Assembly: GCA_944383695.1 (NCBI GenBank)
Contig: CALWQP010000001.1
Span: 1-64,000 of the forward strand
DNA length: 64,000 bases
Direction: 5' to 3'
From: an uncultured Mediterraneibacter sp.
GTDB lineage: Bacteria; Bacillota; Clostridia; Lachnospirales; Lachnospiraceae
The notes below the pieces were generated by a model. The model was not told where the DNA came from. It saw only the letters and a list, made by a program, of their open reading frames with translations, and searched no databases. The position numbers were made by a program, and so were the translations under genes. This document shows positions 1 through 64,000 of this stretch, piece by piece. The number at the start of each line of letters is the position of its first letter. Within the stretch, counting starts at the first letter, position 1.

Positions 1-426
1 GGGATCACGGAACATCCCATGATGCTGGCTACAAACAAAGAGATCCGTTCAAAGGATGATGTGATCCGCATTGCCAGAACCTACTTTTCCAGATGGCGGA
101 TCGAGGAATATTTTCGTTGTAAAAAGCAGACCTATCAGTTTGAAAACTTCCGTGTAAGGAAACTGGAAGCCATTAATGCACTTAACTTTTATATTACTTT
201 AGTTATGGCATTTTTAGCTCAGGAAGAATTAAGTCCTGAGACAAACGCCCTGAAAGTTTCAATCATACAGGAAGCAGATCCAATCAAGGATAAAGTCAGT
301 TTCTGCTATTATCGGCTGGCAAAAGGCATCTCCGGCATACTGTCATATGCCAAAGAGGGCATCCGGCTCTGGTACCGGACAAAGCGTCCGGCGTACCGTC
401 AACTATGCCTTAAGCTGACCGTTTGA
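1..426 (+). CDS. IS4-type DDE transposase, C-terminal part (cut by window edge)
   Basis: The frame is open from base 1 and ends at a TGA at 424-426, so the 5' part lies outside the window. The visible 141 residues contain the block YFSRWRIEEYFRCKKQTYQF, which carries the YREK-like C-terminal signature of IS4-superfamily transposases, where the last catalytic acidic residue lies (the E of RIEEYF region). The end, with RTKRPAYRQL, matches the usual C-terminus of this transposase group in clostridia as I recall it. The gene lies at the 3' side of the atp operon, convergent with atpC. Whether the complete element is functional cannot be seen. A second degraded copy of its 3' end follows at 625-738. 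Confidence 0.75.
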   Translation, partial: GITEHPMMLATNKEIRSKDDVIRIARTYFSRWRIEEYFRCKKQTYQFENFRVRKLEAINALNFYITLVMAFLAQEELSPETNALKVSIIQEADPIKDKVSFCYYRLAKGISGILSYAKEGIRLWYRTKRPAYRQLCLKLTV

Positions 427-747
427 ATAGATAAAAGAATATGTCTCCCAAAGCCCGGTTCCGGCGGGGCTTATAAAAGTGCCTCTATTCTCGGCACTGC
501 CATTCCAGAACTCTCAAAAAAACGGCAGATTGGTACTTGGAGAGGACATATCTATCTTTTCAATGCAGTTTGCGGAAACTCAAGCTTTTATACATTTAAG
601 GAATATCCTAAAATGAAAAAGTAACATACAGACAGCAGACCCGATTTAGGAAAAAGTCAGTTTCTGCTATTACCGGCTGGCAAAAGGCATCTCCGACACA
701 CTTTCATGTGCCAGAGAGGGCGTTTGGCTCTGGTACCGGCCTTTCCC
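427..747. mobile_element. IS remnant between transposase and atpC
   Basis: There is no intact gene here. Bases 625-738 are a diverged second copy of 264-376 of the transposase, with the same run from CATACA through GTCAGTTTCTGCTATTA to CTCTGGTACCGG. In this copy the reading frame is broken. Bases 427-624 hold no recognisable coding sequence. The direct repetition of a transposase 3' end suggests two nested or successive insertions of related elements that later decayed. The native 3' flank and terminator of the atp operon appear to have been lost or displaced by it. Confidence 0.6.
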
Positions 748-1164
748 CTACAGATTCCACTTTTTATCCTGTGCAAGCCTCAGCCTGTTCATTGCCCTGG
801 CGAGGGATGCCTGCGTGTGGTAATACTCCTGCGTGCTCTGTTTCTGGCGGAGTTTCTCCTCCGCGTGCTCCCGCTGCTCCCGGGCATGGCGTATGTCGAT
901 ATCCTCCGGGCGTTCTGCCGTATCCACGATCAGGGTCACACGGTTGTTCACAATCTCCGCAAAGCCTCCGCCAAGGGCCACTTCCTGCCACTTGCCTTCC
1001 TCTGCCTCCATGCGGCCGATGCCCACTGTGACGGCAATGACCATATTTTCATGGTTGGGGAGGATTCCTTTTTCTCCGTCCGGCGCCGGGATGACCATCT
1101 TCCGGCACCTGCCGTCATAGAACACCTTGTCGCTTGCTATGATCTTCAGTCCGAATGTATCCAT
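748..1164 (-). CDS. atpC: F-type ATP synthase epsilon subunit
   Basis: 138 residues, the usual length. This central-stalk subunit couples rotation to catalysis and can inhibit ATP hydrolysis. The N-terminal beta-sandwich is seen in FGLKIIASDKVFYDG and the conserved GEKGILPNHENMV stretch. It is followed by GGGFAEIVNNRVTLIVD and a C-terminal two-helix domain rich in E, K and R. It is the last gene of the atp operon, 5 nt after atpD. There is no clear terminator downstream because IS debris begins immediately. Confidence 0.95.
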   Translation of the reverse strand: MDTFGLKIIASDKVFYDGRCRKMVIPAPDGEKGILPNHENMVIAVTVGIGRMEAEEGKWQEVALGGGFAEIVNNRVTLIVDTAERPEDIDIRHAREQREHAEEKLRQKQSTQEYYHTQASLARAMNRLRLAQDKKWNL

Positions 1165-1169
1165 AACTC

Positions 1170-2612
<1,443 letters not shown>

Positions 2613-2638
2613 TCAGGAATGTTTTCAGAATATTCCTA

Positions 2639-3523
2639 CTACTTCTGCTGTGCCCTTGCACCGCCGCATACCTCTGTGATTTCCTGAGTGATCGCCGCCT
2701 GTCTGACCCGGTTATAGATAACGGACAGGTCATGGATCAGGCTCTCTGCGCTGTCTGTGGCGGATTTCATCGCCATCATGCGGGCGTTATGCTCGCTGGC
2801 ATATGCCTGTACAAGACATCCGTATATCATGCCTGTCACATAGTTGGGCACGATACTGTCCATCACCGCCTCAGCAGACGGATACAGATCGATCTCCTCC
2901 CTGTACACATTGAGCGGCATCTTCATCTCATTAAATGAACTTCTCTCCAGGGGCAGGAGCTTCATCACCTCTGCCTCTGACTGAACCGAATTCTCCATGC
3001 GCGTGTACACGATATAAATCTCATCCAGATCGCCGCTCTGGAACTGCTCCAGGAGCGCCCCGGCGATATCCCTCGCCCGGTGCATGGTCGGTTTCTGGAC
3101 CGTATACTGGAAATTTGTGTCGATCTCCACGCCCCGCTTCGCAAAATAGTGCCGTCCCAGCTCTCCTACCACAAATAATTTGTGTGAGCCCGGTCTGGAA
3201 AGGATTTCTTCCTCCAGCTTCACTACATTATGGTTATATGCTCCGGCAAGGCCTTTGTCTGCCGTCACAACGATGGAACCGATCTTCCGCTCCTCTGCCG
3301 GAATCTTCCCCCTTTTGTCAAAAAAGGGATGTTCCAACTCCGGGAGATGTCTCAAAATCCTGGATATCTCTCCCTGAAGCGCATAGAAATAGGGCTCTGT
3401 ATCCATCAGCTTTTTCTTTGCCTGGGTCATTTTGGAGGAGGAGATCATGTACATGGCATTTGTGATCTTCATGGTGTCCCTGACACTGTTGATGCGGCTC
3501 TGTATCTCTCTGATATTTGCCAT
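2639..3523 (-). CDS. atpG: F-type ATP synthase gamma subunit
   Basis: 294 residues, typical length. This is the rotor shaft of F1. It starts with MANIREIQSRINSVRDTMKITNAM, the highly conserved N-terminal helix, and ends with the conserved C-terminal helix around RQAAITQEITEVCGGA. The two long helices at the termini form the coiled coil inside the alpha3beta3 ring. It follows atpA by 4 nt and precedes atpD by about 65 nt. Confidence 0.96.
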   Translation of the reverse strand: MANIREIQSRINSVRDTMKITNAMYMISSSKMTQAKKKLMDTEPYFYALQGEISRILRHLPELEHPFFDKRGKIPAEERKIGSIVVTADKGLAGAYNHNVVKLEEEILSRPGSHKLFVVGELGRHYFAKRGVEIDTNFQYTVQKPTMHRARDIAGALLEQFQSGDLDEIYIVYTRMENSVQSEAEVMKLLPLERSSFNEMKMPLNVYREEIDLYPSAEAVMDSIVPNYVTGMIYGCLVQAYASEHNARMMAMKSATDSAESLIHDLSVIYNRVRQAAITQEITEVCGGARAQQK

Positions 3524-3527
3524 ATTA

Positions 3528-5042
3528 TCACCTGCTCTTTTTAAATTCCTCTGCGGTCTCCACGATCTTCCGGATCAAATCTTCTGACAGTTCCTTCTTT
3601 TCCTCAATCTCCTGTCCTATCTCCGGATGCGCTGAATCAAAGTACGTCAGCATATCTGACTGGAACTGTTTGATCTGCTTTTTCTCTATCCCCAGCATCA
3701 CCTTGTGCGTAGCCGCGCACAGTGTGATCACCTTCTCATGCAGGGAGAGCGGATGGTAGAGGGGCTGTTTTAGCAGCTCCATGAGCCCGCTTCCATATTC
3801 AAGCTGTTCCTTTGTCGCCGCGTCAAGGTCGGAGCTGAACTGGGTGAATACTTCCATCTCCCTGTACTGCGCCAGATCAATACGGATGCTTCCCGCCGCT
3901 TTCTTCATCGCCTTTGTCTGCGCCGCGCCGCCCACACGTGATACCGAGAGCCCTACATTCACCGCCGGCCTCATGCCTGACGCAAAAAGACCGCTCTCCA
4001 GGAAAATCTGTCCGTCTGTGATGGAAATCACGTTCGTCGGAATATATGCCGATACATCTCCCGCCTGTGTCTCAATGATGGGCAGTGCTGTGATCGACCC
4101 GCCTCCCAGCTTATCGCTCAGGCGGCTGGATCTCTCCAGAAGTCTTGAATGCAGATAGAACACGTCTCCCGGATATGCCTCACGTCCCGGAGAACGTCCC
4201 AGCAGCAGGGAAAGCGCCCGGTATGCCACTGCGTGCTTGGACAAGTCGTCATATACGATCAGCACGTCCTTTCCCTGGTACATGAAATGTTCCGCCATCG
4301 CTGTCCCCGAATAAGGGGCGATATACTGAAGGGGCGCGCAGTCGCTTGCTGTGGATGAAACTACGATCGTGTAGTCCATCGCTCCGTGTGTCTTCAGCGT
4401 GTTTACCACTTTTGCCACAGTAGATGCTTTCTGCCCGACGGCAACATAAATACAGATCACATCCTTGCCCTTCTGATTTAAGATCGTGTCCATGGCAATG
4501 GATGTCTTTCCCGTCTGACGGTCGCCGATGATCAGCTCACGCTGTCCGCGGCCGATCGGGAACATCGCGTCAATAGAGAGAATTCCTGTCTCCATGGGAA
4601 CGCTGACCGACTTACGGTCAATGATCCCCGGCGCCTCTCTCTCAATGGGGCGATAGTCGTCTGCTTTGACCTCACCCTTGCCGTCGATCGGCTCGCCCAG
4701 GGCGTTGACCACGCGTCCGATATATGTATCTCCTACCGGCACGCCGGCACGCTTGCCAGTCCGCGATACTTTCATTCCTTCGCGGATTTCCGTATCGCTG
4801 CCAAAAAGGATGCATCCCACCTCGTCCTTGCGGATGTCCTGCACCATACCTTTCAGCCCGGTCTCAAATGTAACGATCTCGCCGTACATTGCATGGTCAA
4901 TGCCATAGATCCTGGCAATCCCATCGCCTACCGCAATAACAGTCCCCACTTCACTGTCTTTGCTCATTTTATCAAAATTCTCTATCTCTTCTCTTAAGAC
5001 AGAGATAATCTCGTCTGAATTGATCGAACCCACCTTGTTCAC
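3528..5042 (-). CDS. atpA: F-type ATP synthase alpha subunit
   Basis: 504 residues, full length. This is the non-catalytic nucleotide-binding subunit of F1. It has Walker [14 protein letters not shown], the conserved [27 protein letters not shown] lead-in and the C-terminal alpha-helical domain ending in EFKKSR. The start overlaps the end of atpH by 4 nt (ATGA type), which implies translational coupling. Confidence 0.97.
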
Positions 5043-5566
5043 CTCCCGATTAATGTATCATACAGTCTGTCCATACGCCCTTTTATACTCCAGTCGTACT
5101 CATCGCTTCCTACACGCAGAAGGAATCCCCCGAGCAGGGAATCATCGCGGCACACCTGTATCTTTGCTTTCTCCGCCTTATATTTCCGGCAGAGGAATGC
5201 CTCTATGCCTTTTTTCTGCTCCTCCCCGGGAGGCGTTACGCACGACAGCACAGCGCGTATGATGCCTTCTCGGCTTTCCCGGCAGTTATCATATGCGGCA
5301 AATATTTCATCCATCAGCCCCATTCTCTGATATCTGCACACTGTCTTCAGGAAATTTCTCATCTCTTTGGGAAATACCTTATCGATCACACTGTACTTCT
5401 TTTTCAGAGAAATCGTCGGATTCATAAATACATCCGTAAGCTGCGGCACTTCCTTTAATATTTCCTGCGTCTTGCTGACTGTTTCTTCCGGGACATCCAG
5501 TCCAAAAAGCACACTTCCGTATGAGACTGCCGGTGAAGAGCATCTTATCTCTTTATCTGTCTTCAT
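5039..5566 (-). CDS. atpH: F-type ATP synthase delta subunit
   Basis: Peripheral-stalk subunit linking F1 to subunit b (OSCP/delta family). The open frame begins with a GTG at 5581, but AGGTGAGGG stands about 8 nt before the ATG at 5566, which gives 175 residues and is preferred. Family features are the [25 protein letters not shown] block and the C-terminal [25 protein letters not shown] motif (family pattern GGxxxxxGxxxxDxSxxxxLxxL). It overlaps atpF by 14 nt and atpA by 4 nt. Confidence 0.94.
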
Positions 5567-6050
5567 TTTCACTGCCCTCACCTGCTTTTCCTGCGGTCTC
5601 TTTCAGAAACTGTTCATACAGTTCCCGGTCCGCCTGCTCTCCGGTCTGCCTGCCCACGATCTTCGCGGCAGATGCAGCGGCCAGTCCCGCGATCTCGGAC
5701 TGAAGCTCTTTCATCGTCTTCTCCCGCTCCATCCTCACGGTCTCTTTGGCGGACTCAATAATGCTTCCTGCCTTTTCCCCTGCCTCACCGACGATCCGGT
5801 CATACTCTGCCCTTGCAGCTCTCCGCGCATTGTCTACGATGCGGACGGATTCCTGCTTTGCTCCGCTTAAGGCCTCTTCGTATTCCTGTTTCATCTTAAG
5901 GGCGTCATTCTGCATATCCTGCGCGTTCTTAAAGCCTTCTTCGACCATCTGCTTCCTCTTCTCCATGACCTGCGTCACGGGACGAATGAGGAAATGTCTC
6001 AGCAAAAGATAAAGAACAACAAGGTTTATAATGGTATAGACCAGGTTCAT
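5553..6050 (-). CDS. atpF: F-type ATP synthase subunit b
   Basis: Peripheral-stalk membrane anchor. It has one N-terminal transmembrane helix (NLVYTIINLVVLYLLLRHFLI, positions about 2-22), followed by a long charged, alanine-rich helix predicted to be a right-handed coiled coil, and a C-terminal delta-binding end. The frame runs back to a GTG at 6065, but an AAGGTGAT site 10 nt before the ATG at 6050 supports the shorter 165-residue form. Only one b gene is present, so the stalk is expected to be a homodimer. Confidence 0.93.
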   Translation of the reverse strand: MNLVYTIINLVVLYLLLRHFLIRPVTQVMEKRKQMVEEGFKNAQDMQNDALKMKQEYEEALSGAKQESVRIVDNARRAARAEYDRIVGEAGEKAGSIIESAKETVRMEREKTMKELQSEIAGLAAASAAKIVGRQTGEQADRELYEQFLKETAGKAGEGSENEDR

Positions 6051-6143
6051 GTTTATCTGAATCACCTTTTCAACCCGCCTTTCTTATGATCTTCTTCTAT
6101 CCGTCAGCCTCATCGGCTGAACACTGAGCGCTTCCCCCGGTTT

Positions 6144-6368
6144 CTATTTAAGGAAGAAAATGATCATGATACCGATGATAAACCCATAGATTGCTGTTGC
6201 CTCTGCCAGCGCGCATCCAAGGATCAGGTTCTTGCTGATCTTACCCTCTGCCTCAGGCTGTCTTGCGATTGCCTCTGTCGCCTTGCCTGTGGCGATGCCG
6301 ATGCCAAGTCCTGCTCCAATACCTGTCAAAACTGCGATACCTGCTCCGATAGCTATAATTGTTCCCAT
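6144..6368 (-). CDS. atpE: F-type ATP synthase subunit c
   Basis: 74-residue hairpin proteolipid forming the rotor ring. Helix 1 is glycine-rich ([12 protein letters not shown]), then the polar loop ARQPEA, then helix 2 with the ion-carrying glutamate E56 in [10 protein letters not shown]. Compared with the Na+-dependent ring of Ilyobacter tartaricus, the ligand positions Q32 and S66 are here I23 and A57, while T58 and Y61 are kept. The loss of two Na+ ligands points to proton rather than sodium coupling, which is an inference. A good AGGAG site precedes the ATG. Confidence 0.96.
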
Positions 6369-6469
6369 TTTCTTAGTCTCCTTTTTCTCAATAAAATTTA
6401 ATGATCTTTCTAATACCTGATCCTTTTCAGGATCTTATGTCCCTTTTATCTATGTAGGAAAGAAGGGCT

Positions 6470-7126
6470 TTACTCCATCTCCTCCGTCATGAAGAGCGCT
6501 GTCAGGAATACGAACACATATGCCTGAAGCAGACCGTCAAAGATGTCAAAATAAAAACTCACCGGGACCGGAATGATCAGCGGCACGAAATATTTCAAAA
6601 GTTCCAACACCACAAATCCCGCCAGCATATTGCCGAAAAGCCGCATACAAAGGGACAGTGGCCTTATTACTACTTCCAGGACCATGATCGGCGCCACCAC
6701 AGGCACCGGCTGTCCAAAATGCCTGAGCCAGTGCTTCAGCCCATTCTTGCGGATGCCCGAATACTCGATCAGAAACATACTCATGATCGCAAGCGCCGCG
6801 GTCACGTTCAGATCTTTTGTGGGCGGTTTGAATCCAAACAGCGCGATCGTATTTGCCACCGCCAGATAGAGAAGCACCGTGATCAGATAAGGAATATATC
6901 TGCGGTTCTCTTTTCCGATAACTCCCTCAAAGAAATCCTGAGCCCAGCTTATCGCTGCTTCCAGTGCAAGCTGTACTTTTCCGGGATTCTCGACTCGTAA
7001 GTTCCTTGTCAGGATGATGGACGGTATCACAAGCACTGCCATGATGATCCACGTGACAACAACTGATTCTGAAATCCCGCCCAGGACCGGAAGGGTGAAG
7101 ACTGTCTCGCAGTTCATCTCTTCCAT
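6470..7126 (-). CDS. atpB: F-type ATP synthase subunit a
   Basis: Membrane stator subunit forming the ion half-channels. About five to six hydrophobic segments are visible. The essential arginine lies in LCMRLFGNMLAGFVVLELL, the conserved helix facing the c ring. The ATG at 7126 (MEEMNCETVF) has no good ribosome binding site. Strong AAGGAG and AAAGGAGGGAG motifs lie about 30-70 nt upstream in an in-frame open stretch without ATG, so a non-AUG start (ATT, ATC or CTG) upstream is possible. It is the first gene of the operon; no atpI-like gene is seen before it. Confidence 0.93.
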   Translation of the reverse strand: MEEMNCETVFTLPVLGGISESVVVTWIIMAVLVIPSIILTRNLRVENPGKVQLALEAAISWAQDFFEGVIGKENRRYIPYLITVLLYLAVANTIALFGFKPPTKDLNVTAALAIMSMFLIEYSGIRKNGLKHWLRHFGQPVPVVAPIMVLEVVIRPLSLCMRLFGNMLAGFVVLELLKYFVPLIIPVPVSFYFDIFDGLLQAYVFVFLTALFMTEEME

Positions 7127-7716
7127 CAGTTTTTCTGTCAGATTTCCCGTATTGCTCCCTCCTTTTCTCAGATTGTATTCTCTTGCGGAAATGATTGCTC
7201 CTTACAGTACCTCTCCTGTTCTCCGGGGATTTTTCGTACAAAAAAAAGGAGCTGTTCCTCTTTGAACCCCTTGAATCTTTTCCTGGCTTTTTTCGGTAGA
7301 TACCATGCTTCGTTTGCTTAAATCAACTGTTCCTTCTTATCTAATGAAACTGCTGCCTCCAAAAGCTGTAACAATATTACGCCCGGGTAATTTTTTTGTC
7401 AACATACATCATCTTTCGCATGCCCTCTGCCCTGACGTCTCATTTTTATTTCACTTTGTCCTTTTTCCGCCGCCATGAAGGCCGGTTTTTTATTTATTAT
7501 TCATCTGGTTTTTCCAGACAATTTAAAATGAGCGATTTTTTTATGATTATTTCACAGAAAAACCCGCTCAAATTGATTAAATCTTTGTCGAATCCGTATA
7601 TTCAAATGTCTATTTTTTAACAAATCAGCATCAAAAGAATCAGAATCCGTATAATTTCAGGATGGTTTGCGGCATAATGATTGCACGGACTCGATAAATT
7701 TATTGAGGAGGCTGAA
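7127..7716. other. Intergenic leader region of atp operon and upstream spacer
   Basis: About 590 bases lie between two divergent genes. The part 7127-7367 is the transcribed atp leader. On the minus strand it holds a 34-codon open frame (7306 to 7202, MVSTEKSQEKIQG...) that ends just before an AAGGAG motif. It has no clear ribosome binding site of its own. From 7403 to 7716 the sequence is AT-rich. A TATAAT at 7650-7655 could serve the plus-strand gene at 7717, but I see no matching -35 box. Confidence 0.4.
7374..7402 (-). promoter_or_regulatory. Sigma-A promoter of the atp operon
   Basis: On the minus strand TTGACA (7402-7397) and TAATAT (7379-7374) are separated by exactly 17 bases. The -35 box is perfect and the -10 box is one base from consensus. 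The next gene downstream is atpB, which gives a leader of roughly 240 nt. No other strong promoter is visible between here and atpB. Confidence 0.7.
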
Positions 7717-8439
7717 ATGGCTAAAAGAATTTCATTTACAGAAAAATATTTTCCACGGCTGTCGGACAGGATATTTTTTCTGTGCGGCTTACTGATGCTG
7801 GGCAGCGAGATCTGGAAGCAGCTTATCCTGACATTTGTTCTCGGGCACGGAACATATAACTGGTGGTATTTTCCATTTCAGTTGTGCAGCATCCCCATGT
7901 ATGTGCTGCTCGCCTATCCATGGCTGCGCAGGGAAGGCACGCGCCGAATGCTCCTCGCCTTCCTGATGAGCTACTGTCTCCTGGGCGGAGTGGCTGTGTT
8001 TGCGGACACGAGCGGCCTGCAGTATCCTCTCCCGGCCCTGACCGTACATTCCTGGTCGTGGCACATCCTGCTGGTCCTGGTCGGACTTGGCGCGGGTATT
8101 GTATATTTCCGTAATCTGAGAGCGGACGCGAAAAATATCATCTTCTCGCGCACATTATCCCGCGCCCTCCCCCTGCGCCCCTTCTTCCACGCCACGCTTC
8201 TCTACCTTGCCTGCTGCCTCGCGGCAGAAGCACTTAACCTGTCACTGGGTCAATTCGGGCTGATCAATATGTTCTACATCAATCCCGGCCTCCAGATGCA
8301 GCAGGTCGTCTTCCGGGACCTGATCCCGGTCATTGGCAATCTTCCGGCTATCCTCGTCTATATAGCCGCGACCTGCGTGGGAGCATTTTTATTCTTCCTG
8401 ATCTGGAATCTGTCCTTGCGGCTTTTCTCCCGAAAATAG
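7717..8439 (+). CDS. TMEM164/YwaF-family integral membrane protein
   Basis: 240 residues. The start at 7717 is set by GAGGAGG 7 nt upstream; an in-frame TTG at 7681 is rejected. Six to seven hydrophobic segments are visible. The block NWWYFPFQLCSIPMYVLL after the second segment and the later LINMFYINPG resemble the TIGR02206/YwaF (TMEM164) group of unknown function. It stands alone on the plus strand, divergent from the atp operon and convergent with the next gene. Its last 51 bases overlap the 3' end of that gene on the opposite strand. Function unknown. Confidence 0.7.
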   Translation: MAKRISFTEKYFPRLSDRIFFLCGLLMLGSEIWKQLILTFVLGHGTYNWWYFPFQLCSIPMYVLLAYPWLRREGTRRMLLAFLMSYCLLGGVAVFADTSGLQYPLPALTVHSWSWHILLVLVGLGAGIVYFRNLRADAKNIIFSRTLSRALPLRPFFHATLLYLACCLAAEALNLSLGQFGLINMFYINPGLQMQQVVFRDLIPVIGNLPAILVYIAATCVGAFLFFLIWNLSLRLFSRK

Positions 8440-9330
8440 CTTTTCGCCCTCTCCAACACCGTTTTCCTGCCCTGCGGCGGTCTCCCTGGCGATCTTTAAG
8501 AAATCCCGGTCCGCTGTCTTCCTCCGCGGGATAAAGCTTCCCGCTACCCTTCCCTTCCCCCGGTTCTTCACAAAGAAGAATCCGAGCACAGAGAATACGA
8601 CTGCACCGATAAAATTGACAATCAGATCCTGCATCGTGTCGATCAGGCCGATATCCAGATATCCGCCCAGTCCCAGCTCCTGTCCGTTCACCGCTGTCTC
8701 GGTGATGCCTTTTATCACATAAGGCACATTGCGTCCCGCCGGGTCGAGCGTAACCGAGCGGATCGTATGAAGGACCGTGTCCTTCTGCATGTCGTAGCCA
8801 ATAAGCGTGTCCATCCCGAACTCGAAGAACTCCCATATCACGCCGATGGTCATTGAGAAACAGAACGCAACGATCGCCAGAAACAGCGGAGACAGATTAA
8901 ACACTGTTTTCTCACTGCGATTTAAAAGGTCAACCAGCGAGAATCCGATCGCAGCCGCAAGGAAACCGTTGATCGTATGAAGAACGGTATCCCAAAACGG
9001 AAACATCAGATAAAATTCGCTGATCTCTCCCAGGATTTCCGCCGAAAAGATGAACACGAGTATGATGATCTCCAGCGTAGTCGGAAGTTCCACCTTGAAT
9101 GTGATCTGCACCAGGCTCGGGATTACGAGCAGAAGCAGTGTCAGCGCACAGAGGAACACATTTTCATAGTTTCTGTTAAAAAGCTGAAGGACCAGCATCA
9201 CGATCACAAGGAGCCGCAGCGTAAAATAAACGATGAAAGAGCTTCTGTGCTCCCGCAGTTCCATATAAAGCGCGGTGCTTAAATTTCGAAACCAGCCGTT
9301 TTTCTGTTTTTCTTTTTTGTCTCTGCTCAT
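8389..9330 (-). CDS. YjdF/DUF2238-like polytopic membrane protein
   Basis: 313 residues with six to seven predicted membrane helices and a charged cytoplasmic C-terminus of about 70 residues. Characteristic blocks are MFPFWDTVLHTINGFLAA and GVIWEFFEFGMDTLIGYD, with conserved D, H, N and E residues inside helices, as in the DUF2238 membrane family (the E. coli inner-membrane YjdF, not the RNA-linked YjdF near 21000). It follows potCD by 31 nt on the same strand and may be cotranscribed. The 3' end overlaps the convergent gene by 51 bases. Role unknown. Confidence 0.6.
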   Translation of the reverse strand: MSRDKKEKQKNGWFRNLSTALYMELREHRSSFIVYFTLRLLVIVMLVLQLFNRNYENVFLCALTLLLLVIPSLVQITFKVELPTTLEIIILVFIFSAEILGEISEFYLMFPFWDTVLHTINGFLAAAIGFSLVDLLNRSEKTVFNLSPLFLAIVAFCFSMTIGVIWEFFEFGMDTLIGYDMQKDTVLHTIRSVTLDPAGRNVPYVIKGITETAVNGQELGLGGYLDIGLIDTMQDLIVNFIGAVVFSVLGFFFVKNRGKGRVAGSFIPRRKTADRDFLKIARETAAGQENGVGEGEKLFSGEKPQGQIPDQEE

Positions 9331-9361
9331 GGCTCACACACTCTCTCTTCATTTTGTCCGG

Positions 9362-11257
9362 TCAGTCCGCATTGCTCGCCGCAATCTTCACCCGGCTCCA
9401 CAGGTCGCTGATGATCTTCTTCGTATTTTCATTGTAAACGAACACTTCATCATTCTCGTTGTCCGTCCGGGGGATATAGGCATTGATCCCTTCGTAGTCG
9501 CCGCCTTCGCCGGAAAGCACATCCATGACCTCCTGATTGGCGGACGTATACCCCACGTAGCTGGAGTTGTCGTAAGCACCGTCATAATCGCTGGCAAAAT
9601 TGATAAACGCGTGTGCCAGTTCCGGGTTCTGTGCATTTTTCGGGATCACCATGGCGTCTGACCACAGATTTGTCCCTGTTTCCGGCATGTAGTATCCCAT
9701 GTTTTCATTTTCCGCCATGACATACGTAGCATCCCCGGAGTAGATCAGCCCCAGTGCTTTCCTTCCCTGCGCCATGTTGTCGATGATCTCGTCTGTCACG
9801 ATCTCCGTGTCCATTGTCTCCACACACTGTACCAGCCATTCATAGGCCTCCTGGAGTTCCGCATCATTCTCCGTATTCATGGAATATCCGAGCGCTTTCA
9901 GCGCCATCATAAAGGAATCCCTTTCTGAATCGTACAGATAGACGTCTCCTTTATACTTTTCATCCAAAAAGATATTATATCCTTCTTTCTCCAGATCTTT
10001 GACATCTACCTTTGTCTTATCATAAACGATACCCACGGTTCCCCAGAAATACGGCACAGAATAGTCGTTATCCGGATCGTAAGGCAGCCCCTTCACATCA
10101 TCTGCCAGCTTATCCATGCAGTCCAACTTGGATTTGTCAAGTTTCTGCAGATAGCCTTCCTCGATCAGCCGCTGGATCATGTAATCGCTGGGCACGAGGA
10201 TATCATAGGGCTCTCCGTTCGCCACTTTGATATACATCTGCTCATTGGAGTCAAAGTTCTCCATTACGACTTTTGCCCCGGTCTCTTCCTCAAAATCACG
10301 GATAATGTTCTCGCCGGTGTACTCTCCCCAGTTATAAATATGGAGCGTCTGCCCTTCAAAAGGTCTGTCCCCGGTTCCTTTTCCTCCCTGGTACACCGCC
10401 AGGGCTGCGATAATGACCGCAAGGCATCCCGCTGCTGCCGGGACAAACCGCTTCCGTCTCCCCAGCTCGGACCTTGCGCTCTTCTTTGCCGCGATCAGCG
10501 GAGCAATATTCACGATCAGCAATACGATCGTAATGATCACTACTACAAGGGTGGACACCGCGTTAATGCTCGGATTGACCCTTTTGCTCATCGTATACAC
10601 AACAATGCTCAGATTCTTTACGCCCTGCCCGGTCACAAAATAGGAGATGATAAAATCATCCACGGACATGGTAAACGCGATCAGCGCGCCCGAGACGATG
10701 CCCGGCGTGATCTGCGGGACGATCACTTTTGTCAGCGCCTTCCACGGAGTCGCTCCCAGATCCATGGCCGCGTCTGCCAGGTTCGGGTCCAGCGCCCGGA
10801 TTTTCGGCATGACAGACAGGATGACATACGGGATGCAGAACGCAATATGCGCCAGCAGCATGGTCACATACCCTTTCTCCACCTGAAAGGTAATAAACAG
10901 GAGCATGAAACCGATGGCTGTCACGATCTCCGGATTCATCATGGGAAGATTATCCACCTGCTCCATGATATTGCGGATGATCTTCCTGGAACTGCTCAGC
11001 CCGATGGCTGCGATCGTACCCACAAATGTGGAGATCAATGTCGCCAGTATCGCAACGCTGAAGGTGGTATAGAGCGCTGTCATCATGTCGCTTGATTCCA
11101 GCATATGTTCGTACCAGCGAAGCGAGAACCCTGTAAAACTGGTCAGCGATTTGCTCTCATTAAAAGAGAACACCACCATATAGATGATGGGAAGATAAAA
11201 AAACGCAATCATAAGAATCATCAGTATCTTCCCAAAGGGACGTCTGTTCTTTTTCAT
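9362..11257 (-). CDS. potCD: Polyamine ABC transporter, permease fused to substrate-binding protein (PotC-PotD)
   Basis: 631 residues in two parts. Residues 1-270 form a PotC-like permease with six helices and the EAA loop DAAMDLGATPWKALTKVIVPQITPGI that contacts the ATPase. After a hydrophobic segment (about 278-295, AGCLAVIIAALAVYQ) comes a complete PotD-like binding protein starting QTLHIYNWGEYTGENIIRDFEEETG and containing the DYMIQRLIEEGYLQKLD family block. The last helix would tether the receptor outside the membrane, so no separate lipoprotein is needed. The start overlaps potB by 4 nt. Spermidine or putrescine is the likely ligand by family. Confidence 0.92.
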   Translation of the reverse strand: MKKNRRPFGKILMILMIAFFYLPIIYMVVFSFNESKSLTSFTGFSLRWYEHMLESSDMMTALYTTFSVAILATLISTFVGTIAAIGLSSSRKIIRNIMEQVDNLPMMNPEIVTAIGFMLLFITFQVEKGYVTMLLAHIAFCIPYVILSVMPKIRALDPNLADAAMDLGATPWKALTKVIVPQITPGIVSGALIAFTMSVDDFIISYFVTGQGVKNLSIVVYTMSKRVNPSINAVSTLVVVIITIVLLIVNIAPLIAAKKSARSELGRRKRFVPAAAGCLAVIIAALAVYQGGKGTGDRPFEGQTLHIYNWGEYTGENIIRDFEEETGAKVVMENFDSNEQMYIKVANGEPYDILVPSDYMIQRLIEEGYLQKLDKSKLDCMDKLADDVKGLPYDPDNDYSVPYFWGTVGIVYDKTKVDVKDLEKEGYNIFLDEKYKGDVYLYDSERDSFMMALKALGYSMNTENDAELQEAYEWLVQCVETMDTEIVTDEIIDNMAQGRKALGLIYSGDATYVMAENENMGYYMPETGTNLWSDAMVIPKNAQNPELAHAFINFASDYDGAYDNSSYVGYTSANQEVMDVLSGEGGDYEGINAYIPRTDNENDEVFVYNENTKKIISDLWSRVKIAASNAD

Positions 11258-12096
11258 GCTCTCGCCCCCTTTCCACCCTGGTTACGGATCTCGATCCTGC
11301 GCACTGCCATCATCAGAAGCATCATGATGACCGCGATGATCATGGAAATGGCGCTTCCGAAGTTCCACTCTCCCACCGTGATGAACTGGTTCTCGATCAT
11401 ATTTCCGATCAGGAAATACTGGCCTCCTCCCAGGAGTTTTGGGATGAAGAAAGAGCTTACCGCCGGCAGGAATACAAGCGTGATCCCATTGATCACTCCC
11501 GGCAGGGACAAAGGGAGCGTCACCCTCCGGAATGTCTGCACCGGATCAGCTCCCAGGTCTGCGCTGGCCTCCAGCAGAGAATGGTCCATCTTGGTCAGGG
11601 ACGTGTGTATCTGGAGGATCATAAACGGCAGGAAATTGTACACCATGCCAAGCAGCACAGAGCCTTCCGTATACAAAAGCTCCATATCCCCCAGCCCGAA
11701 AAATCCCAGGAGCCGCTGGACAATACCGCCCTCGCTCAGGATCCCGATCCACGCGTAGGTGCGCACGAGCATATTGATCCACATGGGGAGCGTGATGCAC
11801 AGGATCAGGACATTCTGTGCTTTCTCACTGCACTTTGAGATAAAATATGCCGCCGGATATCCCAGGATCAGGCAGATCAGCGTCGTCTTCACCGCAATGG
11901 CAATCGATCTCCACAGGATCAGAAGGAAGTCCGGGTCCGTAAAAAATTTGATATAGTGATCCAGTGTAAAAGAAAATGAAATAATGCTGTTTCCCTGTTC
12001 CATGACAGAATACAGCGCGATGAGCACCATGGGAAGGACCAGCATCAGCGCCGCCCACACAACATACGGCAGCGCAAGCTTTGAAAACCGCTTCAT
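11254..12096 (-). CDS. potB: Polyamine ABC transporter permease PotB
   Basis: 280 residues, six membrane helices and the EAA motif region LEASADLGADPVQTFRRVTLPLSLPGVI. It pairs with the PotC half of the downstream fusion to form the membrane channel. The start is directly adjacent to the potA stop, with GGAGGTATTTTAG placing the ribosome binding site inside the end of potA. The 3' end overlaps potCD. Confidence 0.93.
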   Translation of the reverse strand: MKRFSKLALPYVVWAALMLVLPMVLIALYSVMEQGNSIISFSFTLDHYIKFFTDPDFLLILWRSIAIAVKTTLICLILGYPAAYFISKCSEKAQNVLILCITLPMWINMLVRTYAWIGILSEGGIVQRLLGFFGLGDMELLYTEGSVLLGMVYNFLPFMILQIHTSLTKMDHSLLEASADLGADPVQTFRRVTLPLSLPGVINGITLVFLPAVSSFFIPKLLGGGQYFLIGNMIENQFITVGEWNFGSAISMIIAVIMMLLMMAVRRIEIRNQGGKGARA

Positions 12097-13674
12097 CTAA
12101 AATACCTCCCTGGACATAACATGGATATCCTCGGGGAAGAACGTAAGCCCTACCTCCCGGCCTTCCTCAACATAGTCAGTGGTGTGTATCTTGAATTCCC
12201 GCCCTGTAGTGGAGAAGGTAATCCTGTACACGCCTTCTTTTACGTCTTCAGGTTCAAAATCATAATCCACGCTCAGGTCAATGCTCACATCCTCATCACT
12301 CAGCTTCCATCCCTGGGCTCCTGCCCATGTCTTCAGGTCCGTGTCAAGCGCCTGGGACTCTGTGATCTCGTCCACAGTCTTAAAGAAGTTAAACGCCATA
12401 ACACCCTCGTTCGCCTTTTCATTCTTGACAAAGGGCTGGTCCACCACATGAATAGTCCGTTCCACGCTCGTACCGTTGCCAGTGGAGAATACGACCGGAT
12501 ATGCGCCTTCTTCTTTGGACAGGTCATACTCTACCTTTGCGATGGAAATAAACTCATCGCTCTGCGGATCCCATGCCTGTGCATTGGAGAGGGCGATGAT
12601 CTCCTTATCGTTTAATTCCTCCACGTCGTCAATATCCACAAAGAAGTCACTTGCGCTGATCTTCTCTTTTCCGTCCTCACTTGTCACGTCCTGGTTGCGG
12701 ATGACGCGCATATTCACCGTCACGCTTGTGCCGGGAACGGTCTCCACCATGATCTCATAGTGCACGCCTTTGAAGAGGACGCTTAAGACCTCCCCTGTCA
12801 TTTTTCCGTCTTTTACATCAACGATATCAATATCCTCCGGCCGGATGACCACGTCCACAGGCTCGTTCTCTTTAAAGCCAAAGTCCACACAGTCAAAGGT
12901 AATATCATCAAATCGCACCTTATAGTCCTCCAGCATGACCGCGGGGATGATATTGCTCTCTCCGATGAAATTCGCCACATAGCGGTTCGCCGGTTCATTA
13001 TAAATATCCTGCGGGCTGCCTACCTGCTGGATCTCTCCGTTTTTCATAACAACGATCTTGTCAGACATGGTGAGCGCCTCTTCCTGGTCATGGGTGACAA
13101 AGATAAAGGTAATGCCCACCTCCTGCTGGATCCGCTTCAGTTCATACTGCATCTCCTTGCGCAGCTTTAAGTCCAGCGCTGCCAGGGGCTCGTCAAGAAG
13201 GAGCACCTTGGGCTCGTTGACCAGAGCCCGGGCGATAGCCACGCGCTGCTGCTGCCCGCCGGAGAGAAGGGTCGTGTTCTTGTCCTCATATCCTTCCAGA
13301 CCGATGAGCTTGAGCATCTTCATCACCTTCTGATCAATGACATCCTTGCTCACCTTCTTGATCTTCAGCCCAAAGGCAATATTCTCATACACGCTCAGGT
13401 GAGGGAACAGGGCGTATTTCTGGAACACCGTATTCAGCTCCCTCTCGTAAGGAGGCTTTTTGCTGATTTCATCCCCATCAAAGATCACACTTCCCTCGTC
13501 CGCGTCCAGGAAGCCTCCCAGGATGCGCAGAAGCGTTGTCTTTCCGCATCCGCTGGGACCGAGCAGAGTCACAAATTCATTTTCATAAATATCAAGATTG
13601 ACACCCTTTAGAACGATCTGACCGTCAAAACTCTTTACAATATTCCGGAATTCTATCAATTTTTTCTCTTCCAT
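12097..13674 (-). CDS. potA: Polyamine ABC transporter ATPase PotA with a long insert in its regulatory domain
   Basis: 525 residues, about 150 more than usual. The start at 13674 follows AAGGAGG. The nucleotide-binding domain is complete: Walker [10 protein letters not shown] 39-47, Q85, LSGGQ 137-141, Walker B LLLDEP near 158-163, H195. The C-terminal TOBE domain starts normally ([14 protein letters not shown] 300-312) and ends normally ([12 protein letters not shown] to PEDIHVM 494-520). Between the halves lie about 180 residues with two Ig-like repeats, each ending in a [12 protein letters not shown] or [12 protein letters not shown] strand. Such repeats are common in surface proteins but odd in a cytoplasmic ATPase. 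Confidence 0.92.
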
Positions 13675-13997
13675 CCCGTACTCTCCTCCTTTTTCCTCTC
13701 CGCAGCGTATTTCCTGCACAGTATCAAACTTACCTGTGTAAATAGAAATAAAACACAGGAACAAACGCATTTTATGCATCCGCCCTGTGTATTTCACAAT
13801 GTAGGCTCTATCTGCTTTCCATACATAGAGCATGGTAGCACAGAACCACTTATAGTTCAAGAAAAACCCGGTGATTTTTCTGCTGTATATCTCATCCCTT
13901 TCATCAGATTGCTGTCTTCTCCAGCCAGCCGGTATTCATACCCCACACCTGCATTTTGATGAGGCTCTGTCATATTGCCCCTCTCTGTGATGCCGCA
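13675..13997. other. pot operon leader with small ORF
   Basis: 323 bases without a recognised gene. On the minus strand, a 38-codon frame from 13973 to 13857 ([20 protein letters not shown]...) has a GAGAGGGG ribosome binding site and could be a leader peptide or a gene remnant; I do not recognise it. A possible promoter, TTGAAC (13860-13855) and TACCAT (13837-13832) with 17 bases between, overlaps its stop codon and would start the pot transcript about 150 nt before potA. Both calls are weak. Confidence 0.3.
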
Positions 13998-14441
13998 TTA
14001 TGAGTCCCAAGGGCTCTGTTCCCAGCACATGAAATACTCTATTTCGCCAGTATTTTCATCCACAGTTTCCTCAACGATCTGGAATCCCTCTCTCTGATAG
14101 AAACGTACTGCCCCCATATTCCGCGCATATACATTTAAGGTCAGCTTCCTCTTCTCCTCCTTCACGCGGTCCAGAAGCCGCTTTCCAATCCCCCGGCCCT
14201 GAGCCTCTCTCCAAACAAAAATGCCTGCAATATATTCCTGATCCAGTCCGATAAAGCCCTGGAGCTCATTTTTATCCTCACCTATATATACATACACTTC
14301 CGCCTGGGAGATCATTTCTCTTACTGCGTCATAATTTGCCTTCCAATATTCCGGCGGGATAAAATCATGGGCTTTCAGATTTGTATCCAGCCAGATCTCC
14401 GCAACTCTGTCTATATCTTTTTTGTGCAATTCTCTGATCAT
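13998..14441 (-). CDS. GNAT-family N-acetyltransferase
   Basis: 147 residues. The N-terminus MIRELHKKDIDRVAEIWLDTNLKAHDFIP and the acetyl-CoA loop REAQGRGIGKRLLDRVKE, followed by LNVYARNMGAVRFYQREGFQ, match the YjaB/YiaC-like group of small GNAT acetyltransferases. The substrate cannot be deduced. It lies just downstream of a broken gene remnant and the tag gene, on the same strand, so it may be part of the cupin-tag transcript. Confidence 0.85.
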   Translation of the reverse strand: MIRELHKKDIDRVAEIWLDTNLKAHDFIPPEYWKANYDAVREMISQAEVYVYIGEDKNELQGFIGLDQEYIAGIFVWREAQGRGIGKRLLDRVKEEKRKLTLNVYARNMGAVRFYQREGFQIVEETVDENTGEIEYFMCWEQSPWDS

Positions 14442-14638
14442 AGTCCGACTTTCCTTTCAGATGCCTTACATCTGGTTCATAATAGTCAAAGCGTCAGTCT
14501 CCGATCAGCGGCGCATACCAGACGTCTTCCTCTGGAATAATATCACTGCGGCTTTCGCTCAATAAAGCCTTTACAAACTCATCCGTTTTCTGTTCCTTTC
14601 CATCATAACTTTCCTTACTCCTTATCTCTTCTCTTATG
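14442..14638 (-). pseudogene. N-terminal remnant of an unrecognised small protein gene
   Basis: Between tag and the GNAT gene the minus strand reads KTDEFVKALLSESRSDIIPE then EDVWYAPLIGD, stop, RFDYYEPDVRHLKG. The pattern of a short helix followed by PLIGDW-FDYY resembles the start of a small lipocalin-like family in Lachnospiraceae, with the expected tryptophan codon read as TGA. The frame then runs straight into the start of the GNAT gene, so the body of the protein is deleted. I infer a decayed gene; the family name is uncertain. Confidence 0.35.
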
Positions 14639-15214
14639 GATCGCTTCCGATACTTCCAGAAGCTCCGTATACCTAAAACAGGATTCGAGATGGTCATTGA
14701 TGATCCCGCACGCCTGAAGATGGGAATAAACTGTAACCGAACCCATGTATTTCATGCCTCTCTTTTTCAAATCCCCGCTCACCTTATCCGAAAGACCGTT
14801 CCTTGCGGGGATCTCCCCGCTCTGATGCCCATTATAAAGATAGGTTTTTCCCTTTGTGAAGCTCCAGATGTATTCACTGAAAGAGCCGAACTCCTCTCTG
14901 ATCTTCTGAAAACATCGGGCATTATGTATCACAGCTTCAATCTTCCTCTTGGACCGGATCATCCCGTCCGTGTTCATGATCCGTTCAATATCACCCTCGC
15001 CGTACTCTGCCACTTTATCAAAGTCAAAGTTGTCAAAGCAGTTTCTGAAAATCTCCCGCTTCTGTATCATCATATTCCAGTTCAGTCCGCACTGCATGAC
15101 TTCCATCATCAGGAACTCGAACTGCTTCTGATCATCGTGAAGCGGCACGCCCCACTCTTCATCGTGGTAGCGGATCATCTTGTCATTGCACATGCACCAG
15201 GGACATCTGTTCAT
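14615..15214 (-). CDS. tag: DNA-3-methyladenine glycosylase I
   Basis: 199 residues. It begins MNRCPWCMCNDKMIRYHDEEWGVP, the zinc-binding and active-site start of Tag proteins, followed by the FEFLMMEVMQCGLNW block and the C-terminal region containing MKYMGSVTVYSHLQACGIINDH, which provides the second part of the zinc snap (His). It excises 3-methyladenine from alkylated DNA. The gene follows the cupin gene by 14 nt and precedes a gene remnant. Confidence 0.93.
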   Translation of the reverse strand: MNRCPWCMCNDKMIRYHDEEWGVPLHDDQKQFEFLMMEVMQCGLNWNMMIQKREIFRNCFDNFDFDKVAEYGEGDIERIMNTDGMIRSKRKIEAVIHNARCFQKIREEFGSFSEYIWSFTKGKTYLYNGHQSGEIPARNGLSDKVSGDLKKRGMKYMGSVTVYSHLQACGIINDHLESCFRYTELLEVSEAIHKRRDKE

Positions 15215-15228
15215 TTTAACGACCTCCT

Positions 15229-15558
15229 TTACCGCTCAACCACGACTGTGAGCATAACCAGATCTTCATCTCCGGTGTTGAAGATACTATGTGCGGATCC
15301 CTTTTTGCAGACATGGCAGGTTCCCGCTGACAAGTTTTCCTCTTTTCCGTCACAAATGGCTTTCCCATTTCCGGAAATGATATAATTAATGTCATCGCTG
15401 GTCTCATGTCTGTGCATGCCGATAGAGCCGCCTGCATGGATCCTGCACGGTATGATCTTTCCTGCGTCGCTCATGTACATCCTGGCGGACATTTCACCTG
15501 TGCCTCCGTTCATTCCCGGCGTCTTTATCTCTTTTATTGTATTAAAATCAATAAGCAT
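15229..15558 (-). CDS. Small cupin-domain protein
   Basis: 109 residues forming a single cupin barrel. The metal-binding motif 1 appears as GGSIGMHRHETSDDINYIISG, and motif 2 includes CHVCKKGSAHSIFN. Such proteins bind a metal and act as small enzymes or sensors; the substrate is unknown. It is the first gene of a short unit with tag. Confidence 0.85.
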   Translation of the reverse strand: MLIDFNTIKEIKTPGMNGGTGEMSARMYMSDAGKIIPCRIHAGGSIGMHRHETSDDINYIISGNGKAICDGKEENLSAGTCHVCKKGSAHSIFNTGDEDLVMLTVVVER

Positions 15559-15742
15559 GTTAAAGCTCTCCTCTCCAACTTAGTCACTTCTGATTTTTAT
15601 CCTAATTATATCAGCCGTCTTCCGCATCTTCAACAGCGCTGCCGCCATATTTCATTTGATCCAGATTCAATTATTTCATATCCCGGATGGATTTCATCCG
15701 GCGCTCATCTGAATATCACCGTCCATCTCGGACAGATATCCA

Positions 15743-15847
15743 ATGAAAAAGGACTTAAAAATTCAGGAAAATAAAAATGATCTGATCATAAAGGCCGCAT
15801 CAGATCCGGAATACCGCGAATCTCTTTATAAACAATACGAAATCTGA
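15743..15847 (+). CDS. 34-codon ORF resembling a nitrile-hydratase-type leader peptide
   Basis: In the 500-base gap 15559-16062 the plus strand has ATG at 15743 and reads MKKDLKIQEN, then KNDLIIKAASDPEYRESLYK, QYEI, stop. The LIxKAxxDPEFRxxL pattern is typical of NHLP leader peptides of ribosomal natural products. No core peptide, modifying enzyme or good ribosome binding site is adjacent, so it may be a fragment or chance. The rest of 15559-15742 shows nothing I can name. Confidence 0.25.
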   Translation: MKKDLKIQENKNDLIIKAASDPEYRESLYKQYEI

Positions 15848-15898
15848 TACTTTCTGAAGGGCAGACACATATTGCTGATCTGTATGATAAAATCTAAA

Positions 15899-15937
15899 AA
15901 TGGACAGAAACCGTATTTCCGTCTTCTCTGTCCAATT
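15899..15937. terminator. Bidirectional intrinsic terminator
   Basis: An 8-bp inverted repeat (TGGACAGA ... TCTGTCCA) is followed by ATTTTTT on the plus strand and ATTTTT on the minus strand. It lies downstream of the minus-strand ABC transporter unit and could end that transcript. Confidence 0.5.
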
Positions 15938-15940
15938 TTT

Positions 15941-16050
15941 TGTTACAGTTCACACCTAACCGCCGCCCGCATGCGCACTCGTCGCGCTGACGCGCTCCAG
16001 TTCCGCACTTCGTGCTAAGACTGCTTATGTGGGCGGTGTGAACTGTAACA
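15941..16050. repeat. 110-nt palindromic intergenic element
   Basis: The two ends, TGTTACAGTTCACAC (15941-15955) and GTGTGAACTGTAACA (16036-16050), are perfect inverted repeats. The next segment, CCGCCCGCAT against ATGTGGGCGG, extends the stem with one mismatch. The interior is unusually GC- and CG-rich compared with the flanks. The form suggests a mobile palindromic repeat (REP or MITE-like) or a large 3' hairpin of the ABC transporter transcript, which ends 12 nt away. Confidence 0.5.
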
Positions 16051-16062
16051 CTTTTTTCTCCC

Positions 16063-17634
16063 TCAGGTTCTCAGTCTGAACGTCTTCGGCGCAAACCGAT
16101 ACACAAGAATACATGCCGCAACAGAATAGACCACGCAGAACGCGATGCAGGCGATCCCGAATACCAAAATCGGCATCCTGACCCGCATCAGGAAGAAGCA
16201 GACCAGATAGGTGACAGAGAGAATGACCTGATACATGCCGCTTTTCATCTCTGTTCCAGCATTATACGGCTGAAGCAGATAATAGATCGTCAGGTAATGG
16301 ATAGAGAAAAACAGGCTCATGCAGAGGATCGACACAAACAATACCACATAATTCAACAGATTCTCCGTCCCACCGGAAACATACAGGATCACGGACAGAC
16401 CGGCACCGATCACAACAGCAGGAAGGGCATTTATCTTCATGATCTCCCGCAGCCGGATCCGGAACAGTTTTAGTATGAAGCGGGGCTCCTTATAAAAGGA
16501 ATACGTCAGCAGGCTGTGGTCGCAGTTCATGAACAGAGCCCTTGTAAACCCGGTCCCCCGGTTGATCGCATACATGATAAAAGTAAAATATGGAAGCCAT
16601 GTCATGATAAGTTCATTGACATCTTTTCCCGCCTCCGGCACAAGCGATAACGCAATGACCGCCGCGCAGCTTAATAGGAAGCATATCCCGGCAATACGGA
16701 TCGTAGATTTCCAGAGAATCTTCCTGTGCCGTTTGATAAAAAGCTCGTTTAAGTATTCAAATCCTCTGCGTTTACTTGTAATGGAAATATCTGTGGAAAT
16801 CGATTTGTCGCTCGCTGTCCTGGCCGCCTGTTTTACCACATCCATCTGGTTTGTAACCTGGACCAGCAGCTCCTGATTGACTTCCCGGTAATGCCCGAAA
16901 GATATGATCTTCCGGATACTGAAAATCCCGGCCAGGATAAACAGAAACATTACAGCCATGGATACCCCAGCCGGGAGAACTGCGCCGGCGGCAGGAAGGG
17001 CATAGGCAAGTGCCACCAGGACTGCCGCAAATATCCAGAGATGTTTTCTTATCTTATTTTCATTATAGACAAATCCTTTTCTCTCATAATCCCACAGAGA
17101 ATACGCAGCCACCGCTATCTTGATCCCTGCCACGGAAAATGGGATCAGGATACAGAACCAGAGCGGCACATCCCTCTGTATTCCAAATATAATAGAAAAC
17201 GGCAAAAAACCGGCAAGCACCTTTAGGATTGCATATCCATAGTTAACCAGCGTATATTCCCGGGCATTCATGCGAAGCTGAATTATGGCGTAATACTTAT
17301 CCCGGGTCGGATTGAACATGCTTGTATTCATATACGCGCCGATGACTGTCAAAAAAAGCAGGATGTGCAGGAACACCTGATCCGCCGGAGCATTTTTGTA
17401 CAGCATCCCAATACCACAGATCATGGTAATGAAATATAAAAATTTACCCAGGAAAACTGAGATGACCTCCCATATCACAGAAATGATATTTGCAAAAATC
17501 TTCAGCTCTCTCACGCCGTACAGAGCATCCGGCAGAATCTTCTTAACCAGCGGGATCTGCTTGAGGGCAAAAAGGATGCTATTTACCCGGTATGTATTTT
17601 TCAATGAAAAAGAAAGACGTAATGTTTTATACAT
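16063..17634 (-). CDS. ABC transporter permease
   Basis: 523 residues with about ten to twelve hydrophobic segments. I chose the ATG at 17634 (MYKTLRLSFSLKN), which overlaps the ATPase gene by 8 nt; the longer open frame has no start signal. It has no receptor or EAA loop, so an ABC-2-type exporter or bacteriocin/lipid transporter permease is likely. It forms a unit with the ATPase and the GPP34 protein upstream. The substrate is unknown. Confidence 0.8.
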   Translation of the reverse strand: MYKTLRLSFSLKNTYRVNSILFALKQIPLVKKILPDALYGVRELKIFANIISVIWEVISVFLGKFLYFITMICGIGMLYKNAPADQVFLHILLFLTVIGAYMNTSMFNPTRDKYYAIIQLRMNAREYTLVNYGYAILKVLAGFLPFSIIFGIQRDVPLWFCILIPFSVAGIKIAVAAYSLWDYERKGFVYNENKIRKHLWIFAAVLVALAYALPAAGAVLPAGVSMAVMFLFILAGIFSIRKIISFGHYREVNQELLVQVTNQMDVVKQAARTASDKSISTDISITSKRRGFEYLNELFIKRHRKILWKSTIRIAGICFLLSCAAVIALSLVPEAGKDVNELIMTWLPYFTFIMYAINRGTGFTRALFMNCDHSLLTYSFYKEPRFILKLFRIRLREIMKINALPAVVIGAGLSVILYVSGGTENLLNYVVLFVSILCMSLFFSIHYLTIYYLLQPYNAGTEMKSGMYQVILSVTYLVCFFLMRVRMPILVFGIACIAFCVVYSVAACILVYRFAPKTFRLRT

Positions 17635-18334
17635 GTTCTTCCTCCCGCAGCGCCGCAATGATCTTCTCCTTAAATTCCCGGCTGTCCAGATTGGATTTTT
17701 CCACCACTTCCAGTTCTCCATGGCTGAGAAGTACGATCACGTCACACAGATCCAGCGCCAGGTCCATAATATGGGTAGAGAAAATGGTGATCCGGCCGTC
17801 TTTCAATGACCGGAGGAGCTGTTTCATCTCTTCCGCCACCACCACATCCAGTGAAGTCAGCGGTTCGTCGAGCAAAAGGATTTTCGGTTCTGCAATGATA
17901 TTGACAAGCATCTGCATCTTATTTTTCATCCCATGGGAATAATCTTTCATCAGTTTATCCCGGTCTTGGGGTTCAATGCTCATAAAATCAAAATATTCAT
18001 CAATGCTCTTCGCCTCTCTGATAGAATCCGCGTTAATATCCAGAAAAAACTTCAGGAACTCGCGTCCGGTCAGGAATTCCGGCACAGCGGGCATTGACAG
18101 TACATATCCGATATCCTCCGGCTCTACTTCCCGGCGGGTTCCGTTTTCTTCCAGGCAAAAACTACCGCCATCCGCCTTGATATCCCGGTTGATACAGTTA
18201 AACAGCGTGGTCTTTCCCGCGCCGTTTCGCCCCAGAAGACCATAGATCTTTCCCTCTTCAAAAGTAAAATCAATATCTTTCAGTACTTCCTTCTTATCAA
18301 AATGTTTCTCCAGATGTTCAATGATAAATCTCAT
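17627..18334 (-). CDS. ABC transporter ATP-binding protein
   Basis: 235 residues. Walker A GLLGRNGAGKTTLF, Walker B ILLLDEPLTSLD and the H-loop STHIMD are present. The signature motif is atypical, YSHGMKNKM in place of LSGGQ, as in many ABC-2-type export ATPases. The ATG at 18334 has GAGGG 8 nt upstream; a GTG at 18370 is the alternative. It partners the overlapping permease. Confidence 0.9.
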   Translation of the reverse strand: MRFIIEHLEKHFDKKEVLKDIDFTFEEGKIYGLLGRNGAGKTTLFNCINRDIKADGGSFCLEENGTRREVEPEDIGYVLSMPAVPEFLTGREFLKFFLDINADSIREAKSIDEYFDFMSIEPQDRDKLMKDYSHGMKNKMQMLVNIIAEPKILLLDEPLTSLDVVVAEEMKQLLRSLKDGRITIFSTHIMDLALDLCDVIVLLSHGELEVVEKSNLDSREFKEKIIAALREEEHV

Positions 18335-18379
18335 GTCTTTTCCCTCATCTTTTATATTGATTGTTTCCACATGACTGCC

Positions 18380-19042
18380 TCAGTTTATAGACGTGACCGC
18401 CACTGTTGCCATAACGGCTGTCATAACAGCTGTCATATCACTGACGTAATCTATCATCTCTGCGAGCTGTTTGTTCAGCGGGTCTTTCTTCATTTCTTTC
18501 AGCTTTTTCTTCAACTGATCAGTCTCATGTTTTGAAAAATACTGCTTCAGGCAGTTCGTCTGCTGCAGCAACCAGACCAGTACCGCATCGCGGGGCTTCA
18601 ACTCTTCTTCCTGTACTGCTGCTCTGATCCCTTCTACAAGTTCCTCTTTATAACCTTTTTCAGGAATAAATACCCGTTTTGATCCGAACAGACCACCCGC
18701 AGCCTCCGCCGCGGCACCGTCTTTACGCAGAGATTCACCGATTTTTTCCGCAAGCTTCTTATTCCTGCTGCCAGCGTAAAAATCTGCCATCATCTTTTCC
18801 ATATGGCGGGGTTTTTCTTTCAGATATGTATATAAATCTTCAAGATACTCCAGGCTGTCGGGAAGCGCTTTTATTACAGTAATCTTTTTCTTTTCCACTA
18901 CAACAATTTCGTTTACCATCAGATCCATAAAAGCTGCCGCTGTCAGCCCTGCTCCCGCTTCATCTCTGTGCATCGCGGGCATAAGCCCGTTTTTATCGAT
19001 CATTAATGCATAATATTCCTGTGATGTTGATTTTCTGTTCAT
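18380..19042 (-). CDS. GPP34 (GOLPH3-like) family protein
   Basis: 220 residues. The start TSQEYYALMIDKNGLMPAM and the following FMDLMVNEIVVVEKKKI fit the GPP34 fold, the family of the Golgi phosphoprotein GOLPH3 that binds phosphoinositides; bacterial members are poorly characterised. The C-terminus is a hydrophobic alanine/valine segment (TAVMTAVMATVAVTSIN) that could insert in or lie on the membrane. It has a strong GGAGG site and precedes an ABC exporter by 45 nt, which suggests a joint membrane-related function. Confidence 0.7.
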   Translation of the reverse strand: MNRKSTSQEYYALMIDKNGLMPAMHRDEAGAGLTAAAFMDLMVNEIVVVEKKKITVIKALPDSLEYLEDLYTYLKEKPRHMEKMMADFYAGSRNKKLAEKIGESLRKDGAAAEAAGGLFGSKRVFIPEKGYKEELVEGIRAAVQEEELKPRDAVLVWLLQQTNCLKQYFSKHETDQLKKKLKEMKKDPLNKQLAEMIDYVSDMTAVMTAVMATVAVTSIN

Positions 19043-19159
19043 ATTGTTTTCCTCCGAATTCTCTGTTTTTCAGCAAACTACTCCGATTCGCACATGTGCT
19101 ATAGAAGATCACTGTCGTGCATTTTCAGTTTCCTGCTTTTCTTAATCTATATATCGAAG

Positions 19160-19660
19160 CTAACCTAACAACCACAAGAAAAACATCGTAACAATCGCTC
19201 CGGCCGCACCAGACGCGACCGCCAGAAGCACTTTCTGGTACGGTCGTTTTCCTTCTTCTCTCGCCTTTTCGATCTCGCTTAAGCTTTTCCCTTCTGTAAA
19301 CGCGATGATCTCCTGATAGGTCTGGATATCAAACTTTTTCTTCTCCCGTTCCACAAGCATTGCCGCATAGCTCCCTGCCCCCAGGATCACGATCCAGATG
19401 ACAAGCCCTGCATACGACAGGAAGTGCACAAGAGGGACAGGCGTGATAAGAACAGCCAGAAACAGTATGGTAAAGATATTGCTCAGGCGCCCAAACCTTT
19501 TCTGATCTGTCTGATCGATCTGTTCTTTCATAGTTTCCACATCTCCTTTGATTAATTGATCTAAAGAGACTTCGAAAACTTCACTGAGCAGCACAAGACT
19601 ATTCACATCCGGATAACTTTTGTCATTCTCCCAGTTAGAGACTGTCTCCCTGTAATACAA
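19160..19660 (-). pseudogene. Xre-family regulator with membrane domain, 5'-truncated
   Basis: The frame opens with a TTG and reads YRETVSNWENDKSYPDVNSLVLL, the second half of a Cro/CI helix-turn-helix. The first about 30 residues, including most of the DNA-binding helices, are missing. A TAG stands immediately upstream in frame. The rest is complete: a linker, two membrane helices (about 63-105), an acidic/basic helix and a final membrane helix. Without the first helices it should not bind DNA, so I call it a remnant. Confidence 0.65.
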
Positions 19661-19688
19661 ATTCTAATCCATCCCGAAAGATGTGGTC

Positions 19689-19750
19689 TATCAAATGTCC
19701 TTGACATCCCTGTTTTCCCCTTGTTTTTGGGCTGTCAAAGGTCTTTGACA
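19689..19750. promoter_or_regulatory. Pair of 18-bp palindromic operator-like sites
   Basis: TGTCAAAGGTCTTTGACA (19733-19750) is an inverted repeat with 8-bp perfect arms. TATCAAATGTCCTTGACA (19689-19706) matches it at 15 of 18 positions. Centres are 44 bases apart, about four helical turns. They lie just upstream of the truncated Xre gene, which suggests they were its operators or those of a neighbouring regulator. Confidence 0.4.
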
Positions 19751-19774
19751 ATGGGCTTTCCCGTGTATTTTCTA

Positions 19775-20233
19775 TTATCTGCATACCGATGAATATATCT
19801 CGCGTTTCTTATATACAATAATCTGCGGGTCAGCACCGTCACAGCCGTATTCACCTACAAGAAGATATTCTTCATCCGTTACCATTCCATAACATCTGCC
19901 GGTCCCCGGGATTTCTATCTGATTTCCCAGATATATTTTATTATCCTCAAGCAGCTTTACGGACTGTCCGTTTGGGAGAAGATACTCCAAATTGACGTAA
20001 AATCCGTTCAGCAGATTAAGGTCGTTCACCTGAAGATCTTTGATCCTCAGAGAATTAAATTCCTGAATCAGCTTTTCTTTATATTCTGCAAATGCGTCAA
20101 GTCCTTCTCTTTTTATGTATTCGGCGGCGGTACATATCCCGCCGAAAGGATGTCCTTTTGTCTCTACACAGCCTCCGCATTCTTCTTTTCTGCCGCATTT
20201 ATCACAGCAGTCTGTTCCGCAGATCGAGCTCAT
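19775..20233 (-). CDS. Cysteine-rich DUF3795-like protein
   Basis: 152 residues. The start at 20233 follows GAGGAGGAG with 8-nt spacing. The N-terminus carries a cysteine cluster (SSICGTDCCDKCGRKEECGGC plus a later C near GGICTAAEY) that probably binds zinc or a metal cluster, as in DUF3795 proteins. The C-terminal half is a beta-rich domain that I do not recognise. It follows the GNAT gene by 29 nt on the same strand. Confidence 0.55.
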   Translation of the reverse strand: MSSICGTDCCDKCGRKEECGGCVETKGHPFGGICTAAEYIKREGLDAFAEYKEKLIQEFNSLRIKDLQVNDLNLLNGFYVNLEYLLPNGQSVKLLEDNKIYLGNQIEIPGTGRCYGMVTDEEYLLVGEYGCDGADPQIIVYKKREIYSSVCR

Positions 20234-20262
20234 ACATACATCTCCTCCTCTGACATTCTCTT

Positions 20263-20898
20263 CTATTCCACAAAGGAATGACTCATAATATAAAATGCCT
20301 CCTGGCTCGGCATCCATTTCTTCTCCATTTTCTCCAGGCTGTCGTCAAATGTCTGTGCTTCCTTCTCATCGATATTCATCACAGGGCTGTCTGAATAAAA
20401 CCACAGCCTCCCGTCCAAAACGCCCGGCTTAAGCTCCTTTACCAGCATTGCCGCAGGATATTTATCCTTTTCCACGCATACATGATATTTCTTACAGCAC
20501 CCAAAGCCGCTGCCCACATAATTTGCCGGACTCCCAAAGATGACCACAACTTCATAGCCCAGTTCGGCCGCACGTTTTAAAGAATGTTCGATGAGCATTT
20601 TGCCATATCCTTTTCTCTGACACTCCGGAAGGATACTGACAGGTCCGAATGTGAGAATCTCTTTTTCGGTTCCGTTTTCATCCGTCAGCTTTGCCTTCGT
20701 GTACATAATATTTCCAACAATCTGCCCGTCAAGCTCGATCACAAAATCCAGCTCCGGTATAAAATCTCCGTGATCCCTCATAATGTGGACGAGATAGTGC
20801 TCCATACAGCCCGGAACATATACATTATAAAAAGCCTTTCTCGTAATATCCTCAACAATTTTGCGGTCTGCTTCCTTTTCATTTCTGATGTTCAGCAT
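20263..20898 (-). CDS. GNAT-family N-acetyltransferase (YhbS-like)
   Basis: 211 residues. The start at 20898 has GGAGGAGG 6 nt upstream. The acetyl-CoA site is visible as FGPVSILPECQRKGYGKMLIEHSL, followed by VVVIFGSPANYVGSGFGCCKKY, a pattern of the predicted N-acetyltransferase YhbS group. The C-terminus is longer than in simple GNATs. It lies 15 nt after a truncated yjdF gene and could be cotranscribed from the riboswitch-controlled promoter at 21228-21256. Confidence 0.8.
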   Translation of the reverse strand: MLNIRNEKEADRKIVEDITRKAFYNVYVPGCMEHYLVHIMRDHGDFIPELDFVIELDGQIVGNIMYTKAKLTDENGTEKEILTFGPVSILPECQRKGYGKMLIEHSLKRAAELGYEVVVIFGSPANYVGSGFGCCKKYHVCVEKDKYPAAMLVKELKPGVLDGRLWFYSDSPVMNIDEKEAQTFDDSLEKMEKKWMPSQEAFYIMSHSFVE

Positions 20899-20913
20899 CA
20901 AAATCCTCCTCCA

Positions 20914-21075
20914 TTATGAAACAAGGGACATTATCTGCCCCTGTGTCTCTCCTTTCGTTTCTGCATCGAATATGACCTTACAGGCAGAAAGCTTTTTTCT
21001 CTCCACCCGCTCAAACACACCTGCCCATAACGGTTCTTCAAAGAATACTGTCAGTTTTCCTGTCACTTTGTCCAT
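20914..21075 (-). pseudogene. yjdF: 3'-truncated yjdF (DUF2992) gene
   Basis: A 53-codon frame starting MDKVTGKLTVFFEEPLWAGV, then FERVERKKLSACKVIFDAET, which matches the N-terminal part of DUF2992/YjdF proteins. Normal members have around 140 residues with a lysine-rich tail; here the sequence diverges after about 40 residues and stops. AAGGAAG lies 9 nt before the ATG. The short frame sits between a structured leader and the GNAT gene. It may be non-functional or act only as a translated leader. Confidence 0.6.
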
Positions 21076-21083
21076 AACAAAGA

Positions 21084-21221
21084 CTTCCTTTTTATTATGA
21101 ACAAAGAACGGACAACCCGGAGGGCAGGTTGCTTACTTCATCTTAAGATGAGACGGCCGGGCTGCCTGCCGGCTCTGGCACATCCCTTTGGATGCACGTT
21201 GCATTTTTATCTTTGTTTTCA
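21084..21221 (-). ncRNA. Probable yjdF riboswitch leader
   Basis: The 140-nt leader of yjdF is highly structured. AACAAAGA (minus strand, 21217-21210) can pair with TCTTTGTT at 21107-21100. A second identical TCTTTGTT at 21083-21076 abuts the start codon, so the 5' strand can choose between two partners, one of which would cover the translation start. Inner hairpins are GCATCC/GGATGT, GCCGG/CCGGC, the palindrome TCATCTTAAGATGA and CAACC/GGTTG. yjdF genes are classically controlled by the yjdF RNA, which senses aromatic heterocycles. Assignment rests on context and structure, not on a covariance search. Confidence 0.55.
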
Positions 21222-21227
21222 TTCTCT

Positions 21228-21256
21228 ATCTTAGCATGCTTACCATTGTCCGTAAA
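21228..21256 (-). promoter_or_regulatory. Promoter of the yjdF leader
   Basis: TTTACG (21256-21251) and TAAGAT (21233-21228), spaced 17 bases, lie immediately before the structured leader. They predict a start near 21221. Confidence 0.45.
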
Positions 21257-21302
21257 GGAAATGATCTGCTAAAGAAGACAAATTAAAAAAGAAGCTTCCC
21301 CA

Positions 21303-22121
21303 TCAGGAAATCTCATACCCGGCAAGTTCCAGTATCTCCATTGCCTTCTCAAAATTCTCTTTCTTTATCAAAATATAATCTGTATTGTAAGTGGATACCG
21401 CAAAGATTCCTATTCCATTTTCCTCCATCAGAGTCGAGAGCTTCGCAAGTATCCCGATCAAAGAGAAATCCAGAACTCCCTGAATCCGGAATGCCTTCCA
21501 TCCGTCATCACGCTCTGTCACATTTCCGGGCACATTTTCTGTAATACATACAAGAGAACACTCTTCATCTGTTTTGCCTGTAAAACAGTATTCACTCCCC
21601 AGATCTGTCTCCAAATAATCTTCCACCTTGCATACTGAAAAGTCATAATTCAATCTTTTTATCTTCATTCCGGCCTCCCGCAGTTCCATTTTCAGATAAA
21701 CCATATCGATAAGCTGTCTGCCGCACTCATAGATCGGGTGATCGTAATGGTCTGTGAAGAAGTTCCGGACCAGATGCGACCTGCGGAAACCGCATTTCTC
21801 ATAAAACGGCACTGTAGCGGGGCTGTCCCCTGTTCCCACATACAGGACATCGAAACGGTCTCTGTAAGAATCCGCCACAAAACGGATCATGTGTCTGCCG
21901 TATCCCCTTCCCTGAAATTCCGGTCTGACCGCCAGATTTTTGATCTCCAGGATCCCCTCTCCCTCATCAGTCACGACACACACTGCCCTCGCGCCGTCAT
22001 CCTCAAGGACATACAGATCGCCCCTCTCAAGATACCGGTCGATCATATCCTCCTGCTCATCCGCCAGAAGAAGCAGGGGCAGGTATTCTTTTTTGTCTGT
22101 TTCCACTTTTCTGATCTTCAT
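21303..22121 (-). CDS. GNAT acetyltransferase fused to an ACT-like domain
   Basis: 272 residues. Residues 1-150 are a GNAT domain: acetyl-CoA loop LAVRPEFQGRGYGRHMIRFV, then YVGTGDSPATVPFYEKCGFR. Residues about 155-272 resemble the ACT_7/CASTOR-type domain that binds amino acids, with FRIQGVLDFSLIGILAKLSTL and EENGIGIFAVSTYNTDYILI. The pair suggests a transferase regulated by, or acting on, an amino acid. It lies upstream of the yjdF promoter on the same strand, apparently as a separate unit. Confidence 0.75.
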   Translation of the reverse strand: MKIRKVETDKKEYLPLLLLADEQEDMIDRYLERGDLYVLEDDGARAVCVVTDEGEGILEIKNLAVRPEFQGRGYGRHMIRFVADSYRDRFDVLYVGTGDSPATVPFYEKCGFRRSHLVRNFFTDHYDHPIYECGRQLIDMVYLKMELREAGMKIKRLNYDFSVCKVEDYLETDLGSEYCFTGKTDEECSLVCITENVPGNVTERDDGWKAFRIQGVLDFSLIGILAKLSTLMEENGIGIFAVSTYNTDYILIKKENFEKAMEILELAGYEIS

Positions 22122-22225
22122 GACATTCCCTGCTGACTGCCTCCTTCCCCTCTCTTACTGTTTTCATCTGAAACCATCCGCCGGTCCATCTGTATGTGCA
22201 CGATCAGGACTCCCTCCGGCGAGCG

Positions 22226-22840
22226 CTATTCAGGCAGTATCCTCACCTTGTCTCCCTCGATCAGTATAGCCTGATAATCATTGATAACCTTTAAATCCAA
22301 TTCTGATGAATACTTTTCAATGATCGTTTCCGTCCCGGGGCCCATTTCCGGATGCCCGAGATGAGGGACCACATAGAAATCCACCAGCCCCATCCCGGTA
22401 TAGTCTGTAAGTTCCGGCGCCTTCTCGGGAACATCCATCTCTGCGGAATATCCGATATCAGGGCACGCGGCAATGGCGCCCGCGGATTCCCCTATGTACA
22501 ATTTCCCTTTTTTCACTTCCTGGGAAATGATCTTATCCGCGCCTGACCGCTTCAGCTCCTGGAGCAGAAAGAACGTATTCCCGCCTCCCACAAAGATTAT
22601 ATCATTCTTCATCAGCGTTTCCCTGACGGTTTCCCTTGAAGCAGTGGAAACCTCAAGCTCATCAACGGTCAGTCCCAGCTCTTCCAGCATCTTTGTCTCC
22701 ACTTCCGCCATCCCCTCGACCTCTTCTGCAATCGCTGCGGTCGGGATATAAGTGACGGTCCTGCTTTTCAGTTCAGGCTCTGCTTCCTTCACCAAGTCCG
22801 TTACATTATGGGTCATTGATACTAATAGTACTTTTTTCAT
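22226..22840 (-). CDS. Peptidase S51 family protein (dipeptidase E-like)
   Basis: 204 residues. It shows VGGGNTFFLLQELKRSG and the nucleophile elbow YIGESAGAIAACPDI, with the serine of GESAG as nucleophile; DFYVVPHLGHPE supplies the conserved histidine. These are the marks of family S51 (aspartyl dipeptidase/cyanophycinase fold). AGGAGG lies 11 nt before the ATG. The true substrate is uncertain; many short S51 members in Firmicutes are uncharacterised. Confidence 0.8.
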   Translation of the reverse strand: MKKVLLVSMTHNVTDLVKEAEPELKSRTVTYIPTAAIAEEVEGMAEVETKMLEELGLTVDELEVSTASRETVRETLMKNDIIFVGGGNTFFLLQELKRSGADKIISQEVKKGKLYIGESAGAIAACPDIGYSAEMDVPEKAPELTDYTGMGLVDFYVVPHLGHPEMGPGTETIIEKYSSELDLKVINDYQAILIEGDKVRILPE

Positions 22841-22869
22841 AAGTCTGAAACCTCCTGTTCCTGATTCTC

Positions 22870-23202
22870 TTATTGAAATTCTTTGCGCAGCACCTCTCTC
22901 GGAGGTTCGATCTCACTGGCAATGGAATACTCTGTCAGTTCGGACAGGAGTTTGATCTTCTTGTTGAGCAGAGGTCTCATACAGTTTGGGACATGCTCCT
23001 GATGTGCCCTGTGGATTGCCACGCACTCCTTGCAGTTGCCATGATATCGACAGGCTTTCCTGCAGGGACAATGATCCTTATCCTTGTATTCCTCACGGAA
23101 CGCAGATGCGAATTCCTCCTGAAGTCTCAGTCCCTCCTTCCGGTTTCCCTTGTGGAACTCTTTCATTGCGTCAAGCTCTTTCTGATTTCCTTCGATGATC
23201 AT
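22870..23202 (-). CDS. Small cysteine-rich protein, function unknown
   Basis: 110 residues with the motif HCPCRKACRYHGNCKECVAI, then HRAHQEHVPNCMR. Five or six cysteines and two histidines could bind a metal. Similar clostridial proteins are annotated only as hypothetical. It has AAGGAG upstream and precedes the S51 gene by 29 nt. Confidence 0.6.
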   Translation of the reverse strand: MIIEGNQKELDAMKEFHKGNRKEGLRLQEEFASAFREEYKDKDHCPCRKACRYHGNCKECVAIHRAHQEHVPNCMRPLLNKKIKLLSELTEYSIASEIEPPREVLRKEFQ

Positions 23203-23323
23203 CTATGTATCTCCTTTTTACTATTTCCTTCTTACTGCCGAAGAAGCATCCTATACCACTTATACCCGATATAAGAAAATGACTCTCCTGCCAGAAACAA
23301 AATCTTCGTACTCATCCCCTATT

Positions 23324-23854
23324 CTAACGCTTTTCATATCTCAGTTCCACAATTCCATTATGACTCCTTGTCTCCATCAGTTTTAACTTCAGATTTTCCT
23401 GAAGCTTCCCCAACAGCCTAACGCCCGCTCCCAGCACAATGGGAATGACCGAAATATAAAACCTGTCGATCAGACCGTCCCGCATCAGCTGCTGTGCAAT
23501 GCTCGCCCCACCGCAGATCCAGATATCTTTTCCTCTCGTTTCTTTTAGAGTCTTTATCAAATCTGCCGGAGATTCATGAACAAATCTGATTTTTTCAGAA
23601 GATGCTTTTTCGCGGTGCGTGATCACATAGGTTATAAAATCATCGTAAACCCATTCGTCCGGAGAAAGTTCTGTTGTCACCTGATGATAGGTCTCCCAGC
23701 CCATGACTACTGTATCGATATTCTGTACAAATTCGGAATAGGAGCCCTCGCTTTCCTCATCAGGGTCATGGCCGCTCAGCCAGTCGACCCTGCCGTTTTT
23801 ATCCGCAATATATCCATCCAGGCTCACAGCTATATATAGTACAGTTCTTCTCAT
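23324..23854 (-). CDS. Dihydrofolate reductase-like (RibD C-terminal fold) protein
   Basis: 176 residues from the ATG at 23854. The start MRRTVLYIAVSLDGYIADKN and the later IWICGGASIAQQLMRDGLID match the RibD_C/DHFR-like reductases (YyaP/YwjB type). They bind NADPH, and the physiological substrate is mostly unknown. A GGAGG lies 11 nt upstream. The gene is divergent from the MerR regulator. Confidence 0.8.
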   Translation of the reverse strand: MRRTVLYIAVSLDGYIADKNGRVDWLSGHDPDEESEGSYSEFVQNIDTVVMGWETYHQVTTELSPDEWVYDDFITYVITHREKASSEKIRFVHESPADLIKTLKETRGKDIWICGGASIAQQLMRDGLIDRFYISVIPIVLGAGVRLLGKLQENLKLKLMETRSHNGIVELRYEKR

Positions 23855-24045
23855 TCTTATCCCAGCCTCCGTGTCATTCACTATTTTCTGCTGTAAAGCT
23901 GACACTTCCCATTCTTAACCTCGATTTGTACATGCATCATCTCACCAGCTTCAACAGTCAGATTTTGTTAATCTCCCTCTCTGCTCCCATTATGCCAGAC
24001 CCCGCAACAGATGTCATCGGTTTTCAGAAGATTTTATATTTCTTC

Positions 24046-24076
24046 TTGACTCTCACGGTACGTCATAGATTACACT
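24046..24076 (+). promoter_or_regulatory. MerR-type promoter with 19-bp spacer
   Basis: TTGACT (24046-24051) and TACACT (24071-24076) are separated by 19 bases, the over-long spacing that MerR-family activators correct by twisting DNA. A short dyad TGAC ... GTCA lies in the spacer. It directly precedes the regulator gene, so positive autoregulation is likely. Confidence 0.6.
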
Positions 24077-24106
24077 CTTCTTATCAGGACAAGGGAGGAC
24101 ACAGAG

Positions 24107-24967
24107 ATGAAAACGGTAAAAGAAATATCTCAGATCACAGGTATCAGCGTGCGCGCGCTTCACTATTACGACGAAATCGGGCTGCTGAAGCCCACCGCCA
24201 AAAGTGAAGCGGGATACAGGCTTTATGACGATAAAGCACTGGAAACTCTGCGTCAGATTTTATTCTTCCGCGAGTTTGATATACCCCTGAAGGAAATCCG
24301 CTCTCTTCTGGACGACCCTGATCTTGACGAAAAGCACATACTGGAGATGCAGAAGCAGATGCTGACAGCAAAGCGGGACCGCATCGACAGGATGATCGAC
24401 AGTATCGACAATATCCTGAAAGGAGAACTAGAAATGGATTTTGCAGTATTTACAAAAACAGAGATTGAGGATATGTATCAGTCCATGGTGGAACATATGA
24501 CTGAGGATCAGAAAGCCGTATTCATTCAAAATCATGGGAGCACGGAAGAATTCCTGAGACATTTTACAGAGTCGGCTTCCAACGAAGCCGCACAGGAAAA
24601 CTTCCGCAAAATCGTGAAATGGTACGGAAATAAGGAACGGGCTCTTGCAGCATCCAAAAACCCTCATGACCCGGAGCTTTTCTCCGCTCATCAGAAGCGT
24701 CTTAACGCAGTGCTCGAAAAACTCGCCGTAAAAAGGAATTGCGATGTAAATTCCCTTGAAATAAAAGAGCTCCTCAGAGAATATGACTTTTTCTCAAAGC
24801 AGCTCTATAAGATGAACGACATATCCCTTATGATGCTTGAGACAGCGGATATGTATCTGACAGACCGCCGGATGCAGGAGGCAACGGACGACATATATGG
24901 GAAAGGGTTTTCGGAATTCTTCGGGCAGGCAGTAAAGGCATTCTACGCAGATTCCCGGGAAGTGTAA
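24107..24967 (+). CDS. MerR-family regulator with TipAS-like effector domain
   Basis: 286 residues. The winged helix KTVKEISQITGISVRALHYY, then DEIGLLKPT, is followed by the dimerisation coiled coil (about 75-110). A C-terminal helical domain of about 150 residues (TEIEDMYQSMVEHMTEDQKA, later DMYLTDRRMQEATDDIYGKG) is of the TipAS antibiotic-recognition type. Such regulators sense large peptide antibiotics and can autoactivate. It is the only plus-strand gene in this stretch. Confidence 0.88.
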   Translation: MKTVKEISQITGISVRALHYYDEIGLLKPTAKSEAGYRLYDDKALETLRQILFFREFDIPLKEIRSLLDDPDLDEKHILEMQKQMLTAKRDRIDRMIDSIDNILKGELEMDFAVFTKTEIEDMYQSMVEHMTEDQKAVFIQNHGSTEEFLRHFTESASNEAAQENFRKIVKWYGNKERALAASKNPHDPELFSAHQKRLNAVLEKLAVKRNCDVNSLEIKELLREYDFFSKQLYKMNDISLMMLETADMYLTDRRMQEATDDIYGKGFSEFFGQAVKAFYADSREV

Positions 24968-24976
24968 AACACGCTC

Positions 24977-26185
24977 TTATTCCGCCACAGTCCCGATCTC
25001 CCTGCCATTTGCCTGTCCTTCTGATATCTGTTTCATGACGGCGTGCTTCTTGCGTGTGAGCAGGAGCCCTGCTGTCAGCGCGGTAAACGGCGCCACGGTC
25101 ACCAGCCCGAAACTCCCCACCACCGTGTCCAGGATCTCAGCAGACACATACTTATAATTCAGGATATGGTCCACAGGCGTTCCCTGCGCCATAAACACCA
25201 TGAGCAAGGTGATATATCCGCCCGAGTATGCCAGGAGCAGTGTTGTGGTCATTGTCCCCATGGCAGCGCGCCCTACATTCATTCCTGACCCAAATGCCTC
25301 TCTCCACGAAATGTCCGGCTTTTTCTCCACCACCTCATGCACGGCAGAGGTAATGTCCACGGACAGATCGATCATAGCGCCGGCAGCGCCGATAAAGATA
25401 CTGCTCATAAAGATGGCTGTCAGGTCCAGATGCTGGAAACCACTGTAAAGCAGAGATTCTGAATCCGGCATCACCGCACCGTTGATCTTGAACAGATCTG
25501 TGAACAGCATCCCAAGGATACAGGTTGCCAAAATTCCGAGAAGTGAACCAAGGGACGCAGTGACTGTACGCTTATCCACCCCGTACACAAAAAACAGGAT
25601 GATAAGGGTAAGGAAAACGGTCACAGTGATTCCTACCCAAATTGGAGAATATCCCTTTAAATATGCGGGGACCAGTATCTTCCATATAGTCAGGATGGTA
25701 ATTGCAAAGGAAAAGATTGCCCAAATCCCATTCCTGCCGGCCACTGCAATAAGAAAGACCGCAAAGACTGCCAGAAGGATGACTTCTTTGTCCAGCCGGA
25801 AATGATCGGTCATTACCGCGGAAGAAATTTCCCCTTCGTTCATGCTGATGGTTACAAAGGCTTTGTCTCCTGGTTTGAAGATTTTGTCCTTTTCAAGTGA
25901 ACCACTTAAGAAATTCACTCCTGTGATCTCCTCCCCTTTAAAAGTCCCATCCTCTATGCGCATCACACAGGACTGCTCCCCGGACTGGATCAGACCAGAA
26001 CTTTTGATGGCAGAATTATCCACCTCAGTCACAATACCTGTCGCCCGTTCCGACCCCTGATAGATCAAAGCATCCTCATAGCCGGTGGGAATGGCTATGA
26101 GGACTGCTGTTAAAAGAATACCGATGACAATACTCAGGAGCATATTTTTCTTCTTGCTGAAAAAAATACGTTTCATCTGTTTCAT
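24977..26185 (-). CDS. YibE/F-family membrane protein
   Basis: 402 residues. One N-terminal membrane helix is followed by an extracytoplasmic beta domain of about 95 residues and then seven or eight helices, with the conserved blocks AAGAMIDLSVDITSAVHEV and GRAAMGTMTTTLLLAYSGGY. This is the YibE/F architecture; its function is unknown and a transport role is suspected. It overlaps the alkaline phosphatase gene by 4 nt (ATGA), so the two are translationally coupled. Confidence 0.88.
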   Translation of the reverse strand: MKQMKRIFFSKKKNMLLSIVIGILLTAVLIAIPTGYEDALIYQGSERATGIVTEVDNSAIKSSGLIQSGEQSCVMRIEDGTFKGEEITGVNFLSGSLEKDKIFKPGDKAFVTISMNEGEISSAVMTDHFRLDKEVILLAVFAVFLIAVAGRNGIWAIFSFAITILTIWKILVPAYLKGYSPIWVGITVTVFLTLIILFFVYGVDKRTVTASLGSLLGILATCILGMLFTDLFKINGAVMPDSESLLYSGFQHLDLTAIFMSSIFIGAAGAMIDLSVDITSAVHEVVEKKPDISWREAFGSGMNVGRAAMGTMTTTLLLAYSGGYITLLMVFMAQGTPVDHILNYKYVSAEILDTVVGSFGLVTVAPFTALTAGLLLTRKKHAVMKQISEGQANGREIGTVAE

Positions 26186-27789
26186 TCCACTCCTGTTAAT
26201 TCTGCCATTTTTTTGTAAATGTCTGTATTGTCGTAATAACCTTCAAAAAGTTCCTGGCCCGCCCCCTGGGCAAAAACCTCTACCGGGAGCCCTGTATGTG
26301 CGTAGGAGCCAAAATTAACGCCGCTTTTGTTGTTCAAAATATGGGTGATGGTCACGGTCAGAGGCTCGTAGCTTCCATATTTTACATACTCGTCCTGACC
26401 GAACTCTTCTTCCTCTCCGGTCCTGCTCATAGTCGTCTCGTAAGCTTCTCTCAGCTTGTCATACTCATACTGGGTCATGACCAGGCTTCCGTCATTTTCA
26501 GACTCCGGATGCATGTCCGCGCTGTCCTTTTGCTGTGTGGAAACTGCTTCAGTGACCGGCGCCTGAAGACCGAACAGCTCTGTGACGTCCTTCATGACCG
26601 TATCAAAGTCTGTCTTATTTTCCTTATAGCCTGTGACATAGTCAGAGTCAAACTTTGCGTAGGAAATCTTCTGGTTATTAAAATTCTGAAGGAAGGTGTC
26701 ATAGTCAGTTCCAGCGTATCCGATGGTCAGACCTCCTGTCTCATGGTCGCCGGTCACTAAGATCAGCGTCTCGTCCGGATGCTCATTGTAAAATTCCACA
26801 GCCTCCGCGACCGCATTATCCAGCGCGATCGTGTCGCTTATAGTAGCAGCAGCGTCATTTGCATGGCATGCCCAGTCGATCTTGCCTCCCTCTACCATCA
26901 TGAAGAAGCCAGTGTCATTGTCCAGCATCTCGATCCCCTTGTCCACATAATCCGCCAGAGCCCACTCGCCGTCCTGCAGATCCATGTCATAGGACATGGC
27001 GTCGCTGTCTGCAAGATGCTCGTCAATGACGATCGTCTTCCCATCTCCGGATGTAAGCGCCTCTGCCTCTGCCTGGGTCTTTATTACCTTGTAGCCGGCC
27101 TCCTCAGCTGCAGTGTAAAGGTCTTTCTGGTCCTCATCCTCCCCTGTCGGCGAGAGGAGCGCGCCGCCTGCAAAATAGTCAAATTCACTCTCGATCAGCT
27201 CAAGACCAATATCATAATAGTCGTTTCTGGATGCCTGGTGAGCATAGAACGCTGCCGGCGTTGCATGATTTAAATTCACACTCGAAATAACCCCGATTTT
27301 ATAATCTTTCTGCGCCTTCAGCTTTTCCGCGATAGTCTCATATTCTTCGGTAAAGTCCTCGCTGACATTGATGCTTCCGCTCCATGTCTTGTTGCCTGTT
27401 GCGATAGAAGTGGCTGTAGAAGCCGAATCAGGCGCAAAGGATGTACTGTCATAAGTCTGTGCTGAGCCTGCCACAGGGAAATTCATCATATTAAGATTAT
27501 TCTGGCTGTCCAGCACCGTTTTCTCCTCGCCATCCACAGTAACTTTCTCCGCATTTTCCGCTCCGGCATTCGCGCTCACAAAATAATTGGTGAGCTGGAT
27601 CTGAGGATAGCTCATACCGTCCCCGATAAACAGAAATACATATTTGGGCGTCTTTCCATCTGCCTGTCCAGTGCTCTGAGCTTCTGTCTCCGCGTTTGCT
27701 GTTGCGGCCGGGATGTTACCGCAGCCTGTCAAAAGACCTGACGCCAGCATCATGGACGCCAAAGTCAGACATACAATTTTCTTCTTCAT
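26182..27789 (-). CDS. phoA: Alkaline phosphatase, lipoprotein form
   Basis: 535 residues starting at 27789 behind AGGAGG. A signal peptide with lipobox (MLASGLLTGCGN) anchors it outside the membrane. Catalytic motifs are present: FIGDGMSYPQ (metal Asp), DSASTATSIATGNKTWSG (Ser nucleophile) and VTGDHETGGL (metal His). It hydrolyses phosphomonoesters. No Pho box was recognised. It is followed by YibE/F in the same transcript. Confidence 0.92.
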   Translation of the reverse strand: MKKKIVCLTLASMMLASGLLTGCGNIPAATANAETEAQSTGQADGKTPKYVFLFIGDGMSYPQIQLTNYFVSANAGAENAEKVTVDGEEKTVLDSQNNLNMMNFPVAGSAQTYDSTSFAPDSASTATSIATGNKTWSGSINVSEDFTEEYETIAEKLKAQKDYKIGVISSVNLNHATPAAFYAHQASRNDYYDIGLELIESEFDYFAGGALLSPTGEDEDQKDLYTAAEEAGYKVIKTQAEAEALTSGDGKTIVIDEHLADSDAMSYDMDLQDGEWALADYVDKGIEMLDNDTGFFMMVEGGKIDWACHANDAAATISDTIALDNAVAEAVEFYNEHPDETLILVTGDHETGGLTIGYAGTDYDTFLQNFNNQKISYAKFDSDYVTGYKENKTDFDTVMKDVTELFGLQAPVTEAVSTQQKDSADMHPESENDGSLVMTQYEYDKLREAYETTMSRTGEEEEFGQDEYVKYGSYEPLTVTITHILNNKSGVNFGSYAHTGLPVEVFAQGAGQELFEGYYDNTDIYKKMAELTGVE

Positions 27790-27895
27790 AGTTTTCCTCC
27801 TGGTGTTTTTATGTGTTACGCCCTTAAAATTAGCATAAAGACCCGGAGGCTTACTATCAGCATTTACCAAAGTTTTCGTAAAATGTCTGTTAAGA

Positions 27896-27928
27896 GAAAA
27901 CCCCCGGAGACTGTGCCTCCGAGGATTT
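27896..27928 (-). terminator. Intrinsic terminator of the padR-DUF2812 unit
   Basis: On the minus strand CCTCGGAG and CTCCGGGG flank a 7-nt loop and are followed by TTTTC. It lies 15 nt after the DUF2812 stop codon. Confidence 0.65.
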
Positions 27929-27942
27929 CACATAGCAGCCGC

Positions 27943-28641
27943 TCAATTCTCTTTCTTAACTGTGAGCACAATGCCGACAGCCATCATAATAATAGCGAAA
28001 ATGTGGACAGGATAACTTATAATCGGCGATATGGATTCTTCAACTAACAGCATGCAGCTATTGGTCAAAAGTCCTATTGCTGTAATGATCAGCGCCAAAG
28101 TATTTCCTCCCTTCTTTTCCGCTTCGATCCCGCTCTTTTGTTCCTCCAGTCTTGCGATCACCTCGTTGGTCCGGAATACCGCATTTACACATACGATCAC
28201 AAATATGCCGATCAGAAGTGCAAATACCCAGCCAAAATCATTGCCCGTCAGTCCCCCAAATAGCTCCATGAAAAGTGCGAGCAGCTCTATAATTGCCGCA
28301 CCTTTGAACATCCTTCGGATCTTCCGATAGTGTTCGATCTCTGAATCCACATCCGTATACAGCTCGAACGGACCGTCCGCCGCCCGCTTGCGCAGTATGA
28401 TCCAGTATCCCCACAGCACAACAATCTCCACATCGAGTTCCCCCATCAGCTCTCGATATTCATCGCTTACTGAATACAGTGTATCTCCAAGATCAATCTG
28501 ATAGATATATTCGCCTTTCTCGCATGGTTCGAATTTATAGAATCCTGCAAAGTAATTCTTCAGAGCCCAGCCTTCTGACGCCATCTTATTCAGCCAGACT
28601 GTTTCTTTGTCTTTATCATAATACAGTTTGAATCGGATCAT
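27943..28641 (-). CDS. DUF2812 membrane protein
   Basis: 232 residues. The soluble N-terminal DUF2812 domain has the usual KETVWLNKMASEGWALKNYF and FYKFEPCEKGEYIYQIDLGD. It is followed by three or four hydrophobic segments. DUF2812 proteins are commonly paired with PadR regulators; here it overlaps padR by 4 nt. The function is unknown, presumably in membrane stress. Confidence 0.85.
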   Translation of the reverse strand: MIRFKLYYDKDKETVWLNKMASEGWALKNYFAGFYKFEPCEKGEYIYQIDLGDTLYSVSDEYRELMGELDVEIVVLWGYWIILRKRAADGPFELYTDVDSEIEHYRKIRRMFKGAAIIELLALFMELFGGLTGNDFGWVFALLIGIFVIVCVNAVFRTNEVIARLEEQKSGIEAEKKGGNTLALIITAIGLLTNSCMLLVEESISPIISYPVHIFAIIMMAVGIVLTVKKEN

Positions 28642-28961
28642 GCTTCTCCCTCCTCCATCAGCTTTGCATTGCTCAGCAGCTCTTCCAGACGGCTCTTCTC
28701 CGCTTCGAACGCTGTTTTTCCCAGTTCTGTGATAATATATTCCTTCTTCTTCCGCGACTCTGTATCCTGGCTGTAGATCCTGATCCAGTCTCGCTTCTGC
28801 ATGGTCTGCAGCGCTCCGTAAAGCGTGCCCGGTCCCAGAACTACACGTCCGTTCGTCAGCTGCTCAACCTCCTGGATGACTCCGTAACCGTGATTCGGTT
28901 TCCTCAGTGCCAACAGGATATAAAAAAATGCTTCTGTCAGCGGCATTTCCTTTTCCGACAT
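28638..28961 (-). CDS. PadR-family transcriptional regulator
   Basis: 107 residues from the ATG at 28961, with AGGAGGG 5 nt upstream. The winged helix shows EAFFYILLALRKPNHGYGVI and LGPGTLYGALQTMQKRDWI, the canonical PadR sequence; a short C-terminal helix gives a PadR-s2-type protein. The promoter region holds several GATATATC-type repeats, so it probably represses itself and DUF2812. Confidence 0.92.
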   Translation of the reverse strand: MSEKEMPLTEAFFYILLALRKPNHGYGVIQEVEQLTNGRVVLGPGTLYGALQTMQKRDWIRIYSQDTESRKKKEYIITELGKTAFEAEKSRLEELLSNAKLMEEGEA

Positions 28962-29001
28962 CCTCTCCCTCCTCTCAGTTTCCATATCAGATATTTTCGT
29001 C

Positions 29002-29065
29002 CGACGATATATCGTTTAATGATATATTCTAATTATAATATATCGTCAGATGATATATCTGTCAA
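29002..29065 (-). promoter_or_regulatory. padR promoter with repeated ATATATC operators
   Basis: TTGACA (29065-29060) and TATATT (29042-29037) are 17 bases apart on the minus strand. The promoter and the bases after it hold the perfect palindrome ACGATATATCGT (near 29004-29015), the inverted pair GATATATT/AATATATC, and another GATATATC, making about five related half-sites in 60 bases. This is the usual layout of a PadR-autoregulated promoter. Confidence 0.6.
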
Positions 29066-29132
29066 GCAGAAATCATAGAATCTTAATCTTTTATGAGCAA
29101 CCCATGGAAGAATAGCATAGCCGAATTAAACC

Positions 29133-29190
29133 CAGAAGGGCAGACATACTACCAGTCGTCTAAAACGTCAGTTACATGTCTGCCCTTCTG
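29133..29190. repeat. 15-bp perfect inverted repeat downstream of trpA
   Basis: CAGAAGGGCAGACAT (29133-29147) and ATGTCTGCCCTTCTG (29176-29190) flank a 28-nt loop. It lies 20 nt after trpA and may protect or end the trp transcript, but neither strand has a T-run after it. Confidence 0.5.
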
Positions 29191-29209
29191 ATACTTTACA
29201 AATCTGCGC

Positions 29210-29980
29210 TCACCTCAGCGCATCCTTCATCCCTTTCACATACTCACCCACATATTCCGGGGCGTCTTTCCCGTACTGCCCGATCAGCCTGACAATGGCA
29301 GACCCGACGATCGCCCCGTCCGAGATTCCCGCCATTTTCGCCGCCTGTTCCGGCGTGGAAATGCCGAATCCTATGGCGCACGGAATCTCTGTATTCTGCC
29401 GTACCGTTTCCACAATCGATCCCAGGTCCGTCTTAATCTCGCTCCGCACTCCTGTAACCCCCAGGCTGGATACGATATACAGGAATCCTTCCGCCTCCCG
29501 GGCGATCATGGCGATCCGGTCTTCTGACGTAGGCGCGATCAGGGAGATCAGATCCACGCCGTACCTGCGGCAGATAGGAAGGAATTCTTCTTTCTCTTCG
29601 TACGGGACGTCCGGCAGGATCAGCCCATCGATTCCTATCTCCTGGCAGGTGGAGATGAACCGCTCGGATCCATAGGAGAAGACTACATTCGCATAGGTCA
29701 TGAACACCATTGGCACTTCCACATCCCTGCGCAGTTCTCTCACAAGGTCAAATATTTTATCCGTGGTGACTCCGCCGCGGAGCGCCCGCAGGTTCGCCCC
29801 CTGGATCACCGGTCCCTCCGCGGTAGGATCTGAGAATGGAATGCCCAGTTCGATCAGATCGGCTCCGTTTGCCACAGCCGCGCGGACAACTGCCGCCGTT
29901 GTCTCCAGATCCGGATCCCCGCAGGTGATAAACGGGATAAATGCTTTTCCATTTTCAAATGCTTTTCTTATGTTACTCAT
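29210..29980 (-). CDS. trpA: Tryptophan synthase alpha chain
   Basis: 256 residues. It cleaves indole-3-glycerol phosphate to indole, which is passed to TrpB. The catalytic regions are [20 protein letters not shown] (Glu and Asp) and the phosphate loop [11 protein letters not shown] take the ATG at 29980 ([17 protein letters not shown]), which overlaps the end of trpB by 8 nt. It is the last gene of the operon. Confidence 0.96.
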
Positions 29981-31163
29981 AGATATCCTCCCCTCTGTAA
30001 CGGGCAATGGCAGCACAGTCTTTGTCTCCCCTGCCTGAAATCGTGATGACAATAATCTGATCCCGGCTCATCTCAGGCGCGATCTTCATCGCATGCGCCA
30101 CGGCATGGGCGGACTCGACCGCCGGAATGATCCCTTCTGTCCTCGCCAGATATTCAAATGCATTCACAGCTTCCTCATCTGTAACCGGAACGTATTCCGC
30201 CCTGCCGATATCATGGAGATATGCATGCTCCGGACCCACGCCCGGATAATCCAGCCCTGCAGAAATGGAGTAGACCGGGGCGATCTGCCCGTATTCATCC
30301 TGGCAGAAATAAGACTTCATGCCGTGGAAGATGCCCACGCTGCCCGTGTTGACCGTTGCCGCAGTCTCAAAGGAGTCAATCCCCTTTCCTGCCGCCTCAC
30401 AACCGATCAGCCGCACCCCTTCACCCTCTATAAAGTGGTAAAAGCTTCCGATGGCATTGGAGCCGCCTCCCACACAGGCGACCACCGCGTCCGGCAGGCG
30501 TCCTTCTTTCTGAAGGATCTGCTCTTTGATCTCCTTCGAGATCACCGCCTGGAAATCCCTTACGATCGTGGGGAACGGATGGGGACCCATGACAGAACCG
30601 AGGCAGTAATGGGTGTCACTGATCCTGGACGTCCACTCTCTCATTGCCTCAGAGACCGCGTCTTTCAGTGTTGCCGTTCCGGTCTTTACCGGAATGACCT
30701 CAGCTCCGAGCAGACGCATGCGGTACACATTCAGCGCCTGGCGGATCGTATCTTCCTCTCCCATGAAGACCACACATTCCATACCCATGAGAGCAGCCGC
30801 AGTGGCGGTGGCAACTCCGTGCTGTCCGGCGCCTGTCTCCGCGATCAGCCTGGTCTTTCCCATTTTCTTTGCCAGGAGCGCCTGACCGAGCACGTTGTTG
30901 ATCTTGTGGGCTCCCGTGTGGTTCAGATCTTCCCTCTTCAGATAAATCTTCGCTCCGCCCAGGTCTTCTGTCATCTTCTCCGCATAATACAGCCGGGAAG
31001 GTCTCCCTGCATATTCATTGAAAAGCTCTTCTAACTCCCGGTTAAACTCCGGGTCATTTTTGTAATGGTTATACGCTTCCTCCAGCTCGATCACAGCGTT
31101 CATCAGTGTTTCCGGTATATACTGACCGCCGTGGATGCCGAAGCGTCCGCTCGGGTTTGTCAT
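29973..31163 (-). CDS. trpB: Tryptophan synthase beta chain
   Basis: 396 residues, full length. PLP enzyme joining indole with serine. The cofactor lysine lies in [20 protein letters not shown], the phosphate-binding loop is GGGSNAIG, and the C-terminal SGRGDKD is conserved. The N-terminus [16 protein letters not shown] is of the classical TrpB1 type that partners TrpA. Confidence 0.97.
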
Positions 31164-31222
31164 TGTATCTCATCCTTTCTTTTCTCATTCTTCTATCTGC
31201 CGAATCCTGTTCCGAATCCAGG

Positions 31223-31849
31223 TCACTCTTCTTGCCGCCGCACATCTGCCTGTCTGACCGCCAGAACAAATTCCGCCATTTTATCCCTGTCTTTATATCC
31301 ATCCGTCTCAATTCCGGAACTGACGTCCACCCCGAAAGGTCGCAGCATACTTACCGCGTCCCCTGCATTTTCCGGGGTCAGACCTCCTGCCAGGAAATAA
31401 GGGCGGCGGATCTTGCCGAGCAGCTCCCAGTCAAACACCTCTCCTGTTCCACCGCCCGGGGAATCCACCAATATCAGATCCGCGCTGCTTTCATCTGCCT
31501 TCTCCGCATCCTGCTCTGTATGGATAGAAAATGCCTGAATGATCCGGGGGCTTCCCAGTCTCTCCCGAAGGCTATGGATATAAGCTTCATCCTCTCCGCC
31601 GTGGAGCTGCACCACATCGATCACTCCCTGCCTGACAAGTTCTTCTATAATCTGCGGGTCCTCATCCACAAACACCCCCGCCGCCCTAATCTGCGGGTCC
31701 AGCATCCGCTTCAGCTCCGCCGCCTTCTCCGGCGGGACATATCTCCGGCTCTTCGGGGCAAAGACAAATCCGATATAATCCGGTTTCAGCTCATTCGCCG
31801 CCTGGATATCACGGGGGCGGGACAGCCCGCACAGCTTGATCTTCGTCAT
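31223..31849 (-). CDS. trpF: Phosphoribosylanthranilate isomerase
   Basis: 208 residues, single TIM barrel. It begins TKIKLCGLSRPRDIQAANEL with the catalytic cysteine (C in KLCG) and has the conserved PDYIGFVFAPKSRRYV and VDVSSGIETDGYKD blocks. The stop is 59 nt before trpB; the start follows the trpC stop directly. Confidence 0.95.
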   Translation of the reverse strand: MTKIKLCGLSRPRDIQAANELKPDYIGFVFAPKSRRYVPPEKAAELKRMLDPQIRAAGVFVDEDPQIIEELVRQGVIDVVQLHGGEDEAYIHSLRERLGSPRIIQAFSIHTEQDAEKADESSADLILVDSPGGGTGEVFDWELLGKIRRPYFLAGGLTPENAGDAVSMLRPFGVDVSSGIETDGYKDRDKMAEFVLAVRQADVRRQEE

Positions 31850-32647
31850 TTATGCCTCTCCTTTCAGCTCCAGGAGTTTTGCCTTCTTGTCCTTCGCGCG
31901 CATCAGTGTTTCTCCGATCAGCACCGCGTCCGCCCCAATCTCACGCAGCCTGCTCACATCCTCCGCGCCGCTCACGCCGCTCTCAGAGACAAACAGGACA
32001 TCCGGCGGAATCATCTGCCTCAGCCTCCGGCTGTTCTCTGTATCCACAGAGAAATCTTTTAAATTCCGGTTGTTCACGCCAATCACCCGGGCGCCGGCTC
32101 GCAGTGCCGATTCCACCTCATTTTTATCATGGGCTTCCACCAAAGCGGACAGCCCAAGCTCATCACAGATCCCGATACATTCCTTTATCTGCTCCTCCGG
32201 CAGGATAGAGCAGATCAAAAGTACAGCGGACGCGCCCAGCAGCTTTGCCTCATAGATCATGTATTCATCCACTGTGAAATCCTTCCTCAGGCAGGGGATA
32301 GACACTGTCTCTGTGATTTCCTTCAGATACGCATCGTTTCCCAGGAACCATTTGGGCTCCGTCAGTACGGAGACGGCGTCCGCTCCCGCCGCTTCATAGT
32401 CTCTGGCAATCTGAAGATACGGGAACTCCGGGGCGATCAGTCCCTTAGATGGAGACGCCTTTTTGCACTCGCAGATAAACGCGATATCTGGTTTCTTTAG
32501 TGCATTTTCAAATGCGAAATTCCCCTTTTGCATGCTCAGTGCCTTCTGCCGGATTTCCTCCGGGGATATCCTTCGCTTCGCCTCTTCCACCCGCTCCCGC
32601 GCGTGATCCGCAAGCCGGTCCAGGATCGTCCCGCCTGCCGCCGTCAT
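31850..32647 (-). CDS. trpC: Indole-3-glycerol phosphate synthase
   Basis: 265 residues. It shows [20 protein letters not shown] (catalytic lysine), [19 protein letters not shown] and [17 protein letters not shown], all typical. It is a stand-alone protein, not fused to TrpF. The start overlaps trpD by 4 nt. Confidence 0.96.
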
Positions 32648-33723
32648 TCTTGCGCCCCCGTTTCTGCCGCTGCCGTTTCTGCTGCCGCCGTTTCTGCTGC
32701 CGGCTCCGGGCGGTTGCTGACTTCGATGAGCTTATTCAATGTCTCCAACGCTTTGCCGGAATCAATCAGCTCTGCCGCCAGCTTCACGCCGTCTGCCATG
32801 GTCTCCGCCCTGCCCCCGATATAGAGGGACGCCCCGGCGTTCATGAGCACTGCATTTCTCCGGTGCCCCTTCTCCCCTTTCAGGATGGACATGGTGATCG
32901 CCGCATTCTCTTCCGGCGTTCCTCCCAGAAGATCCGCCTTTGTACAGCGGTCAAACCCGAAATCCTCCGGGGCGATGACATAATTCCGGATCCATCCGTC
33001 CCGGATCTCGCACACAGTCGTTGGCGCGCTCATGGAGATCTCATCTAATTTATCCTGTCCGTAGACCACCATCCCCCGCTTTACTCCAAGATCTGTCAGT
33101 ACCTGTGCCAGAGGCTCCACCAGATAACCATCATACACGCCCAGGAGCTGCATGGTGGGATTTCCCGGATTCGTAAGGGGACCCAGGATATTAAATACTG
33201 TGCGGAATCCCAGCTCCTTGCGGATGGCTCCCACATATTTCATGGAGGTGTGATACTTCTGAGCGAAGAAAAAGCACATCCCCACCTCGTTTAAAAGTTC
33301 CACGCACCGCTTCGGGCTCTGCTGGATATTTACGCCCAGCGCTTCCAGACAGTCCGCTGTCCCGCACTGGGAGGACGCCGCCCGGTTGCCGTGCTTTGCC
33401 ACCTTCATCCCGCCTGCTGCCGCGACCAGGGCGGAGGTGGTAGAAATATTAAAGCTGTGGGCATTGTCCCCGCCGGTCCCTACGATCTCGAACACATCCA
33501 TTCCGGTCTCTACCTTTACCGCGTGGGCGCGCATCGCCGCCGCGCACCCTGAGATCTCGTCCGTGGTCTCTGCTCTGGCACTCTTTGTGGAGAGGGCGGA
33601 AAGGAATGCCGCATTCTGTGTGGGCGTGGTTTCCCCGCTCATGATCTCATTCATCACAGTATACGCTTCATTATAGGTCAGGTCTTCTTTGTTTACGATT
33701 TTTACGATTGCTTCTTTGATCAT
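32644..33723 (-). CDS. trpD: Anthranilate phosphoribosyltransferase
   Basis: 359 residues. The PRPP-binding [20 protein letters not shown] and the anthranilate-site region [20 protein letters not shown] are intact. After the normal end near residue 338 there is an extra alanine/glutamate/threonine tail ([14 protein letters not shown]) encoded by about three copies of a 15-bp repeat. The tail is probably a disordered, length-variable extension without a catalytic role. Confidence 0.96.
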
Positions 33724-33740
33724 GGCTTCTATCTCCTTTA

Positions 33741-34304
33741 TTATTTTATAAAATTTTTCAGCATCTGTCTGCCGTCCGTCGTCAGGATGGATTCCGGGTG
33801 GAACTGGACGCCGTAGATCGGATATTCTCTGTGCTGCACTGCCATCACCTCGCCGTCATCTGCAACGGCTGTGACCTTCAGTCCCTCCGGGATGGTCGAT
33901 GCGTCCGCTGCAAGAGAATGATATCTGGCGACAGGGGCTGTCTCCGGGATATCCTGAAACAGCGGGCAGGTCCTGTCAAATTTTACATTTGACTGTCTTC
34001 CGTGCATCAGCTCTTTCGCATAGGTGATATCTGCGCCGAATGCCGCGCACACTGCCTGATGCCCCAGGCAGACGCCCAGAAGAGGGATTTCCTTCCCCAG
34101 ATCCTTTACTGCCTCAACGATGATCCCCGCATCCTCCGGTCTGCCCGGTCCGGGAGAACAGATGATACGGTCCGGATGCATGCTGCGGATCTCTTCCACA
34201 GTCATCTCGTCGTTTCGTATGACTTTGATCTCAGGATCGATCTCCCCGATCAACTGGTACAGGTTGTAGGAAAAGCTGTCATAATTATCGATCAATAGTA
34301 TCAC
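33741..34304 (-). CDS. trpG: Anthranilate synthase glutamine amidotransferase subunit
   Basis: 187 residues. Class I amidotransferase with the catalytic cysteine in [16 protein letters not shown] and the His/Glu pair in [10 protein letters not shown]. It supplies ammonia to TrpE. It overlaps trpE by 4 nt, coupling equal production of the two subunits. It may also serve as PabA. Confidence 0.95.
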
Positions 34305-35782
34305 AGGTCCACCTCCTCTGCGGATCTCAGCGCATCCATCACAGCGCCCGCCTTATTGATGCATTCCTGGTATTCTTTCTCCGGCACGGAATCTGCAACA
34401 ATCCCGGCCCCGCTCCGCACGAATACTCTGCCGTTTTTCTTGTAGGCAATGCGGATGGCAATACAGGTATCCATGTTCCCTGTGAGGTCTATATATCCGA
34501 TGGCACCTCCGTAAATGCCTCTCTTGTTATTCTCCAGTTCCCCGATGAGCTGGCATGCCCGGATCTTTGGCGCCCCGGAAAGGGTCCCCGCCGGGAGGAC
34601 TGCCTCAATGGCATCCAGCGCGTCGCAGCCGTCCCGGATCTCTCCCCTCACCGTAGAACCGATATGCATTACATGGGAAAAACGCTCGATGGAATGGAAT
34701 TTCTCCACCTGCACGGTACCGAACCGGCTGATCTTCCCCAGGTCATTCCGCCCCAGATCCACCAGCATGTTGTGCTCCGCAAGCTCTTTCCGGTCTGCCA
34801 GAAGCTCCTTCTCCAGCGCCTTGTCTTCCTCGTCCGTCTTGCCTCTCGGTCTTGTACCCGCAAGCGGGAAGGTGTGGAGCACACCGTCCTCCAGCTTTAC
34901 CAGCGTCTCCGGAGATGCACCTGCCACCTCTACATCCGTCCCCGAGAAATAGAACATGTACGGCGACGGGTTGATCGTCCTGAGCACCCGGTAGGTATTC
35001 AGAAGGCTGCCCTCAAAAGGAACGGCAAGCCGGTTGGAAAGCACGATCTGGAAAATATCTCCCTCCCGGATGTGATGCTTCGCCTTCTCCACCATGGAAC
35101 AGAACTCCTGCCGCTCAAACAGCGGAGTGATCTCTCCTGTAAGACGCCCTCCCGGCTCTTCCTTTTTCTCACCGGTACGCAGAAGGTTCCGCATCTGTTT
35201 CAATTCCATGACAGCCCTGTTATATTCTGTTTCCAGCGTTTCCGCCTCCCCGTCCCCGAGAAGCATATTGGCGATCAGGATGATCTTCTGCCGGAAATGG
35301 TCAAAAGCGATCACCTTGTCAAAAAGCATCAGATCCACATCTTTAAATGCCTCTGTATCTTCTGCCTCTGTCCGCACGGCAGGCTCACTGTATCCCAGAT
35401 AGTCATAGGAGAAATATCCTACCAGTCCTCCGGTAAAGGACGGAAGATACTCAAAGCGGGGACTCTTGTGATCCGCAAGGATCTGCCGGAGATACCCGGA
35501 CGGATCGTCTGTCCTGAACCGGACTCCCCCGGCATTCATCTCACCGTTCATGCAGGTGATCTCCATCTTCGGATCATATCCCAGAAATGTGTATCTCCCC
35601 CATTTTTCATCTGCCTGCGCCGACTCCAGCATGTAGCAGTGGGTGGATACATTCTTTAATATCTTCATTGCTTCAATGGGTGTACAGATATCTGAAAGAA
35701 TCTCGCAGCTCACCGGGACAACCTTGTATGCACCTGTCTGCGCGATCTTTCTGACGTCTTCTAAACTGGGTAAAATCTTCAT
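34301..35782 (-). CDS. trpE: Anthranilate synthase component I
   Basis: 493 residues from the ATG at 35782, placed by AAAGGAGG 8 nt upstream. The feedback tryptophan site appears as HCYMLESAQADEKWGRYTFL (the LLES-type motif), and the chorismate domain has AGTRPRGKTDEEDKALEKEL, DLGRNDLGKISRFGTVQVEK and RSGAGIVADSVPEKEYQE. First structural gene of the operon. Its leader holds the T-box and, just before the ribosome binding site, a 59-bp repeat. Confidence 0.96.
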   Translation of the reverse strand: MKILPSLEDVRKIAQTGAYKVVPVSCEILSDICTPIEAMKILKNVSTHCYMLESAQADEKWGRYTFLGYDPKMEITCMNGEMNAGGVRFRTDDPSGYLRQILADHKSPRFEYLPSFTGGLVGYFSYDYLGYSEPAVRTEAEDTEAFKDVDLMLFDKVIAFDHFRQKIILIANMLLGDGEAETLETEYNRAVMELKQMRNLLRTGEKKEEPGGRLTGEITPLFERQEFCSMVEKAKHHIREGDIFQIVLSNRLAVPFEGSLLNTYRVLRTINPSPYMFYFSGTDVEVAGASPETLVKLEDGVLHTFPLAGTRPRGKTDEEDKALEKELLADRKELAEHNMLVDLGRNDLGKISRFGTVQVEKFHSIERFSHVMHIGSTVRGEIRDGCDALDAIEAVLPAGTLSGAPKIRACQLIGELENNKRGIYGGAIGYIDLTGNMDTCIAIRIAYKKNGRVFVRSGAGIVADSVPEKEYQECINKAGAVMDALRSAEEVDL

Positions 35783-35801
35783 CGTTTCTGCCTCCTTTTC
35801 T

Positions 35802-36007
35802 GCGTCCGCCCTATGCCGGCAGATAATTGCCCCGCCCTTTGTGAGCCAGCTCACACGGTCTCTTCTTTCCAGCCATGCCATTCATAATCTGGCTGAGCTT
35901 TCTTTATCAGATGGTATTCTATTCCATCCGCCAGATTATTCATGTAGGGCGTCCGCCCTATGCCGGCAGATAATTGCCCCGCCCTTTGTGAGCCAGCTCA
36001 CACGGTC
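35802..36007. repeat. Two identical 59-bp direct repeats in the trpE leader, with an inverted partner
   Basis: Copy A (35802-35860) and copy B (35949-36007) are identical over 59 bases and both contain the small hairpin GTGAGC/GCTCAC. A 17-base segment of each (CCGGCAGATAATTGCCC on the plus strand) is present inverted at 36009-36025. In the transcript this 5' arm could pair with B or with A. Copy A ends 2 nt before the trpE ribosome binding site. The 88-bp spacer holds another 10-bp inverted repeat (ATAATCTGGC/GCCAGATTAT). Confidence 0.8.
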
Positions 36008-36039
36008 AGGGCAATTATCTGCCGGCGCATGGCTTACTG

Positions 36040-36345
36040 AAAAAACAAAATCGCCCCTGACAGATTTTTATTTCTGTCAAGGGCGAATCATGCATAATAA
36101 CTATAATCCGCGGTGCCACCTCGAATTCACAGGAAATCCCTGTGCGCTTAGCAGGATACCATCATATCCCCGGCAACTAACGTATGCCTCCACGTCGCAG
36201 AATACTCTGCGGGATTTCTTTCCCGGCATTTGACTGCGCCCTCAGCGGTCCATTTGACGACTTGTTTCTCATCCGGTTCTCAGCATCCCGGACTCTCTGT
36301 AAAGGCATGATCGCCGTTATCTCCGCTTCATCGGTTTAGTGTATT
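36040..36345 (-). ncRNA. tRNA-Trp T-box leader of the trp operon
   Basis: The T-box core AGGTGGCACCGCGG reads on the minus strand at 36121-36108. Upstream is a long stem I with the usual GATGAAGCGGAGA start, the AGAGAGTCCGGG/GAACCGGATGAGA apical part and, on its 3' side, CAAATGGACC, where the specifier codon is TGG (Trp, 36252-36250). Downstream, a GC-rich hairpin (TCGCCC ... GGGCGA around CTGTCA/TGACAG) followed by TTTTGTTTTTT forms the terminator at 36086-36040. Uncharged tRNA-Trp should stabilise the antiterminator and turn the operon on. Confidence 0.93.
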
Positions 36346-36357
36346 AACTTGTGGTCT

Positions 36358-36386
36358 ACGATACCACGCCATTTCCGGATTGTCAA
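36358..36386 (-). promoter_or_regulatory. Sigma-A promoter of the trp operon
   Basis: TTGACA (36386-36381) and TATCGT (36363-36358) are 17 bases apart and begin transcription a few bases before the T-box stem I. Confidence 0.7.
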
Positions 36387-36417
36387 TATTTTTTACACAA
36401 ATCTCAAGGAAATCAAT

Positions 36418-36735
36418 GCAAAGGTTCAGCCTTTATCCGGGACATCAGCTTTTGTAAAAATTCTTAAAAGGTACGGTTTTAACTTAAATCTCCGAAATTC
36501 AAGCCGTAGAAATTTTCGGATCAGTACGGTTAAATTTAATATTTTTGAATTTTCACTGGTAGAAACACCCGCTGTAATACGGTTAAAATGTTTTTTTTGA
36601 ATTTTTAAACAGTATAAATACCAGTAGAAGTACGGCTAAAATATGCGTTATTTAATTTTAACCGTACAAACGCCTTAAACGATACCGCTAAGATAGAGCT
36701 TATTGAGATTTAAGCGGTATAAAATCCTGTAATTC
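36418..36735. repeat. Degenerate tandem array, period 53 bp, about six units
   Basis: Unit starts fall at 36418 (weak), 36471, 36524, 36577, 36630 and 36682. Each unit begins with a variant of GTACGGTTAAAAT and has a variant of GGTAGAAA 34-36 bases later; u2 and u3 also share TTTGAATTTT. The spacing is 53, 53, 53, 53 and 52 bases, close to five helical turns. The block is very AT-rich and has no open frame worth calling. It fills the 460-base gap between the trp promoter and the CydC-like gene. Confidence 0.6.
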
Positions 36736-36846
36736 TTCCGGAAGACTGAACTGGTACAAATCAATTTCCTTTTTTCCGCTGTTGATTTTGAAAAGATACA
36801 TGATTCCCCGTATTACTAACAAACCTGCAGATCTCCGATCGCTCTC

Positions 36847-38589
36847 TTAAGATATCCTCCCGTTATCCATCTCATACACCACATCCGCCACGTTCATCGT
36901 AGATTTCCTGTGTGATACCAGCAGCACGGTCTTGTCTCCTCTGCCTTCTTTCAGTGACTTCAGGATGATTCCCTCATTCAGGGAATCTAGGTTGCTGGTA
37001 GGCTCGTCCAGAAGGATAAAGGGCGCGTCGTGCAGGAAAGCGCGGGCGATCCCGATCCTCTGTTTTTCTCCGCCCGAAAGCGTATCTCCCAGTTCGCCCA
37101 CTTCTGTATCATATCCCTTTGGCAGAGTCATGATAAAGTCATGGATAGACGCCTTTTTCGCCGCTTCCATGATTTCTTCCCTGGATGCTCCCGGCTTCCC
37201 TACGGCAATATTATTTGCGATCGAATCGTGGAACAGGCAGGTCTCCTGCGTAACATAAGACTCCATTGCCCTTAAATCCGCAGTATTGATATCCCGCACA
37301 TCTTTATCCGAGATACTGATCCTTCCGCCCTGCACATCCCAAAACCGCATCAACAGCTTCAGCAGGGTCGATTTTCCTGAGCCGCTCGCCCCATGGATAC
37401 CGATGATCTTTCCCTGCGGGATTTCCATGGAATAGTCTTTTAATATCTGCTCTGTTTCATAGGTAAAGTCCACATGCTCAGCGGCGGCTTTCGTAAAGCC
37501 TGTGGCGTCTCTTCCAGAGACTTCTTCCACCTGCGGCATCTCCTCCAGCAGGGAAAGCACTCTCTCTCCGCTGGCAAGTGTCTGGTTCAGATTGTTGGAC
37601 AGACTGGCAAGCGCCGTTACCGGTCCAAAAGAGCCCATCATGGCGATAGTTCCCACCAGCATGCCTGTCACGCTCACAATCTCTGCCTGCCGCAAAACGA
37701 TCATCAGGGAAAGCATGGCGAAGGAGAAGATAAGGATTGCCAGGTTTGTGACCGAACGCTGTGAGGCTTCCAGACGGTTCAGGCCTTTCTGCATCCTGCC
37801 CAATTCGTCCGAACGCTCTGCCATCTCTTCCCTTCTCTTTCCGCCCTGCCGGTACTGGATCGTCTCATCCAGCCCCCGCAGAGAGTCCAGGATAAAGCTG
37901 TTCAGATTTCCAAAACCGTTGCGGAATTCCATCCCCTTGTCCGCGCCCCTGCTTCCAAAATACAAAGGGATCACCGCGCCGACCACCACATATCCCGCCA
38001 GCGCAAGGACAGCCGCCGCTGCGGAAAACTGCCCGATGAACAGGATCATCACAAGGGATGTCAGCGCCGCAATGGCAATAGGTGAAATCGTGTGGGCGTA
38101 AAATACTTCCAGAAGCTCAATGTCCGAGGTTATGACAGAAATCAGATTACCTTTGTCGCGCCCTTCCAGCTTGGCCGGGCACAGCTTCCGGAGTACGGCA
38201 AACACTTTATGCCGGATGATCGCCAGAAGCTTAAATGCAATAAAATGATTACAGTACTGCTCCCCATAATGCAGGATGCCCCGCATCACAGCTATGACAG
38301 CCAGCGCAATGAACAGAGCCCCCGGGGATGCCCCGAGGAAGATGCCCGCCTGCTCCGGAGTCAGCGCATATCCCAGGAATTCCTGCATGGGTTCCAGGAT
38401 AATGTGCATCAGCCCAAATCCTGCCAGGATCGTAAGGAAGATGGCGCACAGATATCCTATTGTCCCCAGCGCAATGGCAAGGAGCATGACCGGAAGAAGT
38501 GGCTTCACAAGCCCGATCAGCTGTCCCATGATGCGGATGCCACTCCTTCTTGCATGCGCTCTTTCTCCAGAATTTTTGCCTGTATTCAT
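36847..38589 (-). CDS. CydC-like ABC exporter half-transporter
   Basis: 580 residues: six-helix ABC exporter domain (1-330) plus ATPase domain. Walker A GASGSGKSTLLKLL, signature LSGGEKQRIGIARAFL, Walker B FILLDEPTSNLD and H-loop VSHRKS are present. It overlaps the CydD-like gene by 4 nt, so the two form a heterodimer. CydDC exports cysteine/glutathione for cytochrome bd assembly in E. coli, but no cydAB lies nearby, so the substrate is left open. Confidence 0.85.
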   Translation of the reverse strand: MNTGKNSGERAHARRSGIRIMGQLIGLVKPLLPVMLLAIALGTIGYLCAIFLTILAGFGLMHIILEPMQEFLGYALTPEQAGIFLGASPGALFIALAVIAVMRGILHYGEQYCNHFIAFKLLAIIRHKVFAVLRKLCPAKLEGRDKGNLISVITSDIELLEVFYAHTISPIAIAALTSLVMILFIGQFSAAAAVLALAGYVVVGAVIPLYFGSRGADKGMEFRNGFGNLNSFILDSLRGLDETIQYRQGGKRREEMAERSDELGRMQKGLNRLEASQRSVTNLAILIFSFAMLSLMIVLRQAEIVSVTGMLVGTIAMMGSFGPVTALASLSNNLNQTLASGERVLSLLEEMPQVEEVSGRDATGFTKAAAEHVDFTYETEQILKDYSMEIPQGKIIGIHGASGSGKSTLLKLLMRFWDVQGGRISISDKDVRDINTADLRAMESYVTQETCLFHDSIANNIAVGKPGASREEIMEAAKKASIHDFIMTLPKGYDTEVGELGDTLSGGEKQRIGIARAFLHDAPFILLDEPTSNLDSLNEGIILKSLKEGRGDKTVLLVSHRKSTMNVADVVYEMDNGRIS

Positions 38590-40322
38590 ACTGCCGCCTC
38601 CTTTCCATACTGCTCCAGTTTCATCTGAGACCGGTACAGTTTCGCATATTCTCCGTTCCGCTGCATCAACATTTCATGTGTTCCCATCTCTGCCGCCAGA
38701 CCATTTTTCAGCATATAGATCCGGTCTGACTTCACCACGTTGGCAAGCCGGTGGGAAATCAGGATGACGGTTTTCGTCTCTGCCAGAGCGCATACGGTCT
38801 CCATGATCATCTCCTCGCTCTCTGCATCGATATTGGAAGCCGCCTCATCAAAGATATAGACCGGTGTGTCGTGCAGAAGCGCCCGGGCTATGGCAAGCCG
38901 CTGACACTGGCCGCCCGAGAAATTTCCGCCTTTCTCCGCCACCGCCGTGGCAAGCCCCTGCTGCGCCTGAAGGAATCCCCACAGATTTACTTTCATAAGC
39001 GCTTCCCGCATCTCAGCTTCCGTGGCATCTGATTTTCCCATCCGCAGGTTGTCCTCCACTGTCCCTTTGAACAGGTAGCTGTTATGACTGATCAGGGTGA
39101 TATGGTCCATCAGACTGTCTTCCCGGATATCTGAAAGCTCTTTGCCCTGGACTGTCACACTGCCTGTATACCCTTTATTTCTTCCCATAAGGATTGCTGC
39201 CGCGGTACTCTTTCCGCAGCCCGAAGTTCCAACAATAGAGGTGAAACTGCCTGCCGGGAACTCCATGTCGATTCCCTTTAAGATTTCCCTGTCCTTCTCA
39301 TAGGAGAAATGGACGCCGGTAAATGTAATATCAATTGCTCTGTCATCCAGCTCTTCAGAAGCCTCTTCCGGCTCCGGCAGATCCAGGAGGGCAAAAATCT
39401 TGTCGCTTGCCGCCATGCCGTTCATAGCGATATGGAAGAACGAACCAAGGAGACGCAGGGGAATAAAGAATTCCGAAGCCAGAAGGATCAGCAGCAGTGC
39501 GCCGTGCAGGCTTAAATACCCTTTCATAAATTCCGAAAGCGTGACGATCATCCCCACTGCCGCCCCGCCGTAGGCAATGATATCCATAACGCTGGTGGAA
39601 TTGAGCTGCATGGTCAGCACCTTCATGGTGATCCGGCGGAACCGCTGGGATTCTTCATCCATCTCAACAGCCTTATTTTCATCCGAACCATAAATCTTCA
39701 AAGTAGTCAGCCCCTGCAGATTCTCCAGGAAGCTGTCCCCCAGTTCTGTGTAGATGCCCCAGTATTTGTTCAGGAGACGCTTGGCAAGCTTCTGGACTGC
39801 CACAATGGAAATGGGGATCAGAGGCACACAGACCAGCAGCACAAGGCTTGCCTTCCAGTTCACAAAGGACAGCACGATGAATAATGTCACCGGCGCCAGC
39901 AGACTGTAAAAGAGCTGAGAAAGATATCTTCCAAAATACGTTTCCAGTTGCTCCACGCCCTCTGCTGCCATCTGTACCACCTCAGAAGTAGCTGTCCTCT
40001 CTCTGTACGCCGCCCCCAGCCGGAGCAGTTTCTCATAAATCTTATCCCTCAGTATCCGCTTCACGTCCACGCTCGCCCGATAAGACGCATGGGACGCTCC
40101 GCGGTCACAGACAAAACGCAGGAGCAGCGCAAGCACCACGATCCCGCCGTAAGAAACCGCCATCCGGGGAGTCACCTCCCAGAACAGCGCCTGCTCCAGC
40201 AGAAATGCGGCGCAGTAGATCAGCACGATCTGACAGAGCAGAGAACCCCACTGCCACGCCACCTGGTAAATAATATATTTTTTTGCGTGGGACAAAAGCC
40301 CCACAAGCCTTTTTTTGATCAT
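38586..40322 (-). CDS. CydD-like ABC exporter half-transporter
   Basis: 578 residues. The membrane domain has the CydD-typical stretch ATSEVVQMAAEGVEQLETYF then YSLLAPVTLF. The ATPase domain has GTSGCGKSTAAAIL, FSGGQCQRLAIARALL and IFDEAASNIDAESE. It pairs with the CydC-like protein. It follows the YgbA-like gene by 32 nt in the operon that begins at 41138. Confidence 0.85.
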   Translation of the reverse strand: MIKKRLVGLLSHAKKYIIYQVAWQWGSLLCQIVLIYCAAFLLEQALFWEVTPRMAVSYGGIVVLALLLRFVCDRGASHASYRASVDVKRILRDKIYEKLLRLGAAYRERTATSEVVQMAAEGVEQLETYFGRYLSQLFYSLLAPVTLFIVLSFVNWKASLVLLVCVPLIPISIVAVQKLAKRLLNKYWGIYTELGDSFLENLQGLTTLKIYGSDENKAVEMDEESQRFRRITMKVLTMQLNSTSVMDIIAYGGAAVGMIVTLSEFMKGYLSLHGALLLILLASEFFIPLRLLGSFFHIAMNGMAASDKIFALLDLPEPEEASEELDDRAIDITFTGVHFSYEKDREILKGIDMEFPAGSFTSIVGTSGCGKSTAAAILMGRNKGYTGSVTVQGKELSDIREDSLMDHITLISHNSYLFKGTVEDNLRMGKSDATEAEMREALMKVNLWGFLQAQQGLATAVAEKGGNFSGGQCQRLAIARALLHDTPVYIFDEAASNIDAESEEMIMETVCALAETKTVILISHRLANVVKSDRIYMLKNGLAAEMGTHEMLMQRNGEYAKLYRSQMKLEQYGKEAAV

Positions 40323-40354
40323 AATATCCTCTCCGGCCGCGGTTTCATACCTGT

Positions 40355-40717
40355 TTACCGCTGCCTTTTCTTTTCACGCATACTGCACACCACATGCCAG
40401 ACAGCAAGAATCGGGTGATGCAGCAGCATCCGGGGCCCGGAAAACCGCATTACCTGACGTATCTTTTCCCGCATCTCAGGCTTGTAGCAGTGCACTTTAC
40501 AGTTACTGCAGAATGTCTTTTTCTCCATAAAAGGACACTTGTCGCTGCGCTGCCTCGCATAGTCAGAGAGCTCCTGACAGTCCGGGCACATCCGTCCTAT
40601 ACTCCGGTCATATCCCTCATGGTTCTTACGGCAGTACAGACGGACCATCTCCTCCACCACATACTGCTCTTTCTTCCGCTTCTTCTCTACCTTACTGGTC
40701 TTCTCGTTGCCACCCAC
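40355..40717 (-). CDS. YgbA-like protein (nitrous oxide-stimulated promoter family)
   Basis: About 120 residues. Four cysteine-rich positions, MCPDCQELSDYARQRSDKCP, then FCSNCKVHCYKPEMREKIRQ and MRFSGPRMLLHHPILAVWHV, match this family, which in proteobacteria is linked to nitrosative stress. A GTG start at 40717 is preferred because GGAGGG, formed by the end of the upstream gene, is 9 nt before it; an ATG at 40735 lacks a site. Probably binds a metal or Fe-S cluster. Confidence 0.8.
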   Translation of the reverse strand: MGGNEKTSKVEKKRKKEQYVVEEMVRLYCRKNHEGYDRSIGRMCPDCQELSDYARQRSDKCPFMEKKTFCSNCKVHCYKPEMREKIRQVMRFSGPRMLLHHPILAVWHVVCSMREKKRQR

Positions 40718-40721
40718 AGCT

Positions 40722-41138
40722 CTAGCCCTCCGCATCCGGAAGGAACTCCTGCCCGGCGGGGACAGTGCGGATCCTCGTAAAGAAATACACATATTTAAAA
40801 ATGATCAGAAATACAATAAAGATTCTGCCATATATATTCTGCATCGCCAGAAATGCCAGGATCAGCATACAGGACGCCGGAATCAGCAGGCTGAACTTTG
40901 TCTTCAGCGTCATAGAACGGTTTTTCGCAAAACTTTCCAGATGCTTCTTGTATAACTTTGTCCCTGTGAACCAGTTATGGAAACGCTTGGAGCCCTTCGC
41001 CAGGCAGAAGGACGCCAGCAGTAAAAACGGCGTTGTGGGGAGCACCGGCAGCACAACTCCCACCGCCCCGATCCCCATAGACAGGAATCCAAATAACAGC
41101 CATATAAAACGCATGGGATTTCTCTTCCGGTTTTTCAT
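40722..41138 (-). CDS. YbaN/DUF454 inner-membrane protein
   Basis: 138 residues with three or four helices. FGFLSMGIGAVGVVLPVLPT then TPFLLLASFCLAKGSKRFHNW is the DUF454 signature. The ATG at 41138 follows AAAGGAAG. It is the first gene of the four-gene unit ybaN-ygbA-cydD-cydC. In other bacteria DUF454 genes are often near heme or iron genes, which fits the operator upstream. Confidence 0.85.
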   Translation of the reverse strand: MKNRKRNPMRFIWLLFGFLSMGIGAVGVVLPVLPTTPFLLLASFCLAKGSKRFHNWFTGTKLYKKHLESFAKNRSMTLKTKFSLLIPASCMLILAFLAMQNIYGRIFIVFLIIFKYVYFFTRIRTVPAGQEFLPDAEG

Positions 41139-41227
41139 AAATATCTTCCTTTCTTTAAAACGACCCTTTTCTGTATCCGGTGATTCCGCAGTAAATGCTC
41201 TCCCTGCAGACATCACAACACAAATCC

Positions 41228-41249
41228 AGGTTAGCGAGAGCTAACCTGA
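41228..41249. promoter_or_regulatory. Palindromic operator, DtxR-like half-sites
   Basis: CAGGTTAGC-GAGA-GCTAACCTG is a perfect inverted repeat with 9-bp arms. It covers about +4 to +25 of the transcript from the promoter at 41260-41288. The half-sites AGGTTAG/CTAACCT equal those of the DtxR/IdeR consensus but stand further apart. An iron-type repressor is the first guess. Confidence 0.5.
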
Positions 41250-41259
41250 TAACATAATT

Positions 41260-41288
41260 GATATACACAATTTTTCACTGCTTGTCAA
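41260..41288 (-). promoter_or_regulatory. Sigma-A promoter of the ybaN-ygbA-ABC unit
   Basis: TTGACA (41288-41283) and TATATC (41265-41260) with a 17-base spacer. The palindrome at 41228-41249 overlaps the initial transcribed region. Confidence 0.75.
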
Positions 41289-41335
41289 TAATAATTCTCA
41301 AAAATATTTAATAAATGAAAATCTTTATCAGTAAA

Positions 41336-41372
41336 AAGACTCTGCCAGTCAATCTCACCGACAGAGCCTTTT
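41336..41372. terminator. Bidirectional terminator
   Basis: AAAAAGACTCTG ... CAGAGCCTTTTT forms a hairpin with A/T runs on both sides, so it can stop transcription on either strand. It separates the ybaN promoter from the phosphatidyltransferase gene. Confidence 0.55.
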
Positions 41373-41425
41373 TCCCAACTCTCTTCTATTATTTAACTTC
41401 TGTCACTGTCTTTCCTTCTTTTCCT

Positions 41426-42004
41426 CTACTCCTCTGACGGCCGCTCCCCTTTCAGCGTCTTCAGATTGTGACGCCCATAAAGAGCCAGTGATATCAGCAT
41501 CATGACCACGCACACTCCGATCAACAGCCTTGATGCCATTGCAGGGATATTATACCAGAACACATGCAGGATCATCATGGCGTAAAGCAGCCAGGTGGTC
41601 ACCTTCCCATGCCAGTCAGCTCCGGATACTTTGCCCGTCTTCTGTATGACCATCAGCCCGGTAACCCCCATAAAAAATTCCTTCAATATCATAATACCAA
41701 GGGGCACGATCATAAGCGGGAAACGCGTGAGGAGGCAGAACAGCATGGCCGCCTGCGTCAGTTTATCCGCGATAGGGTCCAGCACCTTTCCCAGCTCACT
41801 GGTCATATGAAAATGTCTTGCCACAAATCCATCTACCGTGTCCGTTATCCCCGATAATATGAGAATGATCCCGGTCCATAAATAGTTTTTCTCCACACAG
41901 TACAGCCACATAATGACCGGAATCAGGCAAAGCCTGAAAAAAGACAGTATATTAGGGATCGTCAGTATCTTATTCTGAGTATCATATGTATCATTCGATT
42001 TCAT
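41426..42004 (-). CDS. CDP-alcohol phosphatidyltransferase (PgsA-like)
   Basis: 192 residues, starting at 42004 behind GGGAGG. The catalytic signature DG-x2-AR-x8-G-x3-D-x3-D is complete in DTVDGFVARHFHMTSELGKV, LDPIADK. Five or six membrane helices follow. It probably makes phosphatidylglycerol phosphate or a related lipid; a second homologue elsewhere in the genome cannot be excluded, so no gene symbol is given. Confidence 0.88.
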   Translation of the reverse strand: MKSNDTYDTQNKILTIPNILSFFRLCLIPVIMWLYCVEKNYLWTGIILILSGITDTVDGFVARHFHMTSELGKVLDPIADKLTQAAMLFCLLTRFPLMIVPLGIMILKEFFMGVTGLMVIQKTGKVSGADWHGKVTTWLLYAMMILHVFWYNIPAMASRLLIGVCVVMMLISLALYGRHNLKTLKGERPSEE

Positions 42005-42258
42005 TTGTTTCCTCCCGCTTTTTCCGCCGTGACGGCGGCAGCCGCATTCCCGCACAGAAAAGTCATCCATACCTTAAAGAGTATAGACGATTTTTTCTGT
42101 TTCCACAACCGGACAATGAAATTATTTTAAATATTTGAAATTAATTTAAATATTGGCTGCATCTGAACTCCTGTCACGTTTTTCGCATATATTAAAACAT
42201 ATCCGGCAACTCTGCCAGATCGCCTGCCGGACATATCTATTTGAAAGGTTTGATCTTT

Positions 42259-42702
42259 ATGAGTATAAAAGGACTTGATGCCAGTGAATTTCAGGGCACA
42301 GTTGACTGGGAGCGCGTCAAGGCCGCAGGGCTCAATCATCTGGATGGGAGCAGCCCCTCGCCTTCTCCGTCCCCATCTCCCTCGCCGGATTACATCACCT
42401 ATGTGATCCAGCCCGGCGACACTTTAAGCGGCATTGCTCAGCGCTATGGGACCACGGTGAGCGCGCTGTCCTCACTGAACGGTATCTCCAACCCGGATCT
42501 GATTTATGCAGGAAATACCCTGCGCGTGCCGGAGAACGGAGGCTCCGGCAGCACCGGAACACAGTATTACACCATCCAGCCCGGCGATACCCTGAGCGGC
42601 ATTGCGGTAAAATTCGGCACTACAGTCAGTGCGCTGTCTGCATTGAATGGAATTGCTAATCCGGATCTGATCTATGCGGGAAATACGATCAGAGTACGGT
42701 AA
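42259..42702 (+). CDS. Two-LysM protein with a vestigial GH25 lysozyme start
   Basis: 147 residues. Residues 1-24 ([20 protein letters not shown]) are the exact start of a GH25 muramidase, but the remainder of the catalytic barrel is absent. A Ser-Pro linker (about residues 31-42) and two LysM domains follow, each with [13 protein letters not shown] and [10 protein letters not shown]. The protein can bind peptidoglycan but lacks the catalytic pair near the barrel centre. No signal peptide is visible. An internal in-frame deletion of a GH25-LysM gene is the simplest origin. Confidence 0.8.
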
Positions 42703-42753
42703 TATTTATTAAGAATTTAATAAGGTTTTTTCTTTTTCTTTAAGAGTTTAAAC

Positions 42754-42788
42754 ATACTTTGGACACATTTTCTGGCTATACTAAGACT
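42754..42788 (+). promoter_or_regulatory. Conserved promoter block of sRNA copy 1
   Basis: TATACT at 42777-42782 and the upstream GACACATTTTC (42762-42772) are shared with the block before the second sRNA copy (59303-59322), at the same distance from the 5' hairpin. The space between TTGGAC and TATACT is only 12 bases, so this is not an ordinary sigma-A promoter. Confidence 0.5.
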
Positions 42789-42930
42789 CAGATAGTTGAT
42801 AAAACAACTATCTCCCCCCTCATAAAGTAAAGGCATCCCGGGGGACCGGGATGTCGCACTTTACTCTCATTCCTTTAGATAACTAATAAACACGAAACCC
42901 GTTAGCCCTTGTGGTTAGCGGGTTTTCGCT
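42789..42930 (+). ncRNA. Candidate structured C-rich small RNA, copy 1
   Basis: About 140 nt. A 5' hairpin (GATAGTTG/CAACTATC) is followed by single-stranded CCCCCCTCATAAAG. Next is hairpin 2 (AAAGT ... ACTTT enclosing GCATCCCGG/CCGGGATGT), the linker CTCATTCCTTTAGATAACT, and the terminator hairpin (AACCCG ... CGGGTTTTCG). Copy 2 at 59329-59468 has the same order, with compensatory changes in hairpin 2 and the terminator. The C-run is complementary to Shine-Dalgarno sequences, so an antisense action on mRNAs is conceivable. The terminator of this copy appears to come from the integrated element. Confidence 0.6.
42866..42884 (+). repeat. attL core
   Basis: CTCATTCCTTTAGATAACT, identical to 50264-50282. 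It lies in the linker of sRNA copy 1, just before the terminator hairpin, on the int side of the element. A third, near-identical copy (one extra T) is in the undisturbed sRNA copy 2 at 59398-59417, which shows the pre-insertion form of such a site. Confidence 0.65.
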
Positions 42931-42956
42931 GTTCATAGGACTGTCCCGCATGCCTC

Positions 42957-42976
42957 GTGGACAGTTTTGGGACAGT
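42957..42976 (+). repeat. Subterminal direct repeat, left (probable integrase arm site)
   Basis: GTGGACAGTTTTGGGACAGT. The partner at 50137-50156 matches at 19 of 20 bases in the same orientation, about 90-130 bases inside each end. Such repeats usually are arm-binding sites for the integrase N-terminal domain. Around both, additional TGTCCC/GGGACA words occur. Confidence 0.55.
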
Positions 42977-43030
42977 TCCATTCCAAAGGAATTTCGCACT
43001 TTTCATTTTATCTCTATATTCTTTCTTATC

Positions 43031-44236
43031 TCAGATTATCTCCTGATATAAATTTTGTAGCTTGTCCATTTCCGTCTTTGCTTTATCATTCGTAACGTGT
43101 GTATACAAATCCAGTGTAATCGCTATGGAATAATGTCCAAGAAAGCCCTGCACGACTTTCGCTTCAATCCCTGCTTCAAAACACCTTGTCGCAAATGTGT
43201 GCCGGAGTGCATGAGGATAAAAATGCTGTATGGGAATAAACTCTGTCTTTTCCTTTTCTACCCTCTTTCTGCGCTCCTTATTGATTGCCTTTTCTATCCC
43301 GTCCAATGTCACCTGAAAGGAATGTTCCGTAATCGGCTTCCCGTTCTTCCCTACAAACACCAGATTTTCAAATCCGCTCAACGGTTCCCACTTATCAGAA
43401 AGCATCTGCATTTCCTTTTTCTGAATACGCTGACGTTTCAACGCCTTGTAGACGCTTTCCTGCATGGGGATTATCCGTATACTGTTCTTTGTCTTTGGTG
43501 TCTGATATTTGAACACATATTTCTTCGTCTCCAAATCCTTGATATACACAAGTGTTTTATTGACATGGATTTCTCTCTTCTGAAAATCTACGTCGTCCCA
43601 TGTAAGCCCCAGAAGCTCACCGCCCCGCATACCCGTACCGAGTGCCGTCACAATCAAATGTTCATGCAGTCTGCCTTTCGCCTGCTCCAGAACTTCCCTC
43701 TGTTCTTCCACAGTCAGTACACGGATAGGCTTTGTCTTTGTTTTCGGAATATCCACCCCCGCACACGGATTAAATGTGATAAGACGGTTATGTACCGCAT
43801 ATTTAAACATGGCATTGAGGATGTTATATACATCCCGGATAGTTTTTGTACTGTAATCCTTGTCTGCCATATCCTGCAACAAGCGTTCTAATATCATCGG
43901 ATTAAAGTCTGCCACCCGGTATCTTCCTATCTGCTTTTCCATGTACCGGCGATAAAAATCATCATATCGCACTTGTGTACTTTCTTTTATCGACTTCCGC
44001 TTATGCGTATTCAGCCAGACATCAAACCATGCGTTCAAGGTCACATTGTCGCCTTTGCCTTTCAGCCCATGCTTGACCTCATACCGCAGTTCTTCCATTT
44101 GCTGAATAAGTTCCTTTAAATCCGCATTGTCTCTTGTGTATATCTCGCCTTTGTACTGAAAACGTCCCCGGTAATTTCCATTTTTTCTCTGCACAATCCC
44201 GTCCGGCAACGTATTTCCTTTTAAGTCCTTGCCCAA
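43031..44236 (-). CDS. int: Tyrosine recombinase (integrase)
   Basis: 401 residues from a TTG at 44236, which has AAAGGAG 8 nt upstream; the longer frame to 44314 overlaps xis and has no site. Catalytic residues are visible: Arg in GTGMRGGELLGLTW, the HALRHTFATRCFEAGI box, and the Tyr in TLDLYTHVTNDKAK. An N-terminal arm-binding domain (RKNGNYRGRFQYKGEIYT) and a core-binding SAM-like domain precede. It is oriented toward attL, as usual for Tn916-type elements. Confidence 0.93.
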   Translation of the reverse strand: MGKDLKGNTLPDGIVQRKNGNYRGRFQYKGEIYTRDNADLKELIQQMEELRYEVKHGLKGKGDNVTLNAWFDVWLNTHKRKSIKESTQVRYDDFYRRYMEKQIGRYRVADFNPMILERLLQDMADKDYSTKTIRDVYNILNAMFKYAVHNRLITFNPCAGVDIPKTKTKPIRVLTVEEQREVLEQAKGRLHEHLIVTALGTGMRGGELLGLTWDDVDFQKREIHVNKTLVYIKDLETKKYVFKYQTPKTKNSIRIIPMQESVYKALKRQRIQKKEMQMLSDKWEPLSGFENLVFVGKNGKPITEHSFQVTLDGIEKAINKERRKRVEKEKTEFIPIQHFYPHALRHTFATRCFEAGIEAKVVQGFLGHYSIAITLDLYTHVTNDKAKTEMDKLQNLYQEII

Positions 44237-44303
44237 TCTGCACGCTCCTTTCCGTGCAAGGACTATCAGAACTGGTCTGACAGTATTATAATCGCACCTC
44301 TGT

Positions 44304-44600
44304 TCATACCGCAATCACTTCATACTTGTTTTTTATGTTCCGTCCCTCATTTTCCCTCAAAAATCTGTCCAGAACCTCTGTCCGTATCAATATCTTGTTC
44401 CCGATACGGACAACGGGCAGTTTCTGCCATGCAATCAGTCTGCGCAGGCTATTCCTGCCAATCCCGGTATAATCAGACGCTTCATTGACTGTCAGCGCCA
44501 CTTTATATTGTATCGTCGTCTGTGCTGTGTCCTTTTCTCCCGTCCCTCTCCACGCTCCTTTCTCTTTCTTCCAGTCGGTGTATCTTGATATAGTCCTCAT
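44304..44600 (-). CDS. xis: Excisionase / HTH_17 DNA-binding protein
   Basis: Up to 98 residues. The core LTVNEASDYTGIGRNSLRRL followed by PVVRIGNKILIRTEVLDRFL is a winged-helix DNA-binding domain of the Tn916 Xis type. The first 33 residues overlap the relaxase gene in another frame and may not be translated; a GTG at about 44498 would give a 65-residue protein closer to Tn916 Xis. It should direct excision together with Int. Confidence 0.75.
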   Translation of the reverse strand: MRTISRYTDWKKEKGAWRGTGEKDTAQTTIQYKVALTVNEASDYTGIGRNSLRRLIAWQKLPVVRIGNKILIRTEVLDRFLRENEGRNIKNKYEVIAV

Positions 44601-45628
44601 ACAGCCTTTGTTGTGTCTCGTTCATCTCTGCGCTCTCCAGGAGCATTTGGAGATAATCTTTATCCTCTGCCTTTCCAATCTCCGAAAACAGCTTAAGAGA
44701 GGGAGCGACAGCCGTTGTCAGCCAGTTCCAGATTTTATCCAGCGTTTTCTTTTCCGGGTTCATGGTCAGCTTTATCTTCTCCACATCTGACAGAAAATCC
44801 GCCCACGGCTGATAGGTAAGGTAAAGCCGTTTCCTCATTGCCCTGCCGTCCGCAGGCTTTTGCAGAAACCGCACTTTATCCTTTAAAACTCCCATTGCCA
44901 CCCGTGCCACATCCCGGTACTCGATAAGCTCCTGCACCGCCCTCACCGCTTTTTTCTGCCGGAAACGCAGTTCGTATCTGTTCCAGTTCACATCTAACTC
45001 TTTGCCGAACTTCTCATGCTGTTCATATCCCTTTTCATAGAATACAATCCGAAAATCACTGCTCTCACTTCCAATATACAGACTCTTTCCTTTTGCTTCT
45101 ATCTCATCCTCTTTCAGACGGTCTGAACGGTGTTCCTTAAAGTCCCTCATCTGACTGGATATAAGCCCCTCATTTTTCAGACGGATAAGCTCTGGGATAT
45201 ACAGATAAGGCTTTCTGTCGTCAATCGCCAAATCTATCCGTGGAAAGTTTACATGGTATCTGCACACTCTCTCCAGAAACTCAAACCATGTCTCTTTGTT
45301 AATCTTAAGAAAGTTCTCATAATTCCTGCATCCCGAACCGCTCATGAGTATCTGGAAGCCCTCATACTGGATGTTCCCCGTAGGCTTGAGAATTTTGATA
45401 TTGTCAAAGCCCGCCACAAGTTCATGCCCTGCAATCGCCTTTCCTTTACAGTGAAGCTCCATAAGATTTAAAGGAATACGCAGGATGTCCTCTATAATCG
45501 TAAACACGTCCAGACCTTTGACTGTAATCTGGCACCAGTCAATCAATGCCGACAGTTCTTCTTTTTGTCGTGTTACCCCCCTGTTAGTATAGGGGGGTTG
45601 TTCATTTTTTGTTGTCTCCGTTCATCAT
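44503..45628 (-). pseudogene. mobT: MobT/Rep_trans-type relaxase with a frame break near the start
   Basis: About 365 residues of a replication-initiation/relaxase protein (Rep_trans family, as Tn916 Orf20 and ICEBs1 NicK). The body is intact: LIDWCQITVKG, GSGCRNYENFLK, FPRIDLAIDDRKPYLYIPEL, NRYELRFRQKKAVRAV. The natural start, ATGATG at 45628-45623 with AAAGGCAGGG upstream, is in a different frame. An A6 tract (45610-45605) has one base too many to join it to the body, which then reads NEQPPYTNRGVTRQKEE. It is either a recent frameshift or expressed by slippage on the A-tract. Confidence 0.75.
45576..45597 (-). other. oriT: Origin of transfer (oriT) inside the relaxase gene
   Basis: On the minus strand CCCCCC-TATACTAACA-GGGGGG forms an inverted repeat followed by TAACA. 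Tn916 and ICEBs1 have an oriT of the same form (run of C, then CTAACAGGGGGGT), and in ICEBs1 it overlaps the 5' end of the relaxase gene, as here. The expected nick lies in the loop-side sequence; its exact position cannot be read. Confidence 0.75.
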
Positions 45629-45742
45629 CCCTGCCTTTCTTAGCTTCCCGTGGCTTACGCCACGTCCCCGGACTCTTCCCTGCTCCCTTGCTCCTTTCAC
45701 GTTGTACGGAGCAGTCCGCAGGAAAGCTCCGGGAACCTGCCT

Positions 45743-46075
45743 TTACACGTTGCCTTTGCCGGAGACAGAACGGATACCCTTGCAGGTCACACGCTCCACC
45801 AGAACCGGGAAATTGCCCCTCTGCACATACGGGTCATAGACAGCGTTTTCCAGTTCCACCACCGCATACGGCTCAATCTTTGGAAGCTCCGTGGCTTCAA
45901 GCCGGATGTCCACGCTGTTCCCTAACTTTGCGCTTCCGAGGTGGAGTTTTAAGGCTTCCACTTCATCTGTCCTCTTCCGGCTCTCTTTGTCATATTTGTA
46001 GCAGTTGTCCGCTCCCATGTACCGCAGTTCTCCAAATACATCTTTTATCTGTTCCTTTGTCAGATTGATAAGCAT
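45743..46075 (-). CDS. DUF961 (YdcP-like) element protein
   Basis: 110 residues. GELRYMGADNCYKYDKESRK, then RTDEVEALKLHLGSAKLGNS, matches the DUF961 proteins encoded at the start of the conjugation module of Tn916-like elements (Orf22/23, YdcP). Function unknown, probably linked to DNA processing. In complete elements an FtsK-like gene stands between it and the relaxase; here only about 110 bases remain. Confidence 0.85.
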   Translation of the reverse strand: MLINLTKEQIKDVFGELRYMGADNCYKYDKESRKRTDEVEALKLHLGSAKLGNSVDIRLEATELPKIEPYAVVELENAVYDPYVQRGNFPVLVERVTCKGIRSVSGKGNV

Positions 46076-46157
46076 ACAATATCCTTTCTCCCCGTTTCAC
46101 CGATAGGTCAGTGTCCTCTATTTTCTGTTTATTATTCAGCAATATCGGGCGCGCCAA

Positions 46158-46241
46158 AAAGTTTAGATATTTCTGAACTATTTGTATCTTAACATCCTTT
46201 CGCCACATTTGCAACATAAAGTTTAGTTATTTATAAACTTT
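46158..46241. promoter_or_regulatory. Two operators between DUF961 gene and repressor
   Basis: AAAGTTTA-N8-TAAACTTT at 46218-46241 is a perfect palindrome; AAAGTTTA-N8-TGAACTAT at 46158-46181 is an imperfect copy. Centres are 60 bases apart. They lie in the divergent region and are the likely targets of the Xre repressor that starts at 46325, controlling the excision/transfer genes. Confidence 0.6.
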
Positions 46242-46324
46242 TTCTTTCTTTTTTCTTCTGCTCGTGATATAGTAGTCCTAGAAACAGTGGATTGACCTTA
46301 AAAGGAAAGTTGAGGAGAACAGAT

Positions 46325-47017
46325 ATGAATACGATTGCGGAGCGGATTAAATTTGCTATGGAAGTGCGGAAAATGAGACAAGTGGAATTAGTACAGAAAA
46401 CCGGGATAAGCAAAGGAGCGTTCAGTTCCTACCTCTCCGGGAGCTATAACCCAAAGCAGGACAAACTGGAACTGATCGCTGACGCTCTGAACGTAAACAT
46501 AGACTGGCTCTTAGGAAAAAACGTTCCTATGCAAATCCCCACAAAGGGCGTTGTCACCGGGCAGGCTTCCCCTCTCCCCTATGTTTTTTACAAAGAAGCG
46601 GAGTATCTGGTGAATGATGTGGACGACACCTACACCGCCTATATGCCACAGTACAGCGCACTCATTCCGAGGTTTCATGTGATTGTAAACACAAGCTGTA
46701 ATGAAATGCACATGCTCCCCCTTTTCTATCGGGATGACTCCGAAGAGTATTATGATTGTCCGGCTGACCTTACCATGCCGGAAAGACATCAGATTTACAC
46801 AAAAGACTTTGACAGTATCGGGATGTATCTGGAGACTTCCCGTATTATCTACTACGGGATTGACAAAGAAAACTGCAAGCCGAAAATCACCGCCCTTATC
46901 TATTCGACGGAAAAAGGCTGTTATGAACGCAGACCAGAGGCACAAGGTCTGCCTAGAGATGTATTTCAGAAAGAAATAGAAAAGGAAGCTCTCTTCCTCG
47001 AAAAAAATCATCAGTAA
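46325..47017 (+). CDS. Xre/CI-type repressor of the element
   Basis: 230 residues; the start at 46325 follows GAGGAG. The helix-turn-helix is MRQVELVQKTGISKGAFSSY, then LSGSYNPKQDKLELIADAL (about 15-60). The C-terminal 160 residues are beta-rich and do not show a LexA-type Ser-Lys protease, so induction by self-cleavage is unlikely. It is divergent from the transfer genes. Confidence 0.85.
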   Translation: MNTIAERIKFAMEVRKMRQVELVQKTGISKGAFSSYLSGSYNPKQDKLELIADALNVNIDWLLGKNVPMQIPTKGVVTGQASPLPYVFYKEAEYLVNDVDDTYTAYMPQYSALIPRFHVIVNTSCNEMHMLPLFYRDDSEEYYDCPADLTMPERHQIYTKDFDSIGMYLETSRIIYYGIDKENCKPKITALIYSTEKGCYERRPEAQGLPRDVFQKEIEKEALFLEKNHQ

Positions 47018-47023
47018 CGCACA

Positions 47024-47058
47024 AGAGGACTTGCAAGGCTGTGACCTTTCAAGTCCTC
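47024..47058 (+). terminator. Hairpin after the repressor gene
   Basis: GAGGACTTGCAAGG and CCTTTCAAGTCCTC pair with one mismatch and a 6-nt loop, 7 nt after the stop codon. No strong T-run follows. A homologous hairpin with the same flanking words (TAACGCACA, TATCATG) is at 53256-53293. Confidence 0.5.
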
Positions 47059-47151
47059 GTCTGTATCATGGTTATATTGACAGTGTCCGTTCTGTAAAGG
47101 ACTGCCCTACGGCGTCTCGGCTTCGCCTTGTTCCTTTACCTCACTAAAGTT

Positions 47152-47871
47152 TTATTCAAGAAAATCAATACTGCTTCCAAATCCTGTCACAATATATACA
47201 GCAGACGACTTCTCATTATTTCCCACCATATCAAGAAACTTTCGAGCTTCTATAACAATATTTTGCCCGTATCTTATCCCTGCAATATTTTCCAGTCGAA
47301 AGAACAACTCAATTTTCAAGTTGTTTACATTATCTATTTGTATATTTTCTATCTCAAACCATATTTCCTCTTCTTTATATACAACTTTGATTGAACATGG
47401 AATTATTACGTCTTTCTCATTTATTTTCGCACTTAAAATATCTAAATTTAGAATAACATCCTCTCCAACATTTTTTAAGCATATTTTCATAACAGGCAAA
47501 GCTGAAATATCACTCCTGCCCAAACAATCAGTTGGATTTTCTACTTTCACTTCTTGATAGCCATTCATTTGTATAATTTCATGATTTAAAGATAAAACTC
47601 TCTTTTGTTCGTGCACTTTTCTTAGTTCAAAATATCCAATTTTTTGTCGAAGTTGCTGTTTTATTAGCCTATTATTAACTTCATCCGCACATACATTTTG
47701 AAATAGAGCAACTGCCGCCAATAAAACAGTCCCAAAATACGCCATATAACCATACCAGAACTCTGCATTATCAATAATAATCTTATCAAAAAATCTCCAT
47801 GCAACAATTATTCCCATAAAAGGTAATAATAATGCTATACATCCTAAGATTATTACACTACTTCTTTTCAT
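47152..47871 (-). CDS. Membrane-anchored protein of unknown function in the R-M cargo
   Basis: 239 residues. Two N-terminal hydrophobic segments (SVIILGCIALLLPFMGIIVA and YGYMAYFGTVLLAAVALF), then a short charged helix and a soluble beta-rich domain (about 110-239). It starts 19 nt after vsr and is codirectional, so it belongs to the methylase transcript. I recognise no family. It could be an accessory of the restriction system or an independent defence protein. Confidence 0.6.
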   Translation of the reverse strand: MKRSSVIILGCIALLLPFMGIIVAWRFFDKIIIDNAEFWYGYMAYFGTVLLAAVALFQNVCADEVNNRLIKQQLRQKIGYFELRKVHEQKRVLSLNHEIIQMNGYQEVKVENPTDCLGRSDISALPVMKICLKNVGEDVILNLDILSAKINEKDVIIPCSIKVVYKEEEIWFEIENIQIDNVNNLKIELFFRLENIAGIRYGQNIVIEARKFLDMVGNNEKSSAVYIVTGFGSSIDFLE

Positions 47872-47890
47872 TTCTCTATTGTCCTCTTTA

Positions 47891-48367
47891 CTACTGTTTA
47901 ATTTCGAAGTCTAACGGTTCGCCCAGCCAATCATTATCATTTAAAGATATTTCAAATAGAGTTTCCTCTATGACTCTTACACACTCATCTGTATTTTTCA
48001 AAATATCTTTTCCCCAAAATCGAATAACCGTCCATCCTAGAAACAATAGCTGTTTATCGACCTCTTCATCATGTTCTCGGTTTCTTGAAATTTTCTTAAC
48101 CCAATAGTCGCTATTTTTCGATTTTTCTAAACGAGGTTTTAATACTTCCCAATCCTTTCCATGAAAGAACTCACTATCGCAAAACACTACAACTTTATAT
48201 TTCGTAAAAACAATATCCGGCTTTCCCGGTAAAGCAACATAATTTTTTCTATAACGTAAGCCTCTCTTCCACAATGCTTTACGCAGAGCCAACTCTATCT
48301 TTGTGTCTTTATTTTTTATATGTTGCATATTTTTTCTTCTTTGCTCTACGGTTAAGTTATCTGCCAT
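47891..48367 (-). CDS. vsr: Very short patch repair endonuclease (Vsr)
   Basis: 158 residues. Starts with the zinc/DNA-binding RRKNMQHIKNKDTKIELALR, then YRKNYVALPGKPDIVFTKYK and FCDSEFFHGKDWE with the catalytic Asp and His, and TVIRFWGKDI. Vsr nicks T:G mismatches formed by deamination of 5-methylcytosine, so it repairs damage from the partner methylase. It lies 24 nt after that gene. Confidence 0.93.
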   Translation of the reverse strand: MADNLTVEQRRKNMQHIKNKDTKIELALRKALWKRGLRYRKNYVALPGKPDIVFTKYKVVVFCDSEFFHGKDWEVLKPRLEKSKNSDYWVKKISRNREHDEEVDKQLLFLGWTVIRFWGKDILKNTDECVRVIEETLFEISLNDNDWLGEPLDFEIKQ

Positions 48368-48391
48368 ATTATCACCAAACTGATTTGCAAA

Positions 48392-49366
48392 TCATTTCAT
48401 TGCTTCTAATATGTTATCTGCTATTCTTTTGATTACAGGTACACATACTGAATTTCCTGCTTGTTTATATAACCTTGCGTCACTCTGTTTTTTAGGCAAT
48501 TTATAATTCTTTGGAAATCCCTGCGTATTAAAACATTCTCTTGGTGTCATTTTCCGCAATCCATACTTTGTTTTCACTATGCAGACATTATGGCCACCCT
48601 CACCTTGATTTGCAGTCAGAGTAGGTACAACACCACTTTTATTCTGCCGTACATATTTTCTCCGCCATTGATATATTGCCGGTTTTTTTAAATCGTCATT
48701 TTTAGTTGCCTCTACCAAAAGTTTGTATATATCTCCCTTATATTTTCCTTCTGTATAATAATATTTTTCATCAACCTTTTTATTAAAATCAATGACATCT
48801 TTGACTGTCGTAGTTAATGGTATCGGCAACGGCCAGTGAAACTTATTGAAATCCTCACTTTCACGAAATGCCACAATGTAAATACGTTCTCTATTCTGTG
48901 CCATATTTCCATAATTCATAGCGTTTAATACCTGTGATGTATAATAATATCCCAACAAATCTAACTGCTCACAAATAACCCTAAATGTATTCCCGTTGTC
49001 ATGTCCTGCTAAGTTTTTTACATTTTCAAACAATGCAACCTTCGGTCTTTTTGCTTCTAACATACGTACCAGTTCAAAAAATAATTCTCCACGTCCTTTT
49101 TCATCATCAAAACCTTGTCTATATCCTGCTATTGAAAATGCTTGACACGGAAATCCACCAATTATAATATCTGTTTGTGGCACATCCTCAACCGGCACAA
49201 TATGAACATCCCTTTGATCAACTTTTACTCCTGGGAAATTAAGTTCAAAAGTTTCACTTGCATATTTATCAAATTCATTTGCATATACTGTCTGGAACTC
49301 TCCTGTTTGCTCAAACCCTAAATCAATTCCGCCTACTCCTGCAAAAAACGAAGCAATACTATACAT
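48392..49366 (-). CDS. DNA (cytosine-5) methyltransferase
   Basis: 324 residues from the ATG at 49366 (AGGAG 11 nt upstream; a GTG at 49378 is possible). Motif I ASFFAGVGGIDLGFE, motif IV GGFPCQAFSIAGYRQGFDDE with the catalytic cysteine, motif VI FENVKNLAGHDNG, motif VIII QNRERIYIVAF and motif X QAGNSVCVPV are all present. It protects DNA at the site cut by the neighbouring endonuclease. The recognition sequence cannot be read directly; GCNGC is likely if the endonuclease call is right. Confidence 0.93.
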   Translation of the reverse strand: MYSIASFFAGVGGIDLGFEQTGEFQTVYANEFDKYASETFELNFPGVKVDQRDVHIVPVEDVPQTDIIIGGFPCQAFSIAGYRQGFDDEKGRGELFFELVRMLEAKRPKVALFENVKNLAGHDNGNTFRVICEQLDLLGYYYTSQVLNAMNYGNMAQNRERIYIVAFRESEDFNKFHWPLPIPLTTTVKDVIDFNKKVDEKYYYTEGKYKGDIYKLLVEATKNDDLKKPAIYQWRRKYVRQNKSGVVPTLTANQGEGGHNVCIVKTKYGLRKMTPRECFNTQGFPKNYKLPKKQSDARLYKQAGNSVCVPVIKRIADNILEAMK

Positions 49367-49474
49367 ATCTATTTTCACTCCTGCTAATTAGAATATGATT
49401 TATATTATCATAAATCGCGGCGCGCCGCAATCTACAACTTGAAAAAGCAGAGATAAAACACTCCGCCTTTCGTA

Positions 49475-50044
49475 TTATTTACCGAGTAGTTTTTGGTAGT
49501 ATTCTGATAATCTGTCGTAAGCCTTGCATCTTCGAATATCGAAAATAATGTCAGGCTCTAAATTTTGTGCGTCTACAAATAATTGTTGCAGACTCACATG
49601 AGGTCGTCTTCCCTGTTCTTTTTGGTCTTGGATTGTTTGAGTTCTATTTGCGGGATATTTTCCAAATTCTTCCGAGTTAATTTTCAAGTCATAGATATAC
49701 AGCAAGTTCTCGTCCAAATTAAATCTCAAAAATACCAAATCGTCAAATTCACATTTCGGCCCAAAAGAAGACAAATCTCCTTCAAAGCGGGAAGTTGCTT
49801 TAAATTCGATTTTCTCACCCGTTTCCGGGTTTGTTGCGTCACCGACTTCACTGCCACGATTCCATAAATAGCCTAAGCAATAACACCCCATAGGCTCACT
49901 AATTGCATCCGGCATATTTATTCCTCTGTGACTATTGTTAGAAATATACGTATTCAGGTCTTTCCATTTGAAGTAGGCATTACAAGTTTCATCAATTCTG
50001 GCTTCGTCAATTTCAATAAGCCCAAATTCATTATATATTGCCAT
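49475..50044 (-). CDS. Bsp6I-like type II restriction endonuclease
   Basis: 189 residues. The stretch GSEVGDATNPETGEKIEFKA, then TSRFEGDLSSFGPKCEFDDL, has the D...E-x-K arrangement of a PD-(D/E)XK nuclease and resembles the RE_Bsp6I family, which cuts GC^NGC. It is first in the R-M transcript, followed by the methylase and Vsr. A likely promoter with an extended -10 (TGGTATACT) lies near 50079-50107. Family assignment is from memory. Confidence 0.7.
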   Translation of the reverse strand: MAIYNEFGLIEIDEARIDETCNAYFKWKDLNTYISNNSHRGINMPDAISEPMGCYCLGYLWNRGSEVGDATNPETGEKIEFKATSRFEGDLSSFGPKCEFDDLVFLRFNLDENLLYIYDLKINSEEFGKYPANRTQTIQDQKEQGRRPHVSLQQLFVDAQNLEPDIIFDIRRCKAYDRLSEYYQKLLGK

Positions 50045-50136
50045 ATTACCTATTAGAGTGTTTTATCTCTACCCCAAAAGTATACCATACTTCCTTTGTT
50101 GTGACACGCTTTTAATTTTTTATTTTAATCTGTCCC

Positions 50137-50156
50137 GTGGACAGTTCTGGGACAGT
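50137..50156 (+). repeat. Subterminal direct repeat, right (probable integrase arm site)
   Basis: GTGGACAGTTCTGGGACAGT, 19 of 20 bases as at 42957-42976, same orientation. It is surrounded by further TGTCCCG/CGGGACA words. Confidence 0.55.
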
Positions 50157-50263
50157 ACGGGACAGCAAACTGCAACACAGCACGAAAAGAACACATTAAA
50201 AGAAGCCCGTATTTCCGGGCTTCACAGCACTTTATAACACCATATAAACCAATCCGATAGTCC

Positions 50264-50335
50264 CTCATTCCTTTAGATAACTTATAAAAACGACGAAACC
50301 CGTTGACCAAAAGGTTAACGGGTTTTCGTTGTCTA
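50264..50335 (+). pseudogene. attR and the displaced 3' end of sRNA copy 1
   Basis: Starts with the att core CTCATTCCTTTAGATAACT (50264-50282) and continues TATAAAAACGACGAAACCCG, then a perfect terminator hairpin (GTTGACC/GGTTAAC) and GGGTTTTCGTTGTC. This tail resembles the intact sRNA copy 2 (TTATAAAACGGCGAAA ... GGGTTTTCGTTGTT) more than the tail at attL does. I infer it is the original chromosomal end of the sRNA gene, cut off by the insertion. Confidence 0.6.
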
Positions 50336-50352
50336 TATATTTCCAAATCCTA

Positions 50353-53061
50353 TCACTCCAGCGCCCCCTTCAACTTCTTCTTCCTGTCCATCAACCGCTC
50401 ATTCCTTCCGGAGAATGATTTTGCTCTGGCGTGGAGAAGGATTTTTCTCCCCTCTGGATTTCTTGTATACACAAGCCTGAATCTGCCGATATATGGCTGC
50501 ATGGCTTTCTGGAACAGCTCCGCCTTTTCCCTGCTGGAAGCCAGAACTGAGGGAACGCAGAAATATTCCTTTGCCCTGTCCTTCCTTCCCCCATGGCACA
50601 AGAGATAGCGCTGATTCTCCACCGGCGAGAGCACCTCCTCCAGAGCATCCGCATATACGGTTTTCTCCCGGTCGGTCCCTCCCTTCAGCCACGCGCAGAA
50701 CAGGATGCCGTCCACCTCATCGTTCATCACCTTGCAGGCAGATGTGATCTGACCGCTCTGCTTCAGCGCGTCCAACATTCCTCTGCTGATTCCCCGGAAG
50801 CGCCACATTGGCGTCAGGTGCCGGATAATCCTCCCGCCGAACACAATGCTGAGCAGGATAAACAGCATGGTGGTCCACAAAAACAAGTTCTGCTCCAGAT
50901 TTGCATCTGTGCGCAGGTTGACACGGTATAAAATATTATACGCCTCTGCCAGAGTGATCATGATCTGGGCGCCGAGAGCATGAAAAAATCTCACTCCCGG
51001 TTTTAACTGTTTCCGGTCCACAGCATACTCATCCATGACTTCCATTTTATCATAGATGCACACGGCCTCTTTCCACTGCTGTGCCACTGCTCTCCGGTTC
51101 ATACTCCTCTCTGCCATATCCTCATTGATCTGACGGATATGCGCTTTATTATAAGGTCTTTTTATTGTACTTAAACGTTCTATGCCATTCTCGATCACAG
51201 TGCCGTCGTAACTGATACAGAGAATTCCTTTCATGCGCCGCTCCAGTGTGCGGTAATCCTCTGATAATTCCGGATCCGGAATCCCCATCCGGCGCTTTTC
51301 TTTCTTCTCTCCAGATGAGGACAGACAGACCAGATGCCAGATATTGCTCACTTTTTCCGGATTCCATGGGCAGGTGCGTATAGCCCTTCCCCTCATCTGG
51401 TTGCCCAGCACATAGGAACCCACCGTACTTGCCAGAATGAGGGAATTGATTCCCGGCGAATCCCAGCCTTCTCCGAGAAGTGATTTTGTCCCGATCAGTA
51501 TCTGGATAAGTCCCCGCTCAAATATCCTTGTGACGATGCGGGTGTACAGATTCATTTTCCCCTTAACAGAAACTTCGCTGTATCCCAGTTTTTCTCCCTC
51601 AGAGCTTGTGAGCTCCCGAAAGACCGGCGCAAATTCCGGATCTTCCAGACGCAGTTCCTCTTCAAAGCCCTCCCTTGCAGAGTCCGGAATCACGATCATG
51701 CTCCCGCACAGTATTCCAAGCTTCCATTCCCCGCCTCTTCTGCGGAGCAGCTCAAAAACAGGGAGCACTCCCATTGTCTGGATATCCTTTGAGGCATTGC
51801 CTAAGCTGTTCCGATACTCTTTCCGTATGTAATCTGTCAATATGAGCATCCGCAGTCCCTCCCCCATGGCAGAGTGCTCACAGGAAGCAATATGAAGGAT
51901 ACTGTCAAGCTTTCCACGGCTGTTTATCAAAAGCTTCTCAACCCTGTCACTGACAAGAAATCTCACCTTCTTCTGGTCGAGCAGCCCCTTTGCTTTTAGT
52001 TCTTTTATGAGAGCTTCCCTGTATTCGTCCGTGCAGCTGTACTTGTCTTTGTCATCATACAGAAATCCCTGAAGAAAAAGTTCCAGCCATTTTTCTGACA
52101 TTTCGGGCATTTGTTTTACATTCAAAACCTCCAGCCATTTCCACGAAAAAGAGATTCCCCTCGCCTGACAGTAAGTTAGAAGCGCGGACAGATATCCGGG
52201 ATTTTCCAGCATGCTATCATAAAAATTCTCATAGTCCAAAAGTGCGGGATGTGAAGCGGCTGCTTCTTTTAAAGACATGTCCTCCATCAGCAGCCCGAAC
52301 ATCTCGTCCGCATTGCGGCGGAAACTCAATATCTGCTGTTCTTCTTCCCTGGAAGGATAGTTAAACCACACATAGTCCTGGTGGGGACACAGACTTCCCT
52401 CTTTCACCAGTTCCGGGATCGTGATCTCGGCATCCACAGGACCGCACATCTTTGTGTACCTCTCCCACTGAGAAGGCGTGGAGTCATAGGGCGGCGTTGC
52501 TGTCAGTGAGATGACCGTCACATCCGGCATCTGCTCCATAAAGTTCTCAAGCGCTTTCCACCACTCATTTTTCAAATGATGACACTCGTCCAGGCATATG
52601 GTGCGGATCCCAGCTTCCTTCACCTTCTGGACAAAAGCAAAGCCGGAAAAGTCAATTTCTTCTTTTTCTGTCTCGTCCTCTGTCTCTTCTATATCTTTCT
52701 GTCCAGTCATTCCGCAGAACAGGGTCTGGTAAGTGATGGATGTGATAAGCCCCGGCTGTCTGATATCGTTTGAAACAATCTGGACATCCTCTTGGGGTTC
52801 TCCCTTCTGTGCTGCCAGGAATGAATCCTCTATCCGCTGGAGCCACTGCTGACGAATCACAAGACGAGGCGAAAGAATCAGACAGGGCTGGCCGGTCCTG
52901 CGGATCAACTCAATGCCTAGCGTAGTTTTTCCTGCTCCGGGCGCAGCCACAACGTGTATCTTCCCATCCTCAAGATACCGGTCTGCTTCACTTAGTACCC
53001 GCTCCTGATAGTTTCTCCACTGTCCCTGAAACGAGAGAATGCCATCATATGTATTCTTCAT
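50353..53061 (-). CDS. Superfamily 2 DEAD/DEAH-type helicase, large
   Basis: 902 residues, start at 53061 behind AAGGAGG. Walker A VVAAPGAGKTTLGIELI, motif II CLDECHHLKNEWW (DECH), motif III SLTATPPYD, motif V LIGTKSLLGEGWDSPGINSL and motif VI NQMRGRAIRT are intact. Between the motor and the C-terminus are two hydrophobic stretches (FFHALGAQIMITLAEAYNIL; LFLWTTMLFILLSIVFGGRI), which could anchor it in the membrane. The last 140 residues form a basic domain I do not recognise. It lies just outside the element, adjacent to attR. A defence or DNA-repair role is possible. Confidence 0.75.
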   Translation of the reverse strand: MKNTYDGILSFQGQWRNYQERVLSEADRYLEDGKIHVVAAPGAGKTTLGIELIRRTGQPCLILSPRLVIRQQWLQRIEDSFLAAQKGEPQEDVQIVSNDIRQPGLITSITYQTLFCGMTGQKDIEETEDETEKEEIDFSGFAFVQKVKEAGIRTICLDECHHLKNEWWKALENFMEQMPDVTVISLTATPPYDSTPSQWERYTKMCGPVDAEITIPELVKEGSLCPHQDYVWFNYPSREEEQQILSFRRNADEMFGLLMEDMSLKEAAASHPALLDYENFYDSMLENPGYLSALLTYCQARGISFSWKWLEVLNVKQMPEMSEKWLELFLQGFLYDDKDKYSCTDEYREALIKELKAKGLLDQKKVRFLVSDRVEKLLINSRGKLDSILHIASCEHSAMGEGLRMLILTDYIRKEYRNSLGNASKDIQTMGVLPVFELLRRRGGEWKLGILCGSMIVIPDSAREGFEEELRLEDPEFAPVFRELTSSEGEKLGYSEVSVKGKMNLYTRIVTRIFERGLIQILIGTKSLLGEGWDSPGINSLILASTVGSYVLGNQMRGRAIRTCPWNPEKVSNIWHLVCLSSSGEKKEKRRMGIPDPELSEDYRTLERRMKGILCISYDGTVIENGIERLSTIKRPYNKAHIRQINEDMAERSMNRRAVAQQWKEAVCIYDKMEVMDEYAVDRKQLKPGVRFFHALGAQIMITLAEAYNILYRVNLRTDANLEQNLFLWTTMLFILLSIVFGGRIIRHLTPMWRFRGISRGMLDALKQSGQITSACKVMNDEVDGILFCAWLKGGTDREKTVYADALEEVLSPVENQRYLLCHGGRKDRAKEYFCVPSVLASSREKAELFQKAMQPYIGRFRLVYTRNPEGRKILLHARAKSFSGRNERLMDRKKKLKGALE

Positions 53062-53374
53062 TTTATCCTCCTTAAAGACCATCGAAGATCATTGTCCGCA
53101 TTTTCGCTGAACTTGTATATGCATAGTATTATACCTGCTGCAAATGGAGTTGTCGAGAAAACTTGCATTTTTTCATAGTCTGCGACGAATATATACATCT
53201 TTGAAATGAGCAGCAGCGAAAGCGTTACTCCTTAAGGAAAAAATCTATAACGCACATGGGGACTCGCAAAGTTTTATCTTTGCAAGTCCCCATCTATATC
53301 ATGCTCGCGCCAATTGTGTCAGCTGTGCTGGATATACCAGTTTTATGATATGTCTTTCAGATCAACTATCCCCC
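53062..53374. other. Spacer with relic of a repressor-gene 3' end
   Basis: This 313-base gap holds the helicase promoter and, at 53215-53305, a decayed relative of the repressor end and terminator of the mobile element. Shared words are GGAAAAAATC, TAACGCACA, the 16-bp hairpin ATGGGGACT-CGCAAAG (53256-53293) and ATCTATATCATG. It suggests that a related element once occupied this place. Nothing else is recognised. Confidence 0.45.
53128..53156 (-). promoter_or_regulatory. Sigma-A promoter of the helicase gene
   Basis: TCGACA (53156-53151) and a perfect TATAAT (53133-53128), spacer 17 bases, about 65 nt before the start codon. Confidence 0.65.
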
Positions 53375-56300
53375 TCAGGATCTTTCTCGCCTTTTGACCC
53401 ATAAACATATACACGTTCCTGCACATACTGCCAGCAGCATCAGCCACAGCGCCGCATTTTCCGTATCGCCTGTCTTTACAGCTTTATCATCCGCCGCTGC
53501 GCCACTTACTGTATTATTACCTGCGCCTATCCCGAGGCCTGTCCCCGGTTTGCTGTCCGAACCTGTTCCTCCTGTCCCCGGCTGCTTTTCCACAAGACTG
53601 TTTAGTGCAGTTCTGAGCTGTGCTGCTGCAGTATTTACTCTGTCCTGCTCACCTGTGGAAATATTCTCATCTCCCAGGATCTCCCCGGCAGCTTTCAAAG
53701 CCTCATTGAGGACGGCCACGCTCTCCTCTGTATATTTACCTGAAGCAACAGCTGCATTTGCCGTTTCTATGAGTGTATTCAGCTCTGTCTTGTCCGCCTT
53801 AAGCGGAAGATTGCCCATTGCAGCAGTCAGCGCGTTGAAGCTCGCGTCTATCTGATCCTGCGTAACGGTTGTGTCACCGGCATTCATTCTGTTAAGAAGC
53901 TCCTGGACGGCCGCCATTGCCTTCTCAAGCTCTGCCACTGCGGATGGAATGACGCCTTCTGTTGTTATCTTTTCAGCACTCTCCAGCGCCTTTTCCAGAT
54001 CCTCTGCAGAAAGCTTCAGTTCATACTTGACAATATAGACTTCCTCTTCATTGGCTGTGCTGATCTGCCAGCCTGCCTCCGAATACGCGCCGCCTGATAC
54101 GTTATACTCATACGGCGTCCCATCCTCCTGATATTTCGGAACGACCAGATCCGCTTCCACTGTATCCGACAATGCGTGAGATGATGTGACGTTTACGATC
54201 TCCGTCTGGCTTCCGCCCTTGATGATCAGTGATACAGTATCAGGTCGCTTTCCGGATGCATTATCATTGTCGGTCCAGCGCACTTCTGTGTCCAGCACAA
54301 CGGACCTGACTGCATGTACTTTAAATCCATCGCCCACAGTACCGGTGCATTCATAACGGTAGCCCTCTTTCTCCGTACTGCTGTCAAAGTCTTCTGTAAT
54401 GCAGTATACTTCAAAGGCTGCTCCCAGCTCCGGGTCTACGTTTTCAAATGCGTCTGTCCAGCCATTGCTCTCGGACAGTGTAAGCGTTTCGCCATCAATG
54501 ATCTTTCCATCAACTTTCAGCCCGACTTCTACACTTGCCGGACGCTCACTATCGCTGTCATCTGCATCCTGCCAGTCCATAGACACATTGATCTCGAACG
54601 GCTCCGGAAGGATCGCTCTGTAAACGTGGATCTCTCCAATGCAGGCCAGTTTGTGCTGGATCCCATTGAAACTGTCTGTCACCTCAACTTTGATCCTGTC
54701 AGCAGTCACTGGTTCGCCAAAGATCACCTCTCCATTTCCGTTTGTACCTTCTTCGAATGAGAAGGAGTGAACCTCCTGCCATTCTTCTTCTCCTGTTTTC
54801 GAATAAATCGTCGCAGCTTTCAGGAATCCGTTATTTCCGCTCGTTTTACCCTCAAAACTGAGCTTTCCGACGAGTTTCTCTCCTCCAAGTCCGAACTCAA
54901 TGGACTGCGGGAGTGGATCACTATCAATGAGTGTCCCATTTTCGTTCTCCGTATAGCTTATATGCCATGCACTTCCCGGATCACCGTCAAACGCAAACTC
55001 CGGACCGCCGTCCCTGTATTTCTCCGGATCCTTGGAAGATGTCGCGCTACAGTCCTCAGCCATCACGCTCTGAGGGATTTCTTCGTATGTGATCTCAGTC
55101 ACAGGACTTCTCGTTGTGGCCGGTTCAGTCTCGATTTGTCCCGGCTCTCCGTTCAGCCTGATAATGTACTCATTTGTAACAAGCTGATTCTCGGACTGCA
55201 CGATTACCTTTGCCACGCCGGACTCATCTGCCGGAACCACTGTCACTGCCGCGTTTCCTCTTGATCTTGCCGTGATGACCGCATTCGCCGGATCTTTCGC
55301 CTCGGCTGCGTAGCCGCCGGCATTTATTTCTCCTGCCACAAAGCCGTCTACTTCTTTTCCGTCAACCGTAAGGCTGTCCAGAACCGCGGAATCATTCATC
55401 GTATATCCAAATGCAGTCGTCCAGATCTCCGCCTCTTTCAGTCCCACATATCCGTTGCCCTGCTGTGTCATTGTGATACGCACGCCTTTGACACTGCGCG
55501 GTGCGTCAAGGGTGAACGTTGTCTCGCCGTCCGCCGAATAATCTGTCGCCGTAAATCCGACATCGCGGAAGTCCAATCCGTCCTCAGCGACCTGGATATT
55601 CACATTTTCCGGCACGCTCACATTTGCGTCTGTGAAGAACCACAATTTAATTGTATCAATCTCCTGTGCCTCAGTCCATGTAAATGTGATAAACGGAGAA
55701 GAACTCTGGAGATGGTCGTTCCAGTTCGTCCAACGCGCCTGCGGATCGTTAACAACATTGTTCACGCCGTCGACAATGGAAAGCAGATTATCTGCCGGCA
55801 CTCCGCAGCTCTCTGTCAGGCTCGCATATTGAGGCGCCACGTTGACCGGATCCATGGTTTCTCCTTCTGCCACGCGGACCGTTGTATGTACTTTGTATGA
55901 GACATCTTCCGATACGTTCACAATTCCCGTAACAGTAATGACATCATCTACCTCCGCAACATCATCGGCAGTGATCTCGTCCCACGCAACAGGATACTCG
56001 CCGTATTCATCTCCGTTTTCCAGGATTCCGGATACTGTTGCCGGAAGCGCCGGGACCACGCCTGCGCTCGTTGCCCTGGAATAGTTTTTAAACCCGGCAA
56101 AGACAGGCGTTACATGGAGAAATGCCTCCACGTCTATTGTCTCCTCTCCGACAGTGAGCACGCCATTCAGCATGTACTCTCCCGGAGAGTTGTATATTTC
56201 TTCCGAAACATCTTCCCAAGCGATCGTGCCCTTCGCAGACCTGCCATCGCTCATTGTGACGTCCACCTCTGTCTGCAGTTCCGGAGCAGTTCCCATTGTT

Positions 56301-59101
56301 ACAGTGTACTCTTTAGTAATCTCATAATCTCTTACATAAGCGGGCCCCTGCTCGTCTCCCACCGTATTGACTGTCACTGCGCCGCCCTCTAAACCGGAGG
56401 ATTCTGCTCTCAGAGTGAACCCGCCTGCCTTGCCCGTACTGCGCACGATAACCAGCGCTTTACCGGAAAACGCATCAATATTGGCGGTCTTTTCACTTGT
56501 GAGAACGCTGGGCTGCTGGAACTTATCCGTGGTGGATGGATTCCCGTTGTCAACGCCTATGATCTCACCATTTCCTGTCAGGCTGAAACGGATGTTATTT
56601 CTGGCTGAGCTTACAAACCCGCCCTTTCCGTCCAGAACATCAACGGAAATATAAGAGAGGCTGCTGCCGTCCGCCTGGATCTCGCTCTTCTCAGCCGTCA
56701 CTTTCAGGCTGGCGCCCTCATCGCTGTTAGTGGTGACATGATCAAGACCATATGTATCCTCGATCAAATTTCCGTCCGAATCATATGCCTTCGCACTCAA
56801 TATACCTTCCTGGTACTGTACGCTGAACTGAGCAGCCATCTGCTTCCATTCCTGGCTTTCATTGACTGCTGTGCATAGTCCTGCATTATCCGATTTATTA
56901 GTATAAGTAGAATATGAATACCCTTCGCCTGTCTTAAAATCATTTCTTGTGGCCGTACCAATCTTCACATCATTCAGATACAGTTCCACTTTTGCCGCGT
57001 TAGAGTACACATAAACCGGAACTTTCCCATTGTTGATGACCAGGTCTTCTTCATTCCAGCTCTGCGGAACTACGTGGAGCGTCGTCTTATCTTCCACCCA
57101 CTGGCTGGAATAGAAGTAATAGGAATCTTTCGGGAATCCCGCGGTGTCGATCACACCGAAAAAGCTGGAGTTGGGAATCGCCTGATTTCCGCCCACAACA
57201 CTCCCTGTTCCTGTGCCGTTCCACGCGCCTGTTCCGGTTGGCTCTCCGATATAGTCAAAGCCTGTCCAGATAAATTCTCCCATGATAAAATCATTCTTTA
57301 TCGTATAGTACCAGGATTCTCTCGCTGTATTTCCCCATCCCACACTTGCCGTATCGTACGCTGTACACTGATAATCGCCAAATTGGGAAGTAGACGACAA
57401 TGTGTTATAAATTCCGCGGCTGTTTGCAGGAGACGCAGTCTCTGTACCCACCAGCGGCCATTCCGGCTGCTGACTGTGTTTGCTTGCATACTGCGTAGGA
57501 TAGTAATTGAGACCCACAACACCGCCCGCATCAAAAAGCTTCTTGTCGATCGTTGTACGAAAATCCGACTGACTCCATGTAGACTGGTTATCTCCCATGG
57601 TGATCGGCTTCGTATCATCAATATCCTTGATCCACTTGATCAGGTTATCCGCGATGCCCGGGTATGTCGTCTGTGAATCATTTCCAGCCGCACATCCTGT
57701 GGGCAGCTCGTTTCCGATGGACCACATCACTACCGACGGATCGTTTTTATCACGGTTGACTGTTGACTCGAGAACGAACTGAGCCCAGGTCATGTCCGAT
57801 TTTCCGCCGATAACGTAATTATTCGCTCCAAGCGTTTTGTTGAATTCTTTTCCGAAATCATTGACGTTTCCGTTCTTATAGTTTGTCCAGCCGTCAAAAA
57901 TCTCGTTCATGACAAGGATGCCTTCTTCATTGCAGATCGAGATCAGCATGTCAGAAGGAACATTATGGCTTGCGCGGATCGCATTGCATCCCATGCCTTT
58001 GAGGATCTCCACCTGTCGCTTCACCGCATCATAATAAGATGCGGCGCCAAGAGCTCCCTGGTCATGATGCATGCACACACCCTTCATCTTCACGTTCTTG
58101 CCGTTCAGTTTGAACCCAAAGTTTGCGTCATATTCCAGATAACGGAAACCGAATTCTGTCTCATAAGTATCAAGCACATCGCCGTCTTCCACGATCTCTG
58201 TCTGTACATAGTACAAGTTCGGATTGTCGCAGTCCCAAAGAGCCGGATTGTTGACTACAACCTCCTGCTTTACAGTCTGTTCCGCATCCTGACCGATTTC
58301 AACCGCTTTCTCGGCCGGTGAACTTACAGTCTTTCCCTGGGCATCCAGAACTGTGGTGCGCACCGTTACCGTTCCAGATGTGCCTCTTTCATTCTTTACG
58401 TCCGTCTCCACATGGACCGTCACATCACCGCCCTGCTGTTCTTCAAGCTGAGGCGTTGTCACATAAGTACCCTCATCTGCCACATGGATATCGCCAGATA
58501 CGCTCAGTGTCACGTCCCTGTAGATTCCGGAGCCGGAATACCAGCGGCTGGATGGGAATTCATTTACAGCCTTGACAGAGATCACATTTTCTGTTCTTCC
58601 GTCACAGGTCACATAGTCAGAAATGTCCAGTGAGAAATCATTATATCCGTAAAAGTTTTCACCGATCTTAGTTCCATTCACATAAACATATGCGTGATTG
58701 TACACGCCGTCAAAATTCAGCGTCAGAGTCTTTCCCTTATAATTTTCCGGGAATACAACCGTCTTTCTGTACCATCCTGTTCCGCCTGGGAGGAAGCCGG
58801 ATTCCGCCTCATACTGAGCAGAAAATTCCTGATCCATGCTGAAGTCGTGCGGAAGCTGGATGTCTTCCCACTGGGAATCGTCAAAATCCTTTTGACCCGC
58901 ATTTTCTGCCTCGCCAAGATGGAATTTCCATCCGCTGTTAAAATTTCCTTTTTCTGCTTTCGTCTCCGGAACGAACATTTCTGACTGCTCTGCCTGAGTA
59001 TCTTCTGCATCTTTTGCCGCAGCCGGTACGCTGACACTTCCTAGGACAGTGACAGCAGCAAGACACGATGCCAGCCACCGCGCTTTTACTTTCTCTTTCA
59101 T
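53375..59101 (-). CDS. Multidomain cell-wall GH2 glycosidase (beta-galactosidase-like)
   Basis: 1908 residues from 59101 (GAGGAGG). Signal peptide 1-29; GH2 sugar-binding domain about 50-200; Ig-like domain to about 320; TIM barrel with acid/base E near 465 (MWSIGNELP) and probable nucleophile E near 554 (PLVGTETAS). Then Ig-like and DUF4982-type domains, Big_4-like repeats, two F5/8-type carbohydrate-binding domains, two Cna-B-like repeats (RPASVEVGLKVDGK, RPDTVSLIIKGG) and FIVAR-like helical repeats. The end, KTGDTENAALWLML to RRERS, is a sortase-type wall anchor with a non-canonical LPXTG. It probably attacks host or dietary glycans outside the cell. Confidence 0.9.
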   Translation of the reverse strand: MKEKVKARWLASCLAAVTVLGSVSVPAAAKDAEDTQAEQSEMFVPETKAEKGNFNSGWKFHLGEAENAGQKDFDDSQWEDIQLPHDFSMDQEFSAQYEAESGFLPGGTGWYRKTVVFPENYKGKTLTLNFDGVYNHAYVYVNGTKIGENFYGYNDFSLDISDYVTCDGRTENVISVKAVNEFPSSRWYSGSGIYRDVTLSVSGDIHVADEGTYVTTPQLEEQQGGDVTVHVETDVKNERGTSGTVTVRTTVLDAQGKTVSSPAEKAVEIGQDAEQTVKQEVVVNNPALWDCDNPNLYYVQTEIVEDGDVLDTYETEFGFRYLEYDANFGFKLNGKNVKMKGVCMHHDQGALGAASYYDAVKRQVEILKGMGCNAIRASHNVPSDMLISICNEEGILVMNEIFDGWTNYKNGNVNDFGKEFNKTLGANNYVIGGKSDMTWAQFVLESTVNRDKNDPSVVMWSIGNELPTGCAAGNDSQTTYPGIADNLIKWIKDIDDTKPITMGDNQSTWSQSDFRTTIDKKLFDAGGVVGLNYYPTQYASKHSQQPEWPLVGTETASPANSRGIYNTLSSTSQFGDYQCTAYDTASVGWGNTARESWYYTIKNDFIMGEFIWTGFDYIGEPTGTGAWNGTGTGSVVGGNQAIPNSSFFGVIDTAGFPKDSYYFYSSQWVEDKTTLHVVPQSWNEEDLVINNGKVPVYVYSNAAKVELYLNDVKIGTATRNDFKTGEGYSYSTYTNKSDNAGLCTAVNESQEWKQMAAQFSVQYQEGILSAKAYDSDGNLIEDTYGLDHVTTNSDEGASLKVTAEKSEIQADGSSLSYISVDVLDGKGGFVSSARNNIRFSLTGNGEIIGVDNGNPSTTDKFQQPSVLTSEKTANIDAFSGKALVIVRSTGKAGGFTLRAESSGLEGGAVTVNTVGDEQGPAYVRDYEITKEYTVTMGTAPELQTEVDVTMSDGRSAKGTIAWEDVSEEIYNSPGEYMLNGVLTVGEETIDVEAFLHVTPVFAGFKNYSRATSAGVVPALPATVSGILENGDEYGEYPVAWDEITADDVAEVDDVITVTGIVNVSEDVSYKVHTTVRVAEGETMDPVNVAPQYASLTESCGVPADNLLSIVDGVNNVVNDPQARWTNWNDHLQSSSPFITFTWTEAQEIDTIKLWFFTDANVSVPENVNIQVAEDGLDFRDVGFTATDYSADGETTFTLDAPRSVKGVRITMTQQGNGYVGLKEAEIWTTAFGYTMNDSAVLDSLTVDGKEVDGFVAGEINAGGYAAEAKDPANAVITARSRGNAAVTVVPADESGVAKVIVQSENQLVTNEYIIRLNGEPGQIETEPATTRSPVTEITYEEIPQSVMAEDCSATSSKDPEKYRDGGPEFAFDGDPGSAWHISYTENENGTLIDSDPLPQSIEFGLGGEKLVGKLSFEGKTSGNNGFLKAATIYSKTGEEEWQEVHSFSFEEGTNGNGEVIFGEPVTADRIKVEVTDSFNGIQHKLACIGEIHVYRAILPEPFEINVSMDWQDADDSDSERPASVEVGLKVDGKIIDGETLTLSESNGWTDAFENVDPELGAAFEVYCITEDFDSSTEKEGYRYECTGTVGDGFKVHAVRSVVLDTEVRWTDNDNASGKRPDTVSLIIKGGSQTEIVNVTSSHALSDTVEADLVVPKYQEDGTPYEYNVSGGAYSEAGWQISTANEEEVYIVKYELKLSAEDLEKALESAEKITTEGVIPSAVAELEKAMAAVQELLNRMNAGDTTVTQDQIDASFNALTAAMGNLPLKADKTELNTLIETANAAVASGKYTEESVAVLNEALKAAGEILGDENISTGEQDRVNTAAAQLRTALNSLVEKQPGTGGTGSDSKPGTGLGIGAGNNTVSGAAADDKAVKTGDTENAALWLMLLAVCAGTCICLWVKRRERS

Positions 59102-59174
59102 GAACCTTCGTCCTCCTCTGATATAAATTAATGAGTATTTCCCCATTACTTAAAATATCGCATAATATATTTCG

Positions 59175-59203
59175 ATTATGTCATATCTGCTATTATATTT
59201 CAA
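59175..59203 (-). promoter_or_regulatory. Promoter of the GH2 gene
   Basis: TTGAAA (59203-59198) and CATAAT (59180-59175) with 17 bases between, about 75 nt before the start codon. No catabolite-repression (cre) site was recognised. Confidence 0.55.
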
Positions 59204-59302
59204 TAATTTTATACATTTTTGTGCATTTTGCCACTCTGTTATATTCTTTTTACTATCTGTTTAGAATTTTTCGGGTTCTTTAATAATTCACTCATATTTT
59301 TG

Positions 59303-59328
59303 ACACATTTTCCCTTTATACTTTATGT
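59303..59328 (+). promoter_or_regulatory. Conserved promoter block of sRNA copy 2
   Basis: GACACATTTTC (59302-59312) and TATACT (59317-59322) at the same distance from the 5' hairpin as in copy 1. The shared block suggests common regulation of both RNAs. Confidence 0.5.
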
Positions 59329-59468
59329 TAGATAGTTGATTAACAACTATCTTCCCCCCTCATAAAGTTAAGGCACTACGAAGTGTCGCACTTTACTCTC
59401 ATTCCTTTTAGATAACTTATAAAACGGCGAAAAACCCATCAGTCAAAAAGCTGATGGGTTTTCGTTGT
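59329..59468 (+). ncRNA. Candidate structured C-rich small RNA, copy 2 (uninterrupted)
   Basis: Same order as copy 1: GATAGTTG/CAACTATC hairpin with a shorter loop, CCCCCCTCATAAAG, then hairpin 2 AAAGT ... ACTTT enclosing GCACT/AGTGT (T-A in copy 1 is C-G here). The linker CTCATTCCTTTTAGATAACT follows, then a terminator stem AACCCATCAG/CTGATGGGTT with different but complementary bases, then TTTTCGTTG. Because both stems are rebuilt with different bases, selection on RNA structure is likely. It lies between the GH2 gene and a lipoprotein remnant, read away from GH2. Confidence 0.6.
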
Positions 59469-59497
59469 TTATATCTCTCCGCTCACTGCAGATTGAG

Positions 59498-59712
59498 GCA
59501 TCCCTGTTACCTGCGGTGGAAATAATACGAAAAATGAGCCGGTCGGATCTCAGGATGATTCTTCCAAAACAGAAGAAGAAACCAAAGAGACTGAAAAAAC
59601 TGAGGAACCTGAAAAGACGGAACAACCTGCAGGAACATCAGAAACAGATATCTCTTCTGCCGTGGACGCCACTACAACATCAGACTCAGCCCAGCATACA
59701 GGAAATGGCCCC
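59498..59712 (+). pseudogene. Lipoprotein gene remnant, 5' and 3' truncated
   Basis: The plus strand reads GIPVTCGGNNTKNEPVGSQD, then a Thr/Glu-rich stretch (SKTEEETKETEKTEEPEKTE) and QPAGTSETDISSAV. VTCGGN followed by an acidic low-complexity linker is the typical start of a mature lipoprotein. No start codon or signal peptide precedes it (an in-frame TGA is at 59495-59497), and the frame soon enters the 3' end of the hydrolase gene on the other strand. I infer a broken gene. Confidence 0.45.
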
Positions 59713-59716
59713 GGTA

Positions 59717-60661
59717 TTACTTCCGTCTGTTTTCTTGTATGTGGGCTTCAAACCAGCTCAACAGATCCGCATAGACCTGCTCTCTGTCTGTCTCATTGAG
59801 GATCTCGTGCCGGTCTCCTGTATACAGGCGGAGCGTCACGTCCCGGATCCCTGCTGCCCGGTACTTCTCATAGATTTTTCGGACGCCCTTCCCAAAATCA
59901 CCTACCGGATCATCCGCTCCGGACATAAAAAGTATGGGAAGCCCTTTCGGGATCATATACACGCTTTCCTTCCGCTGCATGCCGATCATGCCCGAAAATA
60001 CATTGTAGTAAGCATTTACCGTGAACACGAAGGAACAGAGCGGGTCAGAAACATATGCATCAAGGTGTTCCCGGTCGCTGGTGATCCAGTCTGCGCGGGT
60101 GTGCGTGGGCTTGAATTTCTTATTATAGGAGCCCACCACCATCTTATCCACCATCTTGCTGCGGTAATGCCAGCCGCGGAAAGCCGCCATCACCCGGCAC
60201 AGCCGCTTCCCAAAAAGAAGCGCGGCTTTTTTATGATCTGATACCACTCCCATCAGCACAGCGCCGCTCAGTCCGTTTCCATACATCTGTATATACTGCC
60301 GCAGCAATGAAGAGCCCATGCTGTGCCCGAGCATGAAATACGGCACTCCGGGATATTTCCTGGCCGTCCGCTGACGCAGTGTATGCATATCACCAAGCAC
60401 GCATGCGTTTCCGTATTTTTCATTAAAGAAACCATACTCGGATTTTGCCTGTACGGATTTGCCGTGTCCAAGATGGTCATTTCCCACGACATAATAGCCT
60501 CTGTCGCACAGGAACTGTGCGAACTCGTCATATCGTCTGATATATTCCGCCATTCCGTGGCAGATCTGAAGGACAGCTTTCACTTCACCTTCCGGCTTCC
60601 ACTCCATTGTGTGGATTTCTGTATTGCCGTCCTTCGATGGGAAATAAAACTCGTCTCTCAT
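59717..60661 (-). CDS. Alpha/beta hydrolase, monoacylglycerol lipase-like
   Basis: 314 residues from the ATG at 60661 (GTG at 60670 possible). Hydrolase_4 fold: oxyanion region LQICHGMAEYIRRYDEFAQF, nucleophile elbow MLGHSMGSSLLR, acid SGADDPVGDFG and histidine TGDRHEILNE, so the triad is complete. It starts directly after the citrate synthase stop and is probably cotranscribed. Likely acts on lysophospholipids or monoacylglycerols; the natural substrate is not visible. Confidence 0.88.
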   Translation of the reverse strand: MRDEFYFPSKDGNTEIHTMEWKPEGEVKAVLQICHGMAEYIRRYDEFAQFLCDRGYYVVGNDHLGHGKSVQAKSEYGFFNEKYGNACVLGDMHTLRQRTARKYPGVPYFMLGHSMGSSLLRQYIQMYGNGLSGAVLMGVVSDHKKAALLFGKRLCRVMAAFRGWHYRSKMVDKMVVGSYNKKFKPTHTRADWITSDREHLDAYVSDPLCSFVFTVNAYYNVFSGMIGMQRKESVYMIPKGLPILFMSGADDPVGDFGKGVRKIYEKYRAAGIRDVTLRLYTGDRHEILNETDREQVYADLLSWFEAHIQENRRK

Positions 60662-60670
60662 GTTACTCAC

Positions 60671-62041
60671 TTACCTGTCATCTAAATTTATGTATTCGCG
60701 GTGCGGTGCGAGCGCCTTGTACGCGGGACGTATGATCTTGTCTACATTCTTAAGCTCTTCCAGCCTGTGCGCGCTCCATCCCACAATACGCGCCGCCGCG
60801 AAGATCGGTGTATACAGCGCCGGAGGAAGATCCAGCATACTGTAAACAAGGCCGCTGTAAAAATCCACATTCGCATTGACGCCTTTATACATCCTGCGTT
60901 TCTCGCCGATGATCTCCGGAGCCATGTGCTCTACCTTCTCATAGAGCGCATATTCTTTCTCGTGATGCTTCTCCTTTGCAAGCTGTTTTACAAAACGTTT
61001 GAAGATGTCTGCACGCGGGTCAGAAATAGAATACACCGCATGGCCCATACCATAGATAAGACCTTTCTTGTCAAATGCCCTTTTGTCAAGAAGCGCTTCC
61101 AGATATGCTCTGATCTGCTCTTCATCCTCCCAGTCTGTCAGGTTTTCCTTCATGTCCTCAAACATCTGGGTCACTTTTACATTCGCACCGCCGTGTTTCG
61201 GTCCTTTGAGGGAGGCCATCGCGGCCGCCATGGTCGAATAGGTATCTGTGCCGGAAGAAGTAACGACATGGGTCGTAAAGGTGGAGTTATTTCCGCCGCC
61301 GTGATCCATATGAAGAACAAGAGCCATATCAAGGATCTTTGCCTCAAGCTTCGTATATTTTCTGTCTTCCCGCAGCATCATCAGGATATTTTCTGCTGCG
61401 GACAGCTCCCGCTTCGGAGCATAAATATAAAGATCCTCGCCCCTGCGGTAATTATATGCGTGATAGCCGTACACCATCAGCATGGGGAACTGCCCTATCA
61501 GGTTCAGGCACTGGCGCAGCACGTTGGGGATGCTCGTATCATCAGCCTTTGCATCATAAGAATAAAGCTGGAGGATACTTCTTGTGATACTGTTCATCAT
61601 GTCATGGCTGGGAGCCTTCATGATAACATCGCGAACAAAATTCGGAGGAAGCATCCGTCGGTCCGCCAGCATGTCCTGAAAATTCCTGAGTTCTGTTTTA
61701 TCAGGAAGCTCTCCAAACAGGAGCAGATATGCCGTTTCTTCAAATCCGGGGTGTTTTGCTGCCAGGAATCCTTTTACAATGTCTTTGATATTGTATCCCC
61801 GGTAATACAGGTTTCCTTCGCAGGGTACGGTCTCTCCGTTAACGACTTTGGATGCGCAGACGTCAGAAATATTGGTAAGTCCCGCAAGGACACCTTTTCC
61901 GTTCAGGTCACGCAATCCCCTCTTCACCTCGTATTTGGTGTATAATTCCTTTTCAATCGCATTGTTCTTCTCACATTTCACCGCAAGCTCGTCAATCTCG
62001 GGAGTAATATCGAAAAAAATGCTGTCAATATCTTTCGCCAT
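60671..62041 (-). CDS. gltA: Citrate synthase
   Basis: 456 residues. Condenses acetyl-CoA and oxaloacetate. Catalytic histidines lie in LVLHMDHGGGNNSTFTTHVV and GLIYGMGHAVYSISDPRADI; the catalytic Asp is in the later NANVDFYSGLVYSMLD. The N-terminal extension of about 40 residues and the KRGLRDLNGKGVLAGLTNIS start are usual for the clostridial group. It probably works in the oxidative branch leading to 2-oxoglutarate and glutamate. Confidence 0.95.
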   Translation of the reverse strand: MAKDIDSIFFDITPEIDELAVKCEKNNAIEKELYTKYEVKRGLRDLNGKGVLAGLTNISDVCASKVVNGETVPCEGNLYYRGYNIKDIVKGFLAAKHPGFEETAYLLLFGELPDKTELRNFQDMLADRRMLPPNFVRDVIMKAPSHDMMNSITRSILQLYSYDAKADDTSIPNVLRQCLNLIGQFPMLMVYGYHAYNYRRGEDLYIYAPKRELSAAENILMMLREDRKYTKLEAKILDMALVLHMDHGGGNNSTFTTHVVTSSGTDTYSTMAAAMASLKGPKHGGANVKVTQMFEDMKENLTDWEDEEQIRAYLEALLDKRAFDKKGLIYGMGHAVYSISDPRADIFKRFVKQLAKEKHHEKEYALYEKVEHMAPEIIGEKRRMYKGVNANVDFYSGLVYSMLDLPPALYTPIFAAARIVGWSAHRLEELKNVDKIIRPAYKALAPHREYINLDDR

Positions 62042-62089
62042 GTGACCGTCCTCCTTCTTTTCCTTCTTTTTTCTCCGTATGATCTTTAT

Positions 62090-62118
62090 ATTATACTAAA
62101 AAACGCATAATTAAACAA
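62090..62118 (-). promoter_or_regulatory. Promoter of citrate synthase
   Basis: TTGTTT (62118-62113) and a perfect TATAAT (62095-62090), spaced 17 bases, about 50 nt before the start codon. Confidence 0.6.
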
Positions 62119-62170
62119 TAAACTGACTATTAAATATTTGTGAATGGCGCGTCAGATGATTTCCCCCTGC

Positions 62171-63049
62171 TCAGTCATGCATATGCTTTCCAAGTAGATC
62201 TGACAGCCCGGCAAATTCAGAAAGCGTCAGCGCCTCGCCCCGAATACTCGCCCCTTTGCCCAGATTCAGGATGGCCTCCTCGATCTCTTCTTTTGTAAAA
62301 TCAAGTTCCGCTGAATTCTTCAGCCCATTCGCCAGCGTCTTCCTTCTCTGATTAAAAGACGCGCGTATGATGCGGAACATCAGCTTCTCGTCGCGTACCT
62401 GCACTGGTGGTTCCTCATGCCGATCCAACCGGATCACCGCCGACCCGACCTTCGGTCTGGGCATGAAACAGTTCGGAGGCACATTTGCCACGATATAAGG
62501 CCTGGAGTAATACTGGACAGCCAAAGACAGAGCGCCGTAATCCTTTGATCCCGGGCCTGTCTGCATCCGGTCCGCCACCTCTTTCTGGACCATGACCGTG
62601 ATGTTTTTGATGGGAACATGATTTTCAAAAAGCCCCATGATGATCGGCGTGGTGATATAGTAGGGCAGATTTGCCACCACCTTGATGGGTCTGCCCTGGT
62701 TCTCCTCCTCTGCCAGCTTTGCGATATCCACCTTCAGCACGTCTGCATTGATGATCCTCACATTTTCATAACCATCCAGTGTATCCTCGAGGATGGGGAT
62801 CAGCGCCCGGTCAATCTCTACTGCAATGACCCTGCGCGCCGCGCAGGCGAGATACTGGGTCATAGTCCCGATCCCCGGGCCGATTTCGAGCACGCAGTCA
62901 TCCTCATTGATCTGCGCCGCCTGGATGATCTTGTCCAGCACGTGCGTATCGATCAGGAAATTCTGGCCGAACTTTTTCTGAAAAACAAAATTATATTTCT
63001 GCAGCACCGCGATGGTGTTCTGCGGATTTCCAAGAGTAGGCTGCTTCAT
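62171..63049 (-). CDS. rsmA: 16S rRNA dimethyladenosine transferase
   Basis: 292 residues from the ATG at 63049, behind AAGGAGG. SAM-binding motif I CVLEIGPGIGTMTQYLA, the acidic VIAVEIDRALIP, and the catalytic motif NLPYYITTPIIMGLF are intact. The start QKYNFVFQKKFGQNFLIDTH is typical of KsgA. It dimethylates two adenines in helix 45 of 16S rRNA. It follows tatD, a frequent neighbour in Firmicutes. Confidence 0.96.
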   Translation of the reverse strand: MKQPTLGNPQNTIAVLQKYNFVFQKKFGQNFLIDTHVLDKIIQAAQINEDDCVLEIGPGIGTMTQYLACAARRVIAVEIDRALIPILEDTLDGYENVRIINADVLKVDIAKLAEEENQGRPIKVVANLPYYITTPIIMGLFENHVPIKNITVMVQKEVADRMQTGPGSKDYGALSLAVQYYSRPYIVANVPPNCFMPRPKVGSAVIRLDRHEEPPVQVRDEKLMFRIIRASFNQRRKTLANGLKNSAELDFTKEEIEEAILNLGKGASIRGEALTLSEFAGLSDLLGKHMHD

Positions 63050-63115
63050 GTGTTCCTCCTTTTCGGAATATTCAGACGGCTTAGGCAAAAGAAGACAGAC
63101 CCCTTCATAAATTTT

Positions 63116-63877
63116 TCACAAACAGTACAGTTCCCTGCTGTTCTTCTCGGCCTGCCGTATGACTTCTTCCACTGGTATTCCCTTCAGCTCTGCAACTTGT
63201 TCCGCTACATAGGGCAGATACAGGGAGCTGTTCCGTTTTCCTCTGTATGGAACAGGCGCGAGATATGGGCAGTCCGTCTCCAGTACAATGGACGTAAGCG
63301 GGATCTCTTCTACAACCTGCTTTAATTTCTTCGCGTTCTTAAAGGTGACCACACCGCCAACGCCGATATAGTATCCCATTTTTACATACTCCCGCGCCAT
63401 CTCGACGGAATAGGAATAGCAGTGGATGACCGCCTTCATTCCCACGGCGTGCTGCTTCATGATCTCAAAGGTATCAGCCGCCGCGTCCCGGCTGTGTATG
63501 ATGACGGGCATGTTCTTTTCCCTGGCAAGCTCAAGCTGCCGGATGAACCACTTTTTCTGGATGTCATGCTTTTCCTTATCCCAGTAATAGTCCAGACCGA
63601 TCTCTCCCACGGCAACGATCTTCTCCAGATCAAGCAGGTCTGACATCTTTGAAAACTGCTCTTCATCCATGTCCCCCACCTCATCGGGATGAATGCCGAT
63701 GGCTCCGTACATAAAAGAGTATGCTTCTGTCAGCTCCACGATCTTTTCCCAGGAATCGATAGTGGATCCCGCATTTACGATCAGGCCGATACCTCCCGCT
63801 TCCATACTCTTTAAGAGCTCGTCCCGGTCCGGATCAAACTGCTCGTCATCATAATGCGCATGTGTATCGATTATCAT
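63116..63877 (-). CDS. tatD: TatD-family metal-dependent deoxyribonuclease
   Basis: 253 residues. Metal ligands are visible in MIIDTHAHYDDEQFD, VGEIGLDYYWDKEKHD, PVIIHSRDAAADTFEI, AVIHCYSYS and VLETDCPYLAPVPYRGKRN. Full length and complete. The gene starts 9 nt after the end of the asparagine synthase gene and precedes rsmA by 66 nt. Confidence 0.95.
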   Translation of the reverse strand: MIIDTHAHYDDEQFDPDRDELLKSMEAGGIGLIVNAGSTIDSWEKIVELTEAYSFMYGAIGIHPDEVGDMDEEQFSKMSDLLDLEKIVAVGEIGLDYYWDKEKHDIQKKWFIRQLELAREKNMPVIIHSRDAAADTFEIMKQHAVGMKAVIHCYSYSVEMAREYVKMGYYIGVGGVVTFKNAKKLKQVVEEIPLTSIVLETDCPYLAPVPYRGKRNSSLYLPYVAEQVAELKGIPVEEVIRQAEKNSRELYCL

Positions 63878-63886
63878 AGCCTCACC

Positions 63887-64000
63887 TCAGCGCTTTACAA
63901 AATATTCTTCATACCATACAAGGAAGGTATAAATGGTCCACACTTTTCTCCAGTTGTCTGAATTGCCTCCCACGTAATCGTCGAAGATCGCATTGATCTC
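63887..64000 (-). CDS. asnB: Asparagine synthetase (glutamine-hydrolysing), C-terminal end
   Basis: The last 37 codons of a minus-strand gene whose start lies beyond the window. The sequence FDDYVGGNSDNWRKVWTIYT, FLVWYEEYFVKR resembles the C-terminus of AsnB proteins as I remember it. The short visible part makes the assignment tentative. Confidence 0.55.
   Translation of the reverse strand, partial: EINAIFDDYVGGNSDNWRKVWTIYTFLVWYEEYFVKR

Follow-up and report, generated by a model that had tools for sequence, protein, structure and literature searches.

Two small RNA (sRNA) genes in the window (the whole stretch of DNA analysed, 64 kb from an uncultured Mediterraneibacter sp.) belong, as judged from sequence, to a multicopy family of regulatory sRNAs that is specific to Lachnospiraceae and new to Rfam. 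The predicted long-form RNA opens with a 5' hairpin. An exposed CCCCCCUCAU comes next, then a second hairpin that varies and covaries, then ACUCUCAUUCCUUUAGAUAACU, which is invariant, and finally an intrinsic terminator; the comparisons given below indicate that this structure is kept by selection. Taken as a whole, the evidence makes it probable, with considerable room for doubt, that these are C-rich sRNAs controlled by a two-component system that pair with translation starts independently of Hfq.

Both copies show the same order from 5' to 3': promoter, hairpin AGATAGTTG/CAACTATCT, CCCCCCTCATAAAG, variable hairpin, CTCATTCC(T)TTTAGATAACT and terminator. The word CCCCCCTCATAAAG occurs exactly twice within the 64-kb window. 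An earlier note on this DNA had described two stretches with common blocks, and both copies were found in place when the sequence was checked; a third copy, comprising the 3' half only, had been overlooked. The parts of the RNA are as follows.

about 42790..42930, + strand: predicted long-form transcript of sRNA copy 1 (covariance-model score 150 bits, E 1.8e-32; fold z -6.3)
about 59330..59468, + strand: predicted long-form transcript of sRNA copy 2 (covariance-model score 144 bits, E 6e-31; fold z -6.5)
42790..42813, + strand: 5' hairpin of copy 1, AGATAGTTG/CAACTATCT, sequence-invariant (fold and alignment)
42814..42822, + strand: exposed motif 1 of copy 1, CCCCCCTCA(T), invariant, predicted unpaired probability about 1.0
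42824..42866, + strand: hairpin 2 of copy 1, with a variable covarying tip (fold, covariation and arm-swap energies)
42866..42884, + strand: exposed motif 2 of copy 1, CTCATTCCTTTAGATAACT, which is also the left att core of a mobile element
42893..42928, + strand: terminator of copy 1, of a mobile-element type (CCCTTGTGGTTAGCGGG; signature counts at integrase-adjacent copies)
59354..59367, + strand: motif 1 of copy 2, CCCCCCTCATAAAG
59398..59417, + strand: motif 2 of copy 2, CTCATTCCTTTTAGATAACT
50264..50331, + strand: third copy, 3' half only, with the linker and the displaced original terminator of copy 1

Copy 2 is adjoined by a gene for a 1923-aa GH2 beta-galactosidase-like surface protein (53375-59146, - strand) with Big_4, F5/8 type C, Cna_B and FIVAR domains.

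Fold energies were compared with those of dinucleotide shuffles, giving z scores of -6.3 for copy 1 and -6.5 for copy 2, and 0 shuffles equalled either. The covariance model that had been proposed as a check was built for the long form from 92 copies. Since the copies are related and not independent, the covariation figures for these 92 distinct copies from many species are not formal probabilities: 97.2% of pairing cells were paired against 89.6% in shuffles, double-sided compensatory cells numbered 173 against 34 expected, and none of 500 shuffles reached any covariation measure. Shifting the partner by one column left pairing at only 28-45%. For hairpin 2, the arms of the same copy paired with a mean energy of -15.6 kcal/mol, versus -8.4 +/- 0.33 when arms were swapped between copies (121 distinct hairpins), which upholds the earlier view of covariation in this hairpin as a sign of selected structure. 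The same cannot be said of every stem: the 5' hairpin does not vary in sequence and shows no covariation, so its stem lacks that support and may have another role. The loops of hairpin 2 and of the terminator vary among copies, and motif 2 is nearly letter-invariant over dozens of genera; both motifs are predicted to be unpaired. One copy (L055:17896-18095) has TGAGTCTT in place of CCCCCCTCAT with the remaining RNA unchanged, a possible natural loss of motif 1.

The family is widespread within Lachnospiraceae. A nucleotide search gave matches in 56 of 57 other Mediterraneibacter genomes, usually two to six each, and carrier genomes overall had one to six. With the long-form model, 81 of the 397 Lachnospiraceae genomes searched gave a match at E<=1e-3, and in about 43 the match was strong (E<1e-9). 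Weak matches of 80-90 nt to this model turned out to be a short form, present in many genera, which lacks hairpin 2 and the second motif: the same promoter style and 5' hairpin are followed by CCCCCCUCAUAA and then directly by a terminator, for a length of about 85 nt compared with about 140 nt for the long form. Matches to a core model of the segment common to both forms were obtained in 99 of the 299 Lachnospiraceae genera at E<=0.01 (89 of 299 at E<1e-4); outside Lachnospiraceae, 391 genomes at class level and 399 at phylum level gave marginal matches only. Downstream of the C-run and CTCATAAG in one short-form locus (L093:1502-1570) lies CTTATGAGGGG, an exact inverted repeat, which would bury the motif inside the terminator stem.

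No match at the gathering threshold of Rfam 15 was obtained for the copies in the window or for five short-form loci, and the earlier note's proposal of a previously unrecognised structured sRNA family, for which it had named an Rfam match as a potential refutation, is borne out by structure, covariation, a promoter of its own and presence in about 30% of Lachnospiraceae genera. The sole gathering match within the window was an Azaaromatic (yjdF) riboswitch at 21092-21220 (- strand, 54 bits). Weak Rfam matches (miRNAs, sX5, NrrF and others) fell mostly on the terminator hairpin and were taken as chance. The family's sequence words were absent from the literature searched; a supplement of 3161 candidate RNAs from the gut (PMC8040213), unread in that search, may include the family unnamed.

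The best plausible Rfam match was to RsaE/RoxS (RF01820), to which the earlier note had likened the RNA. The likeness consists of a C-rich unpaired region ahead of the terminator hairpin and a weak covariance-model resemblance (23.0 bits for copy 1 and 21.5 bits for copy 2, full model), but these scores lie far under the gathering score of 79, by which membership was ruled out. The aligned region is missing in the short-form relatives, the core is absent from the other Bacillota sampled, and no intermediates were seen in Bacilli and Clostridia. Descent as a diverged member of RsaE/RoxS is accordingly the least credible of the alternatives considered.

The upstream block common to both copies, which had been counted among the blocks of the RNA, is not part of the RNA and is, on sequence grounds, a dedicated sRNA promoter.

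42753..42782, + strand: promoter of copy 1, with an 11-bp direct repeat CATACTTT-N3-CACATTTT, a TATACT -10 and no -35 hexamer (exact match to the family pattern)
59293..59322, + strand: promoter of copy 2 (one mismatch to the family pattern)

Nearly all copies have a TATACT (or TATAAT) -10 without a -35 hexamer, and the main promoter element of the family is CAYACTTT-N3-CACATTTT, a direct repeat with a period of 11 bp. Among long copies, 203 of 216 have this repeat, and among short copies 15 of 22; a spacing of 10 or 12 bp was seen in none of either set. Many promoters carry an additional upstream TTAAG-N6-TTAAG, also with 11 bp. All 178 matches of the promoter PWM in 849 kb of loci, a set enriched for sRNA loci, were at sRNA genes; in eight whole genomes the pattern likewise lay mostly at sRNA genes, with a few three-mismatch strays at about the level of a reversed-pattern control. 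Direct repeats of this kind are typical for regulators of the OmpR/PhoB type.

The promoter and terminator also bear on whether the RNA could be a leader, attenuator or 3' UTR element acting in cis on a neighbouring gene. In Mediterraneibacter the RNA often directly follows a LysM/GH25 gene in the same orientation, as such an element might, but it has its own promoter and terminator, its neighbours vary by genus, copies commonly stand in tandem and the genes downstream are in many cases oppositely oriented. A cis-regulatory role was set aside on this genomic context, and we regard it as very improbable.

A candidate for the regulator is encoded beside the sRNA in many genera. It is a response regulator (Response_reg and Trans_reg_C) whose nearest NCBIfam model is VanR, with a score below the cut-off, and its partner histidine kinase is about 870 aa. 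An ortholog was present in 31 of 32 long-form genera sampled versus 14 of 39 genomes that lack this form, a co-presence that is confounded by phylogeny; the regulator also occurs in sRNA-free genera. The kinase match was full-length in the carrier genomes examined and in non-carriers mostly covered the C-terminal half or less. The distance from regulator to sRNA copy was below 3 kb in 22 of 31 genera and below 20 kb in 26; close linkage was missing in nine of the 31, and in the window's own genome the ortholog is unlinked, on a different contig (G000:C5:74560). In the mechanism that we propose, this VanR-like response regulator of the OmpR family would bind the 11-bp repeats and activate sRNA transcription. 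In about 15 genera (L107, L111, L116, L119, L123, L125 and others) the sRNA and the response regulator have as a neighbour the gene of an orphan protein that consists of a Spo0A C-terminal DNA-binding domain only. As a general regulator it was rejected, being absent from the window's genome, two other Mediterraneibacter and many carriers.

Copy 1 is the insertion site of a mobile element whose 19-nt direct repeat, CTCATTCCTTTAGATAACT, forms the left att core at 42866-42884 and the right att core at 50264-50282.

42866..50282, no strand: integrated mobile element, 7.4 kb, between direct repeats of CTCATTCCTTTAGATAACT
43031..44314, - strand: tyrosine integrase of the element (Pfam Phage_integrase 6e-28)
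44503..45546, - strand: Rep_trans protein, rolling-circle initiator or relaxase of the element (Pfam Rep_trans 3e-59; MobT model below cut-off)

The element also carries restriction-modification genes (C5-methylase, Vsr and a Bsp6I-like restriction enzyme). The locus has an integrase, a mobilization protein and direct repeats on either side within a specific target, and so fits, from its sequence, an integrative mobilizable element (IME). The insertion site is the 3' part of the sRNA gene. The terminator of copy 1 appears to be element-derived and the original terminator to be the one now at 50264-50331; the CCCTTGTGGTTAGCGGG type was found in 12 of 13 integrase-adjacent copies versus 12 of 130 others (duplicates removed). 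Related integrases follow sRNA copies in other species and in a different genus. The same arrangement recurs in L108, which belongs to another genus, and in the complete genome L041, which has a displaced 3' half of its own about 6 kb off. The most economical reading is that the 3' end borne by the element restores the sRNA upon integration: the element would recombine into the linker and supply its own 3' end, leaving the sRNA intact. Because the terminator of copy 1 would have been brought by the element, its difference from that of copy 2, presented earlier as covariation, is not clean covariation and is in part a replacement, with no coupled substitution within one lineage.

These observations raise the question of whether the copies are repeats spread by an integrase-bearing element and not kept by the host for a function. 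The linker is the element's att core, and many copies, in different genera, have a terminator of the element type, as such spread would produce. However, no integrase was found behind 130 of the 143 distinct copies with enough flank, the element carries the 3' half only, and the promoter and 5' half are conserved both in element-free copies and in the short-form genera, which have no att sequence. We therefore consider this origin slightly less probable even than a role in cis. An origin from phages or plasmids was weighed and set aside: a single IMG/VR contig had a full copy (L209), close to the end of the examined stretch, and the att-plus-terminator word was in no IMG/VR contig searched. 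IMEs with Rep_trans proteins have been reviewed, with tRNA and protein genes as the listed targets (PMC5704250). The present element resembles them in its tyrosine integrase, its Rep_trans protein and its integration in the 3' part of a gene that is restored by the element's repeat, but it has integrated into the gene of a small RNA; neither 'sRNA' nor 'small RNA' appears as a term in that review (PMC5704250).

As regards mode of action, motifs 1 and 2 contain anti-Shine-Dalgarno (anti-SD) words (CCCCCC, UUCCUUU) and the anti-AUG word CAU. The C-run and CUCAUUCC may serve as pairing segments of the sRNA, and the earlier suggestion that the C-run pairs in trans with Shine-Dalgarno sequences is plausible. 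We propose that two C/U-rich, CAU-containing single strands would pair, in trans and without Hfq, with ribosome-binding sites and start codons, that pairing at the ribosome-binding sites would block translation, and that the several gene copies would set the dose and allow a graded response. Hfq was found in none of four carrier genomes, while positive-control genomes gave matches. Anti-SD complementarity comes cheaply to any C-rich RNA, and in motif 1 the C-run precedes CAU, the opposite of the order for contiguous pairing with SD, spacer and AUG. The complementary SD words GAGGGG and AGGGGG precede 1-2% of genes only, so the C-run could be selective. When duplex energies were calculated for 560 genes in an uncontrolled search, the best pairing of motif 2 was with two zinc-ribbon genes; as a group, zinc-ribbon genes paired better (n = 8, p about 0.002), a grouping chosen after the top matches were seen. 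As predicted targets chosen post hoc, they are only a lead. Zinc-ribbon proteins are also encoded near sRNA copies (L047:11809-13167, L054, L058, L069 and L051), and for some of these genes the translation start shows unusual complementarity to motif 2 or to motif 1.

An alternative reading is an RNA that mainly binds protein, as a decoy or RNP scaffold, with the invariant hairpin and single strands forming a protein site in place of mRNA seeds. The stem of the 5' hairpin is conserved in sequence beyond pairing, the invariance of motif 2 over dozens of genera is stricter than is usual for a multi-target seed, and the Hfq result in the four carrier genomes is likewise in keeping with it. The motifs are nevertheless C/U-rich with CAU, like those of proven anti-SD sRNAs, there are no conserved CsrA loops of the GGA type, and the loop of hairpin 2 varies freely. 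We consider protein binding as the main role unlikely, and favor pairing with translation starts.

For pairing of this kind, the closer functional analogues appear to be the csRNA and LhrC multicopy families and not RsaE/RoxS, because of copy number and the linked two-component system; RsaE/RoxS is usually a single gene. The best reading is that the sRNA works like the streptococcal csRNAs or Listeria LhrC, with no homology implied. The csRNAs of the CiaRH regulon, with 2-6 copies per genome, are alike in an unpaired stretch between two hairpins that contains anti-SD and CAU (anti-AUG) words, and their promoters are driven by CiaR through 11-bp-spaced repeats, TTTAAG-N5-TTTAAG (PMC3091779). 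The present family is likewise multicopy, with such words in CCCCCCUCAU and CUCAUUCCUUU. The CiaR box itself is absent here: a subset of promoters has TTAAG-N6-TTAAG, and the universal repeat is CAYACTTT-N3-CACATTTT. Sequence and lineage also differ, the long form adds a covarying hairpin and a second motif, and in place of CiaR the linkage to the VanR-like response regulator points to two-component control. LhrC1-5 of Listeria are under LisRK two-component control, do not need Hfq for their target, and have three redundant UCCC sites in loop, linker and terminator (PMC4132741). The likeness lies in multiple copies and redundant C/U-rich motifs, in C-rich sites that carry anti-SD/anti-AUG words in part and, presumptively here, in two-component control and Hfq independence. 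Unlike those of LhrC, the motifs here lie in two single-stranded linkers and not in loops or terminator; similarity to LhrC was compared through Rfam only.

The Lachnospiraceae, of whose regulatory RNAs very few are known, rank with the most abundant bacteria of the human gut. The sRNA family merits consideration as a new Rfam family, and the small-RNA gene would be an added landing site for integrative elements. The putative operator is all but confined to sRNA genes, and the VanR-like two-component system linked to them may act wholly or mainly via the sRNAs, converting a signal into a graded, Hfq-independent anti-translation RNA, with mobile elements having evolved a non-inactivating insertion; this extension is tentative and rather doubtful. 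GacA, which signals through RsmY/Z, is a precedent for such an arrangement. A multicopy family present in roughly one third of genera, with an adjacent candidate regulator, would make post-transcriptional control testable in bacteria that apparently lack Hfq.
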